Source: Methylobacter sp. BlB1
GTDB taxonomy: Bacteria; Pseudomonadota; Gammaproteobacteria; Methylococcales; Methylomonadaceae
NCBI RefSeq assembly: GCF_015476545.1
Contig: NZ_JADMKV010000005.1
Coordinates: forward strand, 1-64,000
Direction of reading: 5' to 3'
Length of the DNA stretch: 64,000 nt
Part shown: positions 1 to 64,000 of the stretch, one piece after another
Position numbering within the stretch: position 1 is the first letter of the stretch
Layout: every line of letters starts with the position of its first letter
Translations under genes and position numbers: made by a program
Notes under the pieces: model-generated
The model's database searches: none
Told to the model about the DNA's origin: nothing
The model's input: only the letters and a program-made list of their open reading frames with translations

Positions 1-1376
1 CGATACTGAACAAGCGCTTCGTGCTCAAGGAAGTGCTCGGCAGCGGCGGCATGGGCACAGTGTTCAGGGCAACCGATTTGCGCCGTTTGAAAGCGCAGGA
101 TCAGCAACCGGATGTCGCCTTGAAAGTATTGAACATAGAATTCCGGGATGATCCGGGACTGTTCATTGCACTTCAGCGAAAAATGAAGAAATCCCAGATG
201 CTGGCGCATCCCAACATCGTCAGTGTCTATGATTTCGACCGCGACGGCCGCAATATTTTCATGGTCATGGAAATGCTGGAAGGCAAGTCGCTTTCTCATT
301 ACATACAGAAAATCGCCCGGCGGGGCGGCATTCCCTTCGACAAGGCCTGGCCTATTATCGAAAGAATGGCATTGGCACTGGGCTATGCGCACAAAAAAAA
401 TATCGTTCATTCGGACTTTAAACCGGGCAATATCTTTATTACTGACGGCGGCGAAGTCAAGGTGCTGGATTTCGGCATCGCCAGCGCGGCCGTTAAACCG
501 GAACACCAGAGTTATGATGGAACCGTTTTCAATCGTCGCAATCTGGAGGCGCTGACGCCGACTTATGCCGGCCTGAAAATGTTTGAAAACTGCATTCCCG
601 ATCCGCGCGACGATATTTATGCGCTGGCCTGCGTGAGTTATGAATTATTGGCAGGCAGGCATCCGTTCAACAAACTGTCCGCCCAGAAGGCGCTGGAAAC
701 CAATCTGCAGCCGCCATTCATTCCGGGCTTGAAACGCCGGCAATGGAACGCCTTGACGCATGCTCTGGCGTTGAGGAGCGAGCAGAGAACAGCTTCCATT
801 GCGCAATTCCTTGATGAAATACGGCCTAAATCGGCCCGGTCGGGTGGGGCTGTCAAAGCTTTAACGCCGCATGCCCTGATTCTGAAAAGGAAGCAGATAA
901 GAGGTTCTGTCAGGCAATTCCTTGATGCGATAAAGTCCAGGCTGCCCAGGCCGAACATCCTCGGCACAGTGACGGTTATGGTTTCGATCGCGGCGGTGGG
1001 CGGTTACGTCTATATTTATCCAAGCATGAACGCGGCGCCGCCAGCAGTGATTGAACTGACTCCGGAACAGCAACTGCAGATTAAGGATCTGCTCGAACTG
1101 GCGCAAATCCATTTTGATGTCGGCTATATAACCGAGCCCCAAGACAGTAATGCCTTATGGACTTATCGTCAGGTGTTGGCTATTGACCCTGATAACCAGG
1201 AGGCCTTGCAAGGGGTGGAGAAGATTGCCGACCTGATTGAAAAGCAGGCAAATGAGTTGCTTGCCCAGCAGAAGCTCGATGAAAGCCTGGAAAAAATTGA
1301 AGAAGGACTGAAAGCACAACCTGAAAAGGATCGTTTGCTGTCATTGAAAGAGCAGATATTGAGAATGAGACGATAG
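1..1376 (+). CDS. Membrane-anchored serine/threonine protein kinase (5' partial)
   Basis: The frame is open from base 3, so the gene begins upstream of the window; the GTG at 21 lies inside the kinase fold and is not a likely start. Numbering from that GTG, the glycine-rich loop GSGGMG is at residues 7-12, the ATP-binding Lys in ALKVL at 35, the catalytic loop HSDFKPGN at 130-137 and DFG at 150-152. The loop has HSD-F-K in place of the usual HRD-L-K, but the catalytic Asp, Lys and Asn are present. A single membrane segment at about 312-333 separates the kinase from a C-terminal helical, TPR-like region (about 350-451). This is a Hanks-type bacterial kinase with an extracytoplasmic tail. Substrates are unknown. 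It is convergent with the efflux operon that follows. Confidence 0.88.
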   Translation, partial: ILNKRFVLKEVLGSGGMGTVFRATDLRRLKAQDQQPDVALKVLNIEFRDDPGLFIALQRKMKKSQMLAHPNIVSVYDFDRDGRNIFMVMEMLEGKSLSHYIQKIARRGGIPFDKAWPIIERMALALGYAHKKNIVHSDFKPGNIFITDGGEVKVLDFGIASAAVKPEHQSYDGTVFNRRNLEALTPTYAGLKMFENCIPDPRDDIYALACVSYELLAGRHPFNKLSAQKALETNLQPPFIPGLKRRQWNALTHALALRSEQRTASIAQFLDEIRPKSARSGGAVKALTPHALILKRKQIRGSVRQFLDAIKSRLPRPNILGTVTVMVSIAAVGGYVYIYPSMNAAPPAVIELTPEQQLQIKDLLELAQIHFDVGYITEPQDSNALWTYRQVLAIDPDNQEALQGVEKIADLIEKQANELLAQQKLDESLEKIEEGLKAQPEKDRLLSLKEQILRMRR

Positions 1377-1416
1377 GGCTCGCGCTTCGGATGCATGGCT
1401 TCATGGCAGATGAATT

Positions 1417-1436
1417 CCAGAGCGGATTTGCTCTGG
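1417..1436. other. Short hairpin between convergent genes
   Basis: CCAGAGC-6 nt-GCTCTGG forms a perfect 7-bp stem in the 85-bp gap between the kinase stop and the end of mdtC. No T-run follows on either strand, so a role as bidirectional 3' end structure is only a guess from position. Confidence 0.35.
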
Positions 1437-1461
1437 CAAGCTACCAGCAACGCGTCCCATC

Positions 1462-4400
1462 TCAAAACCGGGCTTCGGCCGCATTACGGCCAAAACGGCG
1501 TCGGCACCACAGCTGGAAGCGGTCCAGGTAAAGATACACCACTGGCGTCGTATAAAGGGTCAGCATTTGGCTGACGATCAGCCCGCCGACGATGGAAATG
1601 CCCAGCGGCTGGCGTAGCTCAGCACCATAACCTGTTCCGAAAGCCAGCGGCAGGGCGCCCAGCAGTGCCGCCATGGTCGTCATCATGATCGGCCGAAAAC
1701 GCATGAGGCAGGCGGTAAAAATGGCGTCGTGCGGGTTCAGGCCTTCGTTGCGTTCGGCATCGAGCGCGAAGTCGATCATCATGATGGCATTCTTCTTCAC
1801 CAGGCCGATCAGCAGGATCACGCCGATCAAGGCGATGATGCTGAATTCGGTTTTAAAAGCGAGCAGGGCGAGGAGCGCGCCGACGCCGGCCGAAGGCAGC
1901 GTCGACAGGATGGTCAACGGATGGATGTAGCTCTCGTACAGTACGCCCAACACGATATAGATCGTGGCCAGCGCGGCCAGGATCAGCCAGGGCTGGTTGC
2001 GCAGGGACTGCGCGAAGGCCTTGGCCGTGCCCTGGAAACTGCCGTGTATCGAATCGGGTACGCCCAGTTGAACCATCGTCTCCTCGATGGCCTGAGTGGC
2101 CGTCGACAACGAGGAACCCGCCTTGAGATTGAACGACAGCGTGGACGCGGCGAACTGGCCCTGATGGTTGACGGTCAGCGGCGCATTGGTCAGGCCGTAG
2201 CTGGCAAAGGCCGATAGGGGCACTTGCTTGCCCTCCGGCAATTCCGGGCTGGGCGGGACGCTCACATACAAATTTTTCAGCGTGTCAGGATGCTGCCAAT
2301 ATTCAGGCGCCACTTCCATCACGACATGATACTGGTTGAGGGGGGTATAAATGACCGACACCTGGCGCTGGCCGAAGGCGTTATTCAGCGTCGAATCGAT
2401 AAGGGCCTGGCTGACGCCCAGGCGCGAGGCCGCGTCGCGGTCCACAATCAGGGATACCTGCTGGCCTCTTTCCTGCTGATCGGTGTTGACGTCCGCCAGT
2501 TCGGGGCGTTGCGACAGCGCTTTCAGAATCTGCGGCGTCCAGGTGCGAAGGTCATCGAGATTTTCGGCCTGCAGCGTGTATTCGAACATGGCCGCCACGC
2601 CGCGCGCGCCGACGCGCAGGTCCTGTACCGGCTGCAGGAACAGGCTGGCTCCTGGTTCCCTGGCGAGCCGGGTACGCAGGCGCTGCATGATCTGGTCGGA
2701 TGTCAGCTGGCGTTCCTCTAGCGGCTTAAGGGTCGCGAACATGAACCCGGTGTTGCCGCCGCGGGTAAAGCCGACCACGTTTTCAACGCCAGGAGCCTCA
2801 CGCACGATCTCTGCAAAATCGATCAGTTTCTGTTTCAGGGCGGTCGATGAAATGCTTTCATCGGCCCGGAGTGCGCCGGCCAGTCGGCCGGAATCCTGCA
2901 CTGGAAAGAAACCCTTGGGCACGATAGCGTAGAGATAGATATTCAAAATGATCGTTCCCAGCAACAGCGCCATCATCAGCGGTCCGTGATCCAGCGCCCA
3001 ACGCAGCGTCCGCTCATAGCCGGCGATCAGACGGTCGAACTGACGCTCGCTCCAGTGATAAAGCCGTCCGTGCCGCCGCTCCTCGGCGCGGGCGAGCCAG
3101 CGGGAGCAGAGCATCGGGGCCGTGGTCAGCGAGGCTACCAGCGAAATCATGACCGCCGCCGAGAGCGTGGCCGCGAACTCACGGAACAGGCGGCCGACGA
3201 TGCCGCCCATCAGCAGGATCGGAATGAACACGGCAATCAGCGACAGGCTCATGGACAAGACCGTGAAGCCGACTTCGCCAGCGCCTTTTATGGCGGCCTG
3301 AAACGGCGGCAGGCCTTTTTCGATGTGACGCGTGGTGTTTTCCAGCACTACGATGGCGTCATCGACCACAAAGCCGGTCGCGATAGTCAGTGCCATCAAG
3401 GACAAATTATTCAAGCTGAAGCCGGCCAGATACATCACGCCGAAAGTGCCGATCAGCGACAGCGGCACGGTGATGGACGGAATCAAAGCCGAGCGCAGGT
3501 TGCGCAGGAACAGGAATACGACCAGAACCACCAGCCCGATGGCGATCCAGAGCGTTTTTTCCACTTCATATAGCGAAGCGCGGATGGTGCTGGACCTGTC
3601 CATAGGCACCGACAGGTCTATGGATTGCGGTATGGAGGCCTTAAGCTGGGGCAGCACTGCCCTGACTCTGTCCACCGTTTCGATGATGTTGGCTTCGGGC
3701 TGCTTGCGCAGGATCAGTATTACCGACGGCTTGCCATTGCTGATGCCGGCATTGCGCAGATCCTCCACGGAATCGACAGCCTGGCCGAGATCGGCGATGC
3801 GCACGGGGGCGCCGTTGCGATAGGTAACGATGAGCGGCAGGTAATCGTCCGCCGTGCTGACCTGGTCATTGGCATAGACCTGCCAGTGCCGGCTGTCCTC
3901 CGCGACAGAGCCCTTGGGCCTGTTGGCATTGGTCGAGTCGATCGCCGAGCGGACATCTTCAAAGCCGATCCCGTACTTTGTCAACGCGCCAGGATTGAGT
4001 TCTACCCGGACCGCCGGCAGCGAACTGCCGCCGACATCCACCTGACCGATGCCCGGAATCTGCGAGATTTTCTGCGCCAGAATCGTCGAGGCCGCATCGT
4101 AGAGTTGGCCGCGGGTCTGGGTGGCCGAGGTCAGGGCTATGATCATGATGGGCGCGTCGGCCGGGTTGACCTTGCGATAACTGGGGCGGGTCGGCAGGTT
4201 CGTGGGCAAGAGGCTGCTGGCCGCATTGATCGCGGCCTGAACGTCGCGCGCGGCGCCGTTGATGTCGCGGTCAAGATCGAATTGCAGGCTGATGCTCGTG
4301 GAGCCTGTTGAGCTCGCTGAAGTCATTTCGTTGATGCCCGCGATCCGGCCGAGCGTGCGCTCAAGCGGTGTGGCTACCGTGGCGGCCATGGTTTCGGGGC

Positions 4401-4566
4401 TGGCGCCGGGCAGTCGGGCCGACACGGAAATGGCCGGGAAGTCGACTTGCGGCAGCGGCGAAACCGGCAGTTGCAGGAAGGCGACCAGGCCGGCCAGTGC
4501 TAGTCCCAGCGTCAGCAGCGTGGTCGCTACGGGGCGGGCGATGAAATGCGTGGACAGCATCGTCAC
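1462..4566 (-). CDS. mdtC: RND multidrug efflux permease, MdtC type
   Basis: Inner-membrane proton/drug antiporter subunit of the HAE-1 RND family, about 1034 residues, the normal length. The N-terminus ([52 protein letters not shown]) matches E. coli MdtC rather than MdtB. The TM4 motif [19 protein letters not shown] carries the Asp pair of the proton relay, and the C-terminal [15 protein letters not shown] is present. The first codon is a GTG that overlaps the mdtB stop as GTGA; an in-frame ATG two codons on is an alternative. In known MdtABC pumps MdtB and MdtC form a mixed B2C trimer with adaptor MdtA and outer-membrane TolC. No TolC homologue is encoded in this window. Confidence 0.93.
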
Positions 4567-7500
4567 AGCCGGGCCTCACTGCTTTGCAGGCGCGACAGCC
4601 GCCGGCTCAGCCTGTCGAAAGCCAAATAAATGACCGGCGTCGTGAACAGCGTCAATAACTGGCTCAGGATCAGTCCGCCGACCATGGTGATGCCCAAAGG
4701 ATGGCGCAGCTCCGATCCGACGCCCGTGCCCAGCATCAACGGCAGAGCGCTCAGCAGCGCCGCCATGGTCGTCATCATGATCGGCCGAAAGCGCAGCAGG
4801 GACGCCTGAAAGATCGCTTCGCGCGCGGGCTTGCCCTCCTTGCGTTCGGCTTCCAGTGCAAAGTCGATCATCATGATCGCGTTTTTCTTGACGATGCCGA
4901 TCAGCAGAATGATGCCGATAATGCCGATAATGCCCAGATCATTGCCCGACAGCATCAGCGCCAGCAGGGCGCCGACGCCGGCCGAAGGCAGCGTCGACAG
5001 GATCGTGACCGGATGGATATAGCTCTCGTACAGCACGCCCAGCACGATATAGACGGTCACGATCGCGGCCAGGATCAGCCACAGCGTGTTCGTGAGCGAG
5101 GCGGTAAAGGCGCGCGTGGCGCCCTGGTAGCTGGTTTGTATGCTTAGAGGCAGGCCGATTTCCTGCTTGGCGGCCTCGACGCTTTCGATCGCTTCGCCGA
5201 GAGCCGCGCCCGGCGCCAGATTGAATGAAACCGTCGAAGCCGGGAACTGGCCCAGATGATTGATGACGAGCGGGACTGACTGCTCTGATACGCTGGCAAC
5301 GGCCGGAAGCGGCACCTGCGTGCCGTTCGCTGAACCGATGCGCAGGTCTTTCAGGGACGCCGGACTCTTTTGATACTCCGGCTTGACTTCCAGTACGACA
5401 CGGTACTGGTTCGACTGTGTGAAGCTGGTCGATATCAGCCGCTGGCCGAAAGCGTTATATAAAGCGTCATCGATATCCTGAGTGGTGACGCCGAGGCGGC
5501 TGGCGCTGTCGCGGTCTATCGATACGAAAGCCTGAAGCCCGCGGTCCTGAATATCGCTGGTTACATCGGCCAGGTAGGGTTTGTGCGAAAGCTGTTCGAC
5601 GAGCCGGTGCGTCCAGTGGCTCAGTTCATCGGGATTGACCGCTTCCAGCGTGAACTGGTACTGCGTGCGGCTGACGCGGTTCTCAATGGTCAGATCCTGC
5701 ACCGGCTGCAGGTACAGCGTGATGCCGGGCACCCCGGCAAGCTTCGGCTGCAGCCGCCGGATGACCTCCGAGGCAGTAATGCCGCGTTCGGCCAATGGCT
5801 TCAGCGTGATGAAAAAACGCCCGCTGTTGAGCGTGGGATTGGTGCCGTCCACGCCGATAAATGAAGACAGATTTTCGACAGCCGGATCGGCCAGCACTGC
5901 CTTGGCCAGTGCCTGCTGGCGCTGCGCCATGGCTTCGAAGGATATGGTCTGCGGCGCTTCGGAGATGCCCTGGATGACGCCGGTGTCCTGAATCGGGAAG
6001 AAGCCCTTGGGCACGATCACATACAAGAACACGGTCAGCGCCAATGTTGCAACAGCGACCAGCAGCGTAATGCCCTGATGATCCAGCACCCGGTTCAGCA
6101 TTCTCCCGTAGCCGCCGGTGAGTTTGTCAAAAAAGCGGCCGCTGGCATGGTGGAAGCGGCCAGAGTGTTTTTCCGAAACCGGACGCAGGATCTTCGCGCA
6201 CATCATCGGCGTCAGCGTCAGCGAGATAATGCCGGAGATCAGAATCGCCACGGCCAGCGTGATCGCGAATTCGCTAAACAGACGCCCGACCACGTCTTGC
6301 ATGAACAGCAGCGGGATCAGCACGGCGACCATGGAAAGCGTCAGAGAGATAATCGTGAAGCCGATCTGTTCCGAACCTTTGAGCGCAGCCTGCAGGGGCT
6401 TCTCGCCCTGTTCGATGTAGCGCGCGATATTCTCGACGACCACGATGGCATCGTCCACGACGAAGCCGGCCGCGATGGTCAGCGCCATCAGCGTCAGATT
6501 GTTGATGCTGAAATCGGCTAGATACATCACGGCAAATGTGCCGATCAGGGACAATGGCACAGCGACGCCAGGAATAGTCGTTGCGGAGGCATTGCGCAGA
6601 AACAGGTAGATCACCAGCACCACCAGTGCTACAGCCAGCAAAAGCTCATGCTCCACATCCTGCACGGAGGCGCGGATGGTTGTCGTGCGGTCACTCAACG
6701 GCACGATTGCCAGTGCGCTGGGCATGGCTGCCTGCAACTGGGGCAGCAGTGTCTTGATGCGGTCCACCACTTCGATGACGTTGGTGCCGGGCTGGCGCTG
6801 GATATTGACGATCACGGCCGCCGTCTCATTGGCCCAGGCCGCCAGCCGCACGTTTTCGGCCGCGTCGCTGACTTCGGCGACATCGGATACGCGCACGGGC
6901 CTGTCGTCACGGTAAGCGATGATAATCGGCCTGTACTCGGCCGCCGAGCGGAGCTGGTCATTGGCATCGATGATGGCCGCGCGCGCCGGGCCGTCGAACA
7001 TGCCCTTGGGCTGATTGACATTGGCGCGGGCAATGGCCGTGCGCAGGTCTTCCAGGCTCAGGTTGTAGGCTGCGAGCGCCATCGGATTGGCCTGGATGCG
7101 CACGGCCGGGCGCTGGCCGCCGCTGATGCTGACCAGGCCGACGCCCGGCAGTTGCGACAGTTTCTGTGCCAGGCGCGTGTCCACGAGATCCTCGACCTTG
7201 GTCAAGGGCAGCGTCTTCGAACTGACCGCCAGCGTCATGATCGGCGCGTCCGCCGGGTTGACCTTGCTGTAAACGGGCGGCATGGGCAGGTCGGTCGGCA
7301 GAAAGCTGGTAGCCGCGTTAATGGCCGCCTGCACTTCCTGTTCGGCAATGTCGATGTCCAGCTCCAGATCGAACTGGAGCGTGACGACCGACGCGCCGCC
7401 CGAGCTGGAGGATGACATCTGATTGAGCCCCGGCATCTGGCCGAACTGGCGTTCCAGCGGCGCCGTGACCGATGAGGTCATGACGTCCGGGCTGGCGCCC

Positions 7501-7655
7501 GGATAGAGCGTGACGACCTGAATGGTCGGATAGTCGACCTGGGGCAGGGCGGAGATCGGCAGCGCGCGGTAGCCGATGATCCCGACCAGCAGCAGGGCCA
7601 CCATCAGCAGCGATGTGGCGACCGGGCGCAGGATGAAGGTGCGGGACGGGTTCAT
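4563..7655 (-). CDS. mdtB: RND multidrug efflux permease, MdtB type
   Basis: Partner permease of the heteromultimeric RND pump, 1030 residues. The N-terminus ([72 protein letters not shown]) is MdtB-like. The TM4 Asp pair ([19 protein letters not shown]) and the TM10-11 segment [22 protein letters not shown] are present, so both permeases look competent. It overlaps mdtA by ATGA upstream and mdtC by 4 nt downstream, so the three genes are one translationally coupled unit. The pair could equally be called MuxB/MuxC after the Pseudomonas system. Confidence 0.93.
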
Positions 7656-8821
7656 GACGCTGGCCGTGCGGGTTCCCGGTTGACGAGATCCACCCTGGCG
7701 CCTTCGCGCAGCTTGTCGATGCCGTCGACCACGACCTGTTCGCCGGGTTTAAGCCCTTCGAGCACGGCGACCTTTTCGGCTTCGGCGGGGCCCAGTTTCA
7801 GCGGGCGCACGCTGACGGTCTTGTCCTCCTTCACGACATAGGCGAAGGCGCCGGGCGTTCCACGCTGAATGGCGGCAGCCGGTATGATCGTGGCGTCGCG
7901 CAATGTATCCACAGTCATCCTGACGTTGACGAACTGGTTCGGAAACAGGGCGTGGTCTTTATTATCGAACTGTGCCTTGAACCTGATGGTGCCTGTCGCG
8001 ATGTCGATCTGATTGTCCACGGCCACGAGCTTGCCCAGAGATAGGCGGGTATTGCCTGAGCGGTCGTATGCCTCGATAGGCAATGTTTCGCCGGCGCGCA
8101 GCCGTTTCATGACGGCCGGCAGATCGGCTTCAGGCAACGTGAATACGACCGTGATGGGCTGAATCTGCGTCAGCACGACCAGTCCATTGGTATCGGACGT
8201 TTTCACGATATTGCCCTTATCGACCAGCCGCAGACCCAGGCGCCCCGTGAACGGGGCCGTGATGCGCGTGTAGGTCAACTGCAGTTTGGCGTCAGCGATC
8301 AGCCCACGGTCGGTTTCCACAGTGCCCCGGTACTGTCTGACCAAGGCTTCCTGCGTGGCTGTCTGCTGCGCAGCGATGGAATCCTGCTCGAGCAGCGTTT
8401 GGTAGCGCTCCAGATCGAGCTGTGCATTTTTTAGCAGCGCTTCATCGCGGAGCAGCTGGCCTTCAGCCTGCATGAGCTGAGCCTGGAACGGGCGCGGGTC
8501 GATTTCCGCCAGCAGATCGCCTTCGCGCACTACCTGGCCTTCCTGAAAAGCGACACGGATCAGTTCGCCGTCGACACGCGATCGGATCGTCGCCGTATTG
8601 AGCGCCGTCACCGTGCCCAGCCCGTTCAGATAAATCGGGAAATCGCCCTGTCTGGCCGGCTCGGCTACAACAGCAACGGTGGAAAAGTCGGGCTTGCCCG
8701 GTTTTTCGGCATTTTGTTGTTGCGGCTGGTCGTTACGGGGCTTGATGAGATAGGCAGCCGTTATGATCGAAAGGAGGACAGCCAGCCCGATTAGAAGCAG
8801 CTTCAAGTTACGCGATTTCAT
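7652..8821 (-). CDS. mdtA: RND efflux periplasmic adaptor, MdtA type
   Basis: Membrane-fusion protein of 389 residues bridging the RND permeases to an outer-membrane channel. The N-terminus has a single membrane anchor (about residues 6-26, [21 protein letters not shown]) followed by a Pro/Gln-rich linker. The lipoyl/barrel-sandwich motif is split, with [22 protein letters not shown] and [22 protein letters not shown] before the coiled-coil hairpin and [17 protein letters not shown] after it; beta-barrel and membrane-proximal domains follow. It is first in the operon and would share its promoter with mdtB and mdtC. No regulator (TetR or two-component) lies next to it. Confidence 0.92.
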
Positions 8822-9256
8822 TTAATGGAGCGCTTCCTTCAATAAAGCGGAGAATAAAAATCTCAATATTAATGTTCAATGGTTGAGATGCAATAGCTAA
8901 GGTTTTTTATCGGGAAAGCCATAAAGGCTTAATGACTATCAATTTAAATCGTAAGACCACGAAATCCATGAAGAAAATTGTAATACTTCAAACCGGATCT
9001 GACGATTTTAAATATTGAGCCGGGCCGGGCATTTGCCATACATCCGTATTTTTAAACCTTTAAAAATACGGCGGTCAACTCTAGTGCCTCGTTTGGCGCT
9101 GAGGCCTGCCAATTCGGGCTGATGCTTGAACGCCCAAGCCAGATAGGCCGGTGAGATAGTTGCCTTGAGCGCGAGTGATGCGCGTTTACGCATCCGGCCC
9201 AACCCAGAGCGTGAAAAACAGCGCTCTGCAGGTGTGGGCCGGGCAGGGGCGATGAA
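8822..9256. other. Non-coding stretch with three inverted repeats
   Basis: This 435-bp gap separates mdtA from the PEP-CTERM gene. It contains a perfect inverted repeat at 9044-9071 (13-bp arms, 2-nt centre), a smaller one at 9177-9194 (GATGCG-6-CGCATC) and a longer imperfect hairpin at 9196-9240 whose inner stem is CAGAGCG/CGCTCTG. None is followed by a T-run. A 64-codon open frame at 9008-9202 on the minus strand runs through these hairpins and has no recognisable protein character. I see no supported gene here. Confidence 0.6.
9044..9071. repeat. Perfect 13-bp inverted repeat
   Basis: CCGTATTTTTAAA and its exact complement are separated by only CC. The near-zero loop makes a cruciform, dyad protein-binding site or transposon-derived end more plausible than an ordinary terminator hairpin. 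Confidence 0.75.
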
Positions 9257-9961
9257 TTAGACAGATACCCGATCAGACCGGCGTTTTCCTATAAAGCCCA
9301 GGCCGGCCAAAGCCGAGCCGAACAGCCATGCTGCGGCAGGGACAGGGACAGGGCTTACGTCGCTGACACCGACAGTGATTCCTCTCCAGTTCTCGGAGCC
9401 GTTCTCAGCCCATGAAATAGAGCTGAAAGTGCCCAGGAATTGGAGGGTGCCGTGTCCTTCGCCTAAATGAGTTGAAGACAGTATATTGCCGTTTCCGCTG
9501 TTCAGCGTATCGCAGCCCCAATAGCCGCAGCCGGAACTCAGGACTGTGAACGGCGCATCAAAAGTCCAGCTTGGGCCGTTAAAGCTGACGACGGCCATGA
9601 TTGGATTGGTTACCGGCGTTGAGAACGTAATTGTGTTCATCGGGGTGCCTTGGCCCAGGCGGAGGATATCGGTGTTCAAAGAATCTGGTGCGTTATCCAC
9701 TGTTGCACTGGTGTAGGCATTAGGCGACCAGTAATTTGCGCCGCCTGAGATTTGCGCGGAATATAACCCGCCGCTGTAGGCAACATTGACAGTAGACGAG
9801 TCCGCCAGCGTAATGATGCCTGAGGCTGATCCGCTGTTGCCGGCGCTTGCCGATACCCAGTCTGTCCAATAAACCGGGGCTGCGGCGGCGGTAGCCGGCG
9901 CAAAAGCGCTAATAAGTGCGACAGCGCCGATCATCTTCGGAAATGATAGAGAATGCTTCAT
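9257..9961 (-). CDS. PEP-CTERM sorting-domain exported protein
   Basis: A 234-residue secreted protein of unknown role. Residues 1-28 form a Sec signal peptide (positive MKH start, hydrophobic core, ATAAAAP cleavage region). The C-terminus has the exosortase-type tripartite signal: VPVPAAAWLF at about 205-214, a hydrophobic helix to about 225, then KRR at 226-228. This is the VPxPAA variant of the PEP motif. The middle is rich in Ser, Thr, Gly and Asn, with a Cys pair near 145-150. A Shine-Dalgarno AGGA lies about 11 nt before the ATG. Known members are processed by an exosortase and sent to the outer surface or matrix. No exosortase is in this window, but an exosortase-associated acyltransferase is encoded at 41066-41809. 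Confidence 0.82.
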   Translation of the reverse strand: MKHSLSFPKMIGAVALISAFAPATAAAAPVYWTDWVSASAGNSGSASGIITLADSSTVNVAYSGGLYSAQISGGANYWSPNAYTSATVDNAPDSLNTDILRLGQGTPMNTITFSTPVTNPIMAVVSFNGPSWTFDAPFTVLSSGCGYWGCDTLNSGNGNILSSTHLGEGHGTLQFLGTFSSISWAENGSENWRGITVGVSDVSPVPVPAAAWLFGSALAGLGFIGKRRSDRVSV

Positions 9962-10091
9962 TATTTAATTTTTCCTGATTTGAGTAGAGGGCTTAGTGGA
10001 GTTTCATATTTTATACCCTTGCCCAAACTGATCAATAAATAACGGATTTTTAAACGTAAATTCTCTAAGCCGACTAATTGAACAGTGCTTT

Positions 10092-10117
10092 GAAAAGCCC
10101 GGCATGAGATTTGCCGG
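10092..10117 (-). terminator. Possible weak terminator after the pentapeptide gene
   Basis: On the minus strand CCGGCA-7 nt-TGCCGG is followed by GC and a four-T run just past the stop of the pentapeptide-repeat gene. The stem is short and the T-run is minimal, so it may be inefficient. Confidence 0.4.
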
Positions 10118-10124
10118 TACTGCG

Positions 10125-12335
10125 TCATCCGGGCTTGGCCGCATTCTTCTGTTGTTTCACTGTATGCCGTAATTCCAGGCGTAATTGTTCCGGCATCGCA
10201 GCCAGGCCCTCGCAAGGTTTTTCAGCGTCTATTGCCCGGATCAAGGCGGTCGCCAGGCCAAAATCGGGATCATTCTCGGTGAAGTCATCCATGCCCCGCC
10301 TTGCGATGCCTACGGCAATTGAAGCATCGGAACAAGCCAGTCCGATCAGCTTCGGGTGCAGCACATGGGTTCGATAAGCATTCAGTTGCGCCGGTTTACT
10401 GTATTTGCAGTCCAGCAAGGTTGGATTATCGCTGTAGCAATCTTTCCGACTGGCCGCTTTGCCTGGCAACAAACGAGTGCCGGCGCGTTCCATACGGGTC
10501 TGGAAGGCGCTGAATTTTTCGGCGTCCAGTAACTGCTTGAAGGCTGTTTCCAACCGGTGCTGTTGCTGCTCATTCCAGTCCGACCATGCGCTGTCGGAAA
10601 TATAGATGCCGTCGAGATTGGCTTTCGACCAGTCAGCCCCTTGCAGTCGCGCTTCCCGCAATTCTGCGCCCTGTAGTTCCGCCAGGGTTAAATCCGCACC
10701 CTGCAGATTCGCAAAGACCATGTTGGCGCCTTGCAGATTCGCCTTGCGCAGGATGGTGCCCTGCAGCTTAGCGCCGCGCAGGTCCGCCCCCTGCAGCTTA
10801 GCGCCGCGCAGATCCACGCCCTGCAGGTTTGCGCCGCGCAGATCCACGCTCTGCAGGATCGCCCAACTCAGGTCGGCGCCCTGGAGATCCGCGCCGCGCA
10901 GATCTGCGCCCTGCAGATTCGCCTCGATCAATCCCGCGCCTTGCAGCTGCGTTCCCCCCAGGATGGCGCCCTGCAACTGCGTCTTATCCCAGCCGATCAC
11001 GCCCTGAAGTTTGGCTTTCAGCAGGACTGCACCCTGCAACTGGACATGCCGAATGTCGGCTTTGGGCAGCATTGCCCCATACAAATTGGCAAAGCGCAGA
11101 TCGCGATTTTGCAGGTTCAGCCCGTCGAATTCCTTGAAGGCCGCATCGCGAATCTGCTTGTTCGGGTCTGTTGCCCGCGTCAGCAGCGACAGGGAAACTT
11201 CCTTGGGCACAAGCCGGGCTTCTCTGAGGTCGAGATTGCGCGTAAAAAGGTCTAAATTGAACCATGAGCAAGGGCCCAGCACTACCTGAAGCATCGTGGC
11301 ATCGGTCTTGGCAGCCTCGGCTAAAGACGTGCAGGAGGCGGTGCCGTATTTATGGGCGGCAACGCTCAGCCATGACTCCGGCATTCTCCGGATCAGCCAG
11401 TCTTCGAGATAATAAGGGGTGTCCTCCGATTGGGACTCGTCATTCGGCGGAAAATAATAGGTCTGTACGGTAATGCTGCCGGGAACTACCGCGACAATAC
11501 TGAGCAGAATGATGAGCGGCACTGAGATCATCAATATCACCATGCCCTTTGGCTCAACGCCGGGCGGCTGCACGGGCCGGGGAGGGATTACCCGGAAGTG
11601 CCGGTTCGGCCAGCGCCGCTGGATCGACCGCGCCAGCCGATTCCATCCGAGGATGCCCAAATGCCGGAGCCATGCCGGCCAATAGCCCACGAGATTGAAG
11701 GCAAAATTCTGCCACCATTCCCGCGCCCTGTCCTGGGGTGAAGCAATCAGCGGCCATAGGGCGAGCAGCATGCCTGCATCGGTCCAGACCGAGAGGCGCT
11801 GAGACCAGGTGATGCCTTCGTCGTGGAACGGCAGAAAGCGGATTTGCGCAGCCAGCAATATGAATAAGGGCAGGGCAATGATAGTAGTGCCAACGACCAG
11901 CGACAGCAGCCAGTTGATTAGCCAGACATTGGAGCGTCCGACGATCAGATGGGTGAAAGGGAAGATGAACAGGCGGTCGCGTATTTGCTGCCCGGCATGC
12001 GTATCAGGCAGATCGCGGTCCAGGTTCCAGAGTTTATTGGAAAGCAGCTCCAGTTGCATGAGCAGGTTGAAGTGCAGCAGGACCAGCATCCACGGAGCAA
12101 AGGCGTAAAAGGTGGTCAGCGGTACTTCCACATCCAGAATCGGCAGTTTGATCGGGCTGATGCGCAGCATGTCTTCATGCGTGGTGCCCCAGACGATGAC
12201 GCCGAGATAGGCGGCGAATGCTATAAATGCGATATGAAGGGCGGCTACCGATTGCGATGCGGAGTTCGCTGAGTCCAGCAGTTTTTCAATATGCGGAGAG
12301 GTTTCCGGGTGAGCTGGCGGTGCAGTATGGGACAT
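10125..12335 (-). CDS. Multi-pass membrane protein with pentapeptide repeats
   Basis: A 736-residue protein of unknown function. The N-terminal half is membrane-embedded, with hydrophobic segments near residues 31-50, 75-94, 139-165, 185-198 and 264-289. A soluble linker follows. Pentapeptide repeats run from about 405 to 580 in a strict 10-residue register, mostly LQGAxLxxAx, which should fold as a right-handed quadrilateral beta-helix. The last ~150 residues are helical and contain several Cys. Pentapeptide domains are used as scaffolds or DNA mimics, and the membrane part suggests an anchored scaffold; that is inference. The ATG at 12335 has no strong ribosome-binding site. It lies alone between the PEP-CTERM and sorbosone-dehydrogenase-like genes. 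Confidence 0.85.
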   Translation of the reverse strand: MSHTAPPAHPETSPHIEKLLDSANSASQSVAALHIAFIAFAAYLGVIVWGTTHEDMLRISPIKLPILDVEVPLTTFYAFAPWMLVLLHFNLLMQLELLSNKLWNLDRDLPDTHAGQQIRDRLFIFPFTHLIVGRSNVWLINWLLSLVVGTTIIALPLFILLAAQIRFLPFHDEGITWSQRLSVWTDAGMLLALWPLIASPQDRAREWWQNFAFNLVGYWPAWLRHLGILGWNRLARSIQRRWPNRHFRVIPPRPVQPPGVEPKGMVILMISVPLIILLSIVAVVPGSITVQTYYFPPNDESQSEDTPYYLEDWLIRRMPESWLSVAAHKYGTASCTSLAEAAKTDATMLQVVLGPCSWFNLDLFTRNLDLREARLVPKEVSLSLLTRATDPNKQIRDAAFKEFDGLNLQNRDLRFANLYGAMLPKADIRHVQLQGAVLLKAKLQGVIGWDKTQLQGAILGGTQLQGAGLIEANLQGADLRGADLQGADLSWAILQSVDLRGANLQGVDLRGAKLQGADLRGAKLQGTILRKANLQGANMVFANLQGADLTLAELQGAELREARLQGADWSKANLDGIYISDSAWSDWNEQQQHRLETAFKQLLDAEKFSAFQTRMERAGTRLLPGKAASRKDCYSDNPTLLDCKYSKPAQLNAYRTHVLHPKLIGLACSDASIAVGIARRGMDDFTENDPDFGLATALIRAIDAEKPCEGLAAMPEQLRLELRHTVKQQKNAAKPG
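10596..11045. repeat. 30-bp-period coding repeat (pentapeptide region)
   Basis: The DNA encoding the repeat domain repeats every 30 bp around the core ctgca(g/a)...gc, each unit encoding two pentapeptides. About fifteen units are recognisable; the most uniform are around 10760-10930, where neighbouring units are nearly identical, which points to recent unit duplication. Confidence 0.75.
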
Positions 12336-12467
12336 GGCGGTGGATGCTGTTGCTGCCGACTGGTGATGTTTCAGTATAAATCAGCTGAATTAATCCTTCA
12401 TTAGGATTGCGCATTGATTTTCTATACGAGCTAGGGGACATGATCTTGATGGTTTACAGTAGAACGC

Positions 12468-13790
12468 CTATTTCGTAGCGGGAGTCACCCGCCAAATAGT
12501 GTTGCCGACGTCATCGGCGACAAGCAGCGCACCCGATTGGTCAACCGCCACGCCGACCGGGCGGCCCAGAGCATCACCGTCCGCGCTGACAAAGCCGACA
12601 AGTACATTCTTTGGTGGCAGGGTAGGCCGCCCGTCAACAAACGGCACAAAAATCACTTTATAGCCGCTCCGCGGTTCGCGGTTCCAGGAGCCGTGCTGAC
12701 CAATAAATGCCCCTCCTTTAAAGCGTTTCGGCAATAAATCGCCCTCATAGAAGACAAGCCCGAGCGAGGCTGTGTGTGTACCCAAGGCATAATCCGGCAC
12801 AATGGCTTTAGCCACCAGATCAGGCCGAGGCGGCTTCACCCTTGAATCGACATGCTGACCGTAATAGCTATAAGGCCATCCATAAAATGCGCCATCTTTT
12901 ACCGAAGTCATATAGTCAGGCACCAGATCACTGCCGATCTCATCGCGTTCATTGACGACTGTCCAGAGCGCGCCGCTCCGCGGTTCCCAATCCATGCCGT
13001 TCGGATTGCGCAAGCCCGAGGCAAAGATACGCCACTGGCCTGTTGCCGGGGCAACTTCCCAGATAGCGGCGCGGTTGGCCTCGTTTTCCATGCCGTTCTC
13101 GCCGACATTGCTGTTCGAGCCGACCGTGACATACAGTTTTGAACCATCGCGGCTGGCAATTACATTTTTGGTCCAGTGATGGTTGATGGGATCTGCCGGC
13201 AAATCGATCACCTTGACGCCGGTACCAGTGATCTGCGTTTCACCCGCACGATAAGGGAAACGCATCAGTTTATCAGTATCGGCGACATAAAAATCATTGC
13301 CGACGAGCGTCATGCCAAAAGGTGAGTTCAGTCCTTGCAGGAAGATTGTGCGCGTTTCGACGGTGCCGTCACCATTGGCATCACGCAGCAGCGTGATGCG
13401 GTTAGCGCTCGGTGGAGTTGCTCCCGCACGATCCATAAACCACTTCATGAGCCAGCCTTTAATGCCTTTGTCGCCTTCAGGATTGGGCGGGGCACTGGCT
13501 TCGGCGACCAGCACATCGTTGTTAGGGAGCACATAGAGCCAGCGCGGATGACTTAAGCCGGTGGCAAAGGCGCTCACCGCAAGCCCAGGGGCAGCCTTAG
13601 GCTTGGCATCTGCTGGCCAGCCTTTGGCAGGCGCGATATTGACAGTGGGTATTAGTGTTGGGTTGGGCGGCGGCAACTTCGGATGAGGACCGATGCCGGC
13701 CTGTTCGGGTAACGTCGCGACATCACCACAGGCGTTTAAAGTCAGTAAAAGCAGACAAGCGATCAGGTGAAAGAGGGCAGAGCGTTGCAT
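12468..13790 (-). CDS. Sorbosone dehydrogenase-like (PQQ-type) beta-propeller lipoprotein
   Basis: I start at ATG 13790, giving 440 residues beginning [23 protein letters not shown]. This is a lipoprotein signal with lipobox LNAC, and GGAG sits 7 nt upstream. The frame extends further to 13898, but that extension would bury the signal peptide. The body fits the soluble glucose/sorbosone dehydrogenase family: a six-bladed beta-propeller with [50 protein letters not shown] and [12 protein letters not shown]. Family members oxidise sugars or aldoses with PQQ, but many are uncharacterised, so the substrate is unknown. It would sit in the outer membrane facing the periplasm. Confidence 0.85.
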
Positions 13791-14730
13791 GCAGCATCTC
13801 CGATTGGAAGGTAAGGAATAACTGTTGAAGGCACAAACCATAAATTTTGTAAAAGGTCGATCTGTGTGTAACGTCGCGCGTTCTTCAAACTGAACCATAA
13901 GCCAGTTCCGGCGCGATAAAAATATTCGCTTTATGCTTTCCCGGCACCGCTGCCAATATTCCTTAATGTCAAGACTTACGCAAGCCTGTGGAGGCGGCTT
14001 CGCCTAAAGCGCCTACTGTTGGTAGTCGCGCCACAGATTTTAAAACCGCTTGTCTCGGTAGTCCTGAAGTTTGACTATAACCGAGTCCTCAGACAGCATC
14101 TGTACGATATCGCACATAAAATGGCTCTGATGAGGCTAAACCGGTCAGCTCCGGCCAACTATATTATTAGCGCAACGACAATCTTTACGGCTTGAAACAT
14201 TAGCTTTTGCAGCATGCGCCTGCTCAGGAATGCGCTTCGGAAGACAAGTAGCTATATTGTTAAAAATATAAAACATATTATATCATAGACATATTATTGG
14301 AAAAGCAAGTCTCTCAACTGTCTTTCCAGTGATTTGAGTTGCGCGATTCGATCTGCCAATCGACCGCTGTAACCACTGATCACCTAAATTTTCCTCAGTT
14401 TTTTGCACCCCTAGTAGTTGATCCGGCCAGCGCAGGGGCGAACCGTTTCAAAGCATTTGACGCTGCCTAATAGCTGAGGTAAGGTGATCATCCGTCCTAA
14501 GCAGGGATTCTGAACCTCAAATTCAAGGGCTCAAATAGGGAGATATAGCCAAAACAGATTTAGGAAAATATGCTAAAGTACAGCTTGTGCCTGTTTACTT
14601 ACAAGCATGGCATAGCGGTGTAAACCTAATTTGACATAAAACTACGACGTGTCTTGTCAGTAGGGTGATGTTGGTTTTTATATTTCTTGTAGTTAACTTG
14701 TATTTCAATAGCTTATTATTAGGGATAGAA
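13791..14730. other. Long intergenic region upstream of the fimbrial operon
   Basis: About 940 bp without a convincing gene. It holds one copy of a 20-bp direct repeat (14276-14295) whose other copy is at 21598-21617. On the minus strand a 29-codon frame (14294-14383, GTG start) encodes a heptad-like helix (LADRIAQLKSLERQLRDLL) that resembles the C-terminal tail of a coiled-coil regulator; it may be a gene remnant. The last ~100 bp must carry the promoter of the pilin gene, but I cannot assign hexamers securely. Confidence 0.5.
14276..14295. repeat. 20-bp direct repeat, copy 1
   Basis: TATTATATCATAGACATATT is identical at 14276-14295 and 21598-21617 on the same strand. The two copies bracket the fimbrial operon, the SDR and the DUF2784 gene (about 7.3 kb). 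Read on the minus strand the repeat contains TGATATAAT, an extended -10-like sequence, so it could instead be a shared promoter fragment. Confidence 0.7.
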
Positions 14731-15318
14731 ATGAAAAACAAATTTAAATTGATGATGTCTGGGGTGGGTTTGGTTTCGGCGTTGACACTACCGGGTTTGG
14801 CCCAGGCATCGGACGGGACGATTACTTTTAGTGGAACTTTGGTCTCTTCTACCTGTACGGTTGTGCTGAATGGCGGGGCATCCGGGACCGGCACTGTAAC
14901 TCTGCCCACGGTAGCCACCACTGCGTTGGCCAACACAGGAGATACGGCAGGTGCAACCCATTTTACGCTGGATATAAGCGCCTGTACCGCCGTCACGGGC
15001 CTCACGAATAACACGGTCAATGCCTTCTTCGAGTCAGGGGCCGGCGTTGATCCCGCCACAGGTAATTTAATCAATCTGACCAGTGGCGGCGCTGGTAATG
15101 TCGTAGTTCAGCTTTTCCCAGAAAATAACCTAGCCACCCAAATCAAGCCGGGCCTGACTGATCAAGCGAAAGCGCCAGATATAAACTTACCTCTCTCTGG
15201 CGGCGGTGGTGGTACTGGTAGCGGTATCCTCAATTATGTCGCGCAATACTATGCGCTTGATGCAACAACTGCCGGGGCTTATAGTTCTAATGTAACTTAC
15301 TCGCTGGTCTATAACTGA
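14731..15318 (+). CDS. Major fimbrial subunit (type 1 pilin family)
   Basis: A 195-residue chaperone-usher pilin. ATG 14731 is chosen because AGGGA lies just upstream and the protein then starts MKNKFKLMMSG with a Sec signal ending LAQAS. An earlier in-frame ATG at 14665 would add an unneeded hydrophobic stretch. The mature protein begins DGTITFSGTLVSSTC, the usual FimA opening, with the paired Cys in LDISACTAV. It ends NVTYSLVYN, the C-terminal beta-strand with penultimate Tyr recognised by the chaperone. It polymerises by donor-strand exchange on the outer membrane. It is the first gene of the fimbrial operon and is followed by a terminator-like hairpin. Confidence 0.87.
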   Translation: MKNKFKLMMSGVGLVSALTLPGLAQASDGTITFSGTLVSSTCTVVLNGGASGTGTVTLPTVATTALANTGDTAGATHFTLDISACTAVTGLTNNTVNAFFESGAGVDPATGNLINLTSGGAGNVVVQLFPENNLATQIKPGLTDQAKAPDINLPLSGGGGGTGSGILNYVAQYYALDATTAGAYSSNVTYSLVYN

Positions 15319-15379
15319 TCAGGTTTGTAATCCGCTGGTAAGCTCTTTTAGCACAGAGGCTTATTTGATATTCCTATCA

Positions 15380-15416
15380 GGCGCAGTACTGTAAGGTCTG
15401 CGCCCTATCATTTTTT
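15380..15416 (+). terminator. Terminator/attenuator between pilin and chaperone genes
   Basis: GGCGCAG-11 nt-CTGCGCC is followed after six bases by TTTTTT. It lies 60 bp past the pilin stop and just before the chaperone gene, the place where other fimbrial operons use a stem-loop to make major pilin in excess over assembly proteins. Confidence 0.7.
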
Positions 15417-15437
15417 GAAACAGCCCCATACGAATCC

Positions 15438-16199
15438 ATGATGCTGGCACGATTGACGTTTTTTTTTACATTCGCTTTTAACGCCTGGGTGGCATCGCTT
15501 GGGCTGGTTTCGCCGGCCACGGCTGGCGTGGTTATCGACGGCACCCGGGTGGTCTATCCCGGACAAAAACGGGAAGTCAGCATCAATGTTCACAATAATG
15601 GGGAAACCCCATCGTTGGTGCAGGTCTGGCTCGATGCAGGTAACCCTCAGTCCAAACCCGGTGAGGACAAGGTTCCATTTTTGCTGACGCCGCCGTTGTT
15701 CCGCCTCGATCCCACCAAGGGCCAGAGCCTGCGCCTGTTCTATACCCAGGAACCCCTGCCAGTCGACCGGGAGTCACTGTTCTGGTTGAACGTGCTGGAT
15801 ATCCCCCCGCGCGCGCCGGCAGATCCCGATAGGCCTAACAAGCTGGAATTCGCATTCAAACACCGCATCAAGGTATTTTTTCGTCCGGACAACCTGCCCG
15901 GTACGGCCGCTGACGCGCCTGCGCAGTTGACCTGGAAGCTGCTGGCTAAGGATGGGCAAACCGCGCTGGAGGTTACCAACCCAACCCCGTATCATGTCTC
16001 GTTTGCCCAGGTGACAGCCATCGTAGGAGAGGATGCTCTCAACCTCAAAGCGGATATGGTGGGGCCTTTTGCTAGCCGGACGTTTGGCCTGCCTAAACAG
16101 GACGTTGAACCGGCCGGGTTGTTGCGAGTGGATTACAGCTTTATCAATGATTACGGCGGAATTGCAGAAGCGACGTTTAAAGTGCCCACTGCGCGTTGA
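15438..16199 (+). CDS. Periplasmic fimbrial chaperone (PapD/FimC family)
   Basis: A 253-residue protein with a Sec signal (about residues 1-29) and the two-immunoglobulin-domain chaperone fold. GVVIDGTRVVYPGQKREVSINVHNNGETPSLVQVWLD corresponds to strands A1-D of domain 1, with the Arg of the subunit-anchoring site in GTRVVY. FLLTPPLFRLDPTKGQSLRLFYT and ESLFWLNVLDIPPR form the G1/F1 region and the family signature. The second domain spans about 150-253. It caps pilin subunits in the periplasm and delivers them to the usher encoded next. An alternative start is the second Met. Confidence 0.92.
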   Translation: MMLARLTFFFTFAFNAWVASLGLVSPATAGVVIDGTRVVYPGQKREVSINVHNNGETPSLVQVWLDAGNPQSKPGEDKVPFLLTPPLFRLDPTKGQSLRLFYTQEPLPVDRESLFWLNVLDIPPRAPADPDRPNKLEFAFKHRIKVFFRPDNLPGTAADAPAQLTWKLLAKDGQTALEVTNPTPYHVSFAQVTAIVGEDALNLKADMVGPFASRTFGLPKQDVEPAGLLRVDYSFINDYGGIAEATFKVPTAR

Positions 16200-16268
16200 A
16201 GCAGCTATTGACCGATACAGCGATGGACCGCTGGCATAGCACCAAAAATTGAAAAATCGTGAAAATTT

Positions 16269-18920
16269 ATGGTGCGGTTAATCAACGCGATCGTAACTAG
16301 ATATCCAGGTATCGAATCACAAAACTTTACGCTAATTTTCGCCTGGACCGGTTTATTTTTCAAGGCGCTAACCCTCTTGATCCTAATCATGGCAGGTTCC
16401 GCAGGCGCCGAATCGGAAAAGCTTGCCGAGGTGGAGTTCAACCCCGCATTTTTGCGCGGCGGTAGCGCCCAGCAAGTGGACATTTCCCGGTTTCAGCGTG
16501 GCAATCCCGTGCTGCCGGGCGATTATATCGTTGATCTGCACGTGAATGACAAATGGGTGGGCCGGGCCTCGGTGCGTTTTGTTGCCCAGCCAGATAGCGA
16601 CATCGCCTTGCCTTGTATCGAACGAACAGTGCTTGAGAAAATCGATTTGGATTTTGAAAAGCTATCAGATTCGGCTCGCTCCGAATTGCTCAAAGTGCAG
16701 GCTGACGGCTGCGCCGACCTAGCCGCATTGGTCAAGGATGCCCATGTGTCGTTTGATCAATCTTCGTTACGTCTTGACCTGAGCGTGCCCCAGGCGGCGT
16801 TGCTGCGCACCCCGCGCGGCTATATCAGCCCGGAATTATGGGATAGCGGCGTGACTTCCGCGACGCTGGCCTACAATCTAAATGCTTTCCGCAACGCGAG
16901 CTCATTTTCGACGACATCCAATGGCTATCTCGGCCTGACCGGTGGCTTAAATTTCGAGAATTGGCACTTGCGGCAGCGCTCGTCCATAAATCTGCAATCG
17001 GATGGGTCTTCGACTTACCAAAACATCGCCACCTATGTGTTGCGCGACCTGCCTTCTCTGACCAGCCGCCTAAGCCTGGGCGATAGTTTCACGGATGGCG
17101 CGATGTTCGACAGTATTGGTTTTCGTGGCGTTTCACTGGGGACCGATGACCGCATGCGGCCTGATTCGCAACGCAATTACGCTCCGGTAGTGCGCGGTAT
17201 CGCCAAGACCCGTGCGCGCGTACAGATCAGCCAGAATGGCAATATCATATTGGATACCACCGTGGCGCCAGGGCCTTTTGAAATCAATGACGTTTATGCC
17301 ACCGGCTATGGCGGCGATTTGCTGGTCGCCGTGTATGAAGCGGACGGCAGCCAGCAGAATTTTACCGTTCCTTATGCTTACGTTACCCAATTGCTGCGTC
17401 CGGGAATCTGGCGTTACAACGCCACGATTGGCGAAGTCCGCGAGACACAGATTCACAACGGCGAGAAATTCGGCCAGGCAACGTTGCAATATGGTTTTAA
17501 TAATCTGCTGACGGGTTATATGGGCGGCATTATCGCCTCCAACTATAAAGCGGGGCTAGTGGGGACGGGGTTTAACACGCCACTGGGAGCGATAGCGGTC
17601 GACCTGACCCACGCTGAAGCGGATATTCCGGGTGCACCGGCGACTAGCGGCCAAAGTCTGCGCGTCAGTTACAGCAAGCTGGTCTCTTATACTCGCACTT
17701 ACTTAACATTAGCCGCCTACCGCTATTCGTCAGAGGGTTATTGGTCGTTTCACGAGGCGCTGGCCGGCCGTGATTTGGTGGCCGCCGGTGCCGATCCGCT
17801 GACGATCAACCACCAGCGCAGTAAATTACAACTCAACATCAACCAGAATTTTGGGAACTGGGGCACTCTTTTCCTGACCGGATCCATCGTGGATTATTGG
17901 AGCCAATCCGGTACAGCCACGCAGTTCCAAGCGGGCTACAATAATTTTTTCACGTTTGCAGGCATTACTCCGAATTACAATATTTCGGTGACCCGTCAGT
18001 TGGATGGAGCTACCGGCGGCGTTGATAATCAGGTGCTGGTCGGTGTCTCCTTACCGTTGGGTAGTAGCCCACAGGCGCCCAGGCTGATGACAAATTTTAC
18101 TCAAGACGACGTGGGCGGGGTAACTCGCCGTACCGCGCAGGAGATCATCAGCGGTACGGCGGGTGAGAACAACGAACTGAGTTATACCGCATCGTCTAGC
18201 CAGACCGATGATGGGAAAGCTGTTTTCGGCCTGGCTGGGGGATACCGTAGCCCTTACACGACGCTTTCGGCGAGCTTCAGCGAAGGGTCCGAATATTCGC
18301 AACAATCTTTGGGAGCTACCGGCGGTGTGGTCCTTCATCCGGGAGGGGTAACGCTGGCGAACCAAATGGGCGACACAATTGGCATCGTCGAAGCGCCCGG
18401 CGCCGAGGGCACCCGGGTCACCAACAGTATCGGTACACGCATTGATGGTCGTGGTTATGCGGTCTTGCCTTTCCTGTCGCCCTACCGTATGAACATCGTC
18501 AGCATTGATCCGGATGGTGTTCCACCCGATGTGGAATTTAAAACCACTAGCCAGCAGATTACGCCCCGCTCCGATACGGTGGCGATGATAAGTTTTGCCA
18601 CCGTCAGCGGACGGGCGGTAATGGTCACGGCTTACCTGGCCGACCGCTCGCCGGTGCCTTTCGGCGCCAGCGTACTCGATGCCGAAGGCCACGAGGTTGG
18701 TCTGGCGGGACAGGATGGCCGTATTTTTCTGCGTGGCATTGCCGACTCAGGCATCTTAACCGCAAAGTGGGGAGATGCCAGCGATCAACAGTGTGACTTT
18801 GAATATCAACTGCCACCGAAGAGCATGGATGAAGGCCCATTCCTAAAAATTGAGGCGGTATGCAATATCAGGGATGCCTTATCCAGGCAAAACAATGACC
18901 GGCCAAACCAGCGACTCTGA
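16269..18920 (+). CDS. Fimbrial outer-membrane usher (FimD/PapC family)
   Basis: An 883-residue outer-membrane usher of typical length. After a long signal segment, the mature N-terminal domain begins EVEFNPAFLRGGSAQQVDISRFQRGNPVLPGDYIVDLHVN, the chaperone-subunit docking domain. The 24-strand barrel region has the family sequences GFRGVSLGTDDRMRPDSQRNYAPVVRGIAKT and GPFEINDVYATGYGGDLLVAVYEADGS. The C-terminal plug and periplasmic domains include GRAVMVTAYLADRSPVPFGASV. The paired Cys near the end (DQQCDFEY...EAVC) match the C-terminal domain disulfide. It forms the secretion pore for pilin assembly and is co-directional with the chaperone and tip subunit. Confidence 0.94.
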   Translation: MVRLINAIVTRYPGIESQNFTLIFAWTGLFFKALTLLILIMAGSAGAESEKLAEVEFNPAFLRGGSAQQVDISRFQRGNPVLPGDYIVDLHVNDKWVGRASVRFVAQPDSDIALPCIERTVLEKIDLDFEKLSDSARSELLKVQADGCADLAALVKDAHVSFDQSSLRLDLSVPQAALLRTPRGYISPELWDSGVTSATLAYNLNAFRNASSFSTTSNGYLGLTGGLNFENWHLRQRSSINLQSDGSSTYQNIATYVLRDLPSLTSRLSLGDSFTDGAMFDSIGFRGVSLGTDDRMRPDSQRNYAPVVRGIAKTRARVQISQNGNIILDTTVAPGPFEINDVYATGYGGDLLVAVYEADGSQQNFTVPYAYVTQLLRPGIWRYNATIGEVRETQIHNGEKFGQATLQYGFNNLLTGYMGGIIASNYKAGLVGTGFNTPLGAIAVDLTHAEADIPGAPATSGQSLRVSYSKLVSYTRTYLTLAAYRYSSEGYWSFHEALAGRDLVAAGADPLTINHQRSKLQLNINQNFGNWGTLFLTGSIVDYWSQSGTATQFQAGYNNFFTFAGITPNYNISVTRQLDGATGGVDNQVLVGVSLPLGSSPQAPRLMTNFTQDDVGGVTRRTAQEIISGTAGENNELSYTASSSQTDDGKAVFGLAGGYRSPYTTLSASFSEGSEYSQQSLGATGGVVLHPGGVTLANQMGDTIGIVEAPGAEGTRVTNSIGTRIDGRGYAVLPFLSPYRMNIVSIDPDGVPPDVEFKTTSQQITPRSDTVAMISFATVSGRAVMVTAYLADRSPVPFGASVLDAEGHEVGLAGQDGRIFLRGIADSGILTAKWGDASDQQCDFEYQLPPKSMDEGPFLKIEAVCNIRDALSRQNNDRPNQRL

Positions 18921-18945
18921 AGTCGGCAACAGAAGGTATAGTGCG

Positions 18946-19956
18946 ATGAAAATTTTAATGTGCGGCTATAGGTTATTACAAGCGTTGTTGGGCTTGTGTG
19001 TCATGACCACTTTGTGCAAGGCTGCTCCGGTGGTCAGTTATTCGCCAGCCACGCTCAATTTTTCTCCGGCGGGACCTTACTCGCCGCCTAGAGACGAGGC
19101 GGTCGGGAGCACGCTTGCCACGGCAACGTCGGGTATTTCCATAAGCAACTTGCCTAATCTATTAGGCATATATGGTTGTACCATTAGGCAGACCGTTACC
19201 GTGGTCGGCACCGAGGTTTCATCAGGCGTATACCCTACAGGGATTAACGGCCTGGGGATCAGTTTCTATTTTAACTCCACGTTAATAACGAATGCGAATA
19301 ATGGACTGTCTATCGACACTTTCTTTAATACTGGATCGGGGCCGTTGCCTGGCATCAATGCCCATCTGGTCGTGGCCGGACAGATTACTCCGGGGTCTGT
19401 TGCGTCCAGCACCTCTTTTGTACAAATAAATTATAAAACAGGGCTCCTCAATCCGCTGTTAAGCTGTCTTGGTCTGAATCTCGCTTGGAACCAGACGGAT
19501 AATCTGACTACCGGCAACATTACCGTCTCGCCGGTTACGTGCAGCGTGACGACTCCATCGGTCAGCGTGACCTTGCCAACGGTTTCCACTACATCGCTAA
19601 GTTCATTGGGGCAAACCAATGGCGATACCCCATTCAATATCCGTCTGAGTTGCCAGAGCGGCGCTAATGTCTATGTGACATTAACCGATGCTACGACCCC
19701 TGGTAATACAACATCACTGTTGTCATTGAATCCCTCTTCAACTGCGCAGGGGGTCAAGTTGCGGATTCTTAAAAATGACGGCAATCCCGTGCCTTTTGGG
19801 CCGGATTCGGCGGCGGCCGGCAACACCAACCAATGGCTGGTCGGCTCTTCGGCAAGCACCAGCAATATTCCGCTGATAGTCCAATACTATCGAAACGGAG
19901 ACTTAACAGCGGGAACTGTCAATGCAGCAGCGACTTTTACGATGAGCTATCAATAA
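18946..19956 (+). CDS. Fimbrial minor/tip subunit, two-domain
   Basis: ATG 18946 gives 336 residues starting MKILMCGYRLLQALLG with a Sec signal ending CKAAP, and AAGG lies about 10 nt upstream; the open frame extends back to 18850 inside the usher gene. The C-terminal half (about 200-336) is a pilin domain (CSVTTPSVSVTLPTVSTTSL, FNIRLSCQSG) ending ATFTMSYQ with penultimate Tyr. The N-terminal half (about 25-195) has its own Cys pair and no obvious repeat, as expected of an adhesin lectin domain. Two domains with the adhesin part first is the FimH-type layout, so a tip adhesin is likely. The ligand is unknown. Confidence 0.8.
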   Translation: MKILMCGYRLLQALLGLCVMTTLCKAAPVVSYSPATLNFSPAGPYSPPRDEAVGSTLATATSGISISNLPNLLGIYGCTIRQTVTVVGTEVSSGVYPTGINGLGISFYFNSTLITNANNGLSIDTFFNTGSGPLPGINAHLVVAGQITPGSVASSTSFVQINYKTGLLNPLLSCLGLNLAWNQTDNLTTGNITVSPVTCSVTTPSVSVTLPTVSTTSLSSLGQTNGDTPFNIRLSCQSGANVYVTLTDATTPGNTTSLLSLNPSSTAQGVKLRILKNDGNPVPFGPDSAAAGNTNQWLVGSSASTSNIPLIVQYYRNGDLTAGTVNAAATFTMSYQ

Positions 19957-20232
19957 ATTTGGGGTTTAGGGAGATTGCAGGTATAAGGAAACGGAAATTC
20001 TTCTCCTATATCGCAGAAAAACGAGAGGGTTCCCTTATCTCAACTTTAAGCGAAGATATCTTTAGTTTTTACTGATTTTTTACCTTTTCGAGGGATGGCT
20101 AAAAATAGCCCGGGTGCCAATTCATTCGTATCGCCTATACCTCAGGTTGCCTTTGTCGAATTTATTTGATCCTACAAACTGCGTAACATCAGTAAATAAG
20201 ATCTGAACGTTAGGATTTAGTTATTTAAAAAA

Positions 20233-20958
20233 TCAGTATTCCCACGCGCCGGCAACAGTGATCAATGAACCGGTCATTGATTCGGGGCTATTCCAAATGA
20301 GCCATGCTGTGGTTTTGCCGATCTCATCAGGGTGAACAGGGCGGCCATAAGGGATTTGGTCTGCCATGTGTTGCCTCTCTTCTGCACTGATATTGCCTTC
20401 TTCGACAAGTCCAGGGCAGATTGCATTGACACGGACTTTATGTGGAGCAAGCGCCGCAGCGAGACTTTTAGTTAAAACGGCAACTCCGGTTTTAGCAGCG
20501 CAATAACCGGCCGACATAGACCAGGCTTTAATATTTTCCACGCCTGAAAAGGCAAAGTTGATGATCTGGCCGTGATTGCGGCGCAATTCATTCATTGCAT
20601 AATAACTGGTATTAAAACAGGTATGCAGATTCAGGTTGATATCAGCGAACCATTCCTCAGGTGTGACCTCCAAGATGTTTTTGTACACGAAAGGCCCGAC
20701 GATGTTAATCAAAACGTCAATCGAACCAAAAGCCTCCAAACTTTGAGCAATCAGCGACTCGGCTTGTTTAGGCTCTGTCAGGTCGCATTGAAAAAGGCGG
20801 CTTGGAACATTTTTTTCATTTAGCCAAGCTTGAAGCTCATTGGCTTTGGCTTGATTCGAACAATATTGAAGAGCCAATTGCAATGGGCGGTCAGACAAAG
20901 CTTTGGCAACGGCTATACCAATATCCGAATTACTGCCAGTTATTAAGATCGTCTTCAT
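20233..20958 (-). CDS. SDR family oxidoreductase
   Basis: A 241-residue classical short-chain dehydrogenase/reductase with a Rossmann fold. The cofactor loop is TGSNSDIG (residues 7-14), in place of the usual TGxxxGIG. The NNAG motif appears as NIVG (85-88), and the catalytic pair is Tyr152 and Lys156 in GYCAAK, with Ser138 a candidate third residue. The C-terminal VNAICPG is normal for the family. Substrate and cofactor preference cannot be read from the sequence. It is transcribed alone and divergently from the DUF2784 gene, and is convergent with the fimbrial operon. Confidence 0.85.
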   Translation of the reverse strand: MKTILITGSNSDIGIAVAKALSDRPLQLALQYCSNQAKANELQAWLNEKNVPSRLFQCDLTEPKQAESLIAQSLEAFGSIDVLINIVGPFVYKNILEVTPEEWFADINLNLHTCFNTSYYAMNELRRNHGQIINFAFSGVENIKAWSMSAGYCAAKTGVAVLTKSLAAALAPHKVRVNAICPGLVEEGNISAEERQHMADQIPYGRPVHPDEIGKTTAWLIWNSPESMTGSLITVAGAWEY

Positions 20959-21097
20959 AAAATACTTATCATGATGAATAGGGTAGGGATGTATTGTAAC
21001 GTTATTGCCCGTTTAACTAAAAATACAGTCCCAAAGGAAGGAACGAGGCGATTCCATTAAGACTCTGATCAATCAAGTAGCACTCTAAAGAGAACCA

Positions 21098-21457
21098 ATG
21101 TCAAATCAATTTGCTGCCGATCTGGTCGTATTGCTGCACTTTTCTTTCATTTTATTTGTCGTTTTCGGCGGCCTGTTAATTTTCAAATGGCGGTGGCTTG
21201 CATGGCTTCATTTGCCGGCCGCTGCATGGGGCGCATTTATCGAACTCAGCGGTGGCATCTGTCCGCTGACGCCGCTCGAAAACAGACTTCGGGCTTCTGA
21301 TGGTGGCAGCTATTCTGGCGACTTTATCGAGCATTACCTCATGCCGATAATTTATCCCGGCGAATTAGCCCATCAAATGCAAATCGTATTCGGAATAATG
21401 GTTTTGATTTTCAACGGCATCATTTACGGCTTGTGGCTTATCCGCAAGAGGGGATGA
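21098..21457 (+). CDS. DUF2784 membrane protein
   Basis: A 119-residue protein with three or four membrane helices (about residues 8-30, 35-50 and 92-113). LVVLLHFSFILFVVFGG, WLHLPAAAWGAFIELSGGICPLTPLEN and the conserved FIEHYLMPIIYP segment are typical of DUF2784. The family has no known biochemical role. It stands alone, with the SDR gene divergent upstream. Confidence 0.85.
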   Translation: MSNQFAADLVVLLHFSFILFVVFGGLLIFKWRWLAWLHLPAAAWGAFIELSGGICPLTPLENRLRASDGGSYSGDFIEHYLMPIIYPGELAHQMQIVFGIMVLIFNGIIYGLWLIRKRG

Positions 21458-21815
21458 AGACAGCATCCACTTTTGTTCCGGTTGCATAGCTGGAATCAGT
21501 TTGTCAGTTAGCCCTAAACGAAGTAAGTCTGAGTAAGTTTCTGGAAAATGCCCTGCTGATCCCAAACACGGCAAGTTACATATGAAAATAACAAATCTAT
21601 TATATCATAGACATATTGATTATAATTCAAGATGAAGTCAGAAGAGCCCATCCTCTCAAGCTTATCCAACAGCTAGAAAATTACAAAGTTTAGAATTCAG
21701 AAAACGTTTTAAAGTGAGATGAAAAAATCCAGTGGGGGAGGGTTAGTCTCGGTTGTTGCCTCGGCTAAAATCTCCGCCACTGGTAGATAGCTTCTATCTC
21801 AGATTAACAAATTTA
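21458..21815. other. Intergenic region with repeat copy and hairpin
   Basis: 358 bp without a convincing gene. It contains the second copy of the 20-bp direct repeat (21598-21617). It also has an extended inverted repeat at 21729-21783: CCAGTGGGGGAG pairs with CTCCGCCACTGG over 11 of 12 positions, and TTAG/CTAA can pair inside the loop. A short palindrome AGATAG-CTT-CTATCT follows at about 21785-21799. Confidence 0.55.
21598..21617. repeat. 20-bp direct repeat, copy 2
   Basis: Identical to 14276-14295. The sequence beyond the 20-mer is only loosely similar (A-rich on the left, unrelated on the right). Confidence 0.7.
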
Positions 21816-21998
21816 TTAATCACCCTTTGGGCCAGCAAACCACCAAATAACCAAACCTACAACTGGCAACAGTAGAATTAAAACCACCCATAAAACTTTC
21901 ATTCCAGTGGTGGCAGCGCTTTTCATAATGTTAATAATGGCCCAGATATCCAAGACGAGTATAATAAAACCTAGAAAACCTCCAACTTCAATATCCAT
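21816..21998 (-). CDS. Small PLDc_N-domain membrane protein
   Basis: A 60-residue two-helix membrane protein. The first helix is about residues 6-26 and the second about 34-54; WAIINIMKS, KVLWVVLILLLPVVGLVIWW and the final GPKG are typical of the cardiolipin-synthase/PLDc N-terminal domain found as a stand-alone protein. AGGAGG 5 nt before the ATG is a strong ribosome-binding site and supports a real gene despite its size. No function is established for stand-alone members. Confidence 0.85.
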   Translation of the reverse strand: MDIEVGGFLGFIILVLDIWAIINIMKSAATTGMKVLWVVLILLLPVVGLVIWWFAGPKGD

Positions 21999-22155
21999 AT
22001 TTCCTCCTAAACAGGTTTGTTTTCATTAGAAAAACTATTCTGCCTCATCAGTTTTAGACTTTACGCTTAAAAATAAGCCGGCTCTGTACGCTAGCACACA
22101 TTGCTCAGTCTACGGCGTTTTTTGAGCAGTTTTTAATCAATCTGATATTACGAAA

Positions 22156-23344
22156 CTATTCGGCCACCAGCAACGCAACCTGAAATGCTCCAAGCATATC
22201 CTCAATATCCAGTTCCAAATGACCACCAACCGCTTTGGCTGACAGTCTCCCGGTCGTAAAAACATTGCTGTAATGCAAAGGAGCGTCAGCAGGCAGTTCC
22301 AGTCGGGTTTCAGCCCAAATATCATCCTCATCCGACAGATGTTTCATGAACCTGGATGCCAGAATCACAACAAACTGTTCTGGATCGCGGCGCGCAAACG
22401 CCACTAAATTATCAGATCGCGGTCCATTGATAGACAGCCTCAGGTATTCGCCACTCTCAAACAGCGCCGCATATCGGTTGTGCAGTCGAAGAGTCTGAGT
22501 GGTAAGAAACAGCTTGATTCGGCCATCTTCCGGAGCATCCAGTAATGATTTTAGTAAAGACAGTCGATCATCAACGAGCGCGTCATCTATAGTCGACAAT
22601 AATTTCCGGCCTATTTCGAAATCAACGGGACGGCGGTTGTCGGGATCGACCAAAGAAAAGCACCAGATTTCATTGCCCTGATAGATGTCCGGGACGCTTG
22701 GCGAGGTCAATAACAGTAATGTTTGAGCAAGTGCGTTATATAAAAACGCATCGCGTAGGGTATTGAGCGTATAGTCACGGTTTTTTGGCTGGGCTTCGGC
22801 GATTTGGCTCAACCGGTTGGCCAATACATTTCATTCAGCGGCCAGTGCAGTCGTCATGACCAGTTTTTTAGCCTGGTAGACGAGTTCTTCAAAATCGATG
22901 TTCCGGCCAACAAAACGGTTATAAATGGCTGTGAACTGTTCTTCTGCCTCGGCATTGACGAATAAGCCGGTCGTTCTATGTATGGGCCAATCGTGGGACA
23001 GGTATTCGTAATTAGCGACAATTTTTCGGCAACGTTGTCGCTGCCCATAATGCCCATGTGGTTAGGCTCGATATCAGCGATCAGGCCCATCCGATGCCGG
23101 TGCAATTCATCCACAAAGCGCTCATAATCCGCTTCCGAACCGATTTCGAGACATAGTGCGTTATGATCGACAATATCGTAGCCGTGAGTGTTGCCTGGCC
23201 TGGCCTTCAGATAGGGCGATACGTATCAGTGCTGATGCCTAGCCGGTGCAAATAGGAAATCAGTGCTGTGGCCTGGTGGAATGTGAAATGACTGTTGAAT
23301 TGCAGGCGATAGGTCGCATCGGGAATCGCCTTGATGCGCACCAT
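22156..23344 (-). pseudogene. treY: Degenerate maltooligosyltrehalose synthase (treY remnant)
   Basis: The remnant starts ATG at 23344, six bases after the treZ stop, with [18 protein letters not shown], the normal TreY opening. Frame is lost at codon ~40, where the CHLYVSPY-like segment now reads to a TGA. In the next frame, reading continues KARPGNTHGYDIVDHNA through GLIADIEPNHMGIMGSDN. It then jumps with frame changes to WPIHRTTG / LFVNAEAEEQF / NIDFEELVYQAKKLVM, meets an in-frame TGA, and resumes NVLANRLSQIAEAQPKNRDYTLNTLRDA. That joins directly to the C-terminal QTLLLLTSPSVPDIYQGNEIWCFSLVDPDNRRPVD. Only about 400 codons remain of the usual 850-950, so several internal deletions, frameshifts and stops have removed most of the catalytic barrel. 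It cannot make a working TreY. Confidence 0.9.
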
Positions 23345-23350
23345 AACCGT

Positions 23351-25198
23351 TCAGCTTTCAGTCAGCAGCCAGACTACAGACCAGGGCGACAAACTGGCTG
23401 GCGGCTGGAAGTCGGCAATCGCGGCATCGGTTTTGAAAATGACTTCGCCATTGCCGGGGCTGTCGATCGCCACCGACTCGTCGCCAAGATTGGCGATCAG
23501 TTCCAGTTGCGAATCGTCGGCTATCCGCCAGCTCACCATCAAGGCGCGCTCGCTCAACAGCCGATATCCGGCTTGTCCTCCAGCCATGCCGGGCAGGCGA
23601 GGTTGAATATACTGTCGGCGCAGGTTCAGAAGCTGCCGATGGTAATTCAGCCATTGCTGATGCGTCGGTTGCTCCAACTCATGCCAGGCCAGTTTTGCAG
23701 ACTGGAATGTGCCAATCTGGTTCGGTAACGGCATGTCTTGCGAATTGTTAAAGTCCGACAAGTGTGCAAATTCACGAAGCCGACCTTGTGCAATTCTTTC
23801 ACCCAGTTCTTCCGGAAAATCCACGAAATAAGGGAAGGGCGTAGAAGTGGCCCATTCCTGCCCCATGAATAAGAGCGGTATGGATGGGGCCAGCAGGATA
23901 ATCGCCGTGGCCGCCTGCAATGCTTTCGGGGAACATAGCGCAGAAAGGCGCTCTGCGAAAGCACAGTTGCCGATCTGGTCATGATTCTGCAGGAAATTGA
24001 CGAAAGCCAACGGCGACAAATCTGCGCTCGGTTCGCCACGCGGTTTGCCGTCCCGGTAAGCCGAGATTTCTCCTTGGTAGGCGAAGCCTTCAGTCAGACA
24101 ACGGGCCAGATGTTCGATCGGATTCTTTGCATAATCTTGGTAATAACCGCCCGTTTCACCGGTCAGCAACACATGCAGCACATGATGAATATCGTCGTTC
24201 CACTGAGCATTGTAATGGCCGTCATGCGGCTCTTCCGAATTCGGCCTCAAATAATGCGCAGCGTTGTTGTCGTTTTCCAGAACCAGATGGACATGGCGTT
24301 CATAACCATACGCGTGCCGCACCTCCCTGGCCAGATACTCAAAAAAGGGCGGACGGGTAGCGTCGGAATCGTCGAAAACGGCATGGACAGAATCAAACCT
24401 GAGCCCGTCAACATGATATTCTTCCAGCCAATATAGGGCGTTATGAAGAAAGTAAGCGCGCACCCAGGTACTGCCGGGGCCGTCAAAATTGATTGCGCTG
24501 CCCCAGGGCGTTTGATGGCGATCGGTAAAAAATGTCGGTGCATACTGGTTTAGGTAATTGCCTTCCGGGCCGAAATGGCTGTAAACCATGTCCAGAAAAA
24601 CCATCAGGCCCTTGGCATGCGCCGTCTGAATAAAATCCTTCAGCTCATCGGGCGTGCCGTAAGCCGTGGCCGGGGCGAATGGCAATACACCGTCATAACC
24701 CCAGTTGCGGTTGCCGGGAAAAGCAGCAATGGGCATCAGCTGCAATGCGGTGATGCCCAGATCGGCCAGATAATCGAGCCGCTGCTTGGCGGCCGCAAAT
24801 GTGCCCTCGGCCGTGAATGTGCCGATATGCAGTTCATATAAAATGACTTCTTCCCAGGGGCGTCCTTTCCAGTCCCGGTCCTGCCAGTCCCAGTCGCTGG
24901 GATTAATGATCTGGCTGGCGCCGTGCACGGTTTCCGGCTGGCAGCGCGATGCGGGGTCTGGCACATAAAATGACTCATTAATGCGGTACTGGTAATAATA
25001 AGCGCTGCTGCCATATTCCGTAATAATGCCGAACCAGCCTTCGTCTTCCGGCGTCATCGTCAGGTATTCTTCAGGCTCCAGGCCAAGCAGGCCCAGCTCT
25101 ACTGTGTCGGCTCCCGGTGCCCACAAGCGGAAACGCACCCGGCCATCATCCAGGAGTTCGGCGCCGAAAGGCATCAGATGGCGGCGTTTGACGGCCAT
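23351..25198 (-). CDS. treZ: Malto-oligosyltrehalose trehalohydrolase
   Basis: A 615-residue GH13 enzyme that releases trehalose from maltooligosyl-trehalose made by TreY. An N-terminal CBM48/E-set domain (RVRFRLWAPGADTVELGL) precedes the (beta/alpha)8 barrel. The catalytic nucleophile lies in DGLRFDSVHAV, the acid/base is in LVLENDNN and the transition-state Asp in FLQNHDQIGN. YELHIGTFTAEGTF and NRNWGYDGVLPFAPATAYGTP are TreZ-typical. The gene is intact. Its start shares one base with the DUF5752 stop (TGATG), so the two are translationally coupled. Its usual partner treY directly downstream is destroyed, so TreZ may be orphaned unless another treY exists elsewhere. Confidence 0.92.
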   Translation of the reverse strand: MAVKRRHLMPFGAELLDDGRVRFRLWAPGADTVELGLLGLEPEEYLTMTPEDEGWFGIITEYGSSAYYYQYRINESFYVPDPASRCQPETVHGASQIINPSDWDWQDRDWKGRPWEEVILYELHIGTFTAEGTFAAAKQRLDYLADLGITALQLMPIAAFPGNRNWGYDGVLPFAPATAYGTPDELKDFIQTAHAKGLMVFLDMVYSHFGPEGNYLNQYAPTFFTDRHQTPWGSAINFDGPGSTWVRAYFLHNALYWLEEYHVDGLRFDSVHAVFDDSDATRPPFFEYLAREVRHAYGYERHVHLVLENDNNAAHYLRPNSEEPHDGHYNAQWNDDIHHVLHVLLTGETGGYYQDYAKNPIEHLARCLTEGFAYQGEISAYRDGKPRGEPSADLSPLAFVNFLQNHDQIGNCAFAERLSALCSPKALQAATAIILLAPSIPLLFMGQEWATSTPFPYFVDFPEELGERIAQGRLREFAHLSDFNNSQDMPLPNQIGTFQSAKLAWHELEQPTHQQWLNYHRQLLNLRRQYIQPRLPGMAGGQAGYRLLSERALMVSWRIADDSQLELIANLGDESVAIDSPGNGEVIFKTDAAIADFQPPASLSPWSVVWLLTES

Positions 25199-25764
25199 CA
25201 GCCTAACTCGATACGGTCAGCCATTCTGTCCGGATTGCGTCGTCTGGCATCGATAAAATGATAAAAAATGCTGCTGACTGACAGCTTTTGCATAATTTTG
25301 GCCATTTCTCTGGGATTGGCTGTGCTCGTATGAGTGTTGAAAACGACAATCTGAGAACGGATGAACTCAAACGGCTGTTCGGCGATAACCCAATGCAGGT
25401 GCTCGCTTTCTTCAAGGCGTTCTTCGATATACTCCAGAAGCTGCCGGCGAATTTCCGTCATGTTGACAAATTGGGTAGGATCAACGACCGCCAGCTGTTC
25501 TGCCAGTTTCGCATCATGAAGGCTGCGATAAGCCCAGGCGGCGAAATCGTTGTTATATTCGCGTTCTTCAAAACGAGCCTGGAGCAGATTGCCCCAAAAA
25601 TGATAATACAGGCTGTCAGGGCTGATTTCGGCAATATGGTCACGGAATTCTTTCAGCGTATGCGCGCGTTTGCCTGTGGCGATAGCGATCAATGTGCAAT
25701 CTTTAATCGCGAAGCGGGGCTTGTCTGGCCCCGGTGCTGCAGTGGATGGTTCGGTTATAGCCAT
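25198..25764 (-). CDS. DUF5752 family protein
   Basis: A 188-residue soluble protein matching what I recognise as DUF5752, a family often found beside trehalose- or sucrose-related glycosyl enzymes. FAIKDCTLIAIATGKRAHTLKEFRDHIAEISPDSLYYHFWGNLLQARFEEREYNNDFAAWA is the characteristic N-terminal part, and SVSSIFYHFIDARRR repeats the YYHF-like element near the C-terminus. It is the first gene of the treZ/treY unit and overlaps treZ by one base. No enzymatic activity is established. The neighbourhood suggests a role in regulating or assisting storage-sugar metabolism. Confidence 0.8.
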   Translation of the reverse strand: MAITEPSTAAPGPDKPRFAIKDCTLIAIATGKRAHTLKEFRDHIAEISPDSLYYHFWGNLLQARFEEREYNNDFAAWAYRSLHDAKLAEQLAVVDPTQFVNMTEIRRQLLEYIEERLEESEHLHWVIAEQPFEFIRSQIVVFNTHTSTANPREMAKIMQKLSVSSIFYHFIDARRRNPDRMADRIELG

Positions 25765-25989
25765 AGCCCCTCTAAAATAGCCGGCGGTGCGTACAGCAAA
25801 TGGCAGGAGTTGACGGCCAGCTGCTTAAAATTTTCAGGCCACATAAGTTGCTATGTAAGATAACCTGTTGAAAGCGAAAATAAAATTCGTATTAACCCCT
25901 AGGTAAATATACTGACTAAGAACGAGGCAATAAAGCCGCTATAATTGCCGCATTGTAAAATTGCGGCTTAGCGTAATGGAGGGCGATCT

Positions 25990-26205
25990 ATGACAACCGG
26001 AAGAGTATTGATGATTATCGGCGTCATTCTGATTGTCGCCGGGCTTGTTTTCAATTATGCCCCCTGGCTGATCAATTGGTTTGGCAAGTTGCCCGGCGAT
26101 ATCCATATCAAGGATGAAAAGCGGATTATTTTTTTTCCGATTACCTCAATGGTCATCGTCAGCCTGATTTTGACGCTGATTATCAACCTGATTTTCCGCA
26201 AATAG
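25990..26205 (+). CDS. DUF2905 small membrane protein
   Basis: A 71-residue protein with two membrane helices (about residues 5-24 and 48-68) and the conserved cytoplasmic/periplasmic loop WFGKLPGDIHIKDEKRIIFFPI, which defines DUF2905. GGAGG 8 nt before the ATG supports the start. Function unknown. Confidence 0.9.
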   Translation: MTTGRVLMIIGVILIVAGLVFNYAPWLINWFGKLPGDIHIKDEKRIIFFPITSMVIVSLILTLIINLIFRK

Positions 26206-26347
26206 AAGAGGCTGATCGACTTGCAAAAAAACGGACAATCCATAGCTGGATCGCCTGCTTTTTTATTATTCACTGATGTGTAAGGTCGAATTCATTCAAC
26301 CCGAAGCAAACGCCCATGTATCGACCCATGCAGTGCGAATACCCGCA

Positions 26348-26371
26348 AGGGGCACAAGTGAATCCGCCCCT
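26348..26371. repeat. REP-like hairpin
   Basis: AGGGGC-12 nt-GCCCCT lies in the convergent gap between the DUF2905 and srmB genes. It resembles the short palindromic intergenic elements common in bacterial genomes. No second copy was recognised in this window, so repeat status is inferred. Confidence 0.35.
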
Positions 26372-26428
26372 ACACGGCATTGCAGCAAAACTAAAACAGC
26401 ACAGAGATTGATGCATGCGTAACATCAG

Positions 26429-27766
26429 TTACTCGGCGGGTACTGTTCCTGAAGAAGGCTTATTGCTTGGAACGCGGCGCTTGCCGATATTTTTTCTGTC
26501 GCGATGACGCTCTTTGGTCTTTTTGACGGCTTCTTTTTTAGGTTCTTTTTTAGTCTTGCTGCCAGCAGCTTTGCCTGAGGCTTTAAGCTTTTTAGGGCCT
26601 TTATACTTGCCTTCCATTTCCTTGATCGTGCGGCGCTTAAATTTTTGCTTTAAAAACCGCTTGATGCCGGCCATCAAGTTCCATTCCGTGCTTTTTACCA
26701 GAGCAATCGCCAGTCCCAGTTCATCGGCGCGGCCTGTTCTGCCGATACGATGGATATAATCGATACCGGTCCTGGGCATGTCGAAATTAATGACCAGGTC
26801 GATGCCTTTTACATCGAGACCGCGCGCGGCGACATCGGTGGCAATCAGAATGTTGATATCACCCTGTGTATACAATTCCAGAACCCTGTTGCGGTCTTTC
26901 TGATCCATATCGCCATGCAACACGCCGACGCGGAGCTTCTGGCCGCGCAGCGGGCCGCGCAGAATGTCGGCCTGAATTTTAGTGTTGGTAAATACCAGCG
27001 CTTTGTCATAAATTTCATTAAGCAGCAGCCAGGCCAGCAGTTTTTGTTTATGCTCGCTGTCGTCGGCCAAGACAATTTGCTGTTCAATATTGCCATGTTC
27101 ATCGTGCAAACTGTTTAAAGCAATTACTTCTGGTTTTTTCAGTACCTGTTTGGCTATCTTCGTGACGCCTTGATGAGCCAGCGTTGCGGAAAGCAGCAGG
27201 GTTTGTCTTTTCGTATTGCAGTGCTCGACAATGGTCAATACGTCATCGCTGAATCCCATGTCCAGCATGCGGTCGGCTTCATCCAGCACCAGAACTTCCA
27301 GGCCGTCAAGATCCGGCAGGTCCTGATTCAGCAGTTCCAGAAGCCGTCCCGGCGTGGCAATGATAATGTCAGGATTCTTACGGATGGTTTTCTGTTGTTG
27401 TTTGAAATCGTCGCCGCCCGTAATCAGGCCGGCTTGCAGATCACTGAATTCGCACAGTTGCCTGCACTGCTGAAAAATCTGACGCGCAAGCTCGCGGGTC
27501 GGAGCAAGTACCAATGCCCGTGTTCCGGTGTGAGAGGCGGGAATCGCTAGTAAATGATGCAGAGTCGGCAGCAGGAAGGCCGCTGTTTTGCCGCTGCCGG
27601 TTTCGGCGCTGACCAGCAGGTCTTTATGTTCCAGGGCCGGCGGAATAGCCTGCATTTGAGTCGGTGTGGGCTGCTCAAAGCCTAATTGTCTTAATGCCAT
27701 GAGCAAATGTTCATCAAGGAACAAGTCTGAAAAGGATAGGGGAGTATCTAGTGAATTCGGTTGCAT
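26429..27766 (-). CDS. srmB: DEAD-box ATP-dependent RNA helicase, SrmB-like
   Basis: A 445-residue helicase. Motifs in order are the Q motif (GFEQPTPTQ), AETGSGKT (I), PTRELA (Ia), TGG (Ib), TPGR, DEAD, SAT (III), VFTNTK (IV), TDVAARGLD (V) and HRIGRTGR (VI). The C-terminal Lys/Arg-rich tail (about 375-445) contains RHRDRKNIGKRRVPS, nearly the same as the tail of E. coli SrmB, which is why I prefer SrmB over RhlE. SrmB helps assemble the 50S ribosomal subunit. It stands alone, convergent with DUF2905 and divergent from the rhomboid gene. Confidence 0.88.
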   Translation of the reverse strand: MQPNSLDTPLSFSDLFLDEHLLMALRQLGFEQPTPTQMQAIPPALEHKDLLVSAETGSGKTAAFLLPTLHHLLAIPASHTGTRALVLAPTRELARQIFQQCRQLCEFSDLQAGLITGGDDFKQQQKTIRKNPDIIIATPGRLLELLNQDLPDLDGLEVLVLDEADRMLDMGFSDDVLTIVEHCNTKRQTLLLSATLAHQGVTKIAKQVLKKPEVIALNSLHDEHGNIEQQIVLADDSEHKQKLLAWLLLNEIYDKALVFTNTKIQADILRGPLRGQKLRVGVLHGDMDQKDRNRVLELYTQGDINILIATDVAARGLDVKGIDLVINFDMPRTGIDYIHRIGRTGRADELGLAIALVKSTEWNLMAGIKRFLKQKFKRRTIKEMEGKYKGPKKLKASGKAAGSKTKKEPKKEAVKKTKERHRDRKNIGKRRVPSNKPSSGTVPAE

Positions 27767-27950
27767 GAATTGTTAACGGTCGCCGTAAGGCAAATATGAG
27801 AAGGAGCTGTTTTTTCCATCATTATAAACTTTTTGGACCGAGAATTTATCAATAAATGCAGACTCGTTGCTCATCAGTATTTTTAACTGATAAGCTTGAG
27901 CTAGAAATATCCGGATTTTTCGATAACTGGAATCAACAATAGGGGAAGCC

Positions 27951-28652
27951 ATGATACCAATTAGAGATACAGCGCCCTGTAACATAAGGCCTTGGGTGAC
28001 CTGGGGATTGATGGCCATCTGCATCACTATTTTTATTGCCATGCAGCTGATGCCGTATGAGTTGAGTTATCGGCTTATTTATCGTTATGGCATGGTGCCT
28101 ATTCGTTATACAGAGCCACAGTGGGCTTTCAGTTTCGGCTTGCCCGACGACTACTATTTGTCCTTCTTGACCAGTCTGTTCTTGCATGGGAACTGGTGGC
28201 ACCTGGCCATCAACATGGTTTTCATGTGGATCTTTGCCGATAACATAGAAGATAGAATGGGGCATGGGCCTTTTCTGCTCTTTTATTTAGTGTGCGGCCT
28301 ATGCGCGACATTTCTTCAATGGTATTTTGACCCCCGTCTGGCCATCCCGGTTGTTGGCGCATCGGGCGCTATTGCCGGCGTATTGGCGGCTTATTTCTTT
28401 CTCTATCCGATGGCCCGGGTCATCCTTTGGGTGCCTCTGTTCTTTCTGCCGATTGTCGTTCATGTTCCGGCCATTGCTTTTTTAGGTTTGTGGGTCATTA
28501 TTCAGCTGCATGATGCCATGACTTCGGTCGTGTTTGAGGGCGTGACTGTTGATGTGGCTTGGTGGGCGCATTTAGGCGGCTTTGTGACCGGCACTATTCT
28601 ATATAGATTATTTATTCGAAACGAGCCAAATGAGCCGGTAGAAGAAAAATAA
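27951..28652 (+). CDS. Rhomboid family intramembrane serine protease
   Basis: A 233-residue six-helix membrane protease. The catalytic Ser is in GASGAIAG (about residue 140), the catalytic His in AHLGGFVTG (about 205), and the L1/TM2 oxyanion residues are in HGNWWHLAINMVFMW, which has the HxxxN pattern. All key residues are present, so it should be active, cleaving membrane-anchored substrates that cannot be named from sequence. GGGG lies 6 nt upstream of the ATG. It may be cotranscribed with the small membrane protein that follows, though a weak hairpin lies between them. Confidence 0.9.
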   Translation: MIPIRDTAPCNIRPWVTWGLMAICITIFIAMQLMPYELSYRLIYRYGMVPIRYTEPQWAFSFGLPDDYYLSFLTSLFLHGNWWHLAINMVFMWIFADNIEDRMGHGPFLLFYLVCGLCATFLQWYFDPRLAIPVVGASGAIAGVLAAYFFLYPMARVILWVPLFFLPIVVHVPAIAFLGLWVIIQLHDAMTSVVFEGVTVDVAWWAHLGGFVTGTILYRLFIRNEPNEPVEEK

Positions 28653-28687
28653 ATTATTTTGATGGCTTTAAGGTATAATTGCCGATC

Positions 28688-28708
28688 TCAAAAAGTGGGG
28701 CTTTTTGA
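28688..28708. other. Hairpin between rhomboid and small membrane gene
   Basis: TCAAAAAG-5 nt-CTTTTTGA forms an 8-bp A/T-rich stem 36 bp after the rhomboid stop. It is weak as a terminator because the T-run is inside the stem. Confidence 0.35.
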
Positions 28709-28784
28709 TAAAGATCAATCAGAGCCAGGAACGCTTTCTGGCTAAAAAAGGCTTCTTAAGTTCTATCAGGAAATTAAAAATAAT

Positions 28785-29111
28785 ATGAAAAATATTAATG
28801 TTGCATTGGTAAGGCTGCTTCAATTTGTAGTTTTTGTACTGTTCACATTCATGGTATTGGCCTATTTCGGCGCCATGGTTTTACTGCCATTGGATGCGAT
28901 TGCTCTGCTAATAAAACTCATGTCAGCCATTGGCCTTAACGGTTTTATTGCAGCTTTTATTGCCGTTCCGGTTGTCGGCTATCTGGTCATGGTGGTTTAC
29001 AAAATTCCAGGACTGGGCAAAATGGTAGTTGATACTGGCGTTGATCTGGTTACTACCGGCAAATCAAGAGTTGAAGCGTTTAATGAAATCGCCAATTCAG
29101 TAAAAAGTTAA
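28785..29111 (+). CDS. Small integral membrane protein, unknown function
   Basis: 108 residues with three hydrophobic segments (about 10-33, 38-50 and 52-73) and a short C-terminal soluble tail (VVDTGVDLVTTGKSRVEAFNEIANSVKS). AGGA upstream of the ATG and a good terminator 30 bp after the stop support a real gene. I do not recognise the family. Confidence 0.7.
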   Translation: MKNINVALVRLLQFVVFVLFTFMVLAYFGAMVLLPLDAIALLIKLMSAIGLNGFIAAFIAVPVVGYLVMVVYKIPGLGKMVVDTGVDLVTTGKSRVEAFNEIANSVKS

Positions 29112-29140
29112 TTTCCATTCTTGCCCTGCCGGGTGAGTAC

Positions 29141-29180
29141 AAAAAGGCGTGTCGGATATGTGTTCGGCACGCCTTTTTTT
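29141..29180. terminator. Rho-independent terminator, probably bidirectional
   Basis: AAAAAGGCGTG and CACGCCTTTTT pair around a 16-nt loop, followed by T7 on the plus strand and preceded by A5, so it can stop transcription from both sides. It lies between the small membrane protein gene and the convergent phospholipase D gene. Confidence 0.88.
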
Positions 29181-29214
29181 ATGTCCCACAGCGGACTTTT
29201 AAATCCGGAGCAGA

Positions 29215-30777
29215 TCATAAAAGCCAATCAATCGGCAACCATGACAGAAAATAGACGATAGAGCGCTGCAGAAAATTCGTGCCGGGCTCCGTCTCGTGCC
29301 GCACCAGCATCCCCTCGCGATTCTCAAGCCAATATAAATCCCCCTTATCGGACAGGCGCACCTCATAGGCGCTTTCAGGAATACCGTTGCTGAATACGGC
29401 ATCGATCTGTTTTGCCAAGCGCGGGCTATCGATTATAAAGCCCAGTTCGGTATTCAGCTCGGCCGAACGCGGATCGAAATTGAACGAGCCGATGAAAACG
29501 CTTGAGTGGTCTACTGAAAACGTTTTCGCGTGCAGGCTTGAACCCGAACTGCCCAATATGCCGACTCTTCTGTTTCTTTCGGCTTCCGGCGATAACAGCC
29601 GTGTTTCATAGAGCGTGATGCCGGCCTGTAGCAACGGTTTGCGCCATTTCGCATAACCCGCGTGTACAACAGGGACATCCGTGGCCTCCAGGGAATTAGT
29701 GAATACCTTAATGTCAACGCCTCGGCTGGCCAGAGCCACAAATGCATCGACGCCTGCGGCGGTTGGCACGAAGTAAGGCGAGACAAGTTCCACTTCAGCT
29801 TTTGGCTCGCCGATGATCTTATCAAGTTCGCAGGTTAGGTGGACGTCCTCCGAGGACTGGCCAAGCCCTTTGCCCGGATCGTCGCTGACCATGCGGGTGA
29901 CAACCCATTCCAGTTCCAGATTTTCCTGGACTAGTTTGCGGATGACAGCCGTGTTGCGTATCGCATTCATATAGGCCACGGCAGCCGGATCCCTTTCGAC
30001 CATTTTTGCCGCCGACACCAGTTCCTTGAGCATGACAAGGTCAGCGGGCGGCAATACGCGGTCGATAGGGTATGACGATTCGCTGATCCAGTAGCGGTCG
30101 AAGTCATTCGATACATCCTTGACGACCGCCCCTGCGGCCATGACATCCAGATCGGCGAACAGCACGTCGTCGGCCGCGCCGAAGTACTCGTCCCCGACAT
30201 TGCGGCCGCCAATGATCGTGACCTGATTATCGGCGGTAAAAGACTTGTTATGCATACGCCGGTTCAGGCGGGAGAAGTCGGTGATGTAACCAATCAACCG
30301 CGGCTTGCGGATCATGAACGGATTAAACAAGCGAACTTCGATATTCGGATGAGCATCAAGCGCCATAAGCATGGCATCGAGTTCGGAAGAGATATTGTTG
30401 TCGTCGAGCAATAATCGCACGCGCACGCCGCGGTCGGCCGAGGCATGCAGGGCTTCGAGCAGCAGGATGCCGGTCATGTCCCAATGCCAGATGTAATACT
30501 GGACATCAAGGGTACGGTCGGCGGTCCCGGCCAATAGAGCCCGCACGGCAAACGCATCGTGCGCGTTCGGAAGCGGGTAAATGCCGGATTTGCCGGGATG
30601 CGCCTCAGCAGATGAGGAAATCGACCTGCCAAGTCGGGTGGCTTTGGACTCGGCAGCGGACAGCGCCGTGGAAATGCTTCGGCCTTCGAGTGATGGCAAC
30701 GGGGTGCAGCCTTCGGTCAGACCTGCGGCCAGGCAAAACATCAAAACATACGGGGTAATGCCTCCGTGTGAGTTCAT
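29215..30777 (-). CDS. Phospholipase D family protein, ClsC/YmdC-like
   Basis: A 520-residue protein with two HKD motifs, HNKSFTADNQVTIIGGRNVGDEY in the first half and LHAKTFSVDHSSVFIGSFNFDPRS in the second, both complete. The N-terminus MNSHGGITPYVLMFCLAAGLTEGCTP looks like a lipoprotein signal with Cys about residue 24. Architecture and the VQYYIWHWDMTGILLLEAL segment match the ClsC group of cardiolipin synthases. ClsC works with YmdB to make cardiolipin from phosphatidylethanolamine and phosphatidylglycerol; no ymdB-like gene is adjacent here. Activity as a cardiolipin synthase is inferred. Confidence 0.87.
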   Translation of the reverse strand: MNSHGGITPYVLMFCLAAGLTEGCTPLPSLEGRSISTALSAAESKATRLGRSISSSAEAHPGKSGIYPLPNAHDAFAVRALLAGTADRTLDVQYYIWHWDMTGILLLEALHASADRGVRVRLLLDDNNISSELDAMLMALDAHPNIEVRLFNPFMIRKPRLIGYITDFSRLNRRMHNKSFTADNQVTIIGGRNVGDEYFGAADDVLFADLDVMAAGAVVKDVSNDFDRYWISESSYPIDRVLPPADLVMLKELVSAAKMVERDPAAVAYMNAIRNTAVIRKLVQENLELEWVVTRMVSDDPGKGLGQSSEDVHLTCELDKIIGEPKAEVELVSPYFVPTAAGVDAFVALASRGVDIKVFTNSLEATDVPVVHAGYAKWRKPLLQAGITLYETRLLSPEAERNRRVGILGSSGSSLHAKTFSVDHSSVFIGSFNFDPRSAELNTELGFIIDSPRLAKQIDAVFSNGIPESAYEVRLSDKGDLYWLENREGMLVRHETEPGTNFLQRSIVYFLSWLPIDWLL

Positions 30778-30911
30778 GGCATCGTCCGTCTGCCAGCCGG
30801 TTTATACATATGAAGTACCTTTAGGTCGGCGGCGACGGCCGCCGAGAGTTCGTGATTATCGTTTTGTCCTCACAACATTCACACAAAGGGGAGGGCGGCA
30901 ATCACTCGGCT

Positions 30912-31736
30912 TCACCAGAGATAAGCGCTCGCCTTTTTTCCCATTATTTCGAACCGGAATACCTGCCTGGCGGGGGCGCCGGCAATGCCGTAGCAAACGT
31001 GCAAAGGCAGCAAGTGATCTTCTCTCGGATGGCAATATCTTGCGGCCGGGGCGCTCTCCCAATTGACCAGCCTGTGTTCTCTCTCGGGCTCGCTTAACTG
31101 TCGGTTTGAGCAGGTATCGATCAGCCATTGCTCGAAAGCTTCATTCATCGATTGCGTTTCCATTGTAGACGGTCCAAAAAATGCTCTGAGATTATGAAAC
31201 GAAAATCCGGAACCGATAACAAGCACGTTTTCCTCTTTTTCCTCTAAAAGTCCGGCCAAGGCCTTGCCGATCCGGATGTGTTCATCAGGCCTCAAGCCCT
31301 TGACCAGCGATAATTGAACGCAAGGAATGTTCGCATCCGGATACATAATTTTTAACGGCACGAATAAACCATGATCAAAGCCCCTCTGGTCCGTAAGGCT
31401 TGCGTCTATGCCATGGCTTTGCAGAAGACCGAATATCTTATTCGCAAGCATGGGCGCACCTGGCGCCGGATATTCGATGGCATAGGATTCTTCCGGAAAT
31501 CCGTAATAATCATAGATCAAAGGAGGCGATGCTCCGCTTGTAATGGTTGGCTTGTTTTCTTCCCAATGGGCGCTGATTACTAGAATGGCCGAGGGATTGC
31601 CAAGATCAGGCGTCACTTTTTTAAGCAATGTTATCATTTCCTTGTGCGCGCCATCGCCAAGCAAGGGCAGAGGGCCTCCACCATGGGAAAGGTATAAAAC
31701 CGAGCCCCCTGGAACACTGTTTGATTTATCGCTCAT
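30912..31736 (-). CDS. DODA-type extradiol ring-opening dioxygenase (LigB superfamily)
   Basis: 274 residues of the class III extradiol dioxygenase fold related to plant DOPA 4,5-dioxygenase and E. coli YgiD. Likely metal ligands are His in LYLSHGGGP, His in ISAHWE and His in RGFDHGLFVPL; VIGSGFSFHNL contributes a further His. The natural substrate is not clear from sequence. It begins 11 bp after the stop of the preceding hypothetical gene, so they probably share a transcript. Confidence 0.88.
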   Translation of the reverse strand: MSDKSNSVPGGSVLYLSHGGGPLPLLGDGAHKEMITLLKKVTPDLGNPSAILVISAHWEENKPTITSGASPPLIYDYYGFPEESYAIEYPAPGAPMLANKIFGLLQSHGIDASLTDQRGFDHGLFVPLKIMYPDANIPCVQLSLVKGLRPDEHIRIGKALAGLLEEKEENVLVIGSGFSFHNLRAFFGPSTMETQSMNEAFEQWLIDTCSNRQLSEPEREHRLVNWESAPAARYCHPREDHLLPLHVCYGIAGAPARQVFRFEIMGKKASAYLW

Positions 31737-31747
31737 GATAGCCGGGG

Positions 31748-32152
31748 TTACTTAATTTCTTCGATCGTGAAGCGCTGGTAACGGTGAGCAAAGTCAAACG
31801 GTACACGCCGGATGACGTTCATCGCGCGTGCTGCCTCCGTATCGCCGGGCGCATAGATCAGCAAGAACGCGGAGCCTTGCTTGGCGGCTTCCAGATGGGC
31901 TTTTACCGCTTCATCACTCCAGCCCAACCGCGCCAGAAAGCCCTTGTTATCAGCAAGATTACGTTGGGCCGCATCAGCCACTTCTTTGCATGTATAAAAC
32001 TCGCAATCGGCTTGGTCATACCCGCCGGCCATGAGATCCCGCTGTACCTGCCGCGCATCTTCCTGGTTTGGAAACGCGACGACGAGATAGCCGAGCGGAT
32101 AAAATATACCGAAGTCGGTGCCTGGTCTATTCTCTGTTGTCTGATTGCGCAT
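31748..32152 (-). CDS. Conserved hypothetical protein
   Basis: 134 soluble residues. The central part (GYLVVAFPNQEDARQVQRDLMAGGYDQADCEFYTCKEV) looks like an alpha/beta ferredoxin-like fold of the kind found in small stress-related proteins, and a second beta segment is AFLLIYAPGDTEAARAMNVIRRV. AGAGGA 8 nt upstream supports the start. I cannot assign a function. It precedes the ring-opening dioxygenase on the same strand. Confidence 0.7.
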   Translation of the reverse strand: MRNQTTENRPGTDFGIFYPLGYLVVAFPNQEDARQVQRDLMAGGYDQADCEFYTCKEVADAAQRNLADNKGFLARLGWSDEAVKAHLEAAKQGSAFLLIYAPGDTEAARAMNVIRRVPFDFAHRYQRFTIEEIK

Positions 32153-32271
32153 GACTCATCCTCTCTCGATAGCGTTACATTGAAAGTTCGCTTTGGAAAG
32201 CATTAGCTAATCTGACAGTAGCATGGTCGCTAAGTTTCCGTTGAATCCGGGCTGACGCCAAACCATGCCGG

Positions 32272-35091
32272 TCATTCGAAAAAACGCTTCAGATAAACGC
32301 CGGTATGCGAGGCCGGATTTTCCGAAACCTGTTTCGGCGTGCCTTCGGCCACCAGCGTACCGCCGCCGTCGCCGCCTTCAGGACCCATATCGATGATCCA
32401 GTCTGCCGTCTTTATGACGTCCAGGTTGTGCTCGATGACGATGACTGTATTGCCGTGGTCGCGTAGCGTATGCAAGACCGACAGCAACTGCTTAATATCG
32501 TGGAAGTGCAGACCTGTGGTCGGCTCGTCGAGAATATATAAAGTTTTGCCGGTATCGCGCTTGGAGAGTTCCTTGGCGAGTTTGACGCGTTGCGCCTCGC
32601 CGCCGGACAGGGTCGTCGCATTTTGCCCCAAAGTGATGTAGCTCAGGCCGACTTCGGTCAGCGTGTCCAGTTTGCGGGCAATGGTCGGAACGGCGCTGAA
32701 GAAGGCGGCCGCGTCCTCGACGGTCATATCCAGCACTTCATTGACCGTTTTGCCTTTGTAGCGTATTTCCAGTGTCTCGCGGTTGTAACGCTTGCCATGG
32801 CAGATGTCGCAGTTGACGAAGATGTCGGGCAAAAAATGCATCTCCACTTTGATGACGCCGTCGCCTTTACAGGCTTCGCAACGTCCGCCCTTGACGTTGA
32901 AGCTGAACCGACCCGGCGTGTAGCCGCGCGAGCGCGCTTCGGGCGTGGCTGCAAACAGTTCCCGTATCGGTGTGAACAGGCCGGTATAAGTGGCCGGATT
33001 CGAGCGCGGCGTGCGGCCGATCGGGCTCTGGTCGATATCGACAACCTTGTCGAAATAATCCAGACCTTCAATGGCATCGCAAGGCGCCGGAACGGCGCCT
33101 GCGCGATTAATTAGACGCGCCGCATGACAATACAGCGTATCGTTGACCAATGTGGACTTGCCGGACCCGGACACGCCCGTGACACAGGTCAGCAAACCGA
33201 TAGGGAAGGCGATATCGACATTTTTCAGGTTATTGCCGCGCGCGTTGCGTATGACGATTTGTTTGTCTTTATCAACGGGCGTCGGCGAATCGGGGGCAGT
33301 AATTTCGACTTTGCCCGATAAATACTGGCCAGTCAGAGAATCTTTATTGGCAAGTATGTCTTCCAGCGCGCCTTGGGCGATGACGCGCCCGCCGTGGACG
33401 CCGGCGCCGGGGCCGATATCGACGATGTAGTTCGCCGAGCGTATAGCATCCTCGTCGTGCTCGACCACGATCACGGTATTACCCAGATCGCGCAGGCGGA
33501 ACAAGGTATTCAGCAGGCGCTGATTGTCGCGCTGGTGCAGTCCTATCGACGGCTCGTCCAGCACGTACATGACGCCAACCAGTCCGGCGCCGATTTGGCT
33601 AGCCAAGCGTATGCGCTGCGCTTCGCCGCCGGACAGCGTTTCGGCGCTGCGGTCCAGCGTCAAATAGTCGAGTCCCACGTTGACCAGAAATTCCAGGCGC
33701 TCTTGAATTTCCTTGACGATTTTGCCGGCGACTTCGCCGCGTTTGCCAGTTAATTTAAGGTACTTGAAAAAATCCAGCGATTTGCGGACAGGGAAGCGTG
33801 TCAGATGATGAATAGGTAAATCTTCAACGAAAACATTTCTGGCCGAGATGTTAAGCCGCGCGCCGCCGCAGATATTGCAGATCCTGTTGGATAAATACTT
33901 CGACAGCTCTTCCCGGACCATTTGCGAATCGGTTTCATGATAGCGCCGCTCCATATTGGCGATAATACCTTCGAAGCTATGACGCCTTTTCTTGGCGCCG
34001 CCGGTGCCGGTCATGAATTTGAATTCGATGGTCTCATTGCCGCTGCCATACAGGATCATCGATTGAATATCATTGGGCAGTTGCGAAAATGGAATTTCCG
34101 GATCGAAGTTGTAATGCTTGGCCAGCGAACAAATGATCTGGTAATAATAGGCATTGCGACGATCCCAACCGCGAACCGCACCGCCGGCAAGACTGATGTC
34201 GGGATTGTGAATGATCAGCTCGGGGTCGAAGTACTGCCGCACGCCCAGGCCGTCACAACTGCTGCAGGCGCCTTTCGGGTTGTTGAATGAGAAGATGCGC
34301 GGCTCCAGTTCGTTCAGGCTGTAACCGCAATGCGGGCAGGCGTAGCGCTCGGAGAACAGCAGCTCCGTGCCGTTATCCATGCAGGCAGCGACAGCGATAC
34401 CGTCGGCCATACGCAGGGCAGTCTCGAAAGACTCGGCCAACCGTAGGCCGATATCGTCACGAATTTTAAAGCGGTCGACGATGACTTCAATGGTGTGCTG
34501 CTTTCTCAGGTCCAATGCCGGCGCTTCATCCAGGTCGTACACGACGCCGTCGATACGGGCTCGAATAAAGCCTTGCGCGCGCAGGTCTTCAAGCAACTGG
34601 GTATGTTCGCCTTTACGCTGGCTGATGACCGGCGCCAGCAGCATCCAGCGCTGGTCCTGGGGCTGGGCAAGCACCTGATCGACCATCTGGCTGATCGTTT
34701 GCGCTTCCAGCGAAACCTGGTGTTCAGGGCAGCGTGGCGTACCGGCTCGCGCGTATAACAGCCTTAAATAATCGTAGATTTCGGTAATCGTGCCGACGGT
34801 TGAGCGTGGGTTATGCGAGGTTGATTTCTGCTCGATGGAGATTGCCGGCGACAGTCCTTCGATATGGTCGACGTCGGGCTTTTCCATCATCGACAGAAAC
34901 TGACGGGCATAGGCGGAAAGCGATTCAACATAGCGTCTTTGGCCTTCAGCGTAAATCGTATCAAAAGCCAGCGATGACTTGCCGGAACCGGAAAGCCCGG
35001 TGATGACAATGAGTGAATTCCGGCGCAGATCAAGATCGATATTTTTCAGATTATGCGTTCTGGCACCACGTATGCTAATGATATCCATCAA
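32272..35091 (-). CDS. uvrA: Excinuclease ABC subunit A
   Basis: 939 residues, the normal UvrA length. It has two ABC ATPase units with Walker [10 protein letters not shown] (about 31-39) and GVSGSGKST (about 640), two signature motifs ([16 protein letters not shown] and [17 protein letters not shown]) and Walker B/D-loops [10 protein letters not shown] and [10 protein letters not shown]. Zinc modules are [13 protein letters not shown] with CSSCDG, the UvrB-side CNICGG, and CEACKGDG with CDICHG. UvrA dimers find bulky DNA lesions and load UvrB in nucleotide excision repair. The gene stands alone, as is usual, and is divergent from the aminotransferase gene. Confidence 0.97.
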
Positions 35092-35290
35092 ATAATTCCG
35101 TCAATCAAAACAACTTTATAATATACGTTCAAAATAGGCATGATTCAACGCGGCAAAACAATGGGCATTCAAATGGATGATAAGCTTTGGGTTACTACTT
35201 ACAAATTTAGGGTTATTACTTACAATTTTACATAATATACATTATGCGAAATTTATAATTACAATTACATTTACTTTGGGGATTATTACT

Positions 35291-36418
35291 ATGAAACATC
35301 CGGAATTTCCTTTATCCGATGAATTAATTTATTTAAATCATGCGGCTGTATCACCGTGGCCTAAAAGAACTAGCGAGGCAGTCGCAAAGTTCGCAGAACA
35401 AAATACGCTATACGGATCATATTTTTATCCAGAATGGCTGGCTAAAGAATCTGAATTACGGTCCCAGCTCCAAATTTTATTAAACGCTCCCTCTGCAGAT
35501 GATATTGCTTTAGTTAAAAATACTTCTGAAGCTCTATCTTTTGTCGCCTATGGCCTGGATTGGAAATCCGGAGACAATATTGTCAGCAGTAATGAAGAAT
35601 TTCCTTCTAATAGATTACCTTGGCAATCTCTGGCCCAACAAGGTATTGAATTTCGTCAAGCTGACTTAAGAAATTCTACTTCTCCTGAGGACGCTTTGTT
35701 TGAGTTGGTAGATGGTAATACCCGTTTGCTAACGATAAGCTCTATACAATTCGCTTCGGGTCTGCGTCTGGATCTGGAAAAGATAGGCGCATTCTGTAAA
35801 CAGCGCAATATCTTTTTCTGTATTGATGCAATTCAAAGCCTAGGTGCGGTTCAGTTTGATGTGCAGGCTTATCAAGCTGATTTCGTTATGGCTGATGGTC
35901 ACAAATGGATGTTAGGTCCTGAGGGCTTGGGTGTTTTCTATACTACGCCTACAGCTAGAGATAGACTAAAATTGACTCAATACGGTTGGCACATGATGAA
36001 AGACACCTATAATTATGAAAATAAGTCATGGGAAGTTCATCCTACTGCCCGTCGTTTTGAATGTGGCAGCCCGAATATGCTGGGAATTCATGCACTCTCT
36101 GCCAGTCTGTCGTTATTGCTGGAAACCGGGATGACAGCTGTTGAATCTTCGATTATGGAAAAAACAAACTATTTAATGGAACAGATTCATAGAAACGAGA
36201 AGTTAATTTTATTATCTCAGAAGCGAAATCAATTAAATTCCGGTATTATAATATTCAAGCACGGAACAGCCCCGAATAATGCTTTTTATAGATACTTACA
36301 GAAAAATGGCATTGTCTGTGCTTTACGCGGTGGCGGAATACGGTTATCCCCACATTTTTATAATAATAATGAAGAATTAAAGAAAGCGATATCTATAATG
36401 GAACTGTATTGCGATTAA
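35291..36418 (+). CDS. Class V aminotransferase (cysteine desulfurase/IPN-epimerase-like)
   Basis: ATG 35291 preceded by TTTGGGG gives a 375-residue PLP enzyme starting MKHPEFPLSDELIYLNHAAVSPWP; the open frame reaches back to 35177 but that part is low-complexity. The PLP lysine is in VMADGHKWMLGPEGLGVFY and the cofactor Asp/His environment is in FFCIDAIQSLGAVQFD. FECGSPNMLGIHALSASL is typical of fold-type I class V enzymes. A catalytic cysteine of true IscS/SufS enzymes is not evident, so an epimerase- or lyase-like activity is as likely. The gene begins the AT-rich block and is followed by the small periplasmic protein gene. Confidence 0.82.
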   Translation: MKHPEFPLSDELIYLNHAAVSPWPKRTSEAVAKFAEQNTLYGSYFYPEWLAKESELRSQLQILLNAPSADDIALVKNTSEALSFVAYGLDWKSGDNIVSSNEEFPSNRLPWQSLAQQGIEFRQADLRNSTSPEDALFELVDGNTRLLTISSIQFASGLRLDLEKIGAFCKQRNIFFCIDAIQSLGAVQFDVQAYQADFVMADGHKWMLGPEGLGVFYTTPTARDRLKLTQYGWHMMKDTYNYENKSWEVHPTARRFECGSPNMLGIHALSASLSLLLETGMTAVESSIMEKTNYLMEQIHRNEKLILLSQKRNQLNSGIIIFKHGTAPNNAFYRYLQKNGIVCALRGGGIRLSPHFYNNNEELKKAISIMELYCD

Positions 36419-36515
36419 CAGTTCCCGTTAGATTTCTCTATATAAAAACGACTCTATTAATAACCGGTTATCCAGTTTGCAACAAATCGCCCTATTCTTT
36501 CGATTACGATTGAGA

Positions 36516-36956
36516 ATGAGCTTGATGTTCATTCTATTTATCTTTTTGCTGAGCCAATTCGCTTCAGCCGCGCCTCCTGTAATTGAAAAACAACAAAACA
36601 TAGTCATTCCTGTCATCAATAGCGCTAATCAGCAGGATACTATCAGCCGAAATGGGTTAAGTGCTATTTTCAAGATGCGTTTACTGCGTTGGAACGATGG
36701 TTCCGCGGTGACAGTTTTTGTACTCAATGATGATGATCCATTACATAAACAGTTTTGCAAACAGATATTAAATGTTTTTCCTCATCAAATGCGCCGAAAT
36801 TGGGATAAGTTAGTATTCAGCGGATCAGGTCAGGCTCCAATTCTTGTAGAAAGCAAGGAGGAAATGATCGAAAAAATAGAAAAAACACCGGGGTCTGTAG
36901 GTTATTTAAATTTAAGTGATTTAACAAATGGTATCAAGCGGTTGGATATTAAATAA
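36516..36956 (+). CDS. Small PstS-like periplasmic protein
   Basis: ATG 36516 gives 146 residues beginning MSLMFILFIFLLSQFASAAPPV, a Sec signal; the frame opens at 36477. The mature part (VIPVINSANQQDTISRNGLSAIFKMRLLRWNDGSAVTVFVL, then GSVGYLNLSD) matches the short phosphate-ABC-transporter-like binding proteins that contain only one lobe of a PstS fold. No transport ATPase or permease is nearby, so it is unlikely to be part of a Pst transporter. The stop is 10 nt before the porin start, so the two are cotranscribed. Confidence 0.72.
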   Translation: MSLMFILFIFLLSQFASAAPPVIEKQQNIVIPVINSANQQDTISRNGLSAIFKMRLLRWNDGSAVTVFVLNDDDPLHKQFCKQILNVFPHQMRRNWDKLVFSGSGQAPILVESKEEMIEKIEKTPGSVGYLNLSDLTNGIKRLDIK

Positions 36957-36966
36957 GGAAATGTGC

Positions 36967-38190
36967 ATGTATGCTGGCAAATTTAATTTAAATAACCTTA
37001 CAAGACTGCTCATTTGCAATGTTGTGGTAATAACCCCCTTTATTTCCAGCAATGCAATCGCAGCTGAAAAAAACTGGCTGCCGGAGCTGCCGGATACAGT
37101 ACAAATACATGGTTTTCTTTCTCAAGCATTGATTCACACATCAGATAATAATTTCTTTGGTACAACTGATGACAATATTTCTGATGATTTCAGAGAATTA
37201 GGAATTAATGGCTCATGGCGTATCATCCCTGATTTGCAAATAGCGATGCAGGTAGTATGGCGGGATGCAGGAAAAACTGATGAACAAGGTTTGCGTATTG
37301 ATTATGGACTGGCTGATTATCGCCTATACTCATCTGAGGACAGTTTGTTAGGCATTAAAGCCGGAAGAGTTCCAACGCCATTAGGTTTATATAATGACAC
37401 TCGAGATGTCGCATCTACCAGACCAAGTATATTTTTGCCACAATCAATTTATTTTGACATCAATCGAAACAGTGCTCTGTCTGCTGATGGTGGCTATTTC
37501 TATGGTGAGCAAAATACCGATTGGGGGGATTTTTCATTTAATGTCGGCATTGTTGTTCCTCGAAGTGACGACCCTGACCTAACAGCTCAACTCGCAAAGA
37601 ATATTCAAGCATATGGAGATACCTCTTGGATTAGCCGCTTAAATTATGAGTGGCGTGGCGGTGAAGTTCGACTTGCCATTACATATGCTGAGTTCAATGC
37701 TCACTTTTCGCCCATACCTGCTCCAATTAAATTTAATGAAGGGCAGTTCCAATTTAAACCACTGATTTTCTCTGCTCAATATAATGCAGAAAAATGGTCA
37801 CTAACTGGAGAATATGAATTCCGTGGCCAACGATTGAATAACTTTGGCCTATTTCCTGATTCTGATACGACAGGTGAAGGTTATTATCTGCAAGGAATTT
37901 ACAAATTTACATCTTATGTGGAAGGTATGGTTCGATATGATCAGCTTATCTGGGATAAAGATGATAAACATGGAGATAAGTTTTCTGCTAACACTGGTGC
38001 GCCAGCCTATTCACGATTTGCTAAAGATTGGACTGTTGGTTTGCGATTTAAATTAATTCCAGGTTTGCTTCTCAGTACCGAATATCATCGTATAAACGGG
38101 ACAGGAACAATATCCAGATTAGAAAATCCTCCTGGAGCTACAAAGCAACATTGGGATCTGTATGCAATAATGTTGTCATATGATTTTTGA
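36967..38190 (+). CDS. Outer-membrane porin-like beta-barrel protein
   Basis: AAGGAA (36955-36960) sits 6 nt before ATG 36967, giving 407 residues with a Sec signal ending NAIAAEKN. The rest is a series of amphipathic strands (VQIHGFLSQALIHTSDNNFFGT, GIKAGRVPTPLGLYNDTRD, EKWSLTGEYEFRGQRL, WDLYAIMLSYDF) ending in Phe, the usual C-terminal signal for Bam-mediated insertion. It resembles OprP/porin-like proteins encoded next to PstS-like genes. The solute is unknown. It is convergent with the GGDEF/EAL gene, with six bases between the stops. Confidence 0.82.
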   Translation: MYAGKFNLNNLTRLLICNVVVITPFISSNAIAAEKNWLPELPDTVQIHGFLSQALIHTSDNNFFGTTDDNISDDFRELGINGSWRIIPDLQIAMQVVWRDAGKTDEQGLRIDYGLADYRLYSSEDSLLGIKAGRVPTPLGLYNDTRDVASTRPSIFLPQSIYFDINRNSALSADGGYFYGEQNTDWGDFSFNVGIVVPRSDDPDLTAQLAKNIQAYGDTSWISRLNYEWRGGEVRLAITYAEFNAHFSPIPAPIKFNEGQFQFKPLIFSAQYNAEKWSLTGEYEFRGQRLNNFGLFPDSDTTGEGYYLQGIYKFTSYVEGMVRYDQLIWDKDDKHGDKFSANTGAPAYSRFAKDWTVGLRFKLIPGLLLSTEYHRINGTGTISRLENPPGATKQHWDLYAIMLSYDF

Positions 38191-38196
38191 TTTAAA

Positions 38197-41076
38197 TCAG
38201 ATTATTTCCATTTCAGACTGAAGCTGAAATTTACTATGTAAGTCGAATTGTGGTTCAGGCATAGGTTTGCCTATACCATAACCTTGAGCGTAGTTTACCC
38301 CCATTTCTGATAATTCTTTCAATATCATTTCATTCTCAACAAACTCAGCAATTGTTTTTATCCCCATTCCCTGCCCGACATCATTAATTGCTTTTACGAA
38401 AAGCTGATCTTCTCTATTATTGGCAAGATTCTTAATAAAGCCGCCATCGATTTTTAAATATTGGACAGGTAATTGTTTTAGATGGCTCATAGATGAAAAA
38501 CCGACCCCAAAATCATCCAAAGCAAATTTACCGCCAATATTTGTGACATAAGTCATGAAATCACGAGCTGCTTGTATATTCGTGACAGCCTGCGTTTCCA
38601 GAACTTCGAAAATGAATTTGTGAGCAGGAACATTCCACCTATCAAGATGCTCAGCTATTATGGAAAATGCATTAGGATTTGAGAGCATTTCACCGGACAA
38701 GTTAATGGATAAATGAATGTCCAGTCCCTGCTTAATAAATAAAGACTGTTTTTTAAAAGCGAGATCAATGACTCTTTGATCAATTTTGGTGATGAGCCCA
38801 AAGTGTTCGGCAATACCGGTGAACATACCTGGCGGGATAATTTCTCCATTTTCATCAATCATCCGTAAAAGACATTCATAGTGGGAAATACTTTTATCAG
38901 CTATTCTCATAATAGGCTGATAATAAAGAATAAAGCGGTCTTCTTCTAACGCCTTTTCAATTTTTGCCTTCCAATTTACTCTATGCCGTATTTCATCCCT
39001 AGCTAGATCCTCCATAGAAGCGAGACACCACCCTCCTCTACCCATTTGTTTTGCTTTATACATGGCGATATCTACGGTTGCCATCAACTCTTGGGAAGAG
39101 AAACCGGGAGCTGGAAAAATTAGCATGCCCGCACTGATAGTCACACCTAAATCAATATTGTTAACTGTAACTTTAACGGTGGCAATCTCGGCGCATATTT
39201 TCTGTACTACTTTCTCGGCATGGTCCTGATCAATACAATATGAAATTACTACAAATTCATCTCCGCCTAATCTGGCAACAATATCCGTATCACGAATTAT
39301 TGAAAGCAGTTTATCAGCGACTTTAATCAATAATTCATCGCCCACATTATGACCGCTGCTATCATTAATATTTTTGAATTGGTCTATATCAAAAAGAATA
39401 AGGGCTCCTTTTTGATTATACCGATTGGCAATGGTTAGTGCGTGCTCCAATTCCTGATCAAATCTGCGCCGGTTATATAAATTGGTTAATGGATCATGAT
39501 CTGCGAGCCATGATAATTTTTTTTCTGTTATTCTACGCTCAGTCAAATCCAGACCAACGGATAATATTTCAGTTTTTTTATTATTTTTTATAAGAGTAAA
39601 AAACCATGAAATATATAATTCATTCCCTTTTGATGAAAATAGTATGCATTCATAACGAAATGTTCTTCTCTGCTGGTTGGATATTTCTTCAATTGCATTA
39701 GAAATAGTTCTTATATCCTCATGACCGAAAACCAGGTTAACGAATAGTTGCCGTTTTAATTCATTTTCGCTATAACCGATCTGTTTCTCGGCATATTTAT
39801 TGCTCATTACAATTCTTCCGTTATTATCAATTATTATAATAATAACCTGAGCTGTATTAAGAATATTAGATACTAGATTTTTTTCTTGTTGCAGTTCAAC
39901 ACTCCGTTCGGCCAGTCGTTGCGTACGCAGATCAACATCTCTATCTAGGTTTTTTAACGTAAGGATCAAATCTTGCGTGGCATTATTTAATATATCAATT
40001 TCATCATTAAATAATTTATGCCCAGAAGAAACGGGCATAATTTCATTTACTTTTAAATAATTTTTCTTGGCTATCCAGGGCAGCAAAGCAATGAATGCAT
40101 TTAAACGCCTCATTGGTTTAATCAGTAAAAGTAATAGAATCACACCTGCCAAGATTAAGCTTATTGTGCCGCTTAGAGCATATAACATCGATGATCTATG
40201 AATATCGATTAATTCTTCACTTAAATTATCAATAATAACAAGATCAGCAATATTATTGTCTTTGCTGAATGGGAAAATAATTATTTCATAATCATTATTA
40301 TTGTATTCAAAGCGTGCTTTTTTTTGGGGTAAACTATCTGGCAGTTTATTCATAACAGCCAGCAAGAGCGGAAAACTTTTTTCATACTCCGTTAATGCAA
40401 TGATCGCTTTTGACCATTTATCAAGAGTCGGTTTTGTCGAGACTATTTCATTTTCATTATTCTGTACTAAAATTCCAATTTCCTTACCGGTAATGGCTTT
40501 CATCCTTAGCACCATATCGGCTAGGTCTCTTCCAAATATAAATACCCCAATAAACTCTCCATTATGCAAAAAAGGATAAGCCTTATATTGCACGCAATTG
40601 ATGCTACAAAGAATTTTTTCAAAAGGCTCTTCATTTTCAAATACATAATTGAGCCACGGTGAAAAAACTTCCTTATTTAATACTGTATCGCCCCAACTGT
40701 TCAGCAAATCTCCTTTTTTTGAAAATAAATAAGCGGATTTGATATCAGACTCAAGCTCTATTTTGAACCAATTGGCGTTAATAATTTTTTCTATCTGATC
40801 CAATGCCTGCTGAGATGATAGATCAAGACTAATGACAGCGGGAATGATCCAGGTAATATCAATTTGATCAAGCTTTGACTGTTGCAGAATACTATCGAAT
40901 GCTTGTTGATAAAAGCGATGAACCCTATCTCGCTCCTGTGAATAATTTTTTTCTAATGTTAGATTACCGAATATAAAAACACTGCCTGAAGATGTCAGAA
41001 TGGCTATGCTTACGGCTAAAATTGCTTTCCATGTAAGGCTCAGGAACCTGCCTTTTTTCTTAGTTTTATCTTGCAT
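38197..41076 (-). CDS. Membrane sensor PAS-GGDEF-EAL c-di-GMP enzyme
   Basis: ATG 41076 (959 residues) is preferred over a TTG four codons upstream. Two membrane helices (about 18-38 and 299-320) enclose a ~260-residue periplasmic sensor domain of double-CACHE-like character. HAMP/coiled-coil sequence, a PAS domain (about 398-515), GGDEF (604-608) and EAL domains follow. RDTD five residues before GGDEF is an inhibitory I-site. The EAL motif reads E-C-L at 734-736, keeping the metal-binding Glu, and the loop-6 DDFGVGFSS, ETQAVTN and LKIDGGFI are intact. Both cyclase and phosphodiesterase activities are therefore possible. The start lies 11 nt inside the upstream acyltransferase gene. Confidence 0.93.
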   Translation of the reverse strand: MQDKTKKKGRFLSLTWKAILAVSIAILTSSGSVFIFGNLTLEKNYSQERDRVHRFYQQAFDSILQQSKLDQIDITWIIPAVISLDLSSQQALDQIEKIINANWFKIELESDIKSAYLFSKKGDLLNSWGDTVLNKEVFSPWLNYVFENEEPFEKILCSINCVQYKAYPFLHNGEFIGVFIFGRDLADMVLRMKAITGKEIGILVQNNENEIVSTKPTLDKWSKAIIALTEYEKSFPLLLAVMNKLPDSLPQKKARFEYNNNDYEIIIFPFSKDNNIADLVIIDNLSEELIDIHRSSMLYALSGTISLILAGVILLLLLIKPMRRLNAFIALLPWIAKKNYLKVNEIMPVSSGHKLFNDEIDILNNATQDLILTLKNLDRDVDLRTQRLAERSVELQQEKNLVSNILNTAQVIIIIIDNNGRIVMSNKYAEKQIGYSENELKRQLFVNLVFGHEDIRTISNAIEEISNQQRRTFRYECILFSSKGNELYISWFFTLIKNNKKTEILSVGLDLTERRITEKKLSWLADHDPLTNLYNRRRFDQELEHALTIANRYNQKGALILFDIDQFKNINDSSGHNVGDELLIKVADKLLSIIRDTDIVARLGGDEFVVISYCIDQDHAEKVVQKICAEIATVKVTVNNIDLGVTISAGMLIFPAPGFSSQELMATVDIAMYKAKQMGRGGWCLASMEDLARDEIRHRVNWKAKIEKALEEDRFILYYQPIMRIADKSISHYECLLRMIDENGEIIPPGMFTGIAEHFGLITKIDQRVIDLAFKKQSLFIKQGLDIHLSINLSGEMLSNPNAFSIIAEHLDRWNVPAHKFIFEVLETQAVTNIQAARDFMTYVTNIGGKFALDDFGVGFSSMSHLKQLPVQYLKIDGGFIKNLANNREDQLFVKAINDVGQGMGIKTIAEFVENEMILKELSEMGVNYAQGYGIGKPMPEPQFDLHSKFQLQSEMEII

Positions 41077-41809
41077 TAATATAAGCAATATTTTCTATTA
41101 CATTTTGTTCGCTTAATTCACTACTAATTTTATCAGACAGACTACGAAACTCTGGAGTTAAATTTTTATAAGTAATTTCTGGATAAAACACATGAGGAAC
41201 TCGAGTTCCAAAAAACTCAAAAGGTTGGCCTATTTGATCAAATTGAACGCCGAGACGACGTAATAAAATTGCAAGTTTAGGCTCTACCATGGCAAGACAG
41301 TATTCTATATTCCTCGCAAATGCAAAATGCATAGCAGCTGATACAAGGCACATCGGTAAGTAATTAATTGGGTAACGATTATCTGGATGGGCTATTTTTT
41401 CAGATTGTTTAAAAGACTCTCGATCATTATTGTCAGAAAGCCTCCGCCTGAAAGAGGGCATAATAGCCATTCTTGAAACTTCACCTATGTTTGTTTTCTC
41501 CGCCATGTTTACGCGGGCGGTATTAAAATCAAAGGGTTTTCCATAAAACTTTTCGATGGGAAGCTGATTGTTGAGTTTTTCTATCTGAGGAATCAATCGG
41601 ATATAACCAATAGCTTGATTGCTTGGTTTATGAAATAGCAAACAATGCAGAGAATATTCATCATATTCATCAAATTCGTGATACCCGAATTCTTCAATAT
41701 ACACTTCATGGCGTAACTTATAAGCGATTTTTCTTAATTCTTCAGTATTGGCATTGACTATCTGAAAATATTTTGAATAATGACTTCCTATATCTTCTTT
41801 GTTCTTCAT
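41066..41809 (-). CDS. PEP-CTERM/exosortase-associated acyltransferase (AHL-synthase-like)
   Basis: 247 residues of a GNAT-like fold related to N-acyl homoserine lactone synthases. YFQIVNANTEELRKIAYKLRHEVYIEEFGYHEFDEYDEYSLHCLLFHKPSNQAIGYIRLI is the conserved N-terminal part, EVSRMAIMPSFRRR the acceptor loop, and YCLAMVEPKLAILLRRLGVQFDQIGQPFEFFGTRVP the C-terminal motif of the exosortase-system acyltransferase family. In other genomes this family travels with exosortase and surface-polysaccharide genes; its product is not known. Here it is instead joined to a c-di-GMP enzyme gene and divergent from a methyltransferase. Confidence 0.85.
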   Translation of the reverse strand: MKNKEDIGSHYSKYFQIVNANTEELRKIAYKLRHEVYIEEFGYHEFDEYDEYSLHCLLFHKPSNQAIGYIRLIPQIEKLNNQLPIEKFYGKPFDFNTARVNMAEKTNIGEVSRMAIMPSFRRRLSDNNDRESFKQSEKIAHPDNRYPINYLPMCLVSAAMHFAFARNIEYCLAMVEPKLAILLRRLGVQFDQIGQPFEFFGTRVPHVFYPEITYKNLTPEFRSLSDKISSELSEQNVIENIAYINAR

Positions 41810-41976
41810 AGCTATCCATTTCTCTTTTTTGTAAGCACTTTAAAATCTACACACTAATGGTAGATTTTTGATTAATATTAGTTCACTATAATTTTATATG
41901 ATTCTAATGAGATCATAGTCTATTTTATAGATAAACATAGAATAAAAACGCTATTTATCCTAACAGGAAAAATTAT
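41810..41976. promoter_or_regulatory. AT-rich divergent promoter region
   Basis: 167 very AT-rich bases separate the divergent acyltransferase and methyltransferase genes and must hold both promoters. Several TATAAT-like sequences occur (for example TATAATTTTATATG at about 41887), but none can be chosen with confidence. Confidence 0.5.
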
Positions 41977-42765
41977 ATGCCTAAATTCAAAGGACCTGTT
42001 GACGTTGATTACCTCAAGAAAGCAGGCGAAATTTTTGCACCTATTAAGCAAATTAGCTATAAAAAAATGCAAATTAAGCAAGGTGATACAGTTCTTGATT
42101 TGGGATGTGGCCCTGGTGTTGATGCTATTGAACTGGGGCGATTAGTATCGCCGGCTGGTCTTGTTATTGGTGTTGATTACGATGAAGGTATGTTAGCAAA
42201 GGCATTAGAACAGGTGGAAATTTCAAAGATGAGTCGTATTGTCAGCTTTCAACAAGGAGATGCCAGCTCTTTGGCTTTTGCAGATAATTACTTTGACAGC
42301 TGCCGAAGTGAGCGACTTTTTATGCACCTAAACAATCCAGAACAGGTAATAGGCGAAGTCCGTAGAGTCACAAAACCAGGAGGAAGTGTGGTAATTATCG
42401 ATACAGATTGGGCAAGTCTGTCTATCGATTGTCAATCAGTCAAAATAGAGCGATTGTTATCAAATTATCGCTTGGAAAAGCTTATTCCAAATAGTTATTC
42501 AGGGCGAAGTTTATACCGATTGTTCAGCAAGGCATATTTTAGTGACATTCAAATTGATGTTTTTCCTCTATATACCAATGATCTGGAATTGTTTTATACC
42601 TTGTCGTTACAGGAAAGCGTTGAAAATAAAGCTTTATCAGATAATATTATTACTCAAAAGGAATTGGAGCAATGGCGCATGGAATTGAAGCAGGCCGCAT
42701 TAGAGAACTCTTTCTATTGCAGCGTCAATATGATCATGGTGAGTGGCATCAAACCTTTTAGCTAA
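41977..42765 (+). CDS. Class I SAM-dependent methyltransferase
   Basis: 262 residues with methyltransferase domain 11. Motif I is VLDLGCGPGVDAIELG, motif II GVDYDEGMLAKA, and VSFQQGDASSLAFADNYFDSCRSERLFMHL covers motifs III-IV. The acidic residue after motif I that contacts SAM is present. The substrate is unknown; the UbiE-like spacing suggests a small molecule. It is the last gene of the AT-rich block and is convergent with tatD. Confidence 0.85.
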   Translation: MPKFKGPVDVDYLKKAGEIFAPIKQISYKKMQIKQGDTVLDLGCGPGVDAIELGRLVSPAGLVIGVDYDEGMLAKALEQVEISKMSRIVSFQQGDASSLAFADNYFDSCRSERLFMHLNNPEQVIGEVRRVTKPGGSVVIIDTDWASLSIDCQSVKIERLLSNYRLEKLIPNSYSGRSLYRLFSKAYFSDIQIDVFPLYTNDLELFYTLSLQESVENKALSDNIITQKELEQWRMELKQAALENSFYCSVNMIMVSGIKPFS

Positions 42766-42773
42766 GAATCTAG

Positions 42774-43550
42774 CTAATCTCCAAATTTAAAAAGTCTTTT
42801 AAAATTTTCTGTACTCTGTTGCGCGATCTGTTGAAAACTTGTGTTTCTTAATTCAGCTATATGTTCAGCTACATAACGTACGTAGGTAGGATAATTTGGC
42901 TTTCCACGGAATGGAACCGGCGCTAAGTAAGGCGAATCAGTTTCAATAAGAAAGCGGTCAGCAGGTACTTTTTTTGCTACCTCCTTGATTTCTTTGGCAC
43001 TGTTAAACGTCACAATACCGGAAAAAGAAATATAAAATCCCAGATCTAGCGCTCTTTCGGCAAAATCCCAGTCTTCGGTAAAACAATGAATAACCCCGCC
43101 TATGTCACGAGCGTTCTCTTCTTTCAAAATTCGTAATGTATCTTGCTTTGATTCGCGGGTATGAATGATCAGCGGTTTTTTTAGAATCTTTGCGGCGGTA
43201 ATATGCTTTTTGAAACGTTGGTGTTGCCAATCAAGATCGCCTTTACTGCGGAAATAGTCAAGGCCTGTCTCCCCTATTGCAATAACCTTTTTCTCTTGGC
43301 CTAAAGCGACAAGCTCATCAACACTAGGATCCTTGCCGTCCTGAACATTCGGATGAACTCCAACGGTAAGGGAAATTTGAGAATAACCTGAGACCAGATC
43401 ATGCATGGCCGGATAGGATTCTAAATCAATGGCTATGCATAGCATATGTTCAATTTGATTATTCTCCGCTTCCTTCATGAAACAGGAAAAATCGTGTTGG
43501 TAGGGTTCCAGATCGATGCGATCCAGGTGGCAATGAGAGTCGATAAGCAT
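42774..43550 (-). CDS. TatD family DNase/hydrolase (YcfH)
   Basis: 258-residue TIM-barrel metal hydrolase. Metal ligands are HCH in DSHCHLD near the start, Glu in AIGETGLDYFR, His in IIHTRES and HCFTEDW, and Asp in LIETDSPYLAPVPFRGKPN. It is the last gene of the holB-tmk run, as ycfH is in E. coli, which supports the YcfH identity. The family has 3'-5' exonuclease or D-amino-acyl-tRNA-like hydrolase activity; the physiological role is unsettled. Confidence 0.92.
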   Translation of the reverse strand: MLIDSHCHLDRIDLEPYQHDFSCFMKEAENNQIEHMLCIAIDLESYPAMHDLVSGYSQISLTVGVHPNVQDGKDPSVDELVALGQEKKVIAIGETGLDYFRSKGDLDWQHQRFKKHITAAKILKKPLIIHTRESKQDTLRILKEENARDIGGVIHCFTEDWDFAERALDLGFYISFSGIVTFNSAKEIKEVAKKVPADRFLIETDSPYLAPVPFRGKPNYPTYVRYVAEHIAELRNTSFQQIAQQSTENFKRLFKFGD

Positions 43551-43559
43551 TCGATAAAA

Positions 43560-43910
43560 TCACATGGTGTGGGTTGATCGGTCAGAACCTAAACTGCCTG
43601 CTAAATACATTTCTATTTTATTGCGAGCCATGCCGCCATCCTGGTCACTGAACTGTACACCAATGCCGGTTGCTCGATAGCCTTCCGAACCCGGCGGCGT
43701 TTTCCAGATTATTTTCCCGGCAATAGGAAGTCGTTCAGTTTCTTCCATTAAATTTAACAGCATGAAAACTTCCTGGCCCATTTGATATTCCCGATTAGTG
43801 GGAATAAACAGGCCGCCATTGATCACAAAAGGCATATAAGCTGCATATAAAGCGTTTTTATCTTTAATTGACAGCGACAATATACCTTGTCTGGGGGATG
43901 ATTCTGCCAT
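43560..43910 (-). CDS. pilZ: Type IV pilus PilZ protein
   Basis: A 116-residue single PilZ domain. ALYAAYMPFVINGGLFIPTNREYQMGQEVFMLLNL and GIGVQFSDQDGG match the T4P-associated PilZ of Pseudomonas and Xanthomonas. It lacks the RxxxR c-di-GMP binding motif, as the true PilZ does, so it acts through partners (the PilB ATPase and FimX in Xanthomonas) rather than direct ligand binding. It lies between holB and tatD with 4- and 9-base gaps, the common position in pseudomonads. Confidence 0.9.
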   Translation of the reverse strand: MAESSPRQGILSLSIKDKNALYAAYMPFVINGGLFIPTNREYQMGQEVFMLLNLMEETERLPIAGKIIWKTPPGSEGYRATGIGVQFSDQDGGMARNKIEMYLAGSLGSDRSTHTM

Positions 43911-43914
43911 GGTA

Positions 43915-44907
43915 TTATTTGCTCAAGTTAATTTCAGACCATTTTATTAAGATCTCTTCAAACATCAATTGTTTATTGATTGGAGAATCCAGTCGCTGGC
44001 GAGTTGCCAGTAATAAGTCATACAATTTGTAAACTCTTTTTAATTCTAGCTGTTGTGACATTTCTTTCAAGGAATCTGCCAAGTCCGGGTTATATAAATT
44101 TTCAATATTTGCCGAATAAGAACATTTAATTAAATCGATAATCCAGGATGTAATCCAGAACAATAACGGAGATTCAGGCAGCTTATACCAATCTTCCGCA
44201 ATCATGACAGGATTGCGCTGTCGTCTTGCGATGCCCATCCACGACTTGAAGCACTCATGACGCATGCCAGTATACCCTTCATCCGCATATTGCTGGGCTA
44301 ACAATGGCGCTCCTCTAGCCAGCCCGAATAGCAATTCTGCATTTTCCTGAACATTTTGCTGCTTAAGCCATGCAAGCGTTGTCTCTCTGGCTGGAGTGTT
44401 AATTACCAGCTTCTGACATCGGCTGACTATCGTTGCGGGTAATTTTGCCGGTTTATCTGTAATTAGGATAATGAGAGTGCGCTCTGTCGGCTCTTCCAGG
44501 CATTTTAGAAAGGCATTGGCTGCTGCATGATTCATCTGGTCGGCCGGACTGACAATAACGACGCGATAAGCTTCGAATTGAGGTTTTAAGGTCAGTTGAA
44601 TGATTAAGTTGCGGATTTGGGCAATCGTAATGCTTTTGCCGACTTCTTCAGGCTGAATATTAATAAGGTCAGGATGCGTTTCGGCATTAAGCAGTTTGCA
44701 GCTGTCACAGGAACCGCAATATAAACCATCGGACTGGGGATTTGCGCAAAGCAGAGAAAAAGCGAACTGGCTAGCTAAATATTGCTTGCCAAGCCCTCTG
44801 TTACCAGTAATAAGCAAAGCCTGTGGAATGCGCTTCTGAGTAATATAACTGTGAAGGTGCTCCCAGTTGGGCTTTAGCCAGGGCAATAATGTATTAGACA
44901 TTCTCAT
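43915..44907 (-). CDS. holB: DNA polymerase III delta' subunit
   Basis: 330 residues of the clamp-loader AAA+ fold. TGNRGLGKQYLASQFAF is the degenerate Walker A, CGSCDSCKLLNAETHPDL the zinc module (with the earlier Cys), and AANAFLKCLEEP with SRCQKL the SRC motif. The delta' subunit opens the beta-clamp interface within the tau/gamma complex and has no ATPase of its own. The start overlaps the tmk stop by ATGA. Confidence 0.93.
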   Translation of the reverse strand: MRMSNTLLPWLKPNWEHLHSYITQKRIPQALLITGNRGLGKQYLASQFAFSLLCANPQSDGLYCGSCDSCKLLNAETHPDLINIQPEEVGKSITIAQIRNLIIQLTLKPQFEAYRVVIVSPADQMNHAAANAFLKCLEEPTERTLIILITDKPAKLPATIVSRCQKLVINTPARETTLAWLKQQNVQENAELLFGLARGAPLLAQQYADEGYTGMRHECFKSWMGIARRQRNPVMIAEDWYKLPESPLLFWITSWIIDLIKCSYSANIENLYNPDLADSLKEMSQQLELKRVYKLYDLLLATRQRLDSPINKQLMFEEILIKWSEINLSK

Positions 44908-45527
44908 CTTATTAATGGCCTGAGCATGTCAATTAGTTTATTTTGCACATCGCTTAATGGTTGATCCGCCTTAATAAGTTTGATTCGTTCAGGGTAAAGC
45001 TCGGCTTGTCTTAAATAAGCCTGCCTGACGCGTTCAAAAAAGTCGATTTTTTCAGATTCAAATCTGTCCAGTTGCCCCCGATCTTTTGCGCGCTCAATAC
45101 CAACCTCAACGGGTGCATCGAGCAACAATGTCAAGTCAGGACGCAGAGTGTCTTGTACAAGATTTTCCAACCATTCTATAGTACTTATATTCATGTTGCG
45201 GCCGCCCCCTTGATAGGCATAGGTCGCATCAGTGAAACGATCGCAAAGCACCCATTTCCCCTGCGACAGCGCAGGCTCTATCACATGTTTGATATGTTGA
45301 GCTCTTGCTGCAAACATAAGTAGCAATTCTGCCGATTCTGAAATGCTCTCATTATTCGAATCCAATAGTAACTCGCGTATCTTTTCCGCCAATCGGGTAC
45401 CGCCGGGTTCGCGAGTAACGATGACATCAATACCGTGATTTTGCAAATAGCTGCTTATAAAAGACAGGTTCGTGGTTTTGCCTACACCTTCTCCGCCTTC
45501 CAAGGTAATGAATTTTCCTCTAGTCAC
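44904..45527 (-). CDS. tmk: Thymidylate kinase
   Basis: 207 residues, normal length. P-loop GGEGVGKTTNL near residue 11, DR(F/Y) motif in CDRFTDATYAYQGGGR and TREPGGT for nucleotide contacts; the LID region is AKDRGQLDRFESE. It phosphorylates dTMP to dTDP. It overlaps both neighbours by 4 nt (mltG upstream, holB downstream). Confidence 0.95.
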   Translation of the reverse strand: MTRGKFITLEGGEGVGKTTNLSFISSYLQNHGIDVIVTREPGGTRLAEKIRELLLDSNNESISESAELLLMFAARAQHIKHVIEPALSQGKWVLCDRFTDATYAYQGGGRNMNISTIEWLENLVQDTLRPDLTLLLDAPVEVGIERAKDRGQLDRFESEKIDFFERVRQAYLRQAELYPERIKLIKADQPLSDVQNKLIDMLRPLIR

Positions 45528-46522
45528 TGTTTTTTCCTTTGGAAGGTATCAACCGCTCGGTTGTGATCTTTTAATGTTGACGAAAAGGCGTGCGTTCCAT
45601 CACCACGCGAAACAAAATAAAGGCTATCGCCGTTATCAGGGTGCAGGGCCGCATAAATGGCATCTTGCCCGGGCATGGCTATCGGGGTAGGCGGTAAGCC
45701 TTTTACAACATAAGTATTATAAGGAGTGGTATTTTTTAAATCTTCGTAAGTAATATCGCCTTTATAGAACTCCCCCATGCCATAAATTACTGTAGGATCG
45801 GTTTGCAGCAACATTCCTTTTTCAAGCCGGCGAATAAATACGCCAGCAATTAAAGGCCTTTCTTCAGTTACTGCGGTTTCCTTCTCTACAATTGAAGCGA
45901 GAATCAACGCCTCATAAGGATTTTTAAAAGGCAGATTTTCGGCTTTATTATGCCATGCCTGTTGCAATACCTGTTGCATCTTGTCATAAGCTCTCTTTAA
46001 CAAAGAAACATCGGACATGTGTTTTTCAAAGAAATAGGTATCGGGAAAAAACATGCCTTCAGGATGCTTCGCATCCGTTCCAATTTGCAGCATTAGAGCT
46101 TCAATATCAGTGCTGTTTAAAGTATGCTCCAGATAAGGGTTTTTCTGGATTTCCTGCAATATATCCTTAAAACTCCACCCTTCTGGAAAGGTAATTGCAT
46201 ATTGCTTGGTTTTGCCTTGAACAAATAAGACTAATATTTCCGGTATATTTAAACCAGGCGCTAATTCGTACTCTCCTGTTTTAATTTTTTTGGCCGATTC
46301 GCTTGTGTAGGCGAAAACTTTAAACCAGATTGGGTTAATGGCCACGTTCTGATCGATCAATTTATCAGTGATCCGGTTTAATGAGTCGCCTTTTTCAATA
46401 TCTATATAAACCTGTTTATCGAGCACTACAGGATTTTTTACTGCGCTTCGATAGTCATTCCATGCCCATCCGCCCGTAAAAATGAAGATCAACAATGTAA
46501 ATCCGATAATTTTGAGGGTCAT
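45524..46522 (-). CDS. mltG: Endolytic murein transglycosylase MltG
   Basis: ATG 46522 overlaps the pabC stop as ATGA and has GGAGG about 11 nt upstream, giving 332 residues; a longer frame to 46564 would overlap pabC by 46 nt. One N-terminal membrane helix (MTLKIIGFTLLIFIFTGG) is followed by a LysM-like subdomain (VYIDIEKGDSLNRITDKL) and the YceG catalytic domain. The catalytic Glu is in ILASIVEKETAVTEERPLIAGVFIRRLEKGM, with YNTYVVKGLPPTPIAMPG. It cleaves nascent glycan strands and probably ends their elongation. Confidence 0.93.
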   Translation of the reverse strand: MTLKIIGFTLLIFIFTGGWAWNDYRSAVKNPVVLDKQVYIDIEKGDSLNRITDKLIDQNVAINPIWFKVFAYTSESAKKIKTGEYELAPGLNIPEILVLFVQGKTKQYAITFPEGWSFKDILQEIQKNPYLEHTLNSTDIEALMLQIGTDAKHPEGMFFPDTYFFEKHMSDVSLLKRAYDKMQQVLQQAWHNKAENLPFKNPYEALILASIVEKETAVTEERPLIAGVFIRRLEKGMLLQTDPTVIYGMGEFYKGDITYEDLKNTTPYNTYVVKGLPPTPIAMPGQDAIYAALHPDNGDSLYFVSRGDGTHAFSSTLKDHNRAVDTFQRKKQ

Positions 46523-47352
46523 GGCAAAGACGCCTCCGCCCCGCTTTTCAGTCTGTCGAGGCAAAATTGTATTTGTCTGGTTATCGGGCCTATCGAGAAA
46601 TGTTTGTTTTCAATTTGATTGATTGGCCATAAACCAATGATTGAATTGCTGACAAAGATTTCATCAGCCGATAAAAATTCATTTTTCTTAAACGGCTTCT
46701 CAACTGTTTTAATATGATTACTTGACAATATTTCTATAATAATACTGCGCATAATGCCGGCAATACCCGATTGAGACAGTGATGCGGTGTAAACTGAACC
46801 ATTTTTAACATAAAAAAGATTGGTCATAGTCCCTTCGATAATATGATCATTGACATCCATCATAATTCCTTCCTGAATAGATGGATCATTCCATTCAGCC
46901 CGTGCCAATATCTGTTCGAGCCGATTCATGTGTTTAATTCCTGCCAATGATGGGTTCAACCCTAAACGAGTAATACAGAAACGGGCAATAATGCCCTGCT
47001 CTACGAATGAAGAAGGATAATCGGGATAAGGATGAAGGCTTAATACGCGGGTAGGTTGAATTAAGTCTGGCTGACGGTAGCCCCGTCCGCCAGACCCTCG
47101 AGTGACTATCAATTTGAGTACAGCTAAACTCGAACCTTTGCAAAGATCGAGAGCTTCGGCGATAATCAGTTCAGGATCCGGACACGGGATATGGAGTCGA
47201 CGGCAACCTGTATTTAAGCGTTTTAAATGCCGATCGAGAAATACAGGTTGTCCATTTCTAACTTCTATTGTTTCGAATAATCCGTCGCCATACTGAAAGC
47301 CGCGATCAGATATCTCAATATGCTGCTTGCATTCGCCATTTACCAGAATCAT
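46519..47352 (-). CDS. pabC: Aminodeoxychorismate lyase
   Basis: 277 residues from ATG 47352 (an upstream in-frame TTG at 47358 is possible). A fold-type IV PLP enzyme: DRGFQYGDGLFETIEV near the start, the PLP Lys in VLKLIVTRGSGGRGY and the cofactor Glu in NDHIIEGTMTNLFYV. It converts 4-amino-4-deoxychorismate to 4-aminobenzoate and pyruvate for folate synthesis. It lies between fabF and mltG, the standard gammaproteobacterial order. Confidence 0.92.
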   Translation of the reverse strand: MILVNGECKQHIEISDRGFQYGDGLFETIEVRNGQPVFLDRHLKRLNTGCRRLHIPCPDPELIIAEALDLCKGSSLAVLKLIVTRGSGGRGYRQPDLIQPTRVLSLHPYPDYPSSFVEQGIIARFCITRLGLNPSLAGIKHMNRLEQILARAEWNDPSIQEGIMMDVNDHIIEGTMTNLFYVKNGSVYTASLSQSGIAGIMRSIIIEILSSNHIKTVEKPFKKNEFLSADEIFVSNSIIGLWPINQIENKHFSIGPITRQIQFCLDRLKSGAEASLP

Positions 47353-47391
47353 CAGCAAGAAGCATTACGTATTGGGCAATACGTTGCAGCG

Positions 47392-48636
47392 TTACTCGTA
47401 ACGTTTAAAAATTATAGATCCGTTAGTGCCGCCAAAACCGAATGAGTTGGATATGGCTATATCAATTTTCATATCTCTGGCGGTATTGGGCACATAATCA
47501 AGATCACATTCTGGGTCTTGATTTTCCAGGTTAATCGTTGGCGGAGCAATCTGATTTTTGATGCTTAAGGCTGTGAGCACGGCTTCAATGCCGCCGGCAG
47601 CGCCTAACAAATGCCCTATCATGGATTTAGTTGAGCTGACAGCAACTTTATAGGCGTGTTCGCCTAAAGCTGCTTTCATTGCCTGGGTTTCTCCGATATC
47701 GCCGGCAGGCGTTGAAGTACCATGCGCATTGATATAATCAACCTGATCCGCATTTATGCCCGCATCACGCAAGGCATTGCGCATGCAGCGAGCTGCACCT
47801 TCGCCCCCTACGGAAGGGGTTGTAATATGATAGGCATCGCCGCTCATGCCATAGCCGACTACTTCAGCATAAATTTTTGCGCCGCGCGCTTTTGCATGTT
47901 CCAGTTCTTCCAGGACAACCACCCCGGAGCCATCGCTCAATACGAAACCATCTCGATCTCTATCCCAAGGGCGACTAGCTGCCTGGGGATTATCATTGCG
48001 GCGTGACAAGGCTTTTGCAGAGGCAAAGCCGCCCATGGCCGTTGGCGAGGTAGTGCAGCGCTCAGCACCACCAGCGACCATAACATCGGCATCGCCGTAT
48101 TTAATTAAACGTGCAGCATCGCCAATATTGTGCGTACCTGTTGAGCAGGCCGTAACAATGGAAAAGTTAGGGCCTTTTAATCCATATTTGATTGAAAGGT
48201 TACCTGAGATCATATTAATAATATTGCCCGGCACAAAGAATGGCGAAATACGACGTGGGCCGCCTTTTTCATAAGTGGCGTAGCATTCTTCAATTCCGGT
48301 AATCCCGCCTATACCTGCACCAATTGCCACGCCAATACGCTCAGCGTTAACCTCGGTGACTTCAATGCCTGAGTCTTCAATAGCCTGGCAGCCGGCAGCG
48401 ATGCCATAATGAATAAAAGCATCCATTCGTTTAGCATCTTTGTCAGGAATATATTGAGTAATGTCGAAATTTCTTATGACGCCGCCAAACGTAGTGGCAA
48501 ATGGAGAAATGTCAAAAGAATCAATTGGAGTGATGCCGCTTCTACCGTTGATAATACCGTCCCAAGTTTCAGCGACAGTGTTAGCTAAAGGCGTGACAGC
48601 GCCTAATCCAGTTATTACGACTCGACGTTTGCTCAA
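47392..48636 (-). CDS. fabF: Beta-ketoacyl-ACP synthase II
   Basis: 414 residues. The active-site Cys is in [11 protein letters not shown], the two His in [13 protein letters not shown] and [11 protein letters not shown], and the start [18 protein letters not shown] is the normal one. The start codon is TTG with only a weak GG upstream and no in-frame ATG before it. It carries out elongation of acyl-ACP chains, including the temperature-sensitive C16:1 to C18:1 step. It follows acpP after a 91-bp gap that contains a stable hairpin. Confidence 0.95.
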
Positions 48637-48687
48637 TGTAATGTACCGTAAGAAATGTATAGGGAGGTAAGAAAGATTTTATTCTGA

Positions 48688-48719
48688 TTAGTGGATGAAC
48701 GAGAAGGTCCATCCACTAA
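48688..48719 (-). other. Stable hairpin between acpP and fabF
   Basis: TTAGTGGATG-12 nt-CATCCACTAA is a perfect 10-bp stem nine bases after the acpP stop. No clean T-run follows on the minus strand, so it is better seen as an mRNA-protecting or partially terminating structure that would let acpP outnumber fabF. Confidence 0.6.
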
Positions 48720-48727
48720 AAGACAGG

Positions 48728-48964
48728 CTATTGCGCTGCGTTTTTTTCTACGTAATCGATAGCTTGTTGAACAGTTGTAATTTTTTCAGCTTCATCGTCT
48801 GGAATTTCACATTCGAATTCTTCCTCAAGAGCCATAACGAGTTCAACTGTATCCAGAGAATCAGCACCAAGATCATCTACAAATGAAGCATCAGTAGCGA
48901 TATCTTCTTTAACGCCCAATTGCTCAGCTACAATTTTTTTTACTCGTTCTTCAATGTTACTCAT
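48728..48964 (-). CDS. acpP: Acyl carrier protein
   Basis: 78 residues from ATG 48964 ([18 protein letters not shown]); the frame extends five codons further but this is the family start. The phosphopantetheine Ser is in [21 protein letters not shown] highly acidic four-helix bundle that carries acyl chains for FabB/F/G/H and PlsX. It has its own promoter just upstream of it (49078-49107) and a hairpin on each side. Confidence 0.98.
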
Positions 48965-49047
48965 AATTATTATCCTCAAACAATGTAAGTTTGTTTGTAT
49001 TTGGTTAGAAACTTACAATAGTATTGTTATTAACTTTACTAGAAATC

Positions 49048-49070
49048 CCGTCTCCGGCAATTCCAGACGG
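49048..49070 (-). other. Hairpin in the acpP leader
   Basis: CCGTCT-11 nt-AGACGG lies just downstream of the acpP -10 box, in the 5' untranslated region, and also 40 bp after the fabG stop. It could be a weak fabG terminator (followed by GATTTCT) or a stabilising 5' structure. Confidence 0.5.
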
Positions 49071-49077
49071 CGGGGGG

Positions 49078-49107
49078 ATTATACTTTATATTGCAAAAAT
49101 CTCACAA
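49078..49107 (-). promoter_or_regulatory. Predicted sigma-70 promoter for acpP
   Basis: On the minus strand TTGTGA and TATAAT are separated by 18 bp, immediately after the fabG stop. E. coli acpP is also transcribed from its own promoter inside the cluster, which fits the need for very high acyl carrier protein levels. Confidence 0.6.
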
Positions 49108-49109
49108 TA

Positions 49110-49838
49110 TTAAGGCATAAACATGCCACCGTTTACATGAATGGTTTCACCGGTGATATAAGCGGCACCTTCTGAAGCCAAAAATGAAACGGCATGGGCG
49201 ATTTCTTTGGCTTCGCCCAGTCGAGCCAAAGGAATAGAAGCTAATAAGGAATTTTTAACGTCCTCACCCAATTCCTTGGTCATGTCGGTATCGATAAACC
49301 CGGGCGCTACCGTATTGATAGTAATATTGCGTGAACCCACTTCTTTAGCCATCGATTTGGCGAAACCGATCATGCCGGCCTTTGCAGCGGCGTAATTTGC
49401 CTGGCCTGCATTGCCTGTAGCGCCAACCACGGACGATATATTGATGATACGCCCTGTTTTTGCCTTCATCATGCCGCGCAACACGGCTTTGCTCATGCGA
49501 AAAACCGAAGTCAAATTCGTATTGATAATATCGTCCCAGTCTTCGTCCTTCATGCGCATGAGTAGGTTATCGCGCGTAATGCCGGCATTGTTGACCAATA
49601 CTGTGGGGGTTCCATACTCATCGGTAACTGTTTTAACAACTTCAGCAATCGATTCAGGATCGGCCACATCAAGTTTTAAGCCTTTGCCGTTTTCACCGAG
49701 ATAAGCAGAAATTAAATCGGCGCCATTATCGGAAGTTGCTGTGCCGACAACAAAAAAACCATCCTCGGCCAATCTTTCGGCGATTGCTCTGCCGATACCT
49801 CGACTGGCGCCTGTCACTAATGCTACTTGCTTAGTCAT
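49110..49838 (-). CDS. fabG: 3-oxoacyl-ACP reductase
   Basis: 242-residue SDR. NADPH loop TGASRGIGRA, NNAG, catalytic Ser in INISSVVGATG, Tyr/Lys in YAAAKAG, and VNTVAPGFIDTDM near the C-terminus. It reduces 3-ketoacyl-ACP in fatty-acid elongation. The start overlaps the fabD stop by 8 nt, so the two are translationally coupled. Confidence 0.97.
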   Translation of the reverse strand: MTKQVALVTGASRGIGRAIAERLAEDGFFVVGTATSDNGADLISAYLGENGKGLKLDVADPESIAEVVKTVTDEYGTPTVLVNNAGITRDNLLMRMKDEDWDDIINTNLTSVFRMSKAVLRGMMKAKTGRIINISSVVGATGNAGQANYAAAKAGMIGFAKSMAKEVGSRNITINTVAPGFIDTDMTKELGEDVKNSLLASIPLARLGEAKEIAHAVSFLASEGAAYITGETIHVNGGMFMP

Positions 49839-50781
49839 TTAACTGCTCCAATACTTTATTTAAAGTCTCCGGGTTATATATAGCCATATGCTCGGCATCT
49901 TTCGCGATGCGCTTGTTTAAGCCAATCAATACCTTGCCGGGGCCGCACTCAACAAAATGGGTAACGCCTTGGTCATGCATAAACTTAATGCTGTCAACCC
50001 AACGCACGGGTTTATAGAGTTGCTCTTTCAGTACGCTTCGAATGACTTCCGATGCACTGTGTGCGGCAACATCTACATTATGAATCAATGTCATTTTAGG
50101 AGCGCTGAGGGCTATATTCTGCAATTGTTCATCCAGTTTTTCGGCCGCTGGCTGCATCAATGCACAGTGAGATGGGACGCTGACCGGTAACTGTACCGCG
50201 CGTTTAGCGCCAGCTTCCTTTGCAGCGGCTATAGCTCTTTCGACAGCCGCTGTATGCCCGGCAATAACAACCTGCCCCGGGGCATTAAAATTAACGGCTG
50301 AGACAACCTCATTTTCTGCCGCCTCCGCACACACTTTGACAACCTGATGGTCTTCAAGCCCCAAAATTGCCGCCATGGCGCCAACGCCCGCAGGCACGGC
50401 TTCCTGCATTAACCGGCCTCTTGCGGCCACCAGTTTTATTCCGTCTTCAAAGGATATTGCGTCCGAACAAACCAGCGCAGTGTATTCGCCAAGGCTATGG
50501 CCCGCCATCCAGGCCGGACGGATATTGCTCTGCTTGCACCAAACTTTCCAGATAGCAACGCCAGCGGCCAACATGGCTGGCTGTGTATTGTGCGTTTGAT
50601 TAAGATCTTCTTCAGGCCCTGAAGATACAATAGACCATAAATCTTTTCCTAATGCATCGGATGCCTGTTCAAAGATCTGTTTTACTTCTGGATAGCTTTC
50701 GGCCAACTCCGACATCATGCCGACGGATTGAGAACCTTGTCCCGGAAAAACAAAAGCCAAATTATAATTTTGCTTGCTCAT
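49831..50781 (-). CDS. fabD: Malonyl-CoA:ACP transacylase
   Basis: 316 residues. The catalytic Ser is in AGHSLGEYTAL, the His in PVSVPSHCALM, and the FVFPGQGSQ start and VECGPGKVLIGLNKRI end are typical. It loads malonyl groups on ACP. It sits between fabH and fabG with a 21-bp gap to fabH. Confidence 0.97.
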   Translation of the reverse strand: MSKQNYNLAFVFPGQGSQSVGMMSELAESYPEVKQIFEQASDALGKDLWSIVSSGPEEDLNQTHNTQPAMLAAGVAIWKVWCKQSNIRPAWMAGHSLGEYTALVCSDAISFEDGIKLVAARGRLMQEAVPAGVGAMAAILGLEDHQVVKVCAEAAENEVVSAVNFNAPGQVVIAGHTAAVERAIAAAKEAGAKRAVQLPVSVPSHCALMQPAAEKLDEQLQNIALSAPKMTLIHNVDVAAHSASEVIRSVLKEQLYKPVRWVDSIKFMHDQGVTHFVECGPGKVLIGLNKRIAKDAEHMAIYNPETLNKVLEQLND

Positions 50782-50802
50782 TAATACGCTTGTTTATAGT
50801 TA

Positions 50803-51771
50803 TTAGTATTTAATTAATGCAGAACCCCATGTAAACCCTGCGCCAAACGCTTCAAGCAACACCACTTGTCCGCGCTGGATGCGGCCGTCACGCACAGCTT
50901 CATTAAATGCGAGAAGCACTGAAGCAGAAGATGTGTTGCCTTGATTTTCAAGCGTTAAAACAACATGATCCATAGGCATTTTTAATTTTTTGGCTGTTGC
51001 TGCAATGATGCGTATGTTAGCCTGATGAGGAACCAGCCAATGCACATCGGATTTCTGCATATTGTTAGCTTCCAGCGTTTCATCAACAATACGGCCTAAT
51101 GTGTTTACGGCGATCTTAAACACTTCGTTGCCGCGCATTCTTACGTAACCGGCCTCGTCTTTATTAAGCTCGGCGGCCGCCTGTGGATTCGGACAGTAAA
51201 GCAGATCTTCATATTCGCCGTCGGAGTGGATATGCGTTGACAAAATGCCGGCTTCATTTGAAGAGCCTAGCAATAGGGCGCCAGCGCCATCACCGAATAA
51301 AACGCAAGTGCCGCGATCAGTCCAGTCAATAATGCGTGAACAGATTTCAGAGCCGACGATAAGCACTTTTTTGGCAGCGCCTGTTTTAATGTATTGATCA
51401 GCAATACTCAAGGCGAATATTGAACCTGAGCAAGCTGCTTGTACATCGAAAGCTACGCAGTTTTTAATGCCTAAACGCTGTTGCAACAGACAGCCTGTGC
51501 TCGGATAAACGCGATCAGGCGTCCCTGTTGCGACAATTATTAAATCAATTTCCTCAGGATCAATTTGTGCCGCATCTATGGCTTGCCTCGCCGCAATTTC
51601 AGCCATGCTTGAAGCCGTTTCATTCGGCCCGGCAATGCGTCGGCTTTTAATGCCGGTGCGTTCATGAATCCAACTATCGGATGTATCTACAGTTTGCGAT
51701 ATATGATCATTCGTGCGAACTTCTTCTGGCAGATATCCGCCGGTACCGATTACTCTTGAATAGCGGATCAT
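50803..51771 (-). CDS. fabH: Beta-ketoacyl-ACP synthase III
   Basis: 322 residues. Catalytic Cys in [15 protein letters not shown], His in PHQANIRII and Asn in [32 protein letters not shown] is the standard start. It condenses acetyl-CoA with malonyl-ACP to begin chains. The start overlaps plsX by 4 nt. Confidence 0.97.
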
Positions 51772-52796
51772 GCGCTCTCTCTCCTTGCCAAAGTTTGTTC
51801 AACTTGCTCGCTTATTTTTCTGATAATATCTTTTTTGACTTCAACTTCGGCAAGATGTATGGCTGTTTTAAAAGCCAACACATCGGCTCCTCCATGGCTT
51901 TTGATAACAAGCCCGCGCAATCCCAGAAAGCTGGCGCCGTTATAGAGTCGCGGATCAATGCGCTTTTTGAATGACTTGAGGACCGGGTAAACAAGCAATC
52001 CCGCAAGCTTGGTCAAAATGTTTCTGTTAAAGGCTTCTTTGAGCGCTGTTCCGATCATTTTAGCCGCGCCTTCAATCGATTTCAGCGCAACATTGCCTAC
52101 AAAACCGTCGGCGACAATCAGATCAACTTTAATACTTCCTGCATTTAAAGAATCACCTTCTACATAACCGATATAATTTAACGATGAATTTTCCAGTAAT
52201 TTTGCTGCAGCTTTAACCTGCTCATTACCTTTTACATCTTCCTCCCCAATATTTAGCAGGCCGACTTTCGGGTTCTCAATATTTTCTACGGCTTTAACCA
52301 ATTCGGCGCCCATGACAGCAAACTGAAAAAGATGTTCAGCACTGCAGTCTACGTTTCCCCCGAGGTCAAGCGCGTGGGTATGCCCATAAATTGACGGTAA
52401 AGTAGAAATAATGGCAGGGCGGTCAACGCCTGGAATCATTTTCAGAACAAAACGAGCGGTCGCCATTAACGCACCGGTATTGCCGGCGCTAACGCAGGCA
52501 TCGGCCTGGCCGTCACGAACCAGGTTAATAGCCACCCGCATTGATGAATCTTTCTTGTTCTTTAGCGCCTTGGATGGTGACTCATCCATGCCGACGCACT
52601 GCGACGCATGATGAATAGTGAGTCTATCCTTGAATTCAATTAATGCTTCTGTTAACTGTGGTTTTAAAACAGCTTCATCGCCCACTAAGATCAGTTTTAA
52701 GTCTGGATTGCTTTTCAAACAATCCAATGATGCTGGAATGGTAACTTCAGGACCATGATCCCCGCCCATCGCATCAATCGAAATTGTTAAACTCAC
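51768..52796 (-). CDS. plsX: Phosphate acyltransferase PlsX
   Basis: 342 residues, normal length. [20 protein letters not shown] at the start, [28 protein letters not shown] and [18 protein letters not shown] are the conserved PlsX segments. It makes acyl-phosphate from acyl-ACP for glycerolipid synthesis. It is preceded by a strong terminator after rpmF, so it probably also has a promoter of its own. Confidence 0.96.
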
Positions 52797-52820
52797 GCTT
52801 ACGAATGACTCCGGAATTAT

Positions 52821-52850
52821 TATAAAAAGCCGAACCCAATCGGGTTCGGC
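52821..52850 (-). terminator. Rho-independent terminator after rpmF
   Basis: On the minus strand GCCGAACCC-4 nt-GGGTTCGGC (9-bp perfect GC-rich stem) is followed by TTTTTATA. It lies between rpmF and plsX in an otherwise collinear cluster. Confidence 0.9.
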
Positions 52851-52881
52851 ATATCATCATTCTAAAAGGGAGAAAGATTGA

Positions 52882-53064
52882 TTAATCTTCGTCGCCAGTC
52901 GTTACGATTTGGCGACCTTTGAAGAAACCGTCTGGAGTGACGTGGTGACGCAAATGAGTTTCACCTGTCATCGGGTCTTGAGATAATGCTCTGCTGGTTA
53001 AAGCATCATGTGAACGACGTTGACCACGTCTTGAACGTGATACTTTACTTTTTTGTACTGCCAT
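52882..53064 (-). CDS. rpmF: 50S ribosomal protein L32
   Basis: 60 residues starting [22 protein letters not shown], with [17 protein letters not shown]: the proteobacterial zinc-free L32. The start shares one base with the yceD stop (TAATG) and has a good GGAG before it, so YceD and L32 are coupled. Confidence 0.97.
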
Positions 53065-53597
53065 TATAAATCTCCAGTTTTTTTAAGTTTGGCTAAGATG
53101 GAAAAAGGATTTTCAGGGGCTGACTGCTCCTCATCAGATAATTGATCTTTCTTGTTAAAGTCTGCATCCGGCACTGAACATGCGTGCTGATGCTTTGGAA
53201 AAGTTGGCAGAGCCAGTAACAACTCGTCTTCAACGATATCCTTAAGAGGTATTTTCTCTTCTTCAATCAATAAAGGTTCATAATCTTCGGGCAATCTATC
53301 TGCTTGATCTATTGAGGTAACAATACCCAGTTTGATGTCAGCACTAACGGGCCATTCCATAGCCTGCAAACAGTTTTGGCATTCAAGTTCCAGAATCGCC
53401 TCTATGTGTCCCTCAATTTTGGCCAGTCTTCCCTCCCGTCCAAAAAAAAGATCAACAGCAACAGTCCCGGCGTCGCTCAGCAGTGATTCCGCTAAACGAT
53501 CCATGCTGTTTAAAGGTATTTTGCCCTTCAATTCAGCTCGCTTATCTGCGAGCTGCAAAGGGTCGACATATTCAGGCAATCGATCTAACATAACCAT
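53064..53597 (-). CDS. yceD: YceD family protein (DUF177), 23S rRNA accumulation factor
   Basis: 177 residues. The core [21 protein letters not shown] and [21 protein letters not shown] is the DUF177 signature. E. coli YceD (RlmK-linked region) is needed for normal 23S rRNA levels. It is the first gene of the yceD-rpmF pair and is divergent from the Maf gene, as in E. coli. Confidence 0.92.
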
Positions 53598-53648
53598 ACA
53601 ATAATATCTGGAATCAATAACTGCGTCAAACTTACAACAATTGGCAAT

Positions 53649-54233
53649 ATGAAAATCAATAACTTAATTCTGGCGTCAAGTTCACCTTATAGACAAGCAT
53701 TATTGAAAAAACTTCATTTGGAATTTAAAGCTATCAGCCCTAAAGTCGATGAAAGACCGCTTGAGCACGAAGCCCCGGAAGCACTCGCATTGCGGTTAGG
53801 GAAATTAAAAGCGCAAGCGCTATGTGAAAAGTACCCCGACCATCTTATTATCGGTTCAGATCAAGTCGCCGTGCTCAATGGCCAACAATTGCACAAGCCT
53901 GGCGGTCGAGCAAGAGCAATAGAGCAACTCCAGGCGGCATCAGGAAATGCCGTTATTTTTTTTACCAGCATCTGCATTATAGACAGCAATACAATGTGTT
54001 GCTTGACTGATTTGGATGTCTGTACCGCCTATTTTAAAACACTGTCATGCCGACAGATTGAACATTATGTCGACCTTGAGAAACCTTACGACTGTGCCGG
54101 CAGCTTTAAGTCTGAAAGTCTGGGAATCGCGTTGTTTGAAAAAATTCAAGGCGATGACCCGAATGCCTTGACGGGCTTACCTTTGATTAAGCTGACTTCC
54201 TTATTGGAGAAATTTGGCGTGCATGTGCTTTAA
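53649..54233 (+). CDS. Maf family nucleotide pyrophosphatase, YceF type
   Basis: 194 residues. ILASSSPYRQALLKKL at the start, SPKVDERPLEHEAPEALALRLGKLKAQAL and IIGSDQVAVLNGQQLHKPGG are the Maf motifs, with the catalytic Asp in GSDQV and the second in the DCAGSFKSESLG region. Position next to yceD and sequence spacing indicate the YceF (m7GTP pyrophosphatase) branch rather than YhdE. Confidence 0.93.
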   Translation: MKINNLILASSSPYRQALLKKLHLEFKAISPKVDERPLEHEAPEALALRLGKLKAQALCEKYPDHLIIGSDQVAVLNGQQLHKPGGRARAIEQLQAASGNAVIFFTSICIIDSNTMCCLTDLDVCTAYFKTLSCRQIEHYVDLEKPYDCAGSFKSESLGIALFEKIQGDDPNALTGLPLIKLTSLLEKFGVHVL

Positions 54234-54301
54234 CGGAAGAATTTTTTAACTGTATTACCTCGAATCATGCAATCCACAGCAAGTTCTCTGGGATAAAACA
54301 C

Positions 54302-54874
54302 TTATCTATTGTAGAGAGCCAAGACCTGTTTTACATAATTGCGTGTTTCAGGGTATGGTGGAATTGATTTGTTATACCGTATAACTGCATTTTCGCCGGC
54401 ATTATAGGCTGCAACAGCCAAGTCCAGGTTCGAATCAAACATTCGCAGTAAATCTTTCAAGTATCGTGTTCCGCCATCAATATTCTGGTCAGGATCGCGG
54501 CGGTCCGTAACACCATAGCGCCTTGCTGTGTCCGGCATTAATTGCATTAGCCCCACTGCTCCGGCCGATGAAACGGCGGCGGCGTCATAGGCCGACTCCG
54601 CTTGAATCACGGCATGCAGCAACTTCTCGTCAACCTGATGCCTGGCGGCAGCCTGAGCTATCATGTCTGCATATCTTTTTCTGTTGACGCTTACAAAAGG
54701 CAGTGCTTTTGCGTAACTCTTGGGTCTTGTTCGAATGATGCGCTTATAGAGGCTGTTTTTAGGGTCATCCGTATAATAGACATGCCCTTCAGGGTCAACA
54801 TATTTATAAACATCAGCCAGAACTTGATTGGACACAAACAAGGCAAACAATAAAACAACAGCGACTCTTATCAT
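54302..54874 (-). CDS. Lytic transglycosylase with DUF4124 domain
   Basis: 190 residues with a Sec signal (residues 1-20, VLLFALFVSNQVLAD). DUF4124 (VYKYVDPEGHVYYTDDP) is followed by an SLT/LysM-type soluble transglycosylase domain with the catalytic Glu in AVIQAESAYDAAAVSSAGAVGLMQLMP and the conserved YNAGENAVIRYNKSIPPYPETRNYV. It cleaves peptidoglycan in the periplasm. It is convergent with the Maf gene and stands alone. Confidence 0.92.
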   Translation of the reverse strand: MIRVAVVLLFALFVSNQVLADVYKYVDPEGHVYYTDDPKNSLYKRIIRTRPKSYAKALPFVSVNRKRYADMIAQAAARHQVDEKLLHAVIQAESAYDAAAVSSAGAVGLMQLMPDTARRYGVTDRRDPDQNIDGGTRYLKDLLRMFDSNLDLAVAAYNAGENAVIRYNKSIPPYPETRNYVKQVLALYNR

Positions 54875-54939
54875 TTTTGTTATTTTTCCTAGTCAGATTC
54901 AAAACTGCATGCGCAGCATCTCTGGCAAACCAATACCAA

Positions 54940-54965
54940 CATAGCCCCATCGGTATAGGGCTATG
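54940..54965. other. Hairpin downstream of the MutS-like gene
   Basis: CATAGCCC-10 nt-GGGCTATG pairs perfectly over 8 bp. On the minus strand no T-run follows, so it is a structured 3' region rather than a classic terminator. Confidence 0.4.
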
Positions 54966-55044
54966 CGAGAAAAACGGATATTGATTTACTGTCCTTATAA
55001 GGATAGTAAAAACTTGATTACACTGCCAGAAGCAGAACAATTTT

Positions 55045-56646
55045 TTACTTGGAATCGGACAGATAGTTGTCTATATCTTCTTTTGAAAAGCCTATCTTTT
55101 TAGCAACGCGATCAGCATGACTGATGCGGGAAATGCCGGGGATAAGTTTATAAGTCGGCGCATCATTAGAAAACTCGACTTGTTTGGGCAGACCTACGCC
55201 TTTACTGACAAAACTATCGACAAGCTGATGATTATGAGTGATTAATACGGTGCTGTTGCCTTTTCGATAAAATCCGTTAAGCACATTGGCAGAAGATTCC
55301 ATCTTTTCCTCAAACGTCGTACCTTCGGACAACTCATCCAGCACAACCAGACTTTTAGCCGTGGTTGCTAAAAAAATATCTTTAGTTCTTTTCAATTCAG
55401 TACCAAAGCGCCCTTCCCCGTCATCCAAATGACTAATTTCCGGCACCTGATAAAAAATTCTGTCCGCTACGGTAAGGGTTGCGGATTTGGCGGGCACATA
55501 ACATCCTATTTGCGCCAGTAATTGGATTTGAGTGACGGTTTTACAAAATGCGGTTTTACCCCCGCTATTAGGGCCTGTTACCAGGACCAATTTGTCATCT
55601 TCCAAAACAAAATCATTACCGACATATTGGGGATTTTGCTTGCCCAAAACCGGGTTTCTGGCATCGACAAGATTGATGCGATGGTGGTCGGCCTCAACCA
55701 GTTTCGGCAGAACCATATCGCCGCCAAACGCATCGGCAAATTTTATAAATGAGAGCAATTCATCTAATTGCCCCAACGCATCCAGTGTTTCACCAACCGT
55801 CTGTGAGTTTTTAAACTCATTTCTTAACGGGATAATACAACTGTCTCGGTCGAACCCTCCTACTACCGGAAAATAAACCAGTAATAAAGGGATAAAAAAG
55901 ATGGAAAGGGTTGGAATGACTTCCACTGAAATCCGGAACATATCCGTCGGAAACAGATGTGCCAGCACCCAGATAATGCCGAAAACCAGCGCCAGCAAGA
56001 GCGGCTTGAAGATACGAGGTCTGAATATGATGGCCGGAGAAAATGAGCCTTCTCTCTCCCGTTTGGATCGAATGCCGTTTTCAGTAATATAGGCAGGGCC
56101 TTCCATCAATGAATAAGACCGGGTTTCTGCAAAAGCTTTTATTTTTTCAAAAATGCTTGCGAGATAGCGGCTCCTGGGTGCTTCACTGCTCTGAATCTGG
56201 TCAACCAGCTCAAGCATAAGGCGAATGCCTCTTTTATACTGCAAATAACCGTAACCTTCGATTTCATGTTCTTCCCTGGCTGTACCAAAGGACCCGAGGA
56301 ATTCGCCGAACAAAAGCAGATAAAAGTTTTTCTCATGCGCCGTTGCGTTTTGCACGATGCGCTCGATGTTGTCTTTTAATGACGGGTTATTGCAAAGTTC
56401 CTCGACGGCTTCCTGCTTTGCCTGAATATCCTCCATAACGTCCAGCGGCTGTGTTAAAGAGCGAAACAGGACTGCTTGCCCAACCAGAGTTGATGCATAA
56501 TTAATGGCATCAAACACTTCGTTGACCTCGATCGTATTGAAGGAGCGCTCATCAATGACACCCTCGCCGGTCTTCAGCGGTTTGCTGGACTGAACAGTAG
56601 GCCAAATAACATCCTGCCAGCTTTGTAATATGGTTTCTTTCATCAC
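55045..56646 (-). CDS. Membrane-anchored MutS-family ATPase
   Basis: 533 residues. The C-terminal part is a complete MutS ATPase: Walker A TGPNSGGKT (357-365), Walker B LVVLDE (433-438) followed by LSEGT, and H-loop TH at 470-471. Helices before it match the MutS core (domain III). The mismatch-binding domain I and connector domain II are absent. Between the core halves are two membrane helices (about 212-231 and 243-263). This layout fits the poorly characterised membrane MutS-like proteins rather than canonical MutS or MutS2; there is no Smr nuclease domain. Role unknown, possibly DNA or membrane remodelling. It is upstream of the transglycosylase gene and separate from the hemH-folE-dusA run. 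Confidence 0.87.
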   Translation of the reverse strand: MMKETILQSWQDVIWPTVQSSKPLKTGEGVIDERSFNTIEVNEVFDAINYASTLVGQAVLFRSLTQPLDVMEDIQAKQEAVEELCNNPSLKDNIERIVQNATAHEKNFYLLLFGEFLGSFGTAREEHEIEGYGYLQYKRGIRLMLELVDQIQSSEAPRSRYLASIFEKIKAFAETRSYSLMEGPAYITENGIRSKREREGSFSPAIIFRPRIFKPLLLALVFGIIWVLAHLFPTDMFRISVEVIPTLSIFFIPLLLVYFPVVGGFDRDSCIIPLRNEFKNSQTVGETLDALGQLDELLSFIKFADAFGGDMVLPKLVEADHHRINLVDARNPVLGKQNPQYVGNDFVLEDDKLVLVTGPNSGGKTAFCKTVTQIQLLAQIGCYVPAKSATLTVADRIFYQVPEISHLDDGEGRFGTELKRTKDIFLATTAKSLVVLDELSEGTTFEEKMESSANVLNGFYRKGNSTVLITHNHQLVDSFVSKGVGLPKQVEFSNDAPTYKLIPGISRISHADRVAKKIGFSKEDIDNYLSDSK

Positions 56647-56827
56647 TTTAGCTCTTTATTTTTACCGGGACTCTAAAAACTATAATCGCCGCGAAAACGC
56701 CGGATAGCATGATGTTTTTTTATTCGAGACATCAATCTCTTGCTCACGCCAATGCAGGCAAAAGAAAGGCTGCGCGTTAAGCGATATATTGCACAGATTG
56801 AATCGTACCCTTTTATGCCGATAATTT

Positions 56828-57811
56828 TCAAAGTTTTTGTTCAATTAGCTTAACTATAGCATCAGCATGAAGCTTTGAATCGTTAAGAGCAGGAATATAG
56901 CGATAGGTCTCACCGCCGGCTTTAATGAACAGGGCTTTATTTTCCATGGCGATCTCTTCCAGAGTCTCCAGGCAGTCCACGGCGAACCCCGGGCAAACCA
57001 CATCAATTTTTTTAACCCCCTGTCTTGCAAGATTTTGCAGTGTTTCCGCGCAATAAGGTTTAAGCCATTGTGCCTTGCCAAATCTGGACTGAAATACAAC
57101 ACACCAGTTTTCTTTGTCGAGATCGAGTTTCTCTGCAATCAAAGCGGCGGTTTTATGGCACTGATGAAAATAAGGATCACCCCATTTGATTAACTGCTCA
57201 GGCAAACCATGAAAAGACATCAAAAGTAGATCATTCCTTCCTTGTTGGCTCCAGATTTTCTCAATAGACTCAGCAACCGCGGCAATATAATGCTCATCCT
57301 GATGATAATCACTGATAAACTGAAAGCTGGGCAGATGCCGCCAGCGGTTCAGCTCCTTGATCAGATCATCATATACGGATGCCGTCGTTGTTGAAGAGTA
57401 TTGAGGATAAAGCGGCAGGATGATTAGATTGTCGATGCCTTGTTTTTTAAGGACGTTTAACTGCTCGGCTATGGAAGGTTTGCCATAGCGCATTGCATAA
57501 TCGGTTATAACGCCTTTGGCATTTAATCGTTGAGCGACCATATCGGCCAGTTGGCGGGTCAAAAAAACTAAAGGCGATCCCTTTTCATCCCATATTTTGC
57601 GATAAGCAGCCGTCGACCTGTGCGGACGGAAAGGCAGAATGAAAAAACGTAGTATCACCCACCATAGAGGACGCGGCAGATTGACTACGCGAGGATCGCC
57701 AAGAAACTCTTTGAGAAAGCGCCTGACTGCCGAAGTGGTAGGTGCCGCTGGCGACCCCAGGTTCACCAATAGAACGCCGGTTTTATTGGCGGTGGCGCTT
57801 TGAGGCAGCAT
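56828..57811 (-). CDS. hemH: Ferrochelatase
   Basis: 327 residues. GVLLVNLGSPAAPT at the start, the active-site His in LLMSFHGLPEQLIKWGDPY, and the Glu in VVCPGFAVDCLETLEEIAMEN. It inserts Fe2+ into protoporphyrin IX, the last step of heme synthesis. It follows folE by 9 bp, so cotranscription with dusA-folE is likely. Confidence 0.95.
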   Translation of the reverse strand: MLPQSATANKTGVLLVNLGSPAAPTTSAVRRFLKEFLGDPRVVNLPRPLWWVILRFFILPFRPHRSTAAYRKIWDEKGSPLVFLTRQLADMVAQRLNAKGVITDYAMRYGKPSIAEQLNVLKKQGIDNLIILPLYPQYSSTTTASVYDDLIKELNRWRHLPSFQFISDYHQDEHYIAAVAESIEKIWSQQGRNDLLLMSFHGLPEQLIKWGDPYFHQCHKTAALIAEKLDLDKENWCVVFQSRFGKAQWLKPYCAETLQNLARQGVKKIDVVCPGFAVDCLETLEEIAMENKALFIKAGGETYRYIPALNDSKLHADAIVKLIEQKL

Positions 57812-57820
57812 GTAAAAAGC

Positions 57821-58405
57821 CTAGCGGTTTATCAGATTTAAGAATTCAGAACGGGTGCTGATCTCTTTGCGAAACACACCTGTCATTACCGATGTCGTCA
57901 TGACTGAATTTTGTTTTTCGATGCCGCGCATCATCATGCATAAATGCTTGGCTTCGATAACCACAGCAACGCCTCTGGCGCCGGTTGCAATCTCAATGGC
58001 ATCAGCAATTTGCTTGGTTAATTTTTCCTGGATTTGCAGGCGTCGCGCATACATATCAACAACACGGGCGATTTTGGACAAGCCGAGCACTTTGCCTTTT
58101 GGCAAATAGCCGACATGGCATTTACCAATGAACGGCAGTAAATGGTGCTCACATAAGGAATACAATTCAATATCCTTAACGATAACCATGTCTTCGGTGT
58201 CTGCTGTAAAAATAGCGCCGTTAAGCACTTCATCCAGCGTCTTACCGTAGCCGTTGTTCAGAAATTTAAAGGCCTTGGCTGCGCGTTTGGGTGTATCGAT
58301 CAGGCCTTCTCGATTTAAGTCTTCACCGACTGCTTCGATAATTTTGGAAAAATGCTCTTCCATTGTTTCAGTCTCAATTGTAAAAGGCTTGCTATTATAC
58401 ATCAT
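57821..58405 (-). CDS. folE: GTP cyclohydrolase I
   Basis: 194 residues. Zinc ligands are Cys and His in [19 protein letters not shown] and Cys in [47 protein letters not shown] are conserved. It makes 7,8-dihydroneopterin triphosphate for folate (and queuosine precursor) synthesis. Its ATG overlaps the dusA stop as ATGA; a later Met (MEEHFSKII) is an alternative start. Confidence 0.95.
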
Positions 58406-59403
58406 TGAGCAGTGAATTTTAATGCATCCAAAATGACATTTTCATCCGCATCGGGTGTACTGACATTTTCACTGATATGCCGGCGCCAGCCTCGTGCGCC
58501 GGCTTCACCATGAAACAGGCCCAGAATATGCCGAGAGATATTATTTAAGCGAGCACCGGTTTTAAGCTGCTGTTGAATGTAAGGAATTAGTCGCATCACT
58601 ATTTCCTGCCGTGACTTGGGCTCACGGGACTCGGTAAAAAAACGCTTATCCACGTCGGCCAGAAGATACGGATTGTGATAGGCTTCCCGCCCCATCATGA
58701 CCCCATCGACATGCTTCAGAATCTCTTCAGCCTGATCCAATGTTGTAATGCCGCCGTTCAATATAATTTCTAGTGCCGGAAAATCATTTTTTAACTGATA
58801 GACCATGTCGTAGCGTAACGGTGGAACTTCGCGGTTTTGCTTGGGCGACAGACCGCTTAGCCAAGCTTTTCTGGCGTGAACGATAAAAGTGCGGCAGCCG
58901 GCATCGGCCACAGTCGCTATAAAATGCACCAGTCCTTCGTATGAATCGCGCTCGTCAATGCCTATTCTCGATTTGACCGTTACCGGAATTGAAACCGCCT
59001 GCCGCATTGCCGCCACACACTCGGCGACAAGTTCCGGCTCTGCCATCAGGCAGGCCCCGAAACGGCCGTTCTGAACTCGACCGCTGGGGCAGCCGACGTT
59101 TAGATTAACTTCGTCATATGCATAATCTTCAACCATCCTTGCACAAGTTGCCAGATCCTTAGGATGGCTGCCGCCCAATTGAAATGAGACAGGATGCTCG
59201 GTTACATCAAACTGTAAAAACCGATGATGATCACCATGTAATAGAGCGCCAGTTGTGACCATTTCAGTATACAAGAAGGCATGTTGTGAAATCAGACGGT
59301 GGAAAAAACGGCAGTGTTTATCTGTCCAGTCCAGCATCGGGGCGACGCAAAAGGCATGATTCGTTGTTGTCTTGGTTTCTGTGTATTTATCTGTATTGTG
59401 CAT
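58402..59403 (-). CDS. dusA: tRNA-dihydrouridine(20/20a) synthase
   Basis: 333 residues from ATG 59403 (a TTG 8 codons upstream is possible). FMN-binding TIM barrel: [37 protein letters not shown] with the catalytic Cys, [26 protein letters not shown] (DusA-specific) and ILNGGI. It reduces U20 in the D-loop of tRNAs. It is adjacent to a tRNA-Gln gene on the same strand, and overlaps folE by 4 nt. Confidence 0.95.
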
Positions 59404-59690
59404 TGTCAACAAAATGATTGATGGCAAAAAGATTCGCTGGAATAAATAATGCTTGACGTATTAGTTGGACAGAAGTCAAGAAAAAGAAATCGAAATGGCG
59501 ATGCTGGAGAATTTACATCTTGGCGTCGATCATTGAGCATTATCTTAGGCGCAGTTCTCTATGCAACTAGAAAAGGATGCAAAATTGAAAATGGCTGCTC
59601 AATTGCCCGATTGTTAAGCTTGCTATTGATTGCAAGCCAAGGAAGAAATCGGGAAACAGTTGAAATTAGCTAAGGTGCTTAAGAATTAAA
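59404..59690. other. Intergenic region between dusA and tRNA-Gln
   Basis: A 287-bp gap. A plus-strand frame (59449-59673) has no ribosome-binding site and no protein-like pattern. I see nothing else to report beyond the presumed dusA promoter. Confidence 0.5.
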
Positions 59691-59764
59691 TGGCTGGCTC
59701 TCAGGGATTCGAACCCCGGCAGCTGGAATCAGAATCCAGAGTCCTACCGCTAGACGAAGAGCCA
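59691..59764 (-). tRNA. tRNA-Gln (anticodon CUG)
   Basis: Acceptor TGGCTCT pairs with AGAGCCA, discriminator G is followed by encoded CCA. The anticodon stem CTGGA/TCCAG encloses TTCTGAT, giving anticodon CTG (reads CAG). The T arm is CGGGG-TTCGAAT-CCCTG. The fold and G73 fit the proteobacterial tRNA-Gln. Confidence 0.95.
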
Positions 59765-60005
59765 GTAATTAATGATGGAGCAACATTTATTGTCTTATTT
59801 ATATTCTACTACTATTAAAGAATGAAGTGTTAGTACAAAGTAATTATTTTTTAATTCTTGAAATTAATCCTTCCATTACGTTCTAATTCGGCAATCAAAA
59901 ATCGCAGTTGCTGGTCAATGCTGTCGATCTGGTCAAGTTGCATTATAGAGATGCCCCGTAAGGTGCTGTTCACGGGCAGCACCTTACGGAGCAAATAACA
60001 TGCGT
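59765..60005. other. Intergenic region with long hairpin and short frame
   Basis: Contains a perfect 13-bp inverted repeat (CCGTAAGGTGCTG at 59956-59968, its complement at 59977-59989, 8-nt loop) just after the PepSY pseudogene stop. A 30-codon minus-strand frame (59851-59943) encodes a helix-like peptide (MQLDQIDSIDQQLRFLIAELERNGRINFKN-type composition, charged and amphipathic) whose reading frame continues upstream into the hairpin; it may be a gene remnant. No other gene is seen. Confidence 0.5.
59956..59989. repeat. Perfect 13-bp inverted repeat
   Basis: Stem of 13 bp with loop TTCACGGG. No T-run on either strand, so the terminator role is doubtful despite its position after the pseudogene. 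Confidence 0.7.
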
Positions 60006-60451
60006 TTATTCGTTTTCGGTTTTTAGAATATTGCCGTTAACATCCAGTTCAAGTTCGACTTCCTTGCCGACGGATTTGATCTCGACTTCATAGCCAGTCA
60101 CCGTGTTATCCGGCTTCATTAATTTCTCTACTTCCTCAATCTTGGCTTCGGGATAAGCTTTTTTAACAGCATCAGCGACGGGCCCTGGTAGCGATTCGCG
60201 ATCGATTTCCTCTTCTTTCTGTAACAAGGTCATCAGCGCCATAGGTCGCTTCATATTCCTTGCCATTTTCCTTGTATTCCACCTCATGGGCCGCTTTGCC
60301 TTCAAACGTTTTCTCCTCGTACTTCATGCCCTTGGCATGGGATGGGCTTTTTCAAAAGCCGTGATGACCTCTTTGGGTACCTGGTTTTTGCTCAATTTTT
60401 TTTGCCAGCGTTCGCGGGGGCGGCTGCCACCGCCAGTAATTGGTTTTTCAT
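60006..60451 (-). pseudogene. Frameshifted PepSY-domain exported protein
   Basis: Start ATG 60451 has GGAG 5 nt upstream and opens MKNQLLAVAAAPANAG, a signal-peptide-like start. The protein then needs at least three frame changes to be read: around the AAAAAAAATTG run near 60386-60394, at CATCCCATGCCAAGG near 60330, and at GCTGATGACCTTG near 60235. Read across these, it gives LSKNQVPKEVITAFEKAHPNAKGMKYEEKTFEGKAAHEVEYKENGKEYEATYGADG followed by the intact LLQKEEEIDRESLPGPVADAVKKAYPEAKIEEVEKLM and GYEVEIKSVGKEVELELDVNG. That is two tandem PepSY-like units, the pattern of PepSY/periplasmic inhibitor-like proteins. The multiple frameshifts make it a pseudogene, unless they are assembly errors. 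Confidence 0.8.
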
Positions 60452-60514
60452 AAACACTCCTTAGGTAGAGACGAATGTTTTAACTCACACACATTAGCGG
60501 CGTTCCTGCAGAGA

Positions 60515-60597
60515 ATCGTGAAGATAAAACCTCCACGATCAGAATTTTCATTGACGTTCTTACACACTTATCAAGTAGAATATTCAACAATATTGTT
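60515..60597 (+). promoter_or_regulatory. Predicted chrB promoter and operator
   Basis: A 12-bp perfect palindrome AACAATATTGTT (60586-60597) lies 18 bp before the chrB start. A TTGACG (60551-60556) and TAGAAT (60576-60581) pair with a long 19-bp spacer precedes it. A second inverted repeat, ATCGTGAAG-7 nt-CTCCACGAT (one mismatch, 60515-60539), sits upstream of the -35. Known ChrB proteins are chromate-responsive regulators of their own operons, so the palindrome over the likely start site is a good operator candidate. Confidence 0.5.
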
Positions 60598-60615
60598 ATA
60601 TAAGAACTCATAAAT

Positions 60616-61569
60616 ATGAACTGTTCCTGGCTCATTTTGGTTGTCAGTTTGCCGACCCGCAATTCCGCCGGCCGCATGCGTGTGTGGCGGACACTAAAAG
60701 CGCTGGGCTGCGGCGTGTTGCGCGATGGCGTCTATTTACTGCCCTATCGCCCGGAGTTTCGGCAAACGCTTCAGCTTCAGGCCGAAGACGTCATCTCGGG
60801 CGGAGGCAGCGCCCATATCCTGACGTTGAACAGTGAAAACGATGAACAGCAAGCACTCTTCGAACGCTTCTTCGACCGCTCGGCCGATTACACAAGACTG
60901 ATTGAGGAGATCCGGCAAACCGCCGGCTTGAGTCTTCAGATCGAAGACATGGGGCGGCTGCAAAAACAGATGCACCGGTTGCGCAAGACATTTGAAGCCA
61001 TTGCTCTCCATGATTTTTTTTCTGGTGCAGCACAGGAACAGGCCGCAACGGCTCTGGAAGATTTGGAACATGCCGTCCAAGAGCGCCTTGTGCCGGATGA
61101 ACCCCATGCCGTCCAGCATCGGATCAAGCGGCTCCAGCCTCAGGATTATCGTCACAGAATCTGGGCGACACGTCACCGGCCGTGGATAGACCGGCTTGCC
61201 AGCGCCTGGCTTATCCGGCGCTTCATCGATCCTGAAGCGCGCTTCATCTGGCTTAAGCCACCGGCCGATTGCCCTGCCGAAGCGCTGGGGTTTGATTTCG
61301 ACGGGGCTGTATTTACGCATGTAGAGACGAAAGTCACTTTTGAAGTTTTACTGGCCAGTTTTGGATTGACAAAGGATACGGCTTTAAACCGCATCGGCGC
61401 TTTAGTGCATTACCTCGATGCGGGAGGAATTCCCGTTCTTGAAGCAGCCGGTCTGGAGATGCTCATGAGCGGGATGCGCCAGCGCTGGACCGATGACGAT
61501 GAACTGCTGGCCGAAGCAGAAAAGATTTTTGACGCCTTTTATCAGGCTTTTTCAGGAACCGAGTCATGA
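60616..61569 (+). CDS. chrB: Chromate resistance regulator ChrB
   Basis: 317 residues. The N-terminal domain (WLILVVSLPTRNSAGRMRVWRTLKALGCGVLRDGVYLLPYRPEF) is the ChrB N-terminal domain; the C-terminal domain is IWATRHRPWIDRLASAWLIRRFIDPEARFIWLKPPADCPAEALGFDFDGAVFTHVETKVTFEVLL. ChrB is a chromate-sensing regulator in Ochrobactrum and Cupriavidus chr operons. It overlaps chrA by ATGA. The second, ChrB-C-only gene at 63871 is related to its C-terminal domain. Confidence 0.93.
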   Translation: MNCSWLILVVSLPTRNSAGRMRVWRTLKALGCGVLRDGVYLLPYRPEFRQTLQLQAEDVISGGGSAHILTLNSENDEQQALFERFFDRSADYTRLIEEIRQTAGLSLQIEDMGRLQKQMHRLRKTFEAIALHDFFSGAAQEQAATALEDLEHAVQERLVPDEPHAVQHRIKRLQPQDYRHRIWATRHRPWIDRLASAWLIRRFIDPEARFIWLKPPADCPAEALGFDFDGAVFTHVETKVTFEVLLASFGLTKDTALNRIGALVHYLDAGGIPVLEAAGLEMLMSGMRQRWTDDDELLAEAEKIFDAFYQAFSGTES

Positions 61570-62939
61570 ATAAACCCGACTTATCGCAAACACCACCACC
61601 CGTCACGTTTGGGCAAGCTTTTCGGTACTGGCTGAAGCTTGGTTTCATCAGCTTTGGCGGCCCCGCCGGGCAGATTGCCATCATGCATCAGGAGTTGGTC
61701 GAGAAGAAACGCTGGATTTCCGAGCGCCGTTTTTTGCATGCCTTGAACTACTGCATGTTGCTGCCGGGCCCGGAGGCCCAGCAACTGGCCATTTACATCG
61801 GCTGGCTGATGCATCGGACCTGGGGCGGCATTGTCGCAGGCACTTTATTCATCCTGCCGTCACTGTGTCTTTTGATTGCGCTGTCCTGGATTTATGTCGC
61901 GTTTGGCGATGTGGCGTGGGTGGCCGGCTTGTTTTACGGCATTAAACCGGCGGTGACGGCGATTGTTCTGCAAGCGGCGCACCGCATCGGCTCGCGCGCA
62001 CTGAAAAATAAAATCTTGTGGTTTATCGCCGGCTTGTCTTTTCTGGCCATTTTCCTGCTGCAGGTGCCATTTCCAGCAATCGTTGTCATGGCTGCGCTGA
62101 TCGGCTTCCTGGGCAGCCGCATTGCCCCGGAGACATTCCGAATCGGAGGCGGTCATAATGAAACCAACAAGTCTTACGGCGCGGCATTGATCGATGATGA
62201 TACCCCCCGGCCGGCACATACTTGGTTTTGCTGGTCCAGGCTGACGGCTATTGTCACTGTCGGCAGCCTGCTCTGGGCCGTTCCGATGGCAATGCTCACG
62301 GCCTATCATGGCTGGAGCCATGCCTTGACGCAGATGGGTTGGTTTTTCAGCAAAGCGGCGCTGCTGACCTTTGGCGGCGCCTATGCGGTGCTGCCTTATG
62401 TCTATCAAGGGGCTGTCGAGCATTATCACTGGCTGCAGCCTCAGCAGATGATCGACGGGCTGGCGTTGGGAGAAACCACGCCCGGCCCCCTGATCATGGT
62501 AGTCACGTTTGTCGGCTTCGTGGCCGGCTGGTCGCAGGCGCTATTCGGGCCTGAGCAGTTAGGCTGGACCGGTGCGGTAGCGGCCACGTTGGTGACCTAC
62601 TTCACCTTTTTGCCCAGTTTCCTGTTCATTCTGGCGGGCGGCCCTTTGGTCGAATCCACGCACGGGAATCTGAAGTTCACGGCGCCATTAACCGGCATTA
62701 CCGCCGCCGTGGTCGGCGTGATTTTGAATCTGGCCGTGTTTTTTGCCTATCACGTCTTTTGGCCGCAAGGTTTTACCGGCCGGTTTGACGGCGCTGCCGC
62801 CCTGATCGGCTTCTGCGCGTTGCTGGCCTTGTTTCGCTACAAGGTTGGCGTCATCCCGGCCATCGCCGCCTGTGGCATGGCTGGACTGTTGTTCACTTTC
62901 TTCAAGCCCTGGTTGCTCCAGGTAGGAGTTTTATTATGA
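61566..62939 (+). CDS. chrA: Chromate efflux transporter ChrA
   Basis: 457-residue membrane transporter made of two homologous CHR domains. The first repeat has LGFISFGGPAGQIAIMHQELVEKKRWISERRFLHALNYCMLLPGPEAQQLAIYIGW; the second has AALLTFGGAYAVLPYVYQGAVEHYHWLQPQQMIDGLALGETTPGPLIMVVTFVGFVAGW. FGG and the PGP elements in both halves are conserved. It exports chromate. It overlaps the previous and next genes by ATGA. Confidence 0.96.
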   Translation: MNKPDLSQTPPPVTFGQAFRYWLKLGFISFGGPAGQIAIMHQELVEKKRWISERRFLHALNYCMLLPGPEAQQLAIYIGWLMHRTWGGIVAGTLFILPSLCLLIALSWIYVAFGDVAWVAGLFYGIKPAVTAIVLQAAHRIGSRALKNKILWFIAGLSFLAIFLLQVPFPAIVVMAALIGFLGSRIAPETFRIGGGHNETNKSYGAALIDDDTPRPAHTWFCWSRLTAIVTVGSLLWAVPMAMLTAYHGWSHALTQMGWFFSKAALLTFGGAYAVLPYVYQGAVEHYHWLQPQQMIDGLALGETTPGPLIMVVTFVGFVAGWSQALFGPEQLGWTGAVAATLVTYFTFLPSFLFILAGGPLVESTHGNLKFTAPLTGITAAVVGVILNLAVFFAYHVFWPQGFTGRFDGAAALIGFCALLALFRYKVGVIPAIAACGMAGLLFTFFKPWLLQVGVLL

Positions 62940-63874
62940 ATACTGTCCGTTATTCTCAAGCTGTCGTACTGGTGCTGTGCACAGCCCTCATAGGCCCCGT
63001 AGCCGCTAAGCCCAGACAAGCCCATCCAGTTGACTTGGATACCGCCAAAATCGAGCAATTGGCCGGCATGAAAGGTACGCTTGATAAAGCCGAGCATGTC
63101 TTCAAGGTTAGCCAGCCACGCTCCGATCTCAGCGTGACCGTGGCCGGCGCCAAGATCATTCCGGCCATGGGGCTGACGTCCTGGGCGGCTTTCAAGCCGG
63201 CGGGCCGTCAGGTCATGGTGATGGGCGACTTGGTTCTCCAGGAAGATCAGGTGAATTCGGTCATGAGTACGGCGTTGGACAATGGCATCGAAGTAACCGC
63301 TCTGCATAATCACTTCCTCTGGGATACGCCTAAGGTGATGTTCATGCACATTGGCGGCACGGGTGATTCGGACACGATGGCGACCGCGATCGGCAGAGTG
63401 TTCCAGGCCATTCAGTCCACCGCCGGCAGCAAATCCGCCGCGCCGTCTGCTTCGATGGATGTCACCAAGACCTCATTGGACTCCAAGGCGATTGAAGCCA
63501 TTATCGAGGCCCCGGTTGAGAAAGCCGGTGACGTTTATAAAGTCACGATAGGCCGAACCACTAAAATGGCAGGGCATGAGGCTGGCAAAGTCATGGGCGT
63601 CAATACCTGGGCGGTATTCGTCGGCAGCAATGAACAAGCCAGTGTGGATGGCGACTTTGCCATGCGGGAACCCGAGCTGCAAGGCGTATTAAAAGCCTTA
63701 CGCACGGGCGGCATTAACATTACGGCCATTCACAATCATATGGTTGAGGAGTCGCCCCGAATCATGTTTCTGCATTATTGGGGCACCGGGCCTGCCAATG
63801 ATTTAGCCAAAGCTATTAAATCGGCGTTGGACACGCAAAAAACAGCCAAGCTCAAAGCCAGAAAGAAAACATGA
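62936..63874 (+). CDS. Exported DUF1259 protein in chromate operon
   Basis: 312 residues with a Sec signal (MNTVRYSQAVVLVLCTALIGPVAAK). Two tandem DUF1259 (LppY/LpqO-like) domains occupy about 40-165 and 185-305. Each ends with a His-rich motif: TALHNHFLWDTPKVMFMHIGGTGD and TAIHNHMVEESPRIMFLHYWGTGP. The HNH...MFxHxxG pattern could bind a metal or anion in the periplasm, but no activity is established. Its ATGA overlaps with chrA and with the following ChrB-like gene show it belongs to the operon. Confidence 0.88.
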   Translation: MNTVRYSQAVVLVLCTALIGPVAAKPRQAHPVDLDTAKIEQLAGMKGTLDKAEHVFKVSQPRSDLSVTVAGAKIIPAMGLTSWAAFKPAGRQVMVMGDLVLQEDQVNSVMSTALDNGIEVTALHNHFLWDTPKVMFMHIGGTGDSDTMATAIGRVFQAIQSTAGSKSAAPSASMDVTKTSLDSKAIEAIIEAPVEKAGDVYKVTIGRTTKMAGHEAGKVMGVNTWAVFVGSNEQASVDGDFAMREPELQGVLKALRTGGINITAIHNHMVEESPRIMFLHYWGTGPANDLAKAIKSALDTQKTAKLKARKKT

Positions 63875-64000
63875 GGTGGATCGCCCACGAACGCCCTAAA
63901 ATCGACCGCATTACCTGTCCTTGGCTGATTGCCCAGTTTATCGATCCAGACGCGGAGTTTGTTTACGTGCCGCCGGACGATGTGCTCAGGCTTGCCTATG
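63871..64000 (+). CDS. Stand-alone ChrB C-terminal-domain protein (3' partial)
   Basis: ATG 63871 overlaps the DUF1259 stop as ATGA and the frame is open to the end of the window, giving MRWIAHERPKIDRITCPWLIAQFIDPDAEFVYVPPDDVLRLAY so far. It aligns with the ChrB C-terminal domain encoded at about 61160, but has Cys in CPW where ChrB has SAW. A second ChrB-C gene in chr operons is known in other bacteria. The end of the gene lies outside the window. Confidence 0.85.
   Translation, partial: MRWIAHERPKIDRITCPWLIAQFIDPDAEFVYVPPDDVLRLAY

Follow-up and report, generated by a model that had tools for sequence, protein, structure and literature searches.

Results

Gene content of the locus

Our analysis concerns a stretch of 64,000 nucleotides from Methylobacter sp. 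BlB1, called the window below, in which an acyltransferase gene overlaps the gene of a membrane sensor with c-di-GMP turnover domains. The locus contains the following features.

36477-36956, plus strand: small PBP-superfamily-like protein of 159 aa (PBP_like_2, 22.8 bits, below the cut-off of 27)
36928-38190, plus strand: porin-like protein (an inferred name), facing the sensor gene in convergent orientation
38197-41076, minus strand: membrane sensor, dCache_3-PAS-GGDEF-EAL by Pfam, 959 aa, predicted c-di-GMP turnover enzyme
41066-41076, minus strand: 11-nt overlap that starts with the ATG of the sensor and ends with the TAA of the acyltransferase
41066-41809, minus strand: acyltransferase of 247 aa, predicted N-acyl amino acid synthase (NAS), TIGR03694 match
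41810-41976, no strand: intergenic region between the methyltransferase and acyltransferase starts (from the ORF ends), presumed divergent promoter region
41977-42765, plus strand: class I SAM methyltransferase (Methyltransf_31, 80.5 bits), in divergent orientation to the acyltransferase

Both open reading frames of the pair are present, and the same-strand 11-nt overlap described in the original prediction was borne out. The sensor frame extends from 38197 to 41088 on the minus strand with TTG as its first start, and an ATG is found at 41076. A terminator-like site inside the acyltransferase gene (41209-41196, minus strand) carries little weight, with 3 sites found against 2.5 expected. A consensus scan, uninformative at 11 promoter-like sites against 18.7 expected, placed none of them within 41810-41976, and no Rfam element between 36000 and 44000 reached the gathering threshold. 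For the porin-like protein, neither Pfam nor NCBIfam gave a match at E 0.01.

Family and fold of the acyltransferase

The acyltransferase matched TIGR03694 with 176.8 bits (cut-off 111.95) and three Pfam families above their cut-offs, namely Acetyltransf_5 (40.5 bits), FeeM (36.5 bits) and Autoind_synth (26.2 bits, cut-off 24). When its predicted model (pLDDT 80.1) was searched with Foldseek, the top match was FeeM 2G0B with an E value of 3.7e-8 and TM scores of 0.55/0.72. The VIA Z scores were 15.8 for FeeM, 16.2 for TofI, 15.9 for plain GNATs and 14.4 for LasI, and since FeeM, TofI and the GNATs are tied, the fold leaves the substrate unfixed. A phmmer search against solved structures returned the GNAT SACOL1063 alone, at E 0.28. 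Residues R33, E45, D47, D50, R71, E110 and R113 are invariant among 18 aligned acyltransferases, and we take them to be the equivalents of LuxI residues. The enzyme is predicted to make fatty-acid-tagged (N-acyl) amino acids.

Domains of the sensor

Each of the four sensor domains scored above its Pfam cut-off (dCache_3 76.3, PAS 31.7, GGDEF 158.8 and EAL 208.7 bits), with dCache_3 spanning residues 51-289. The model of the dCache domain has a pLDDT of 76.5, and its Foldseek neighbours are dCache domains of chemoreceptors. The window protein has GGDEF with an upstream RxxD and the EAL motif residues, a selection which we presume to cover the residues that matter. The GGDEF string is kept in 17 of 18 full-length sensors, the other (G022) having GDDEF; two further sensors, truncated at contig ends, stand outside this count. 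The EAL motif residues could be aligned across 9 sensors. From these motifs the sensor is a predicted c-di-GMP enzyme that could act in either direction.

Distribution and conservation of the gene pair

The family was represented by 237 genomes, of which 20 have the acyltransferase clade, 20 the sensor clade and 17 both. In 16 of these 17 genomes, our own included, the two genes are adjacent on the same strand, and they cover six genera; in the 17th (G071) the genes lie at the ends of two contigs in a compatible orientation. It is clear that the pairing is not strain-specific, which excludes the case of neighbours in a single strain that had been named as refuting the original prediction. The pairing lies above chance: our own genome holds 15 GGDEF matches in its 4.87 Mb, and still the same same-strand neighbour recurs in 16 genomes of six genera. 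All 17 genomes belong to one family, so descent may partly explain its persistence.

The overlap itself, whose conservation was to be checked, is confined to Methylobacter (11 nt in G000, G001 and G002), and translational coupling would be local at most. In G003 the acyltransferase gene is interrupted by an insertion sequence with HTH_Tnp_1 and rve ORFs, and the sensor gene is intact. In the remaining 12 genomes the gaps, derived from coordinates with mechanically called sensor starts, are 4, 4, 12, 24, 24, 24, 28, 28, 28, 31, 38 and 170 nt. The methyltransferase is the divergent neighbour at 16 of the 20 acyltransferase-clade loci, and relatives of the porin-like and PBP-like proteins were found at 15 and 14, respectively, of the 17 sensor loci with the downstream flank on the contig. 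Three genomes (G009, G035 and G081) keep the methyltransferase and acyltransferase and have no sensor. In G020 no synthase lies upstream of the sensor, the downstream side is beyond the contig end, and no FeeM relative was found in the genome. When the sensor model was run against 369 genomes at the class level, G000 and G013 alone scored 570-594 bits, and 10 others reached 151-190 bits (E <= 1e-40).

A second synthase type and a rearranged gene row

In two genomes, G108 and G069, the sensor has no TIGR03694 neighbour and is followed 26 and 22 nt downstream by a member of the FeeM family, which scores 76.6 and 77.5 bits against a cut-off of 27. Searching with the G108 protein found it in 2 of 151 genomes only, these same two, and phmmer against solved structures gave nothing up to E 1.

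G046, from another family of the same order, holds a TIGR03694 gene (207 bits) from another acyltransferase branch. Behind it, in the same orientation, come relatives of the PBP-like protein (55% identical), the porin-like protein (43%) and the sensor (28% over residues 3-390). The kinds of genes are those of the window, and their order is different, with the porin-like gene upstream of the sensor.

A possible second c-di-GMP context came up as a side observation: in 6 of 36 chosen stretches (a selection from the matches) of other acyltransferase branches, both a GGDEF-EAL gene and a gene for about 710-725 aa lie nearby (L134, L138, L140, L144, L146 and L148). Among these six, a TonB receptor, a CHASE8 sensor and a YfiR-like gene were Pfam-confirmed in L138 only.

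A divergent cassette beside a near-constant sensor

Within two genera the acyltransferase and methyltransferase are only 53-61% identical, against 91-96% for tatD, holB and the sensor, and the edges of the divergent stretch fall at the tatD end and the sensor start. In genus g11 there are two cassette types, with 53-57% identity between the acyltransferases and 55-57% between the methyltransferases, so that the two genes diverge together; the acyltransferases of G000 and G002 are 61% identical, while residues 1-300 of their sensors are 98% identical. A comparison of five g11 sequences gave 73 type-specific fixed positions in the acyltransferase and 84 in the methyltransferase, against 5 in tatD, 3 in holB and 7 in the sensor, of which residues 1-560 were compared. 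The seven sensor positions are 2, 3, 7, 329, 426, 430 and 465, none of them in the periplasmic domain. The acyltransferase and the divergent methyltransferase thus look like an exchangeable cassette. The lack of any fixed change specific to a cassette type in the periplasmic domain argues against a sensor that reads the specific product, and to that extent against the earlier idea that the acyl product may be tied to c-di-GMP output.

Arrival of the divergent g11 cassette from outside the genus was considered and found no support, as both types group together with support values of 77/92 (acyltransferase), 75/81 (methyltransferase) and 94/93 (joined). Old types within the genus and an unsampled donor both fit. 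For groups that were named after the trees had been inspected, the best grouping of the sensor was rejected both by the tree of the acyltransferase (p 2.6e-5) and by that of the methyltransferase (p 0.0018), while type II as one clade was not rejected by the sensor tree (p 0.068). Because the sensor tree allows this clade, the conflict rests on the acyltransferase and methyltransferase trees. Positive selection on the acyltransferase was not evident, with dN/dS values of 0.08-0.24.

Exosortase and PEP-CTERM genes

The acyltransferase family had been expected to sit with exosortase genes. In our own genome TIGR02602 matched on contigs C186 and C152 and nowhere on the window contig C183 (119,525 bases), and the sole match above the cut-off was the one on C186, contrary to this expectation. 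Of the 17 genomes that carry the acyltransferase and the sensor, 14 gave an exosortase above the cut-off; the exceptions are G030, G031 and G071, which are 100%, 99% and 75% complete. A PEP-CTERM substrate proposed at 9257-9961, with the C-terminus VPVPAAAWLFGSALAGLGFIGKRR, remains plausible but falls just below the threshold of the VPLPA-CTERM model TIGR03370 (25.0 against 25.35 bits). TIGR02595 gave no matches in our own genome, and its controls were likewise silent. An exosortase/PEP-CTERM system as the main partner is weakened by the separate contigs and by the lack of an above-cut-off exosortase in G030 and G031, and we regard the PEP-CTERM link at the window locus as weak.

Discussion

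We give slightly better than even odds, about 0.52, to the reading that the locus is a co-expressed N-acyl-lipid and c-di-GMP module of Methylobacter-group methanotrophs. We infer that the pair forms one transcription unit, through which lipid production would be co-expressed with the c-di-GMP enzyme. The N-acyl product would belong to a programme for the surface or matrix which the enzyme would help to determine. The sensor would read a periplasmic cue via dCache_3, probably together with the co-travelling PBP-like and porin-like proteins, and the divergent methyltransferase may tailor the product of the acyltransferase or its precursor. The module is supported by the recurrent same-strand pair, by the FeeM-type synthase beside the sensor in G108 and G069, by the row in G046 and by FeeM as the top structural match of the acyltransferase model. 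The three sensor-less genomes, the sensor of G020 without a synthase and the broken acyltransferase beside an intact sensor in G003 count against the module, as does, with little weight, the terminator-like site inside the acyltransferase gene. Our estimate rose from 0.50 because of the G046 row, weighed against the caveats of two papers.

Other explanations have to be set against the module. The synthase could make a signal that is exported and then binds to the dCache domain of the sensor next to it, changing c-di-GMP in a closed loop similar to LuxI/LuxR with a c-di-GMP output. The adjoining genes, the fold common to the synthase and the AHL synthases, and the solved structures closest in fold to the sensor domain, which are ligand-binding dCache domains, would all agree with this. 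However, the sensor domain stays constant beside differing cassettes both in g11 and in G000 and G002, as described above, and the R.WY string, presumably a trait of amino-acid-binding dCache domains, was not found in 20 sensors searched over residues 1-330. We consider such a loop unlikely; a variant with a promiscuous dCache domain would be compatible with these observations.

Control could also run the other way, with the local output of the sensor switching the activity or export of the acyltransferase, directly or via an effector. The part of PMC4897644 consulted describes NAS-PilZ fusions with a putative c-di-GMP-binding domain and cites a cAMP-activated NAS. The window acyltransferase, however, has no Pfam match to PilZ at E 0.01, and its FRRRxxD motif, considered as a sign of c-di-GMP binding for its resemblance to RxxD, was rejected as such, being present also in the three sensor-less genomes, with RxxE in many other branches; we hold this route to be improbable as well. 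Finally, functionally unrelated genes may simply be held together by a conserved neighbourhood, as could be argued from the fabF-tatD surroundings kept in many loci and from the three genomes in which each gene occurs without the other. Yet the pair is present with tatD-fabF outside the fetched stretch in G031, G078, G030 and G008, in two genomes the neighbour of this sensor is a NAS of a different family, and G046 combines another order with another acyltransferase branch. The G046 row made mere linkage, already unlikely in our judgement, somewhat less likely still.

Going beyond the co-expressed module, we tentatively suggest that the near-fixed c-di-GMP sensor might serve as a chassis for interchangeable N-acyl-lipid cassettes (methyltransferase and NAS, or a FeeM-type NAS), so that closely related methanotrophs would keep the regulatory input and have different chemotypes of a lipid that is surface-active or serves as a signal. 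According to the part of PMC4897644 consulted, it is unclear what N-acyl amino acids do in the physiology of bacteria. The recurrent tie of a predicted synthase to a c-di-GMP enzyme, with two synthase families for one sensor family, suggests a context of biofilm or surface life. The divergent cassettes offer natural strain pairs in which the synthase differs and the sensor hardly does, and the tie is accessible in a named methanotroph, Methylotuvimicrobium buryatense 5G.

Among the matches listed in our literature search, none described a pairing of this acyltransferase with a c-di-GMP sensor. The closest known systems include the PEP-CTERM/exosortase system-associated acyltransferase, TIGR03694, to which a 2011 study by Craig, Cherry and Brady reportedly relates. 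The window protein shares with this family a model score above the cut-off and a FeeM-like fold, but it has no exosortase on its contig and a c-di-GMP enzyme as its partner instead. With LuxI-type AHL synthases it shares the fold and an Autoind_synth score above the cut-off, but these are not its best family (26.2 against 176.8 bits for TIGR03694).

In the consulted part of PMC12479983, the Stieleria N-acyl tyrosine clusters have NAS genes near methyltransferases, including a UbiE-like one, and near a ThiF gene, and the authors regard the UbiE-like methyltransferase beside NAS as a less likely tailoring enzyme. The window likewise has a predicted NAS near a methyltransferase, and ThiF beside acyltransferases was also seen here in L116; the terms c-di-GMP, PEP-CTERM and exosortase have no occurrence in the Stieleria text. 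From the consulted part of PMC11072679, a mutant of the PEP-CTERM-type NAS in Methylomonas LW13 did not form the usual polysaccharide band; it did not grow in the gradient either, and its appearance was shared by two mutants of unrelated genes. Both papers may lend the module weak support, and the view taken of the UbiE-like enzyme, the failed growth and the two similar mutants speak against it. An earlier link of NAS with c-di-GMP, as in the window, is the Nas343/Nas354 NAS-PilZ fusions, which make N-acyltyrosines according to the consulted part of PMC4897644. In these proteins the putative c-di-GMP-binding domain is fused to the synthase, whereas the window has a separate neighbouring gene with domains for both c-di-GMP synthesis and breakdown. 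Swapped O-antigen or pheromone alleles offer a further comparison, and the tentative chassis reading would be their lipid analogue.

Conservation of the acyltransferase-sensor pair

In Methylobacter sp. BlB1 (G000; G-codes denote compared genomes, g-codes genera and L-codes fetched locus stretches) the acyltransferase and the c-di-GMP sensor share one strand, and a methyltransferase gene forms a divergent "cassette" with the former:

41066-41809, - strand: acyltransferase (TIGR03694), 247 aa; stop overlaps the sensor ATG by 11 nt
38197-41076, - strand: sensor (dCache_3-PAS-GGDEF-EAL), 959 aa
41977-42765, + strand: class I methyltransferase, divergent from the acyltransferase
convergent with the sensor: porin-like protein, 420 aa (name inferred, without Pfam match)
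convergent with the sensor: PBP-like protein, 159 aa (PBP_like_2 22.8 bits, below the cut-off of 27)

Elsewhere in the window (1462-8821) three - strand ORFs overlap at their ends, and their lengths (1034, 1030 and 389 aa) resemble those of an RND efflux set. The N-terminal 359 residues of the sensor show 92% identity to M. luteus IMV-B-3098 and 87% to M. marinus A45. NCBI taxonomy places M. luteus in the Methylococcaceae, Methylococcales; our genome counts follow GTDB, where the family is Methylomonadaceae.

The first searches, covering 151 family genomes with the acyltransferase and the N-terminal part of the sensor as queries, found the pair side by side in most genomes with close relatives of either gene. 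Alignment searches of 237 family genomes (E <= 1e-60) detected each of the two clades, acyltransferase and sensor, in 20 genomes, with 17 genomes common to the two sets, and in 16 of these 17 the acyltransferase comes first and the sensor next on one strand (G000-G003, G008, G034, G080, G031, G078, G030, G063, G013, G085, G116, G102 and G022; genera g1, g6, g11, g20, g28 and g29). In the seventeenth, G071, each gene sits at the end of a separate contig, and their orientations are compatible. The adjacency noted in the original prediction is thus confirmed as a pairing that recurs in 16 genomes of six genera, while the 11-nt overlap by which it coupled the genes is kept within Methylobacter only; outside this genus the gap is 4 to 38 nt, or 170 nt in G022.

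The acyltransferase occurs without the sensor in G009, G035 and G081 (all g7), and the sensor without a TIGR03694-clade acyltransferase in G108, G069 and G020. The acyltransferase of G003 is interrupted by an insertion sequence (HTH_Tnp_1 and rve ORFs, L093:7950-10432), and the sensor there is intact. Sixteen of the 20 acyltransferase loci have the methyltransferase as divergent neighbour; G002 lacks it, the locus holding only 13 residues that match its end (E 0.027), in G030 and G078 it does not adjoin the acyltransferase, and in G022 it is off contig. Among the 17 sensor loci with the downstream flank on the contig, 15 have a porin-like and 14 a PBP-like relative near the sensor.

G046, of the same order and another family, carries a row of the same kinds of genes on one strand (L149:6971-12508):

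L149:6971-7801: TIGR03694 gene, 207 bits, 29% identity to the window acyltransferase
L149:7914-8225: PBP-like relative, 55% identity
L149:8387-9610: porin-like relative, 43% identity
L149:9629-12508: dCache_3-PAS-GGDEF-EAL gene (Pfam domains), 28% identity over residues 3-390

Since the same gene kinds recur together in another order, this row is hard to explain by plain synteny.

In G108 and G069, where no TIGR03694 gene was found next to the sensor, a second type of synthase adjoins it. A FeeM (Pfam) protein of 193 and 198 aa, respectively, scoring 76.6 and 77.5 bits (cut-off 27), is encoded on the strand of the sensor, 26 and 22 nt downstream of it; blastp at E 1e-5 gave no match between this type and the window acyltransferase, which itself scores 36.5 bits against Pfam FeeM. 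The G108 protein as query was found in only these 2 of 151 genomes (E <= 1e-15), one being its source. In G020 no synthase was found upstream of the sensor, and the downstream side is off contig.

A divergent cassette beside a nearly constant sensor

Within the known N-acyl amino acid synthase (NAS) systems, an unexpectedly divergent synthesis cassette here adjoins a nearly constant c-di-GMP sensor. In g11, type I genomes (G063 and G013, the latter being Methylotuvimicrobium buryatense 5G) and type II genomes (G085, G116, G102) share only 53-57% identity in the acyltransferase and 55-57% in the methyltransferase (dS 2.2-3.1 or saturated), whereas tatD (93-95%), holB (91-95%), the sensor (95-96%) and, with G116 left out, the porin-like (93-95%) and PBP-like (95-97%) genes all have dS of 0.17-0.55. 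DNA identity between G013 and G085 exceeds 90% at the tatD end, is about 50-70% over most of both cassette genes and is back at 87-98% where the sensor begins.

In Methylobacter, both a set of seven housekeeping genes nearby (100/100) and the sensor (92/98) make G000 and G002 sisters. The two are 96% identical in tatD (dS 0.26), 93% in holB (0.24), 96% in the sensor (0.53), 96% in the PBP-like (0.22) and 86% in the porin-like gene (0.58), but 61% in the acyltransferase (dS 1.09). The acyltransferase tree rejects them as sisters (p 0.0014), and the sensor tree rejects the grouping that the acyltransferase tree prefers, G000 with G003 (p 0.034). Between G003 and G001 the acyltransferase (67%) and methyltransferase (65%) again fall below tatD, holB, the sensor and the porin-like and PBP-like genes (79-91%). 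Acyltransferase dN/dS is 0.08-0.24.

Because the identity edges are sharp at the cassette borders, we read this pattern as possible exchange of the cassette. Fast evolution contributes, since the cassette genes evolve fastest in other pairs too; the two g11 types form one group, though not a strongly supported one, and the trees therefore point to no donor.

Relation between synthase and sensor

Foldseek matched an AlphaFold2 model of the acyltransferase (18 sequences, pLDDT 80.1) best to FeeM (E 3.7e-8) and next to AHL synthases; a second comparison gave a tie of TofI (Z 16.2), plain GNATs (15.9) and FeeM (15.8), so that the substrate is not fixed by the fold alone. In 18 aligned acyltransferases seven charged residues, which we take to be at LuxI-like positions, are invariant. 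GGDEF and the upstream RxxD are present in 17 of 18 full-length sensors, two more being cut by contig ends (the MAG G022 has GDDEF), and the EAL motif residues in 9 of 9 aligned sensors. The dCache model (pLDDT 76.5, pTM 0.65) is similar to dCache domains of chemoreceptors, though at low TM scores (0.24-0.44, normalised by query length, among the matches listed). The R.WY string, presumably the mark of amino-acid-binding dCache members, was looked for in the sensors and not found.

In a closed signal-receptor loop the sensor would read what the adjacent acyltransferase makes, and a change of cassette should then mark the ligand domain. Among the five g11 sequences, a small sample, type-specific fixed positions number 73 in the acyltransferase, 84 in the methyltransferase, 5 in tatD and 3 in holB, and those in sensor residues 1-560 are seven: 2, 3 and 7 by the junction, right at the beginning of the protein, and 329, 426, 430 and 465 beyond the periplasmic domain. 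A promiscuous ligand domain may fit this unmarked domain, but because the cassette types leave no fixed change there we favour co-expression, in which an enzyme for lipid synthesis would be made together with the c-di-GMP enzyme and the latter driven by a cue independent of the product. We infer the function of the locus throughout.

The proposed link to PEP-CTERM proteins and exosortase is compatible with our data and not specific: exosortase scores over the cut-off in the window genome (contig C186, other than the window contig) and in 14 of the 17 genomes with both genes (not in G030, best 31.5 bits, nor in G031 and incomplete G071, none), and in 89 of 151 family genomes overall, and the protein at 9257-9961 has a VPLPA-CTERM-like C-terminus at 25.0 bits, just below the NCBIfam cut-off of 25.35.

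Comparison with known systems

In other TIGR03694 branches (L134, L138, L140, L144, L146, L148) the neighbourhood of the acyltransferase includes a GGDEF-EAL gene and another encoding about 710-725 aa, possibly a second c-di-GMP context; by Pfam, L138:5696-13060 holds a TonB receptor, a YfiR-like gene and a CHASE8-PAS-GGDEF-EAL gene. A methyltransferase of the same family stands divergent from the acyltransferase in L138, L144 and L148. In G057, outside the family, a DGCcoil-GGDEF gene immediately precedes a TIGR03694 acyltransferase, both on one strand (L132:6989-9666).

In the literature covered, which leaves out most subscription journals, we found no paper joining NAS with GGDEF, nor one joining exosortase, acyltransferase, GGDEF and operon; passages of PMC2907700 hold nothing on the pair, and PMC7293339 restates the NAS/PEP-CTERM neighbourhood. 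A PEP-CTERM-type NAS mutant of Methylomonas LW13 lacked the usual polysaccharide band (PMC11072679), which is weak support, since it also failed to grow in the test system and two other mutants were alike. Two tandem TIGR03694-family acyltransferases followed by a ThiF-family gene (L116:7093-9696) resemble the NAS-ThiF neighbourhood described for Stieleria. A clear precedent for a link between NAS and c-di-GMP is found in PMC4897644, where N-acyltyrosine synthases carry a C-terminal PilZ-like domain and regulation by c-di-GMP is proposed.
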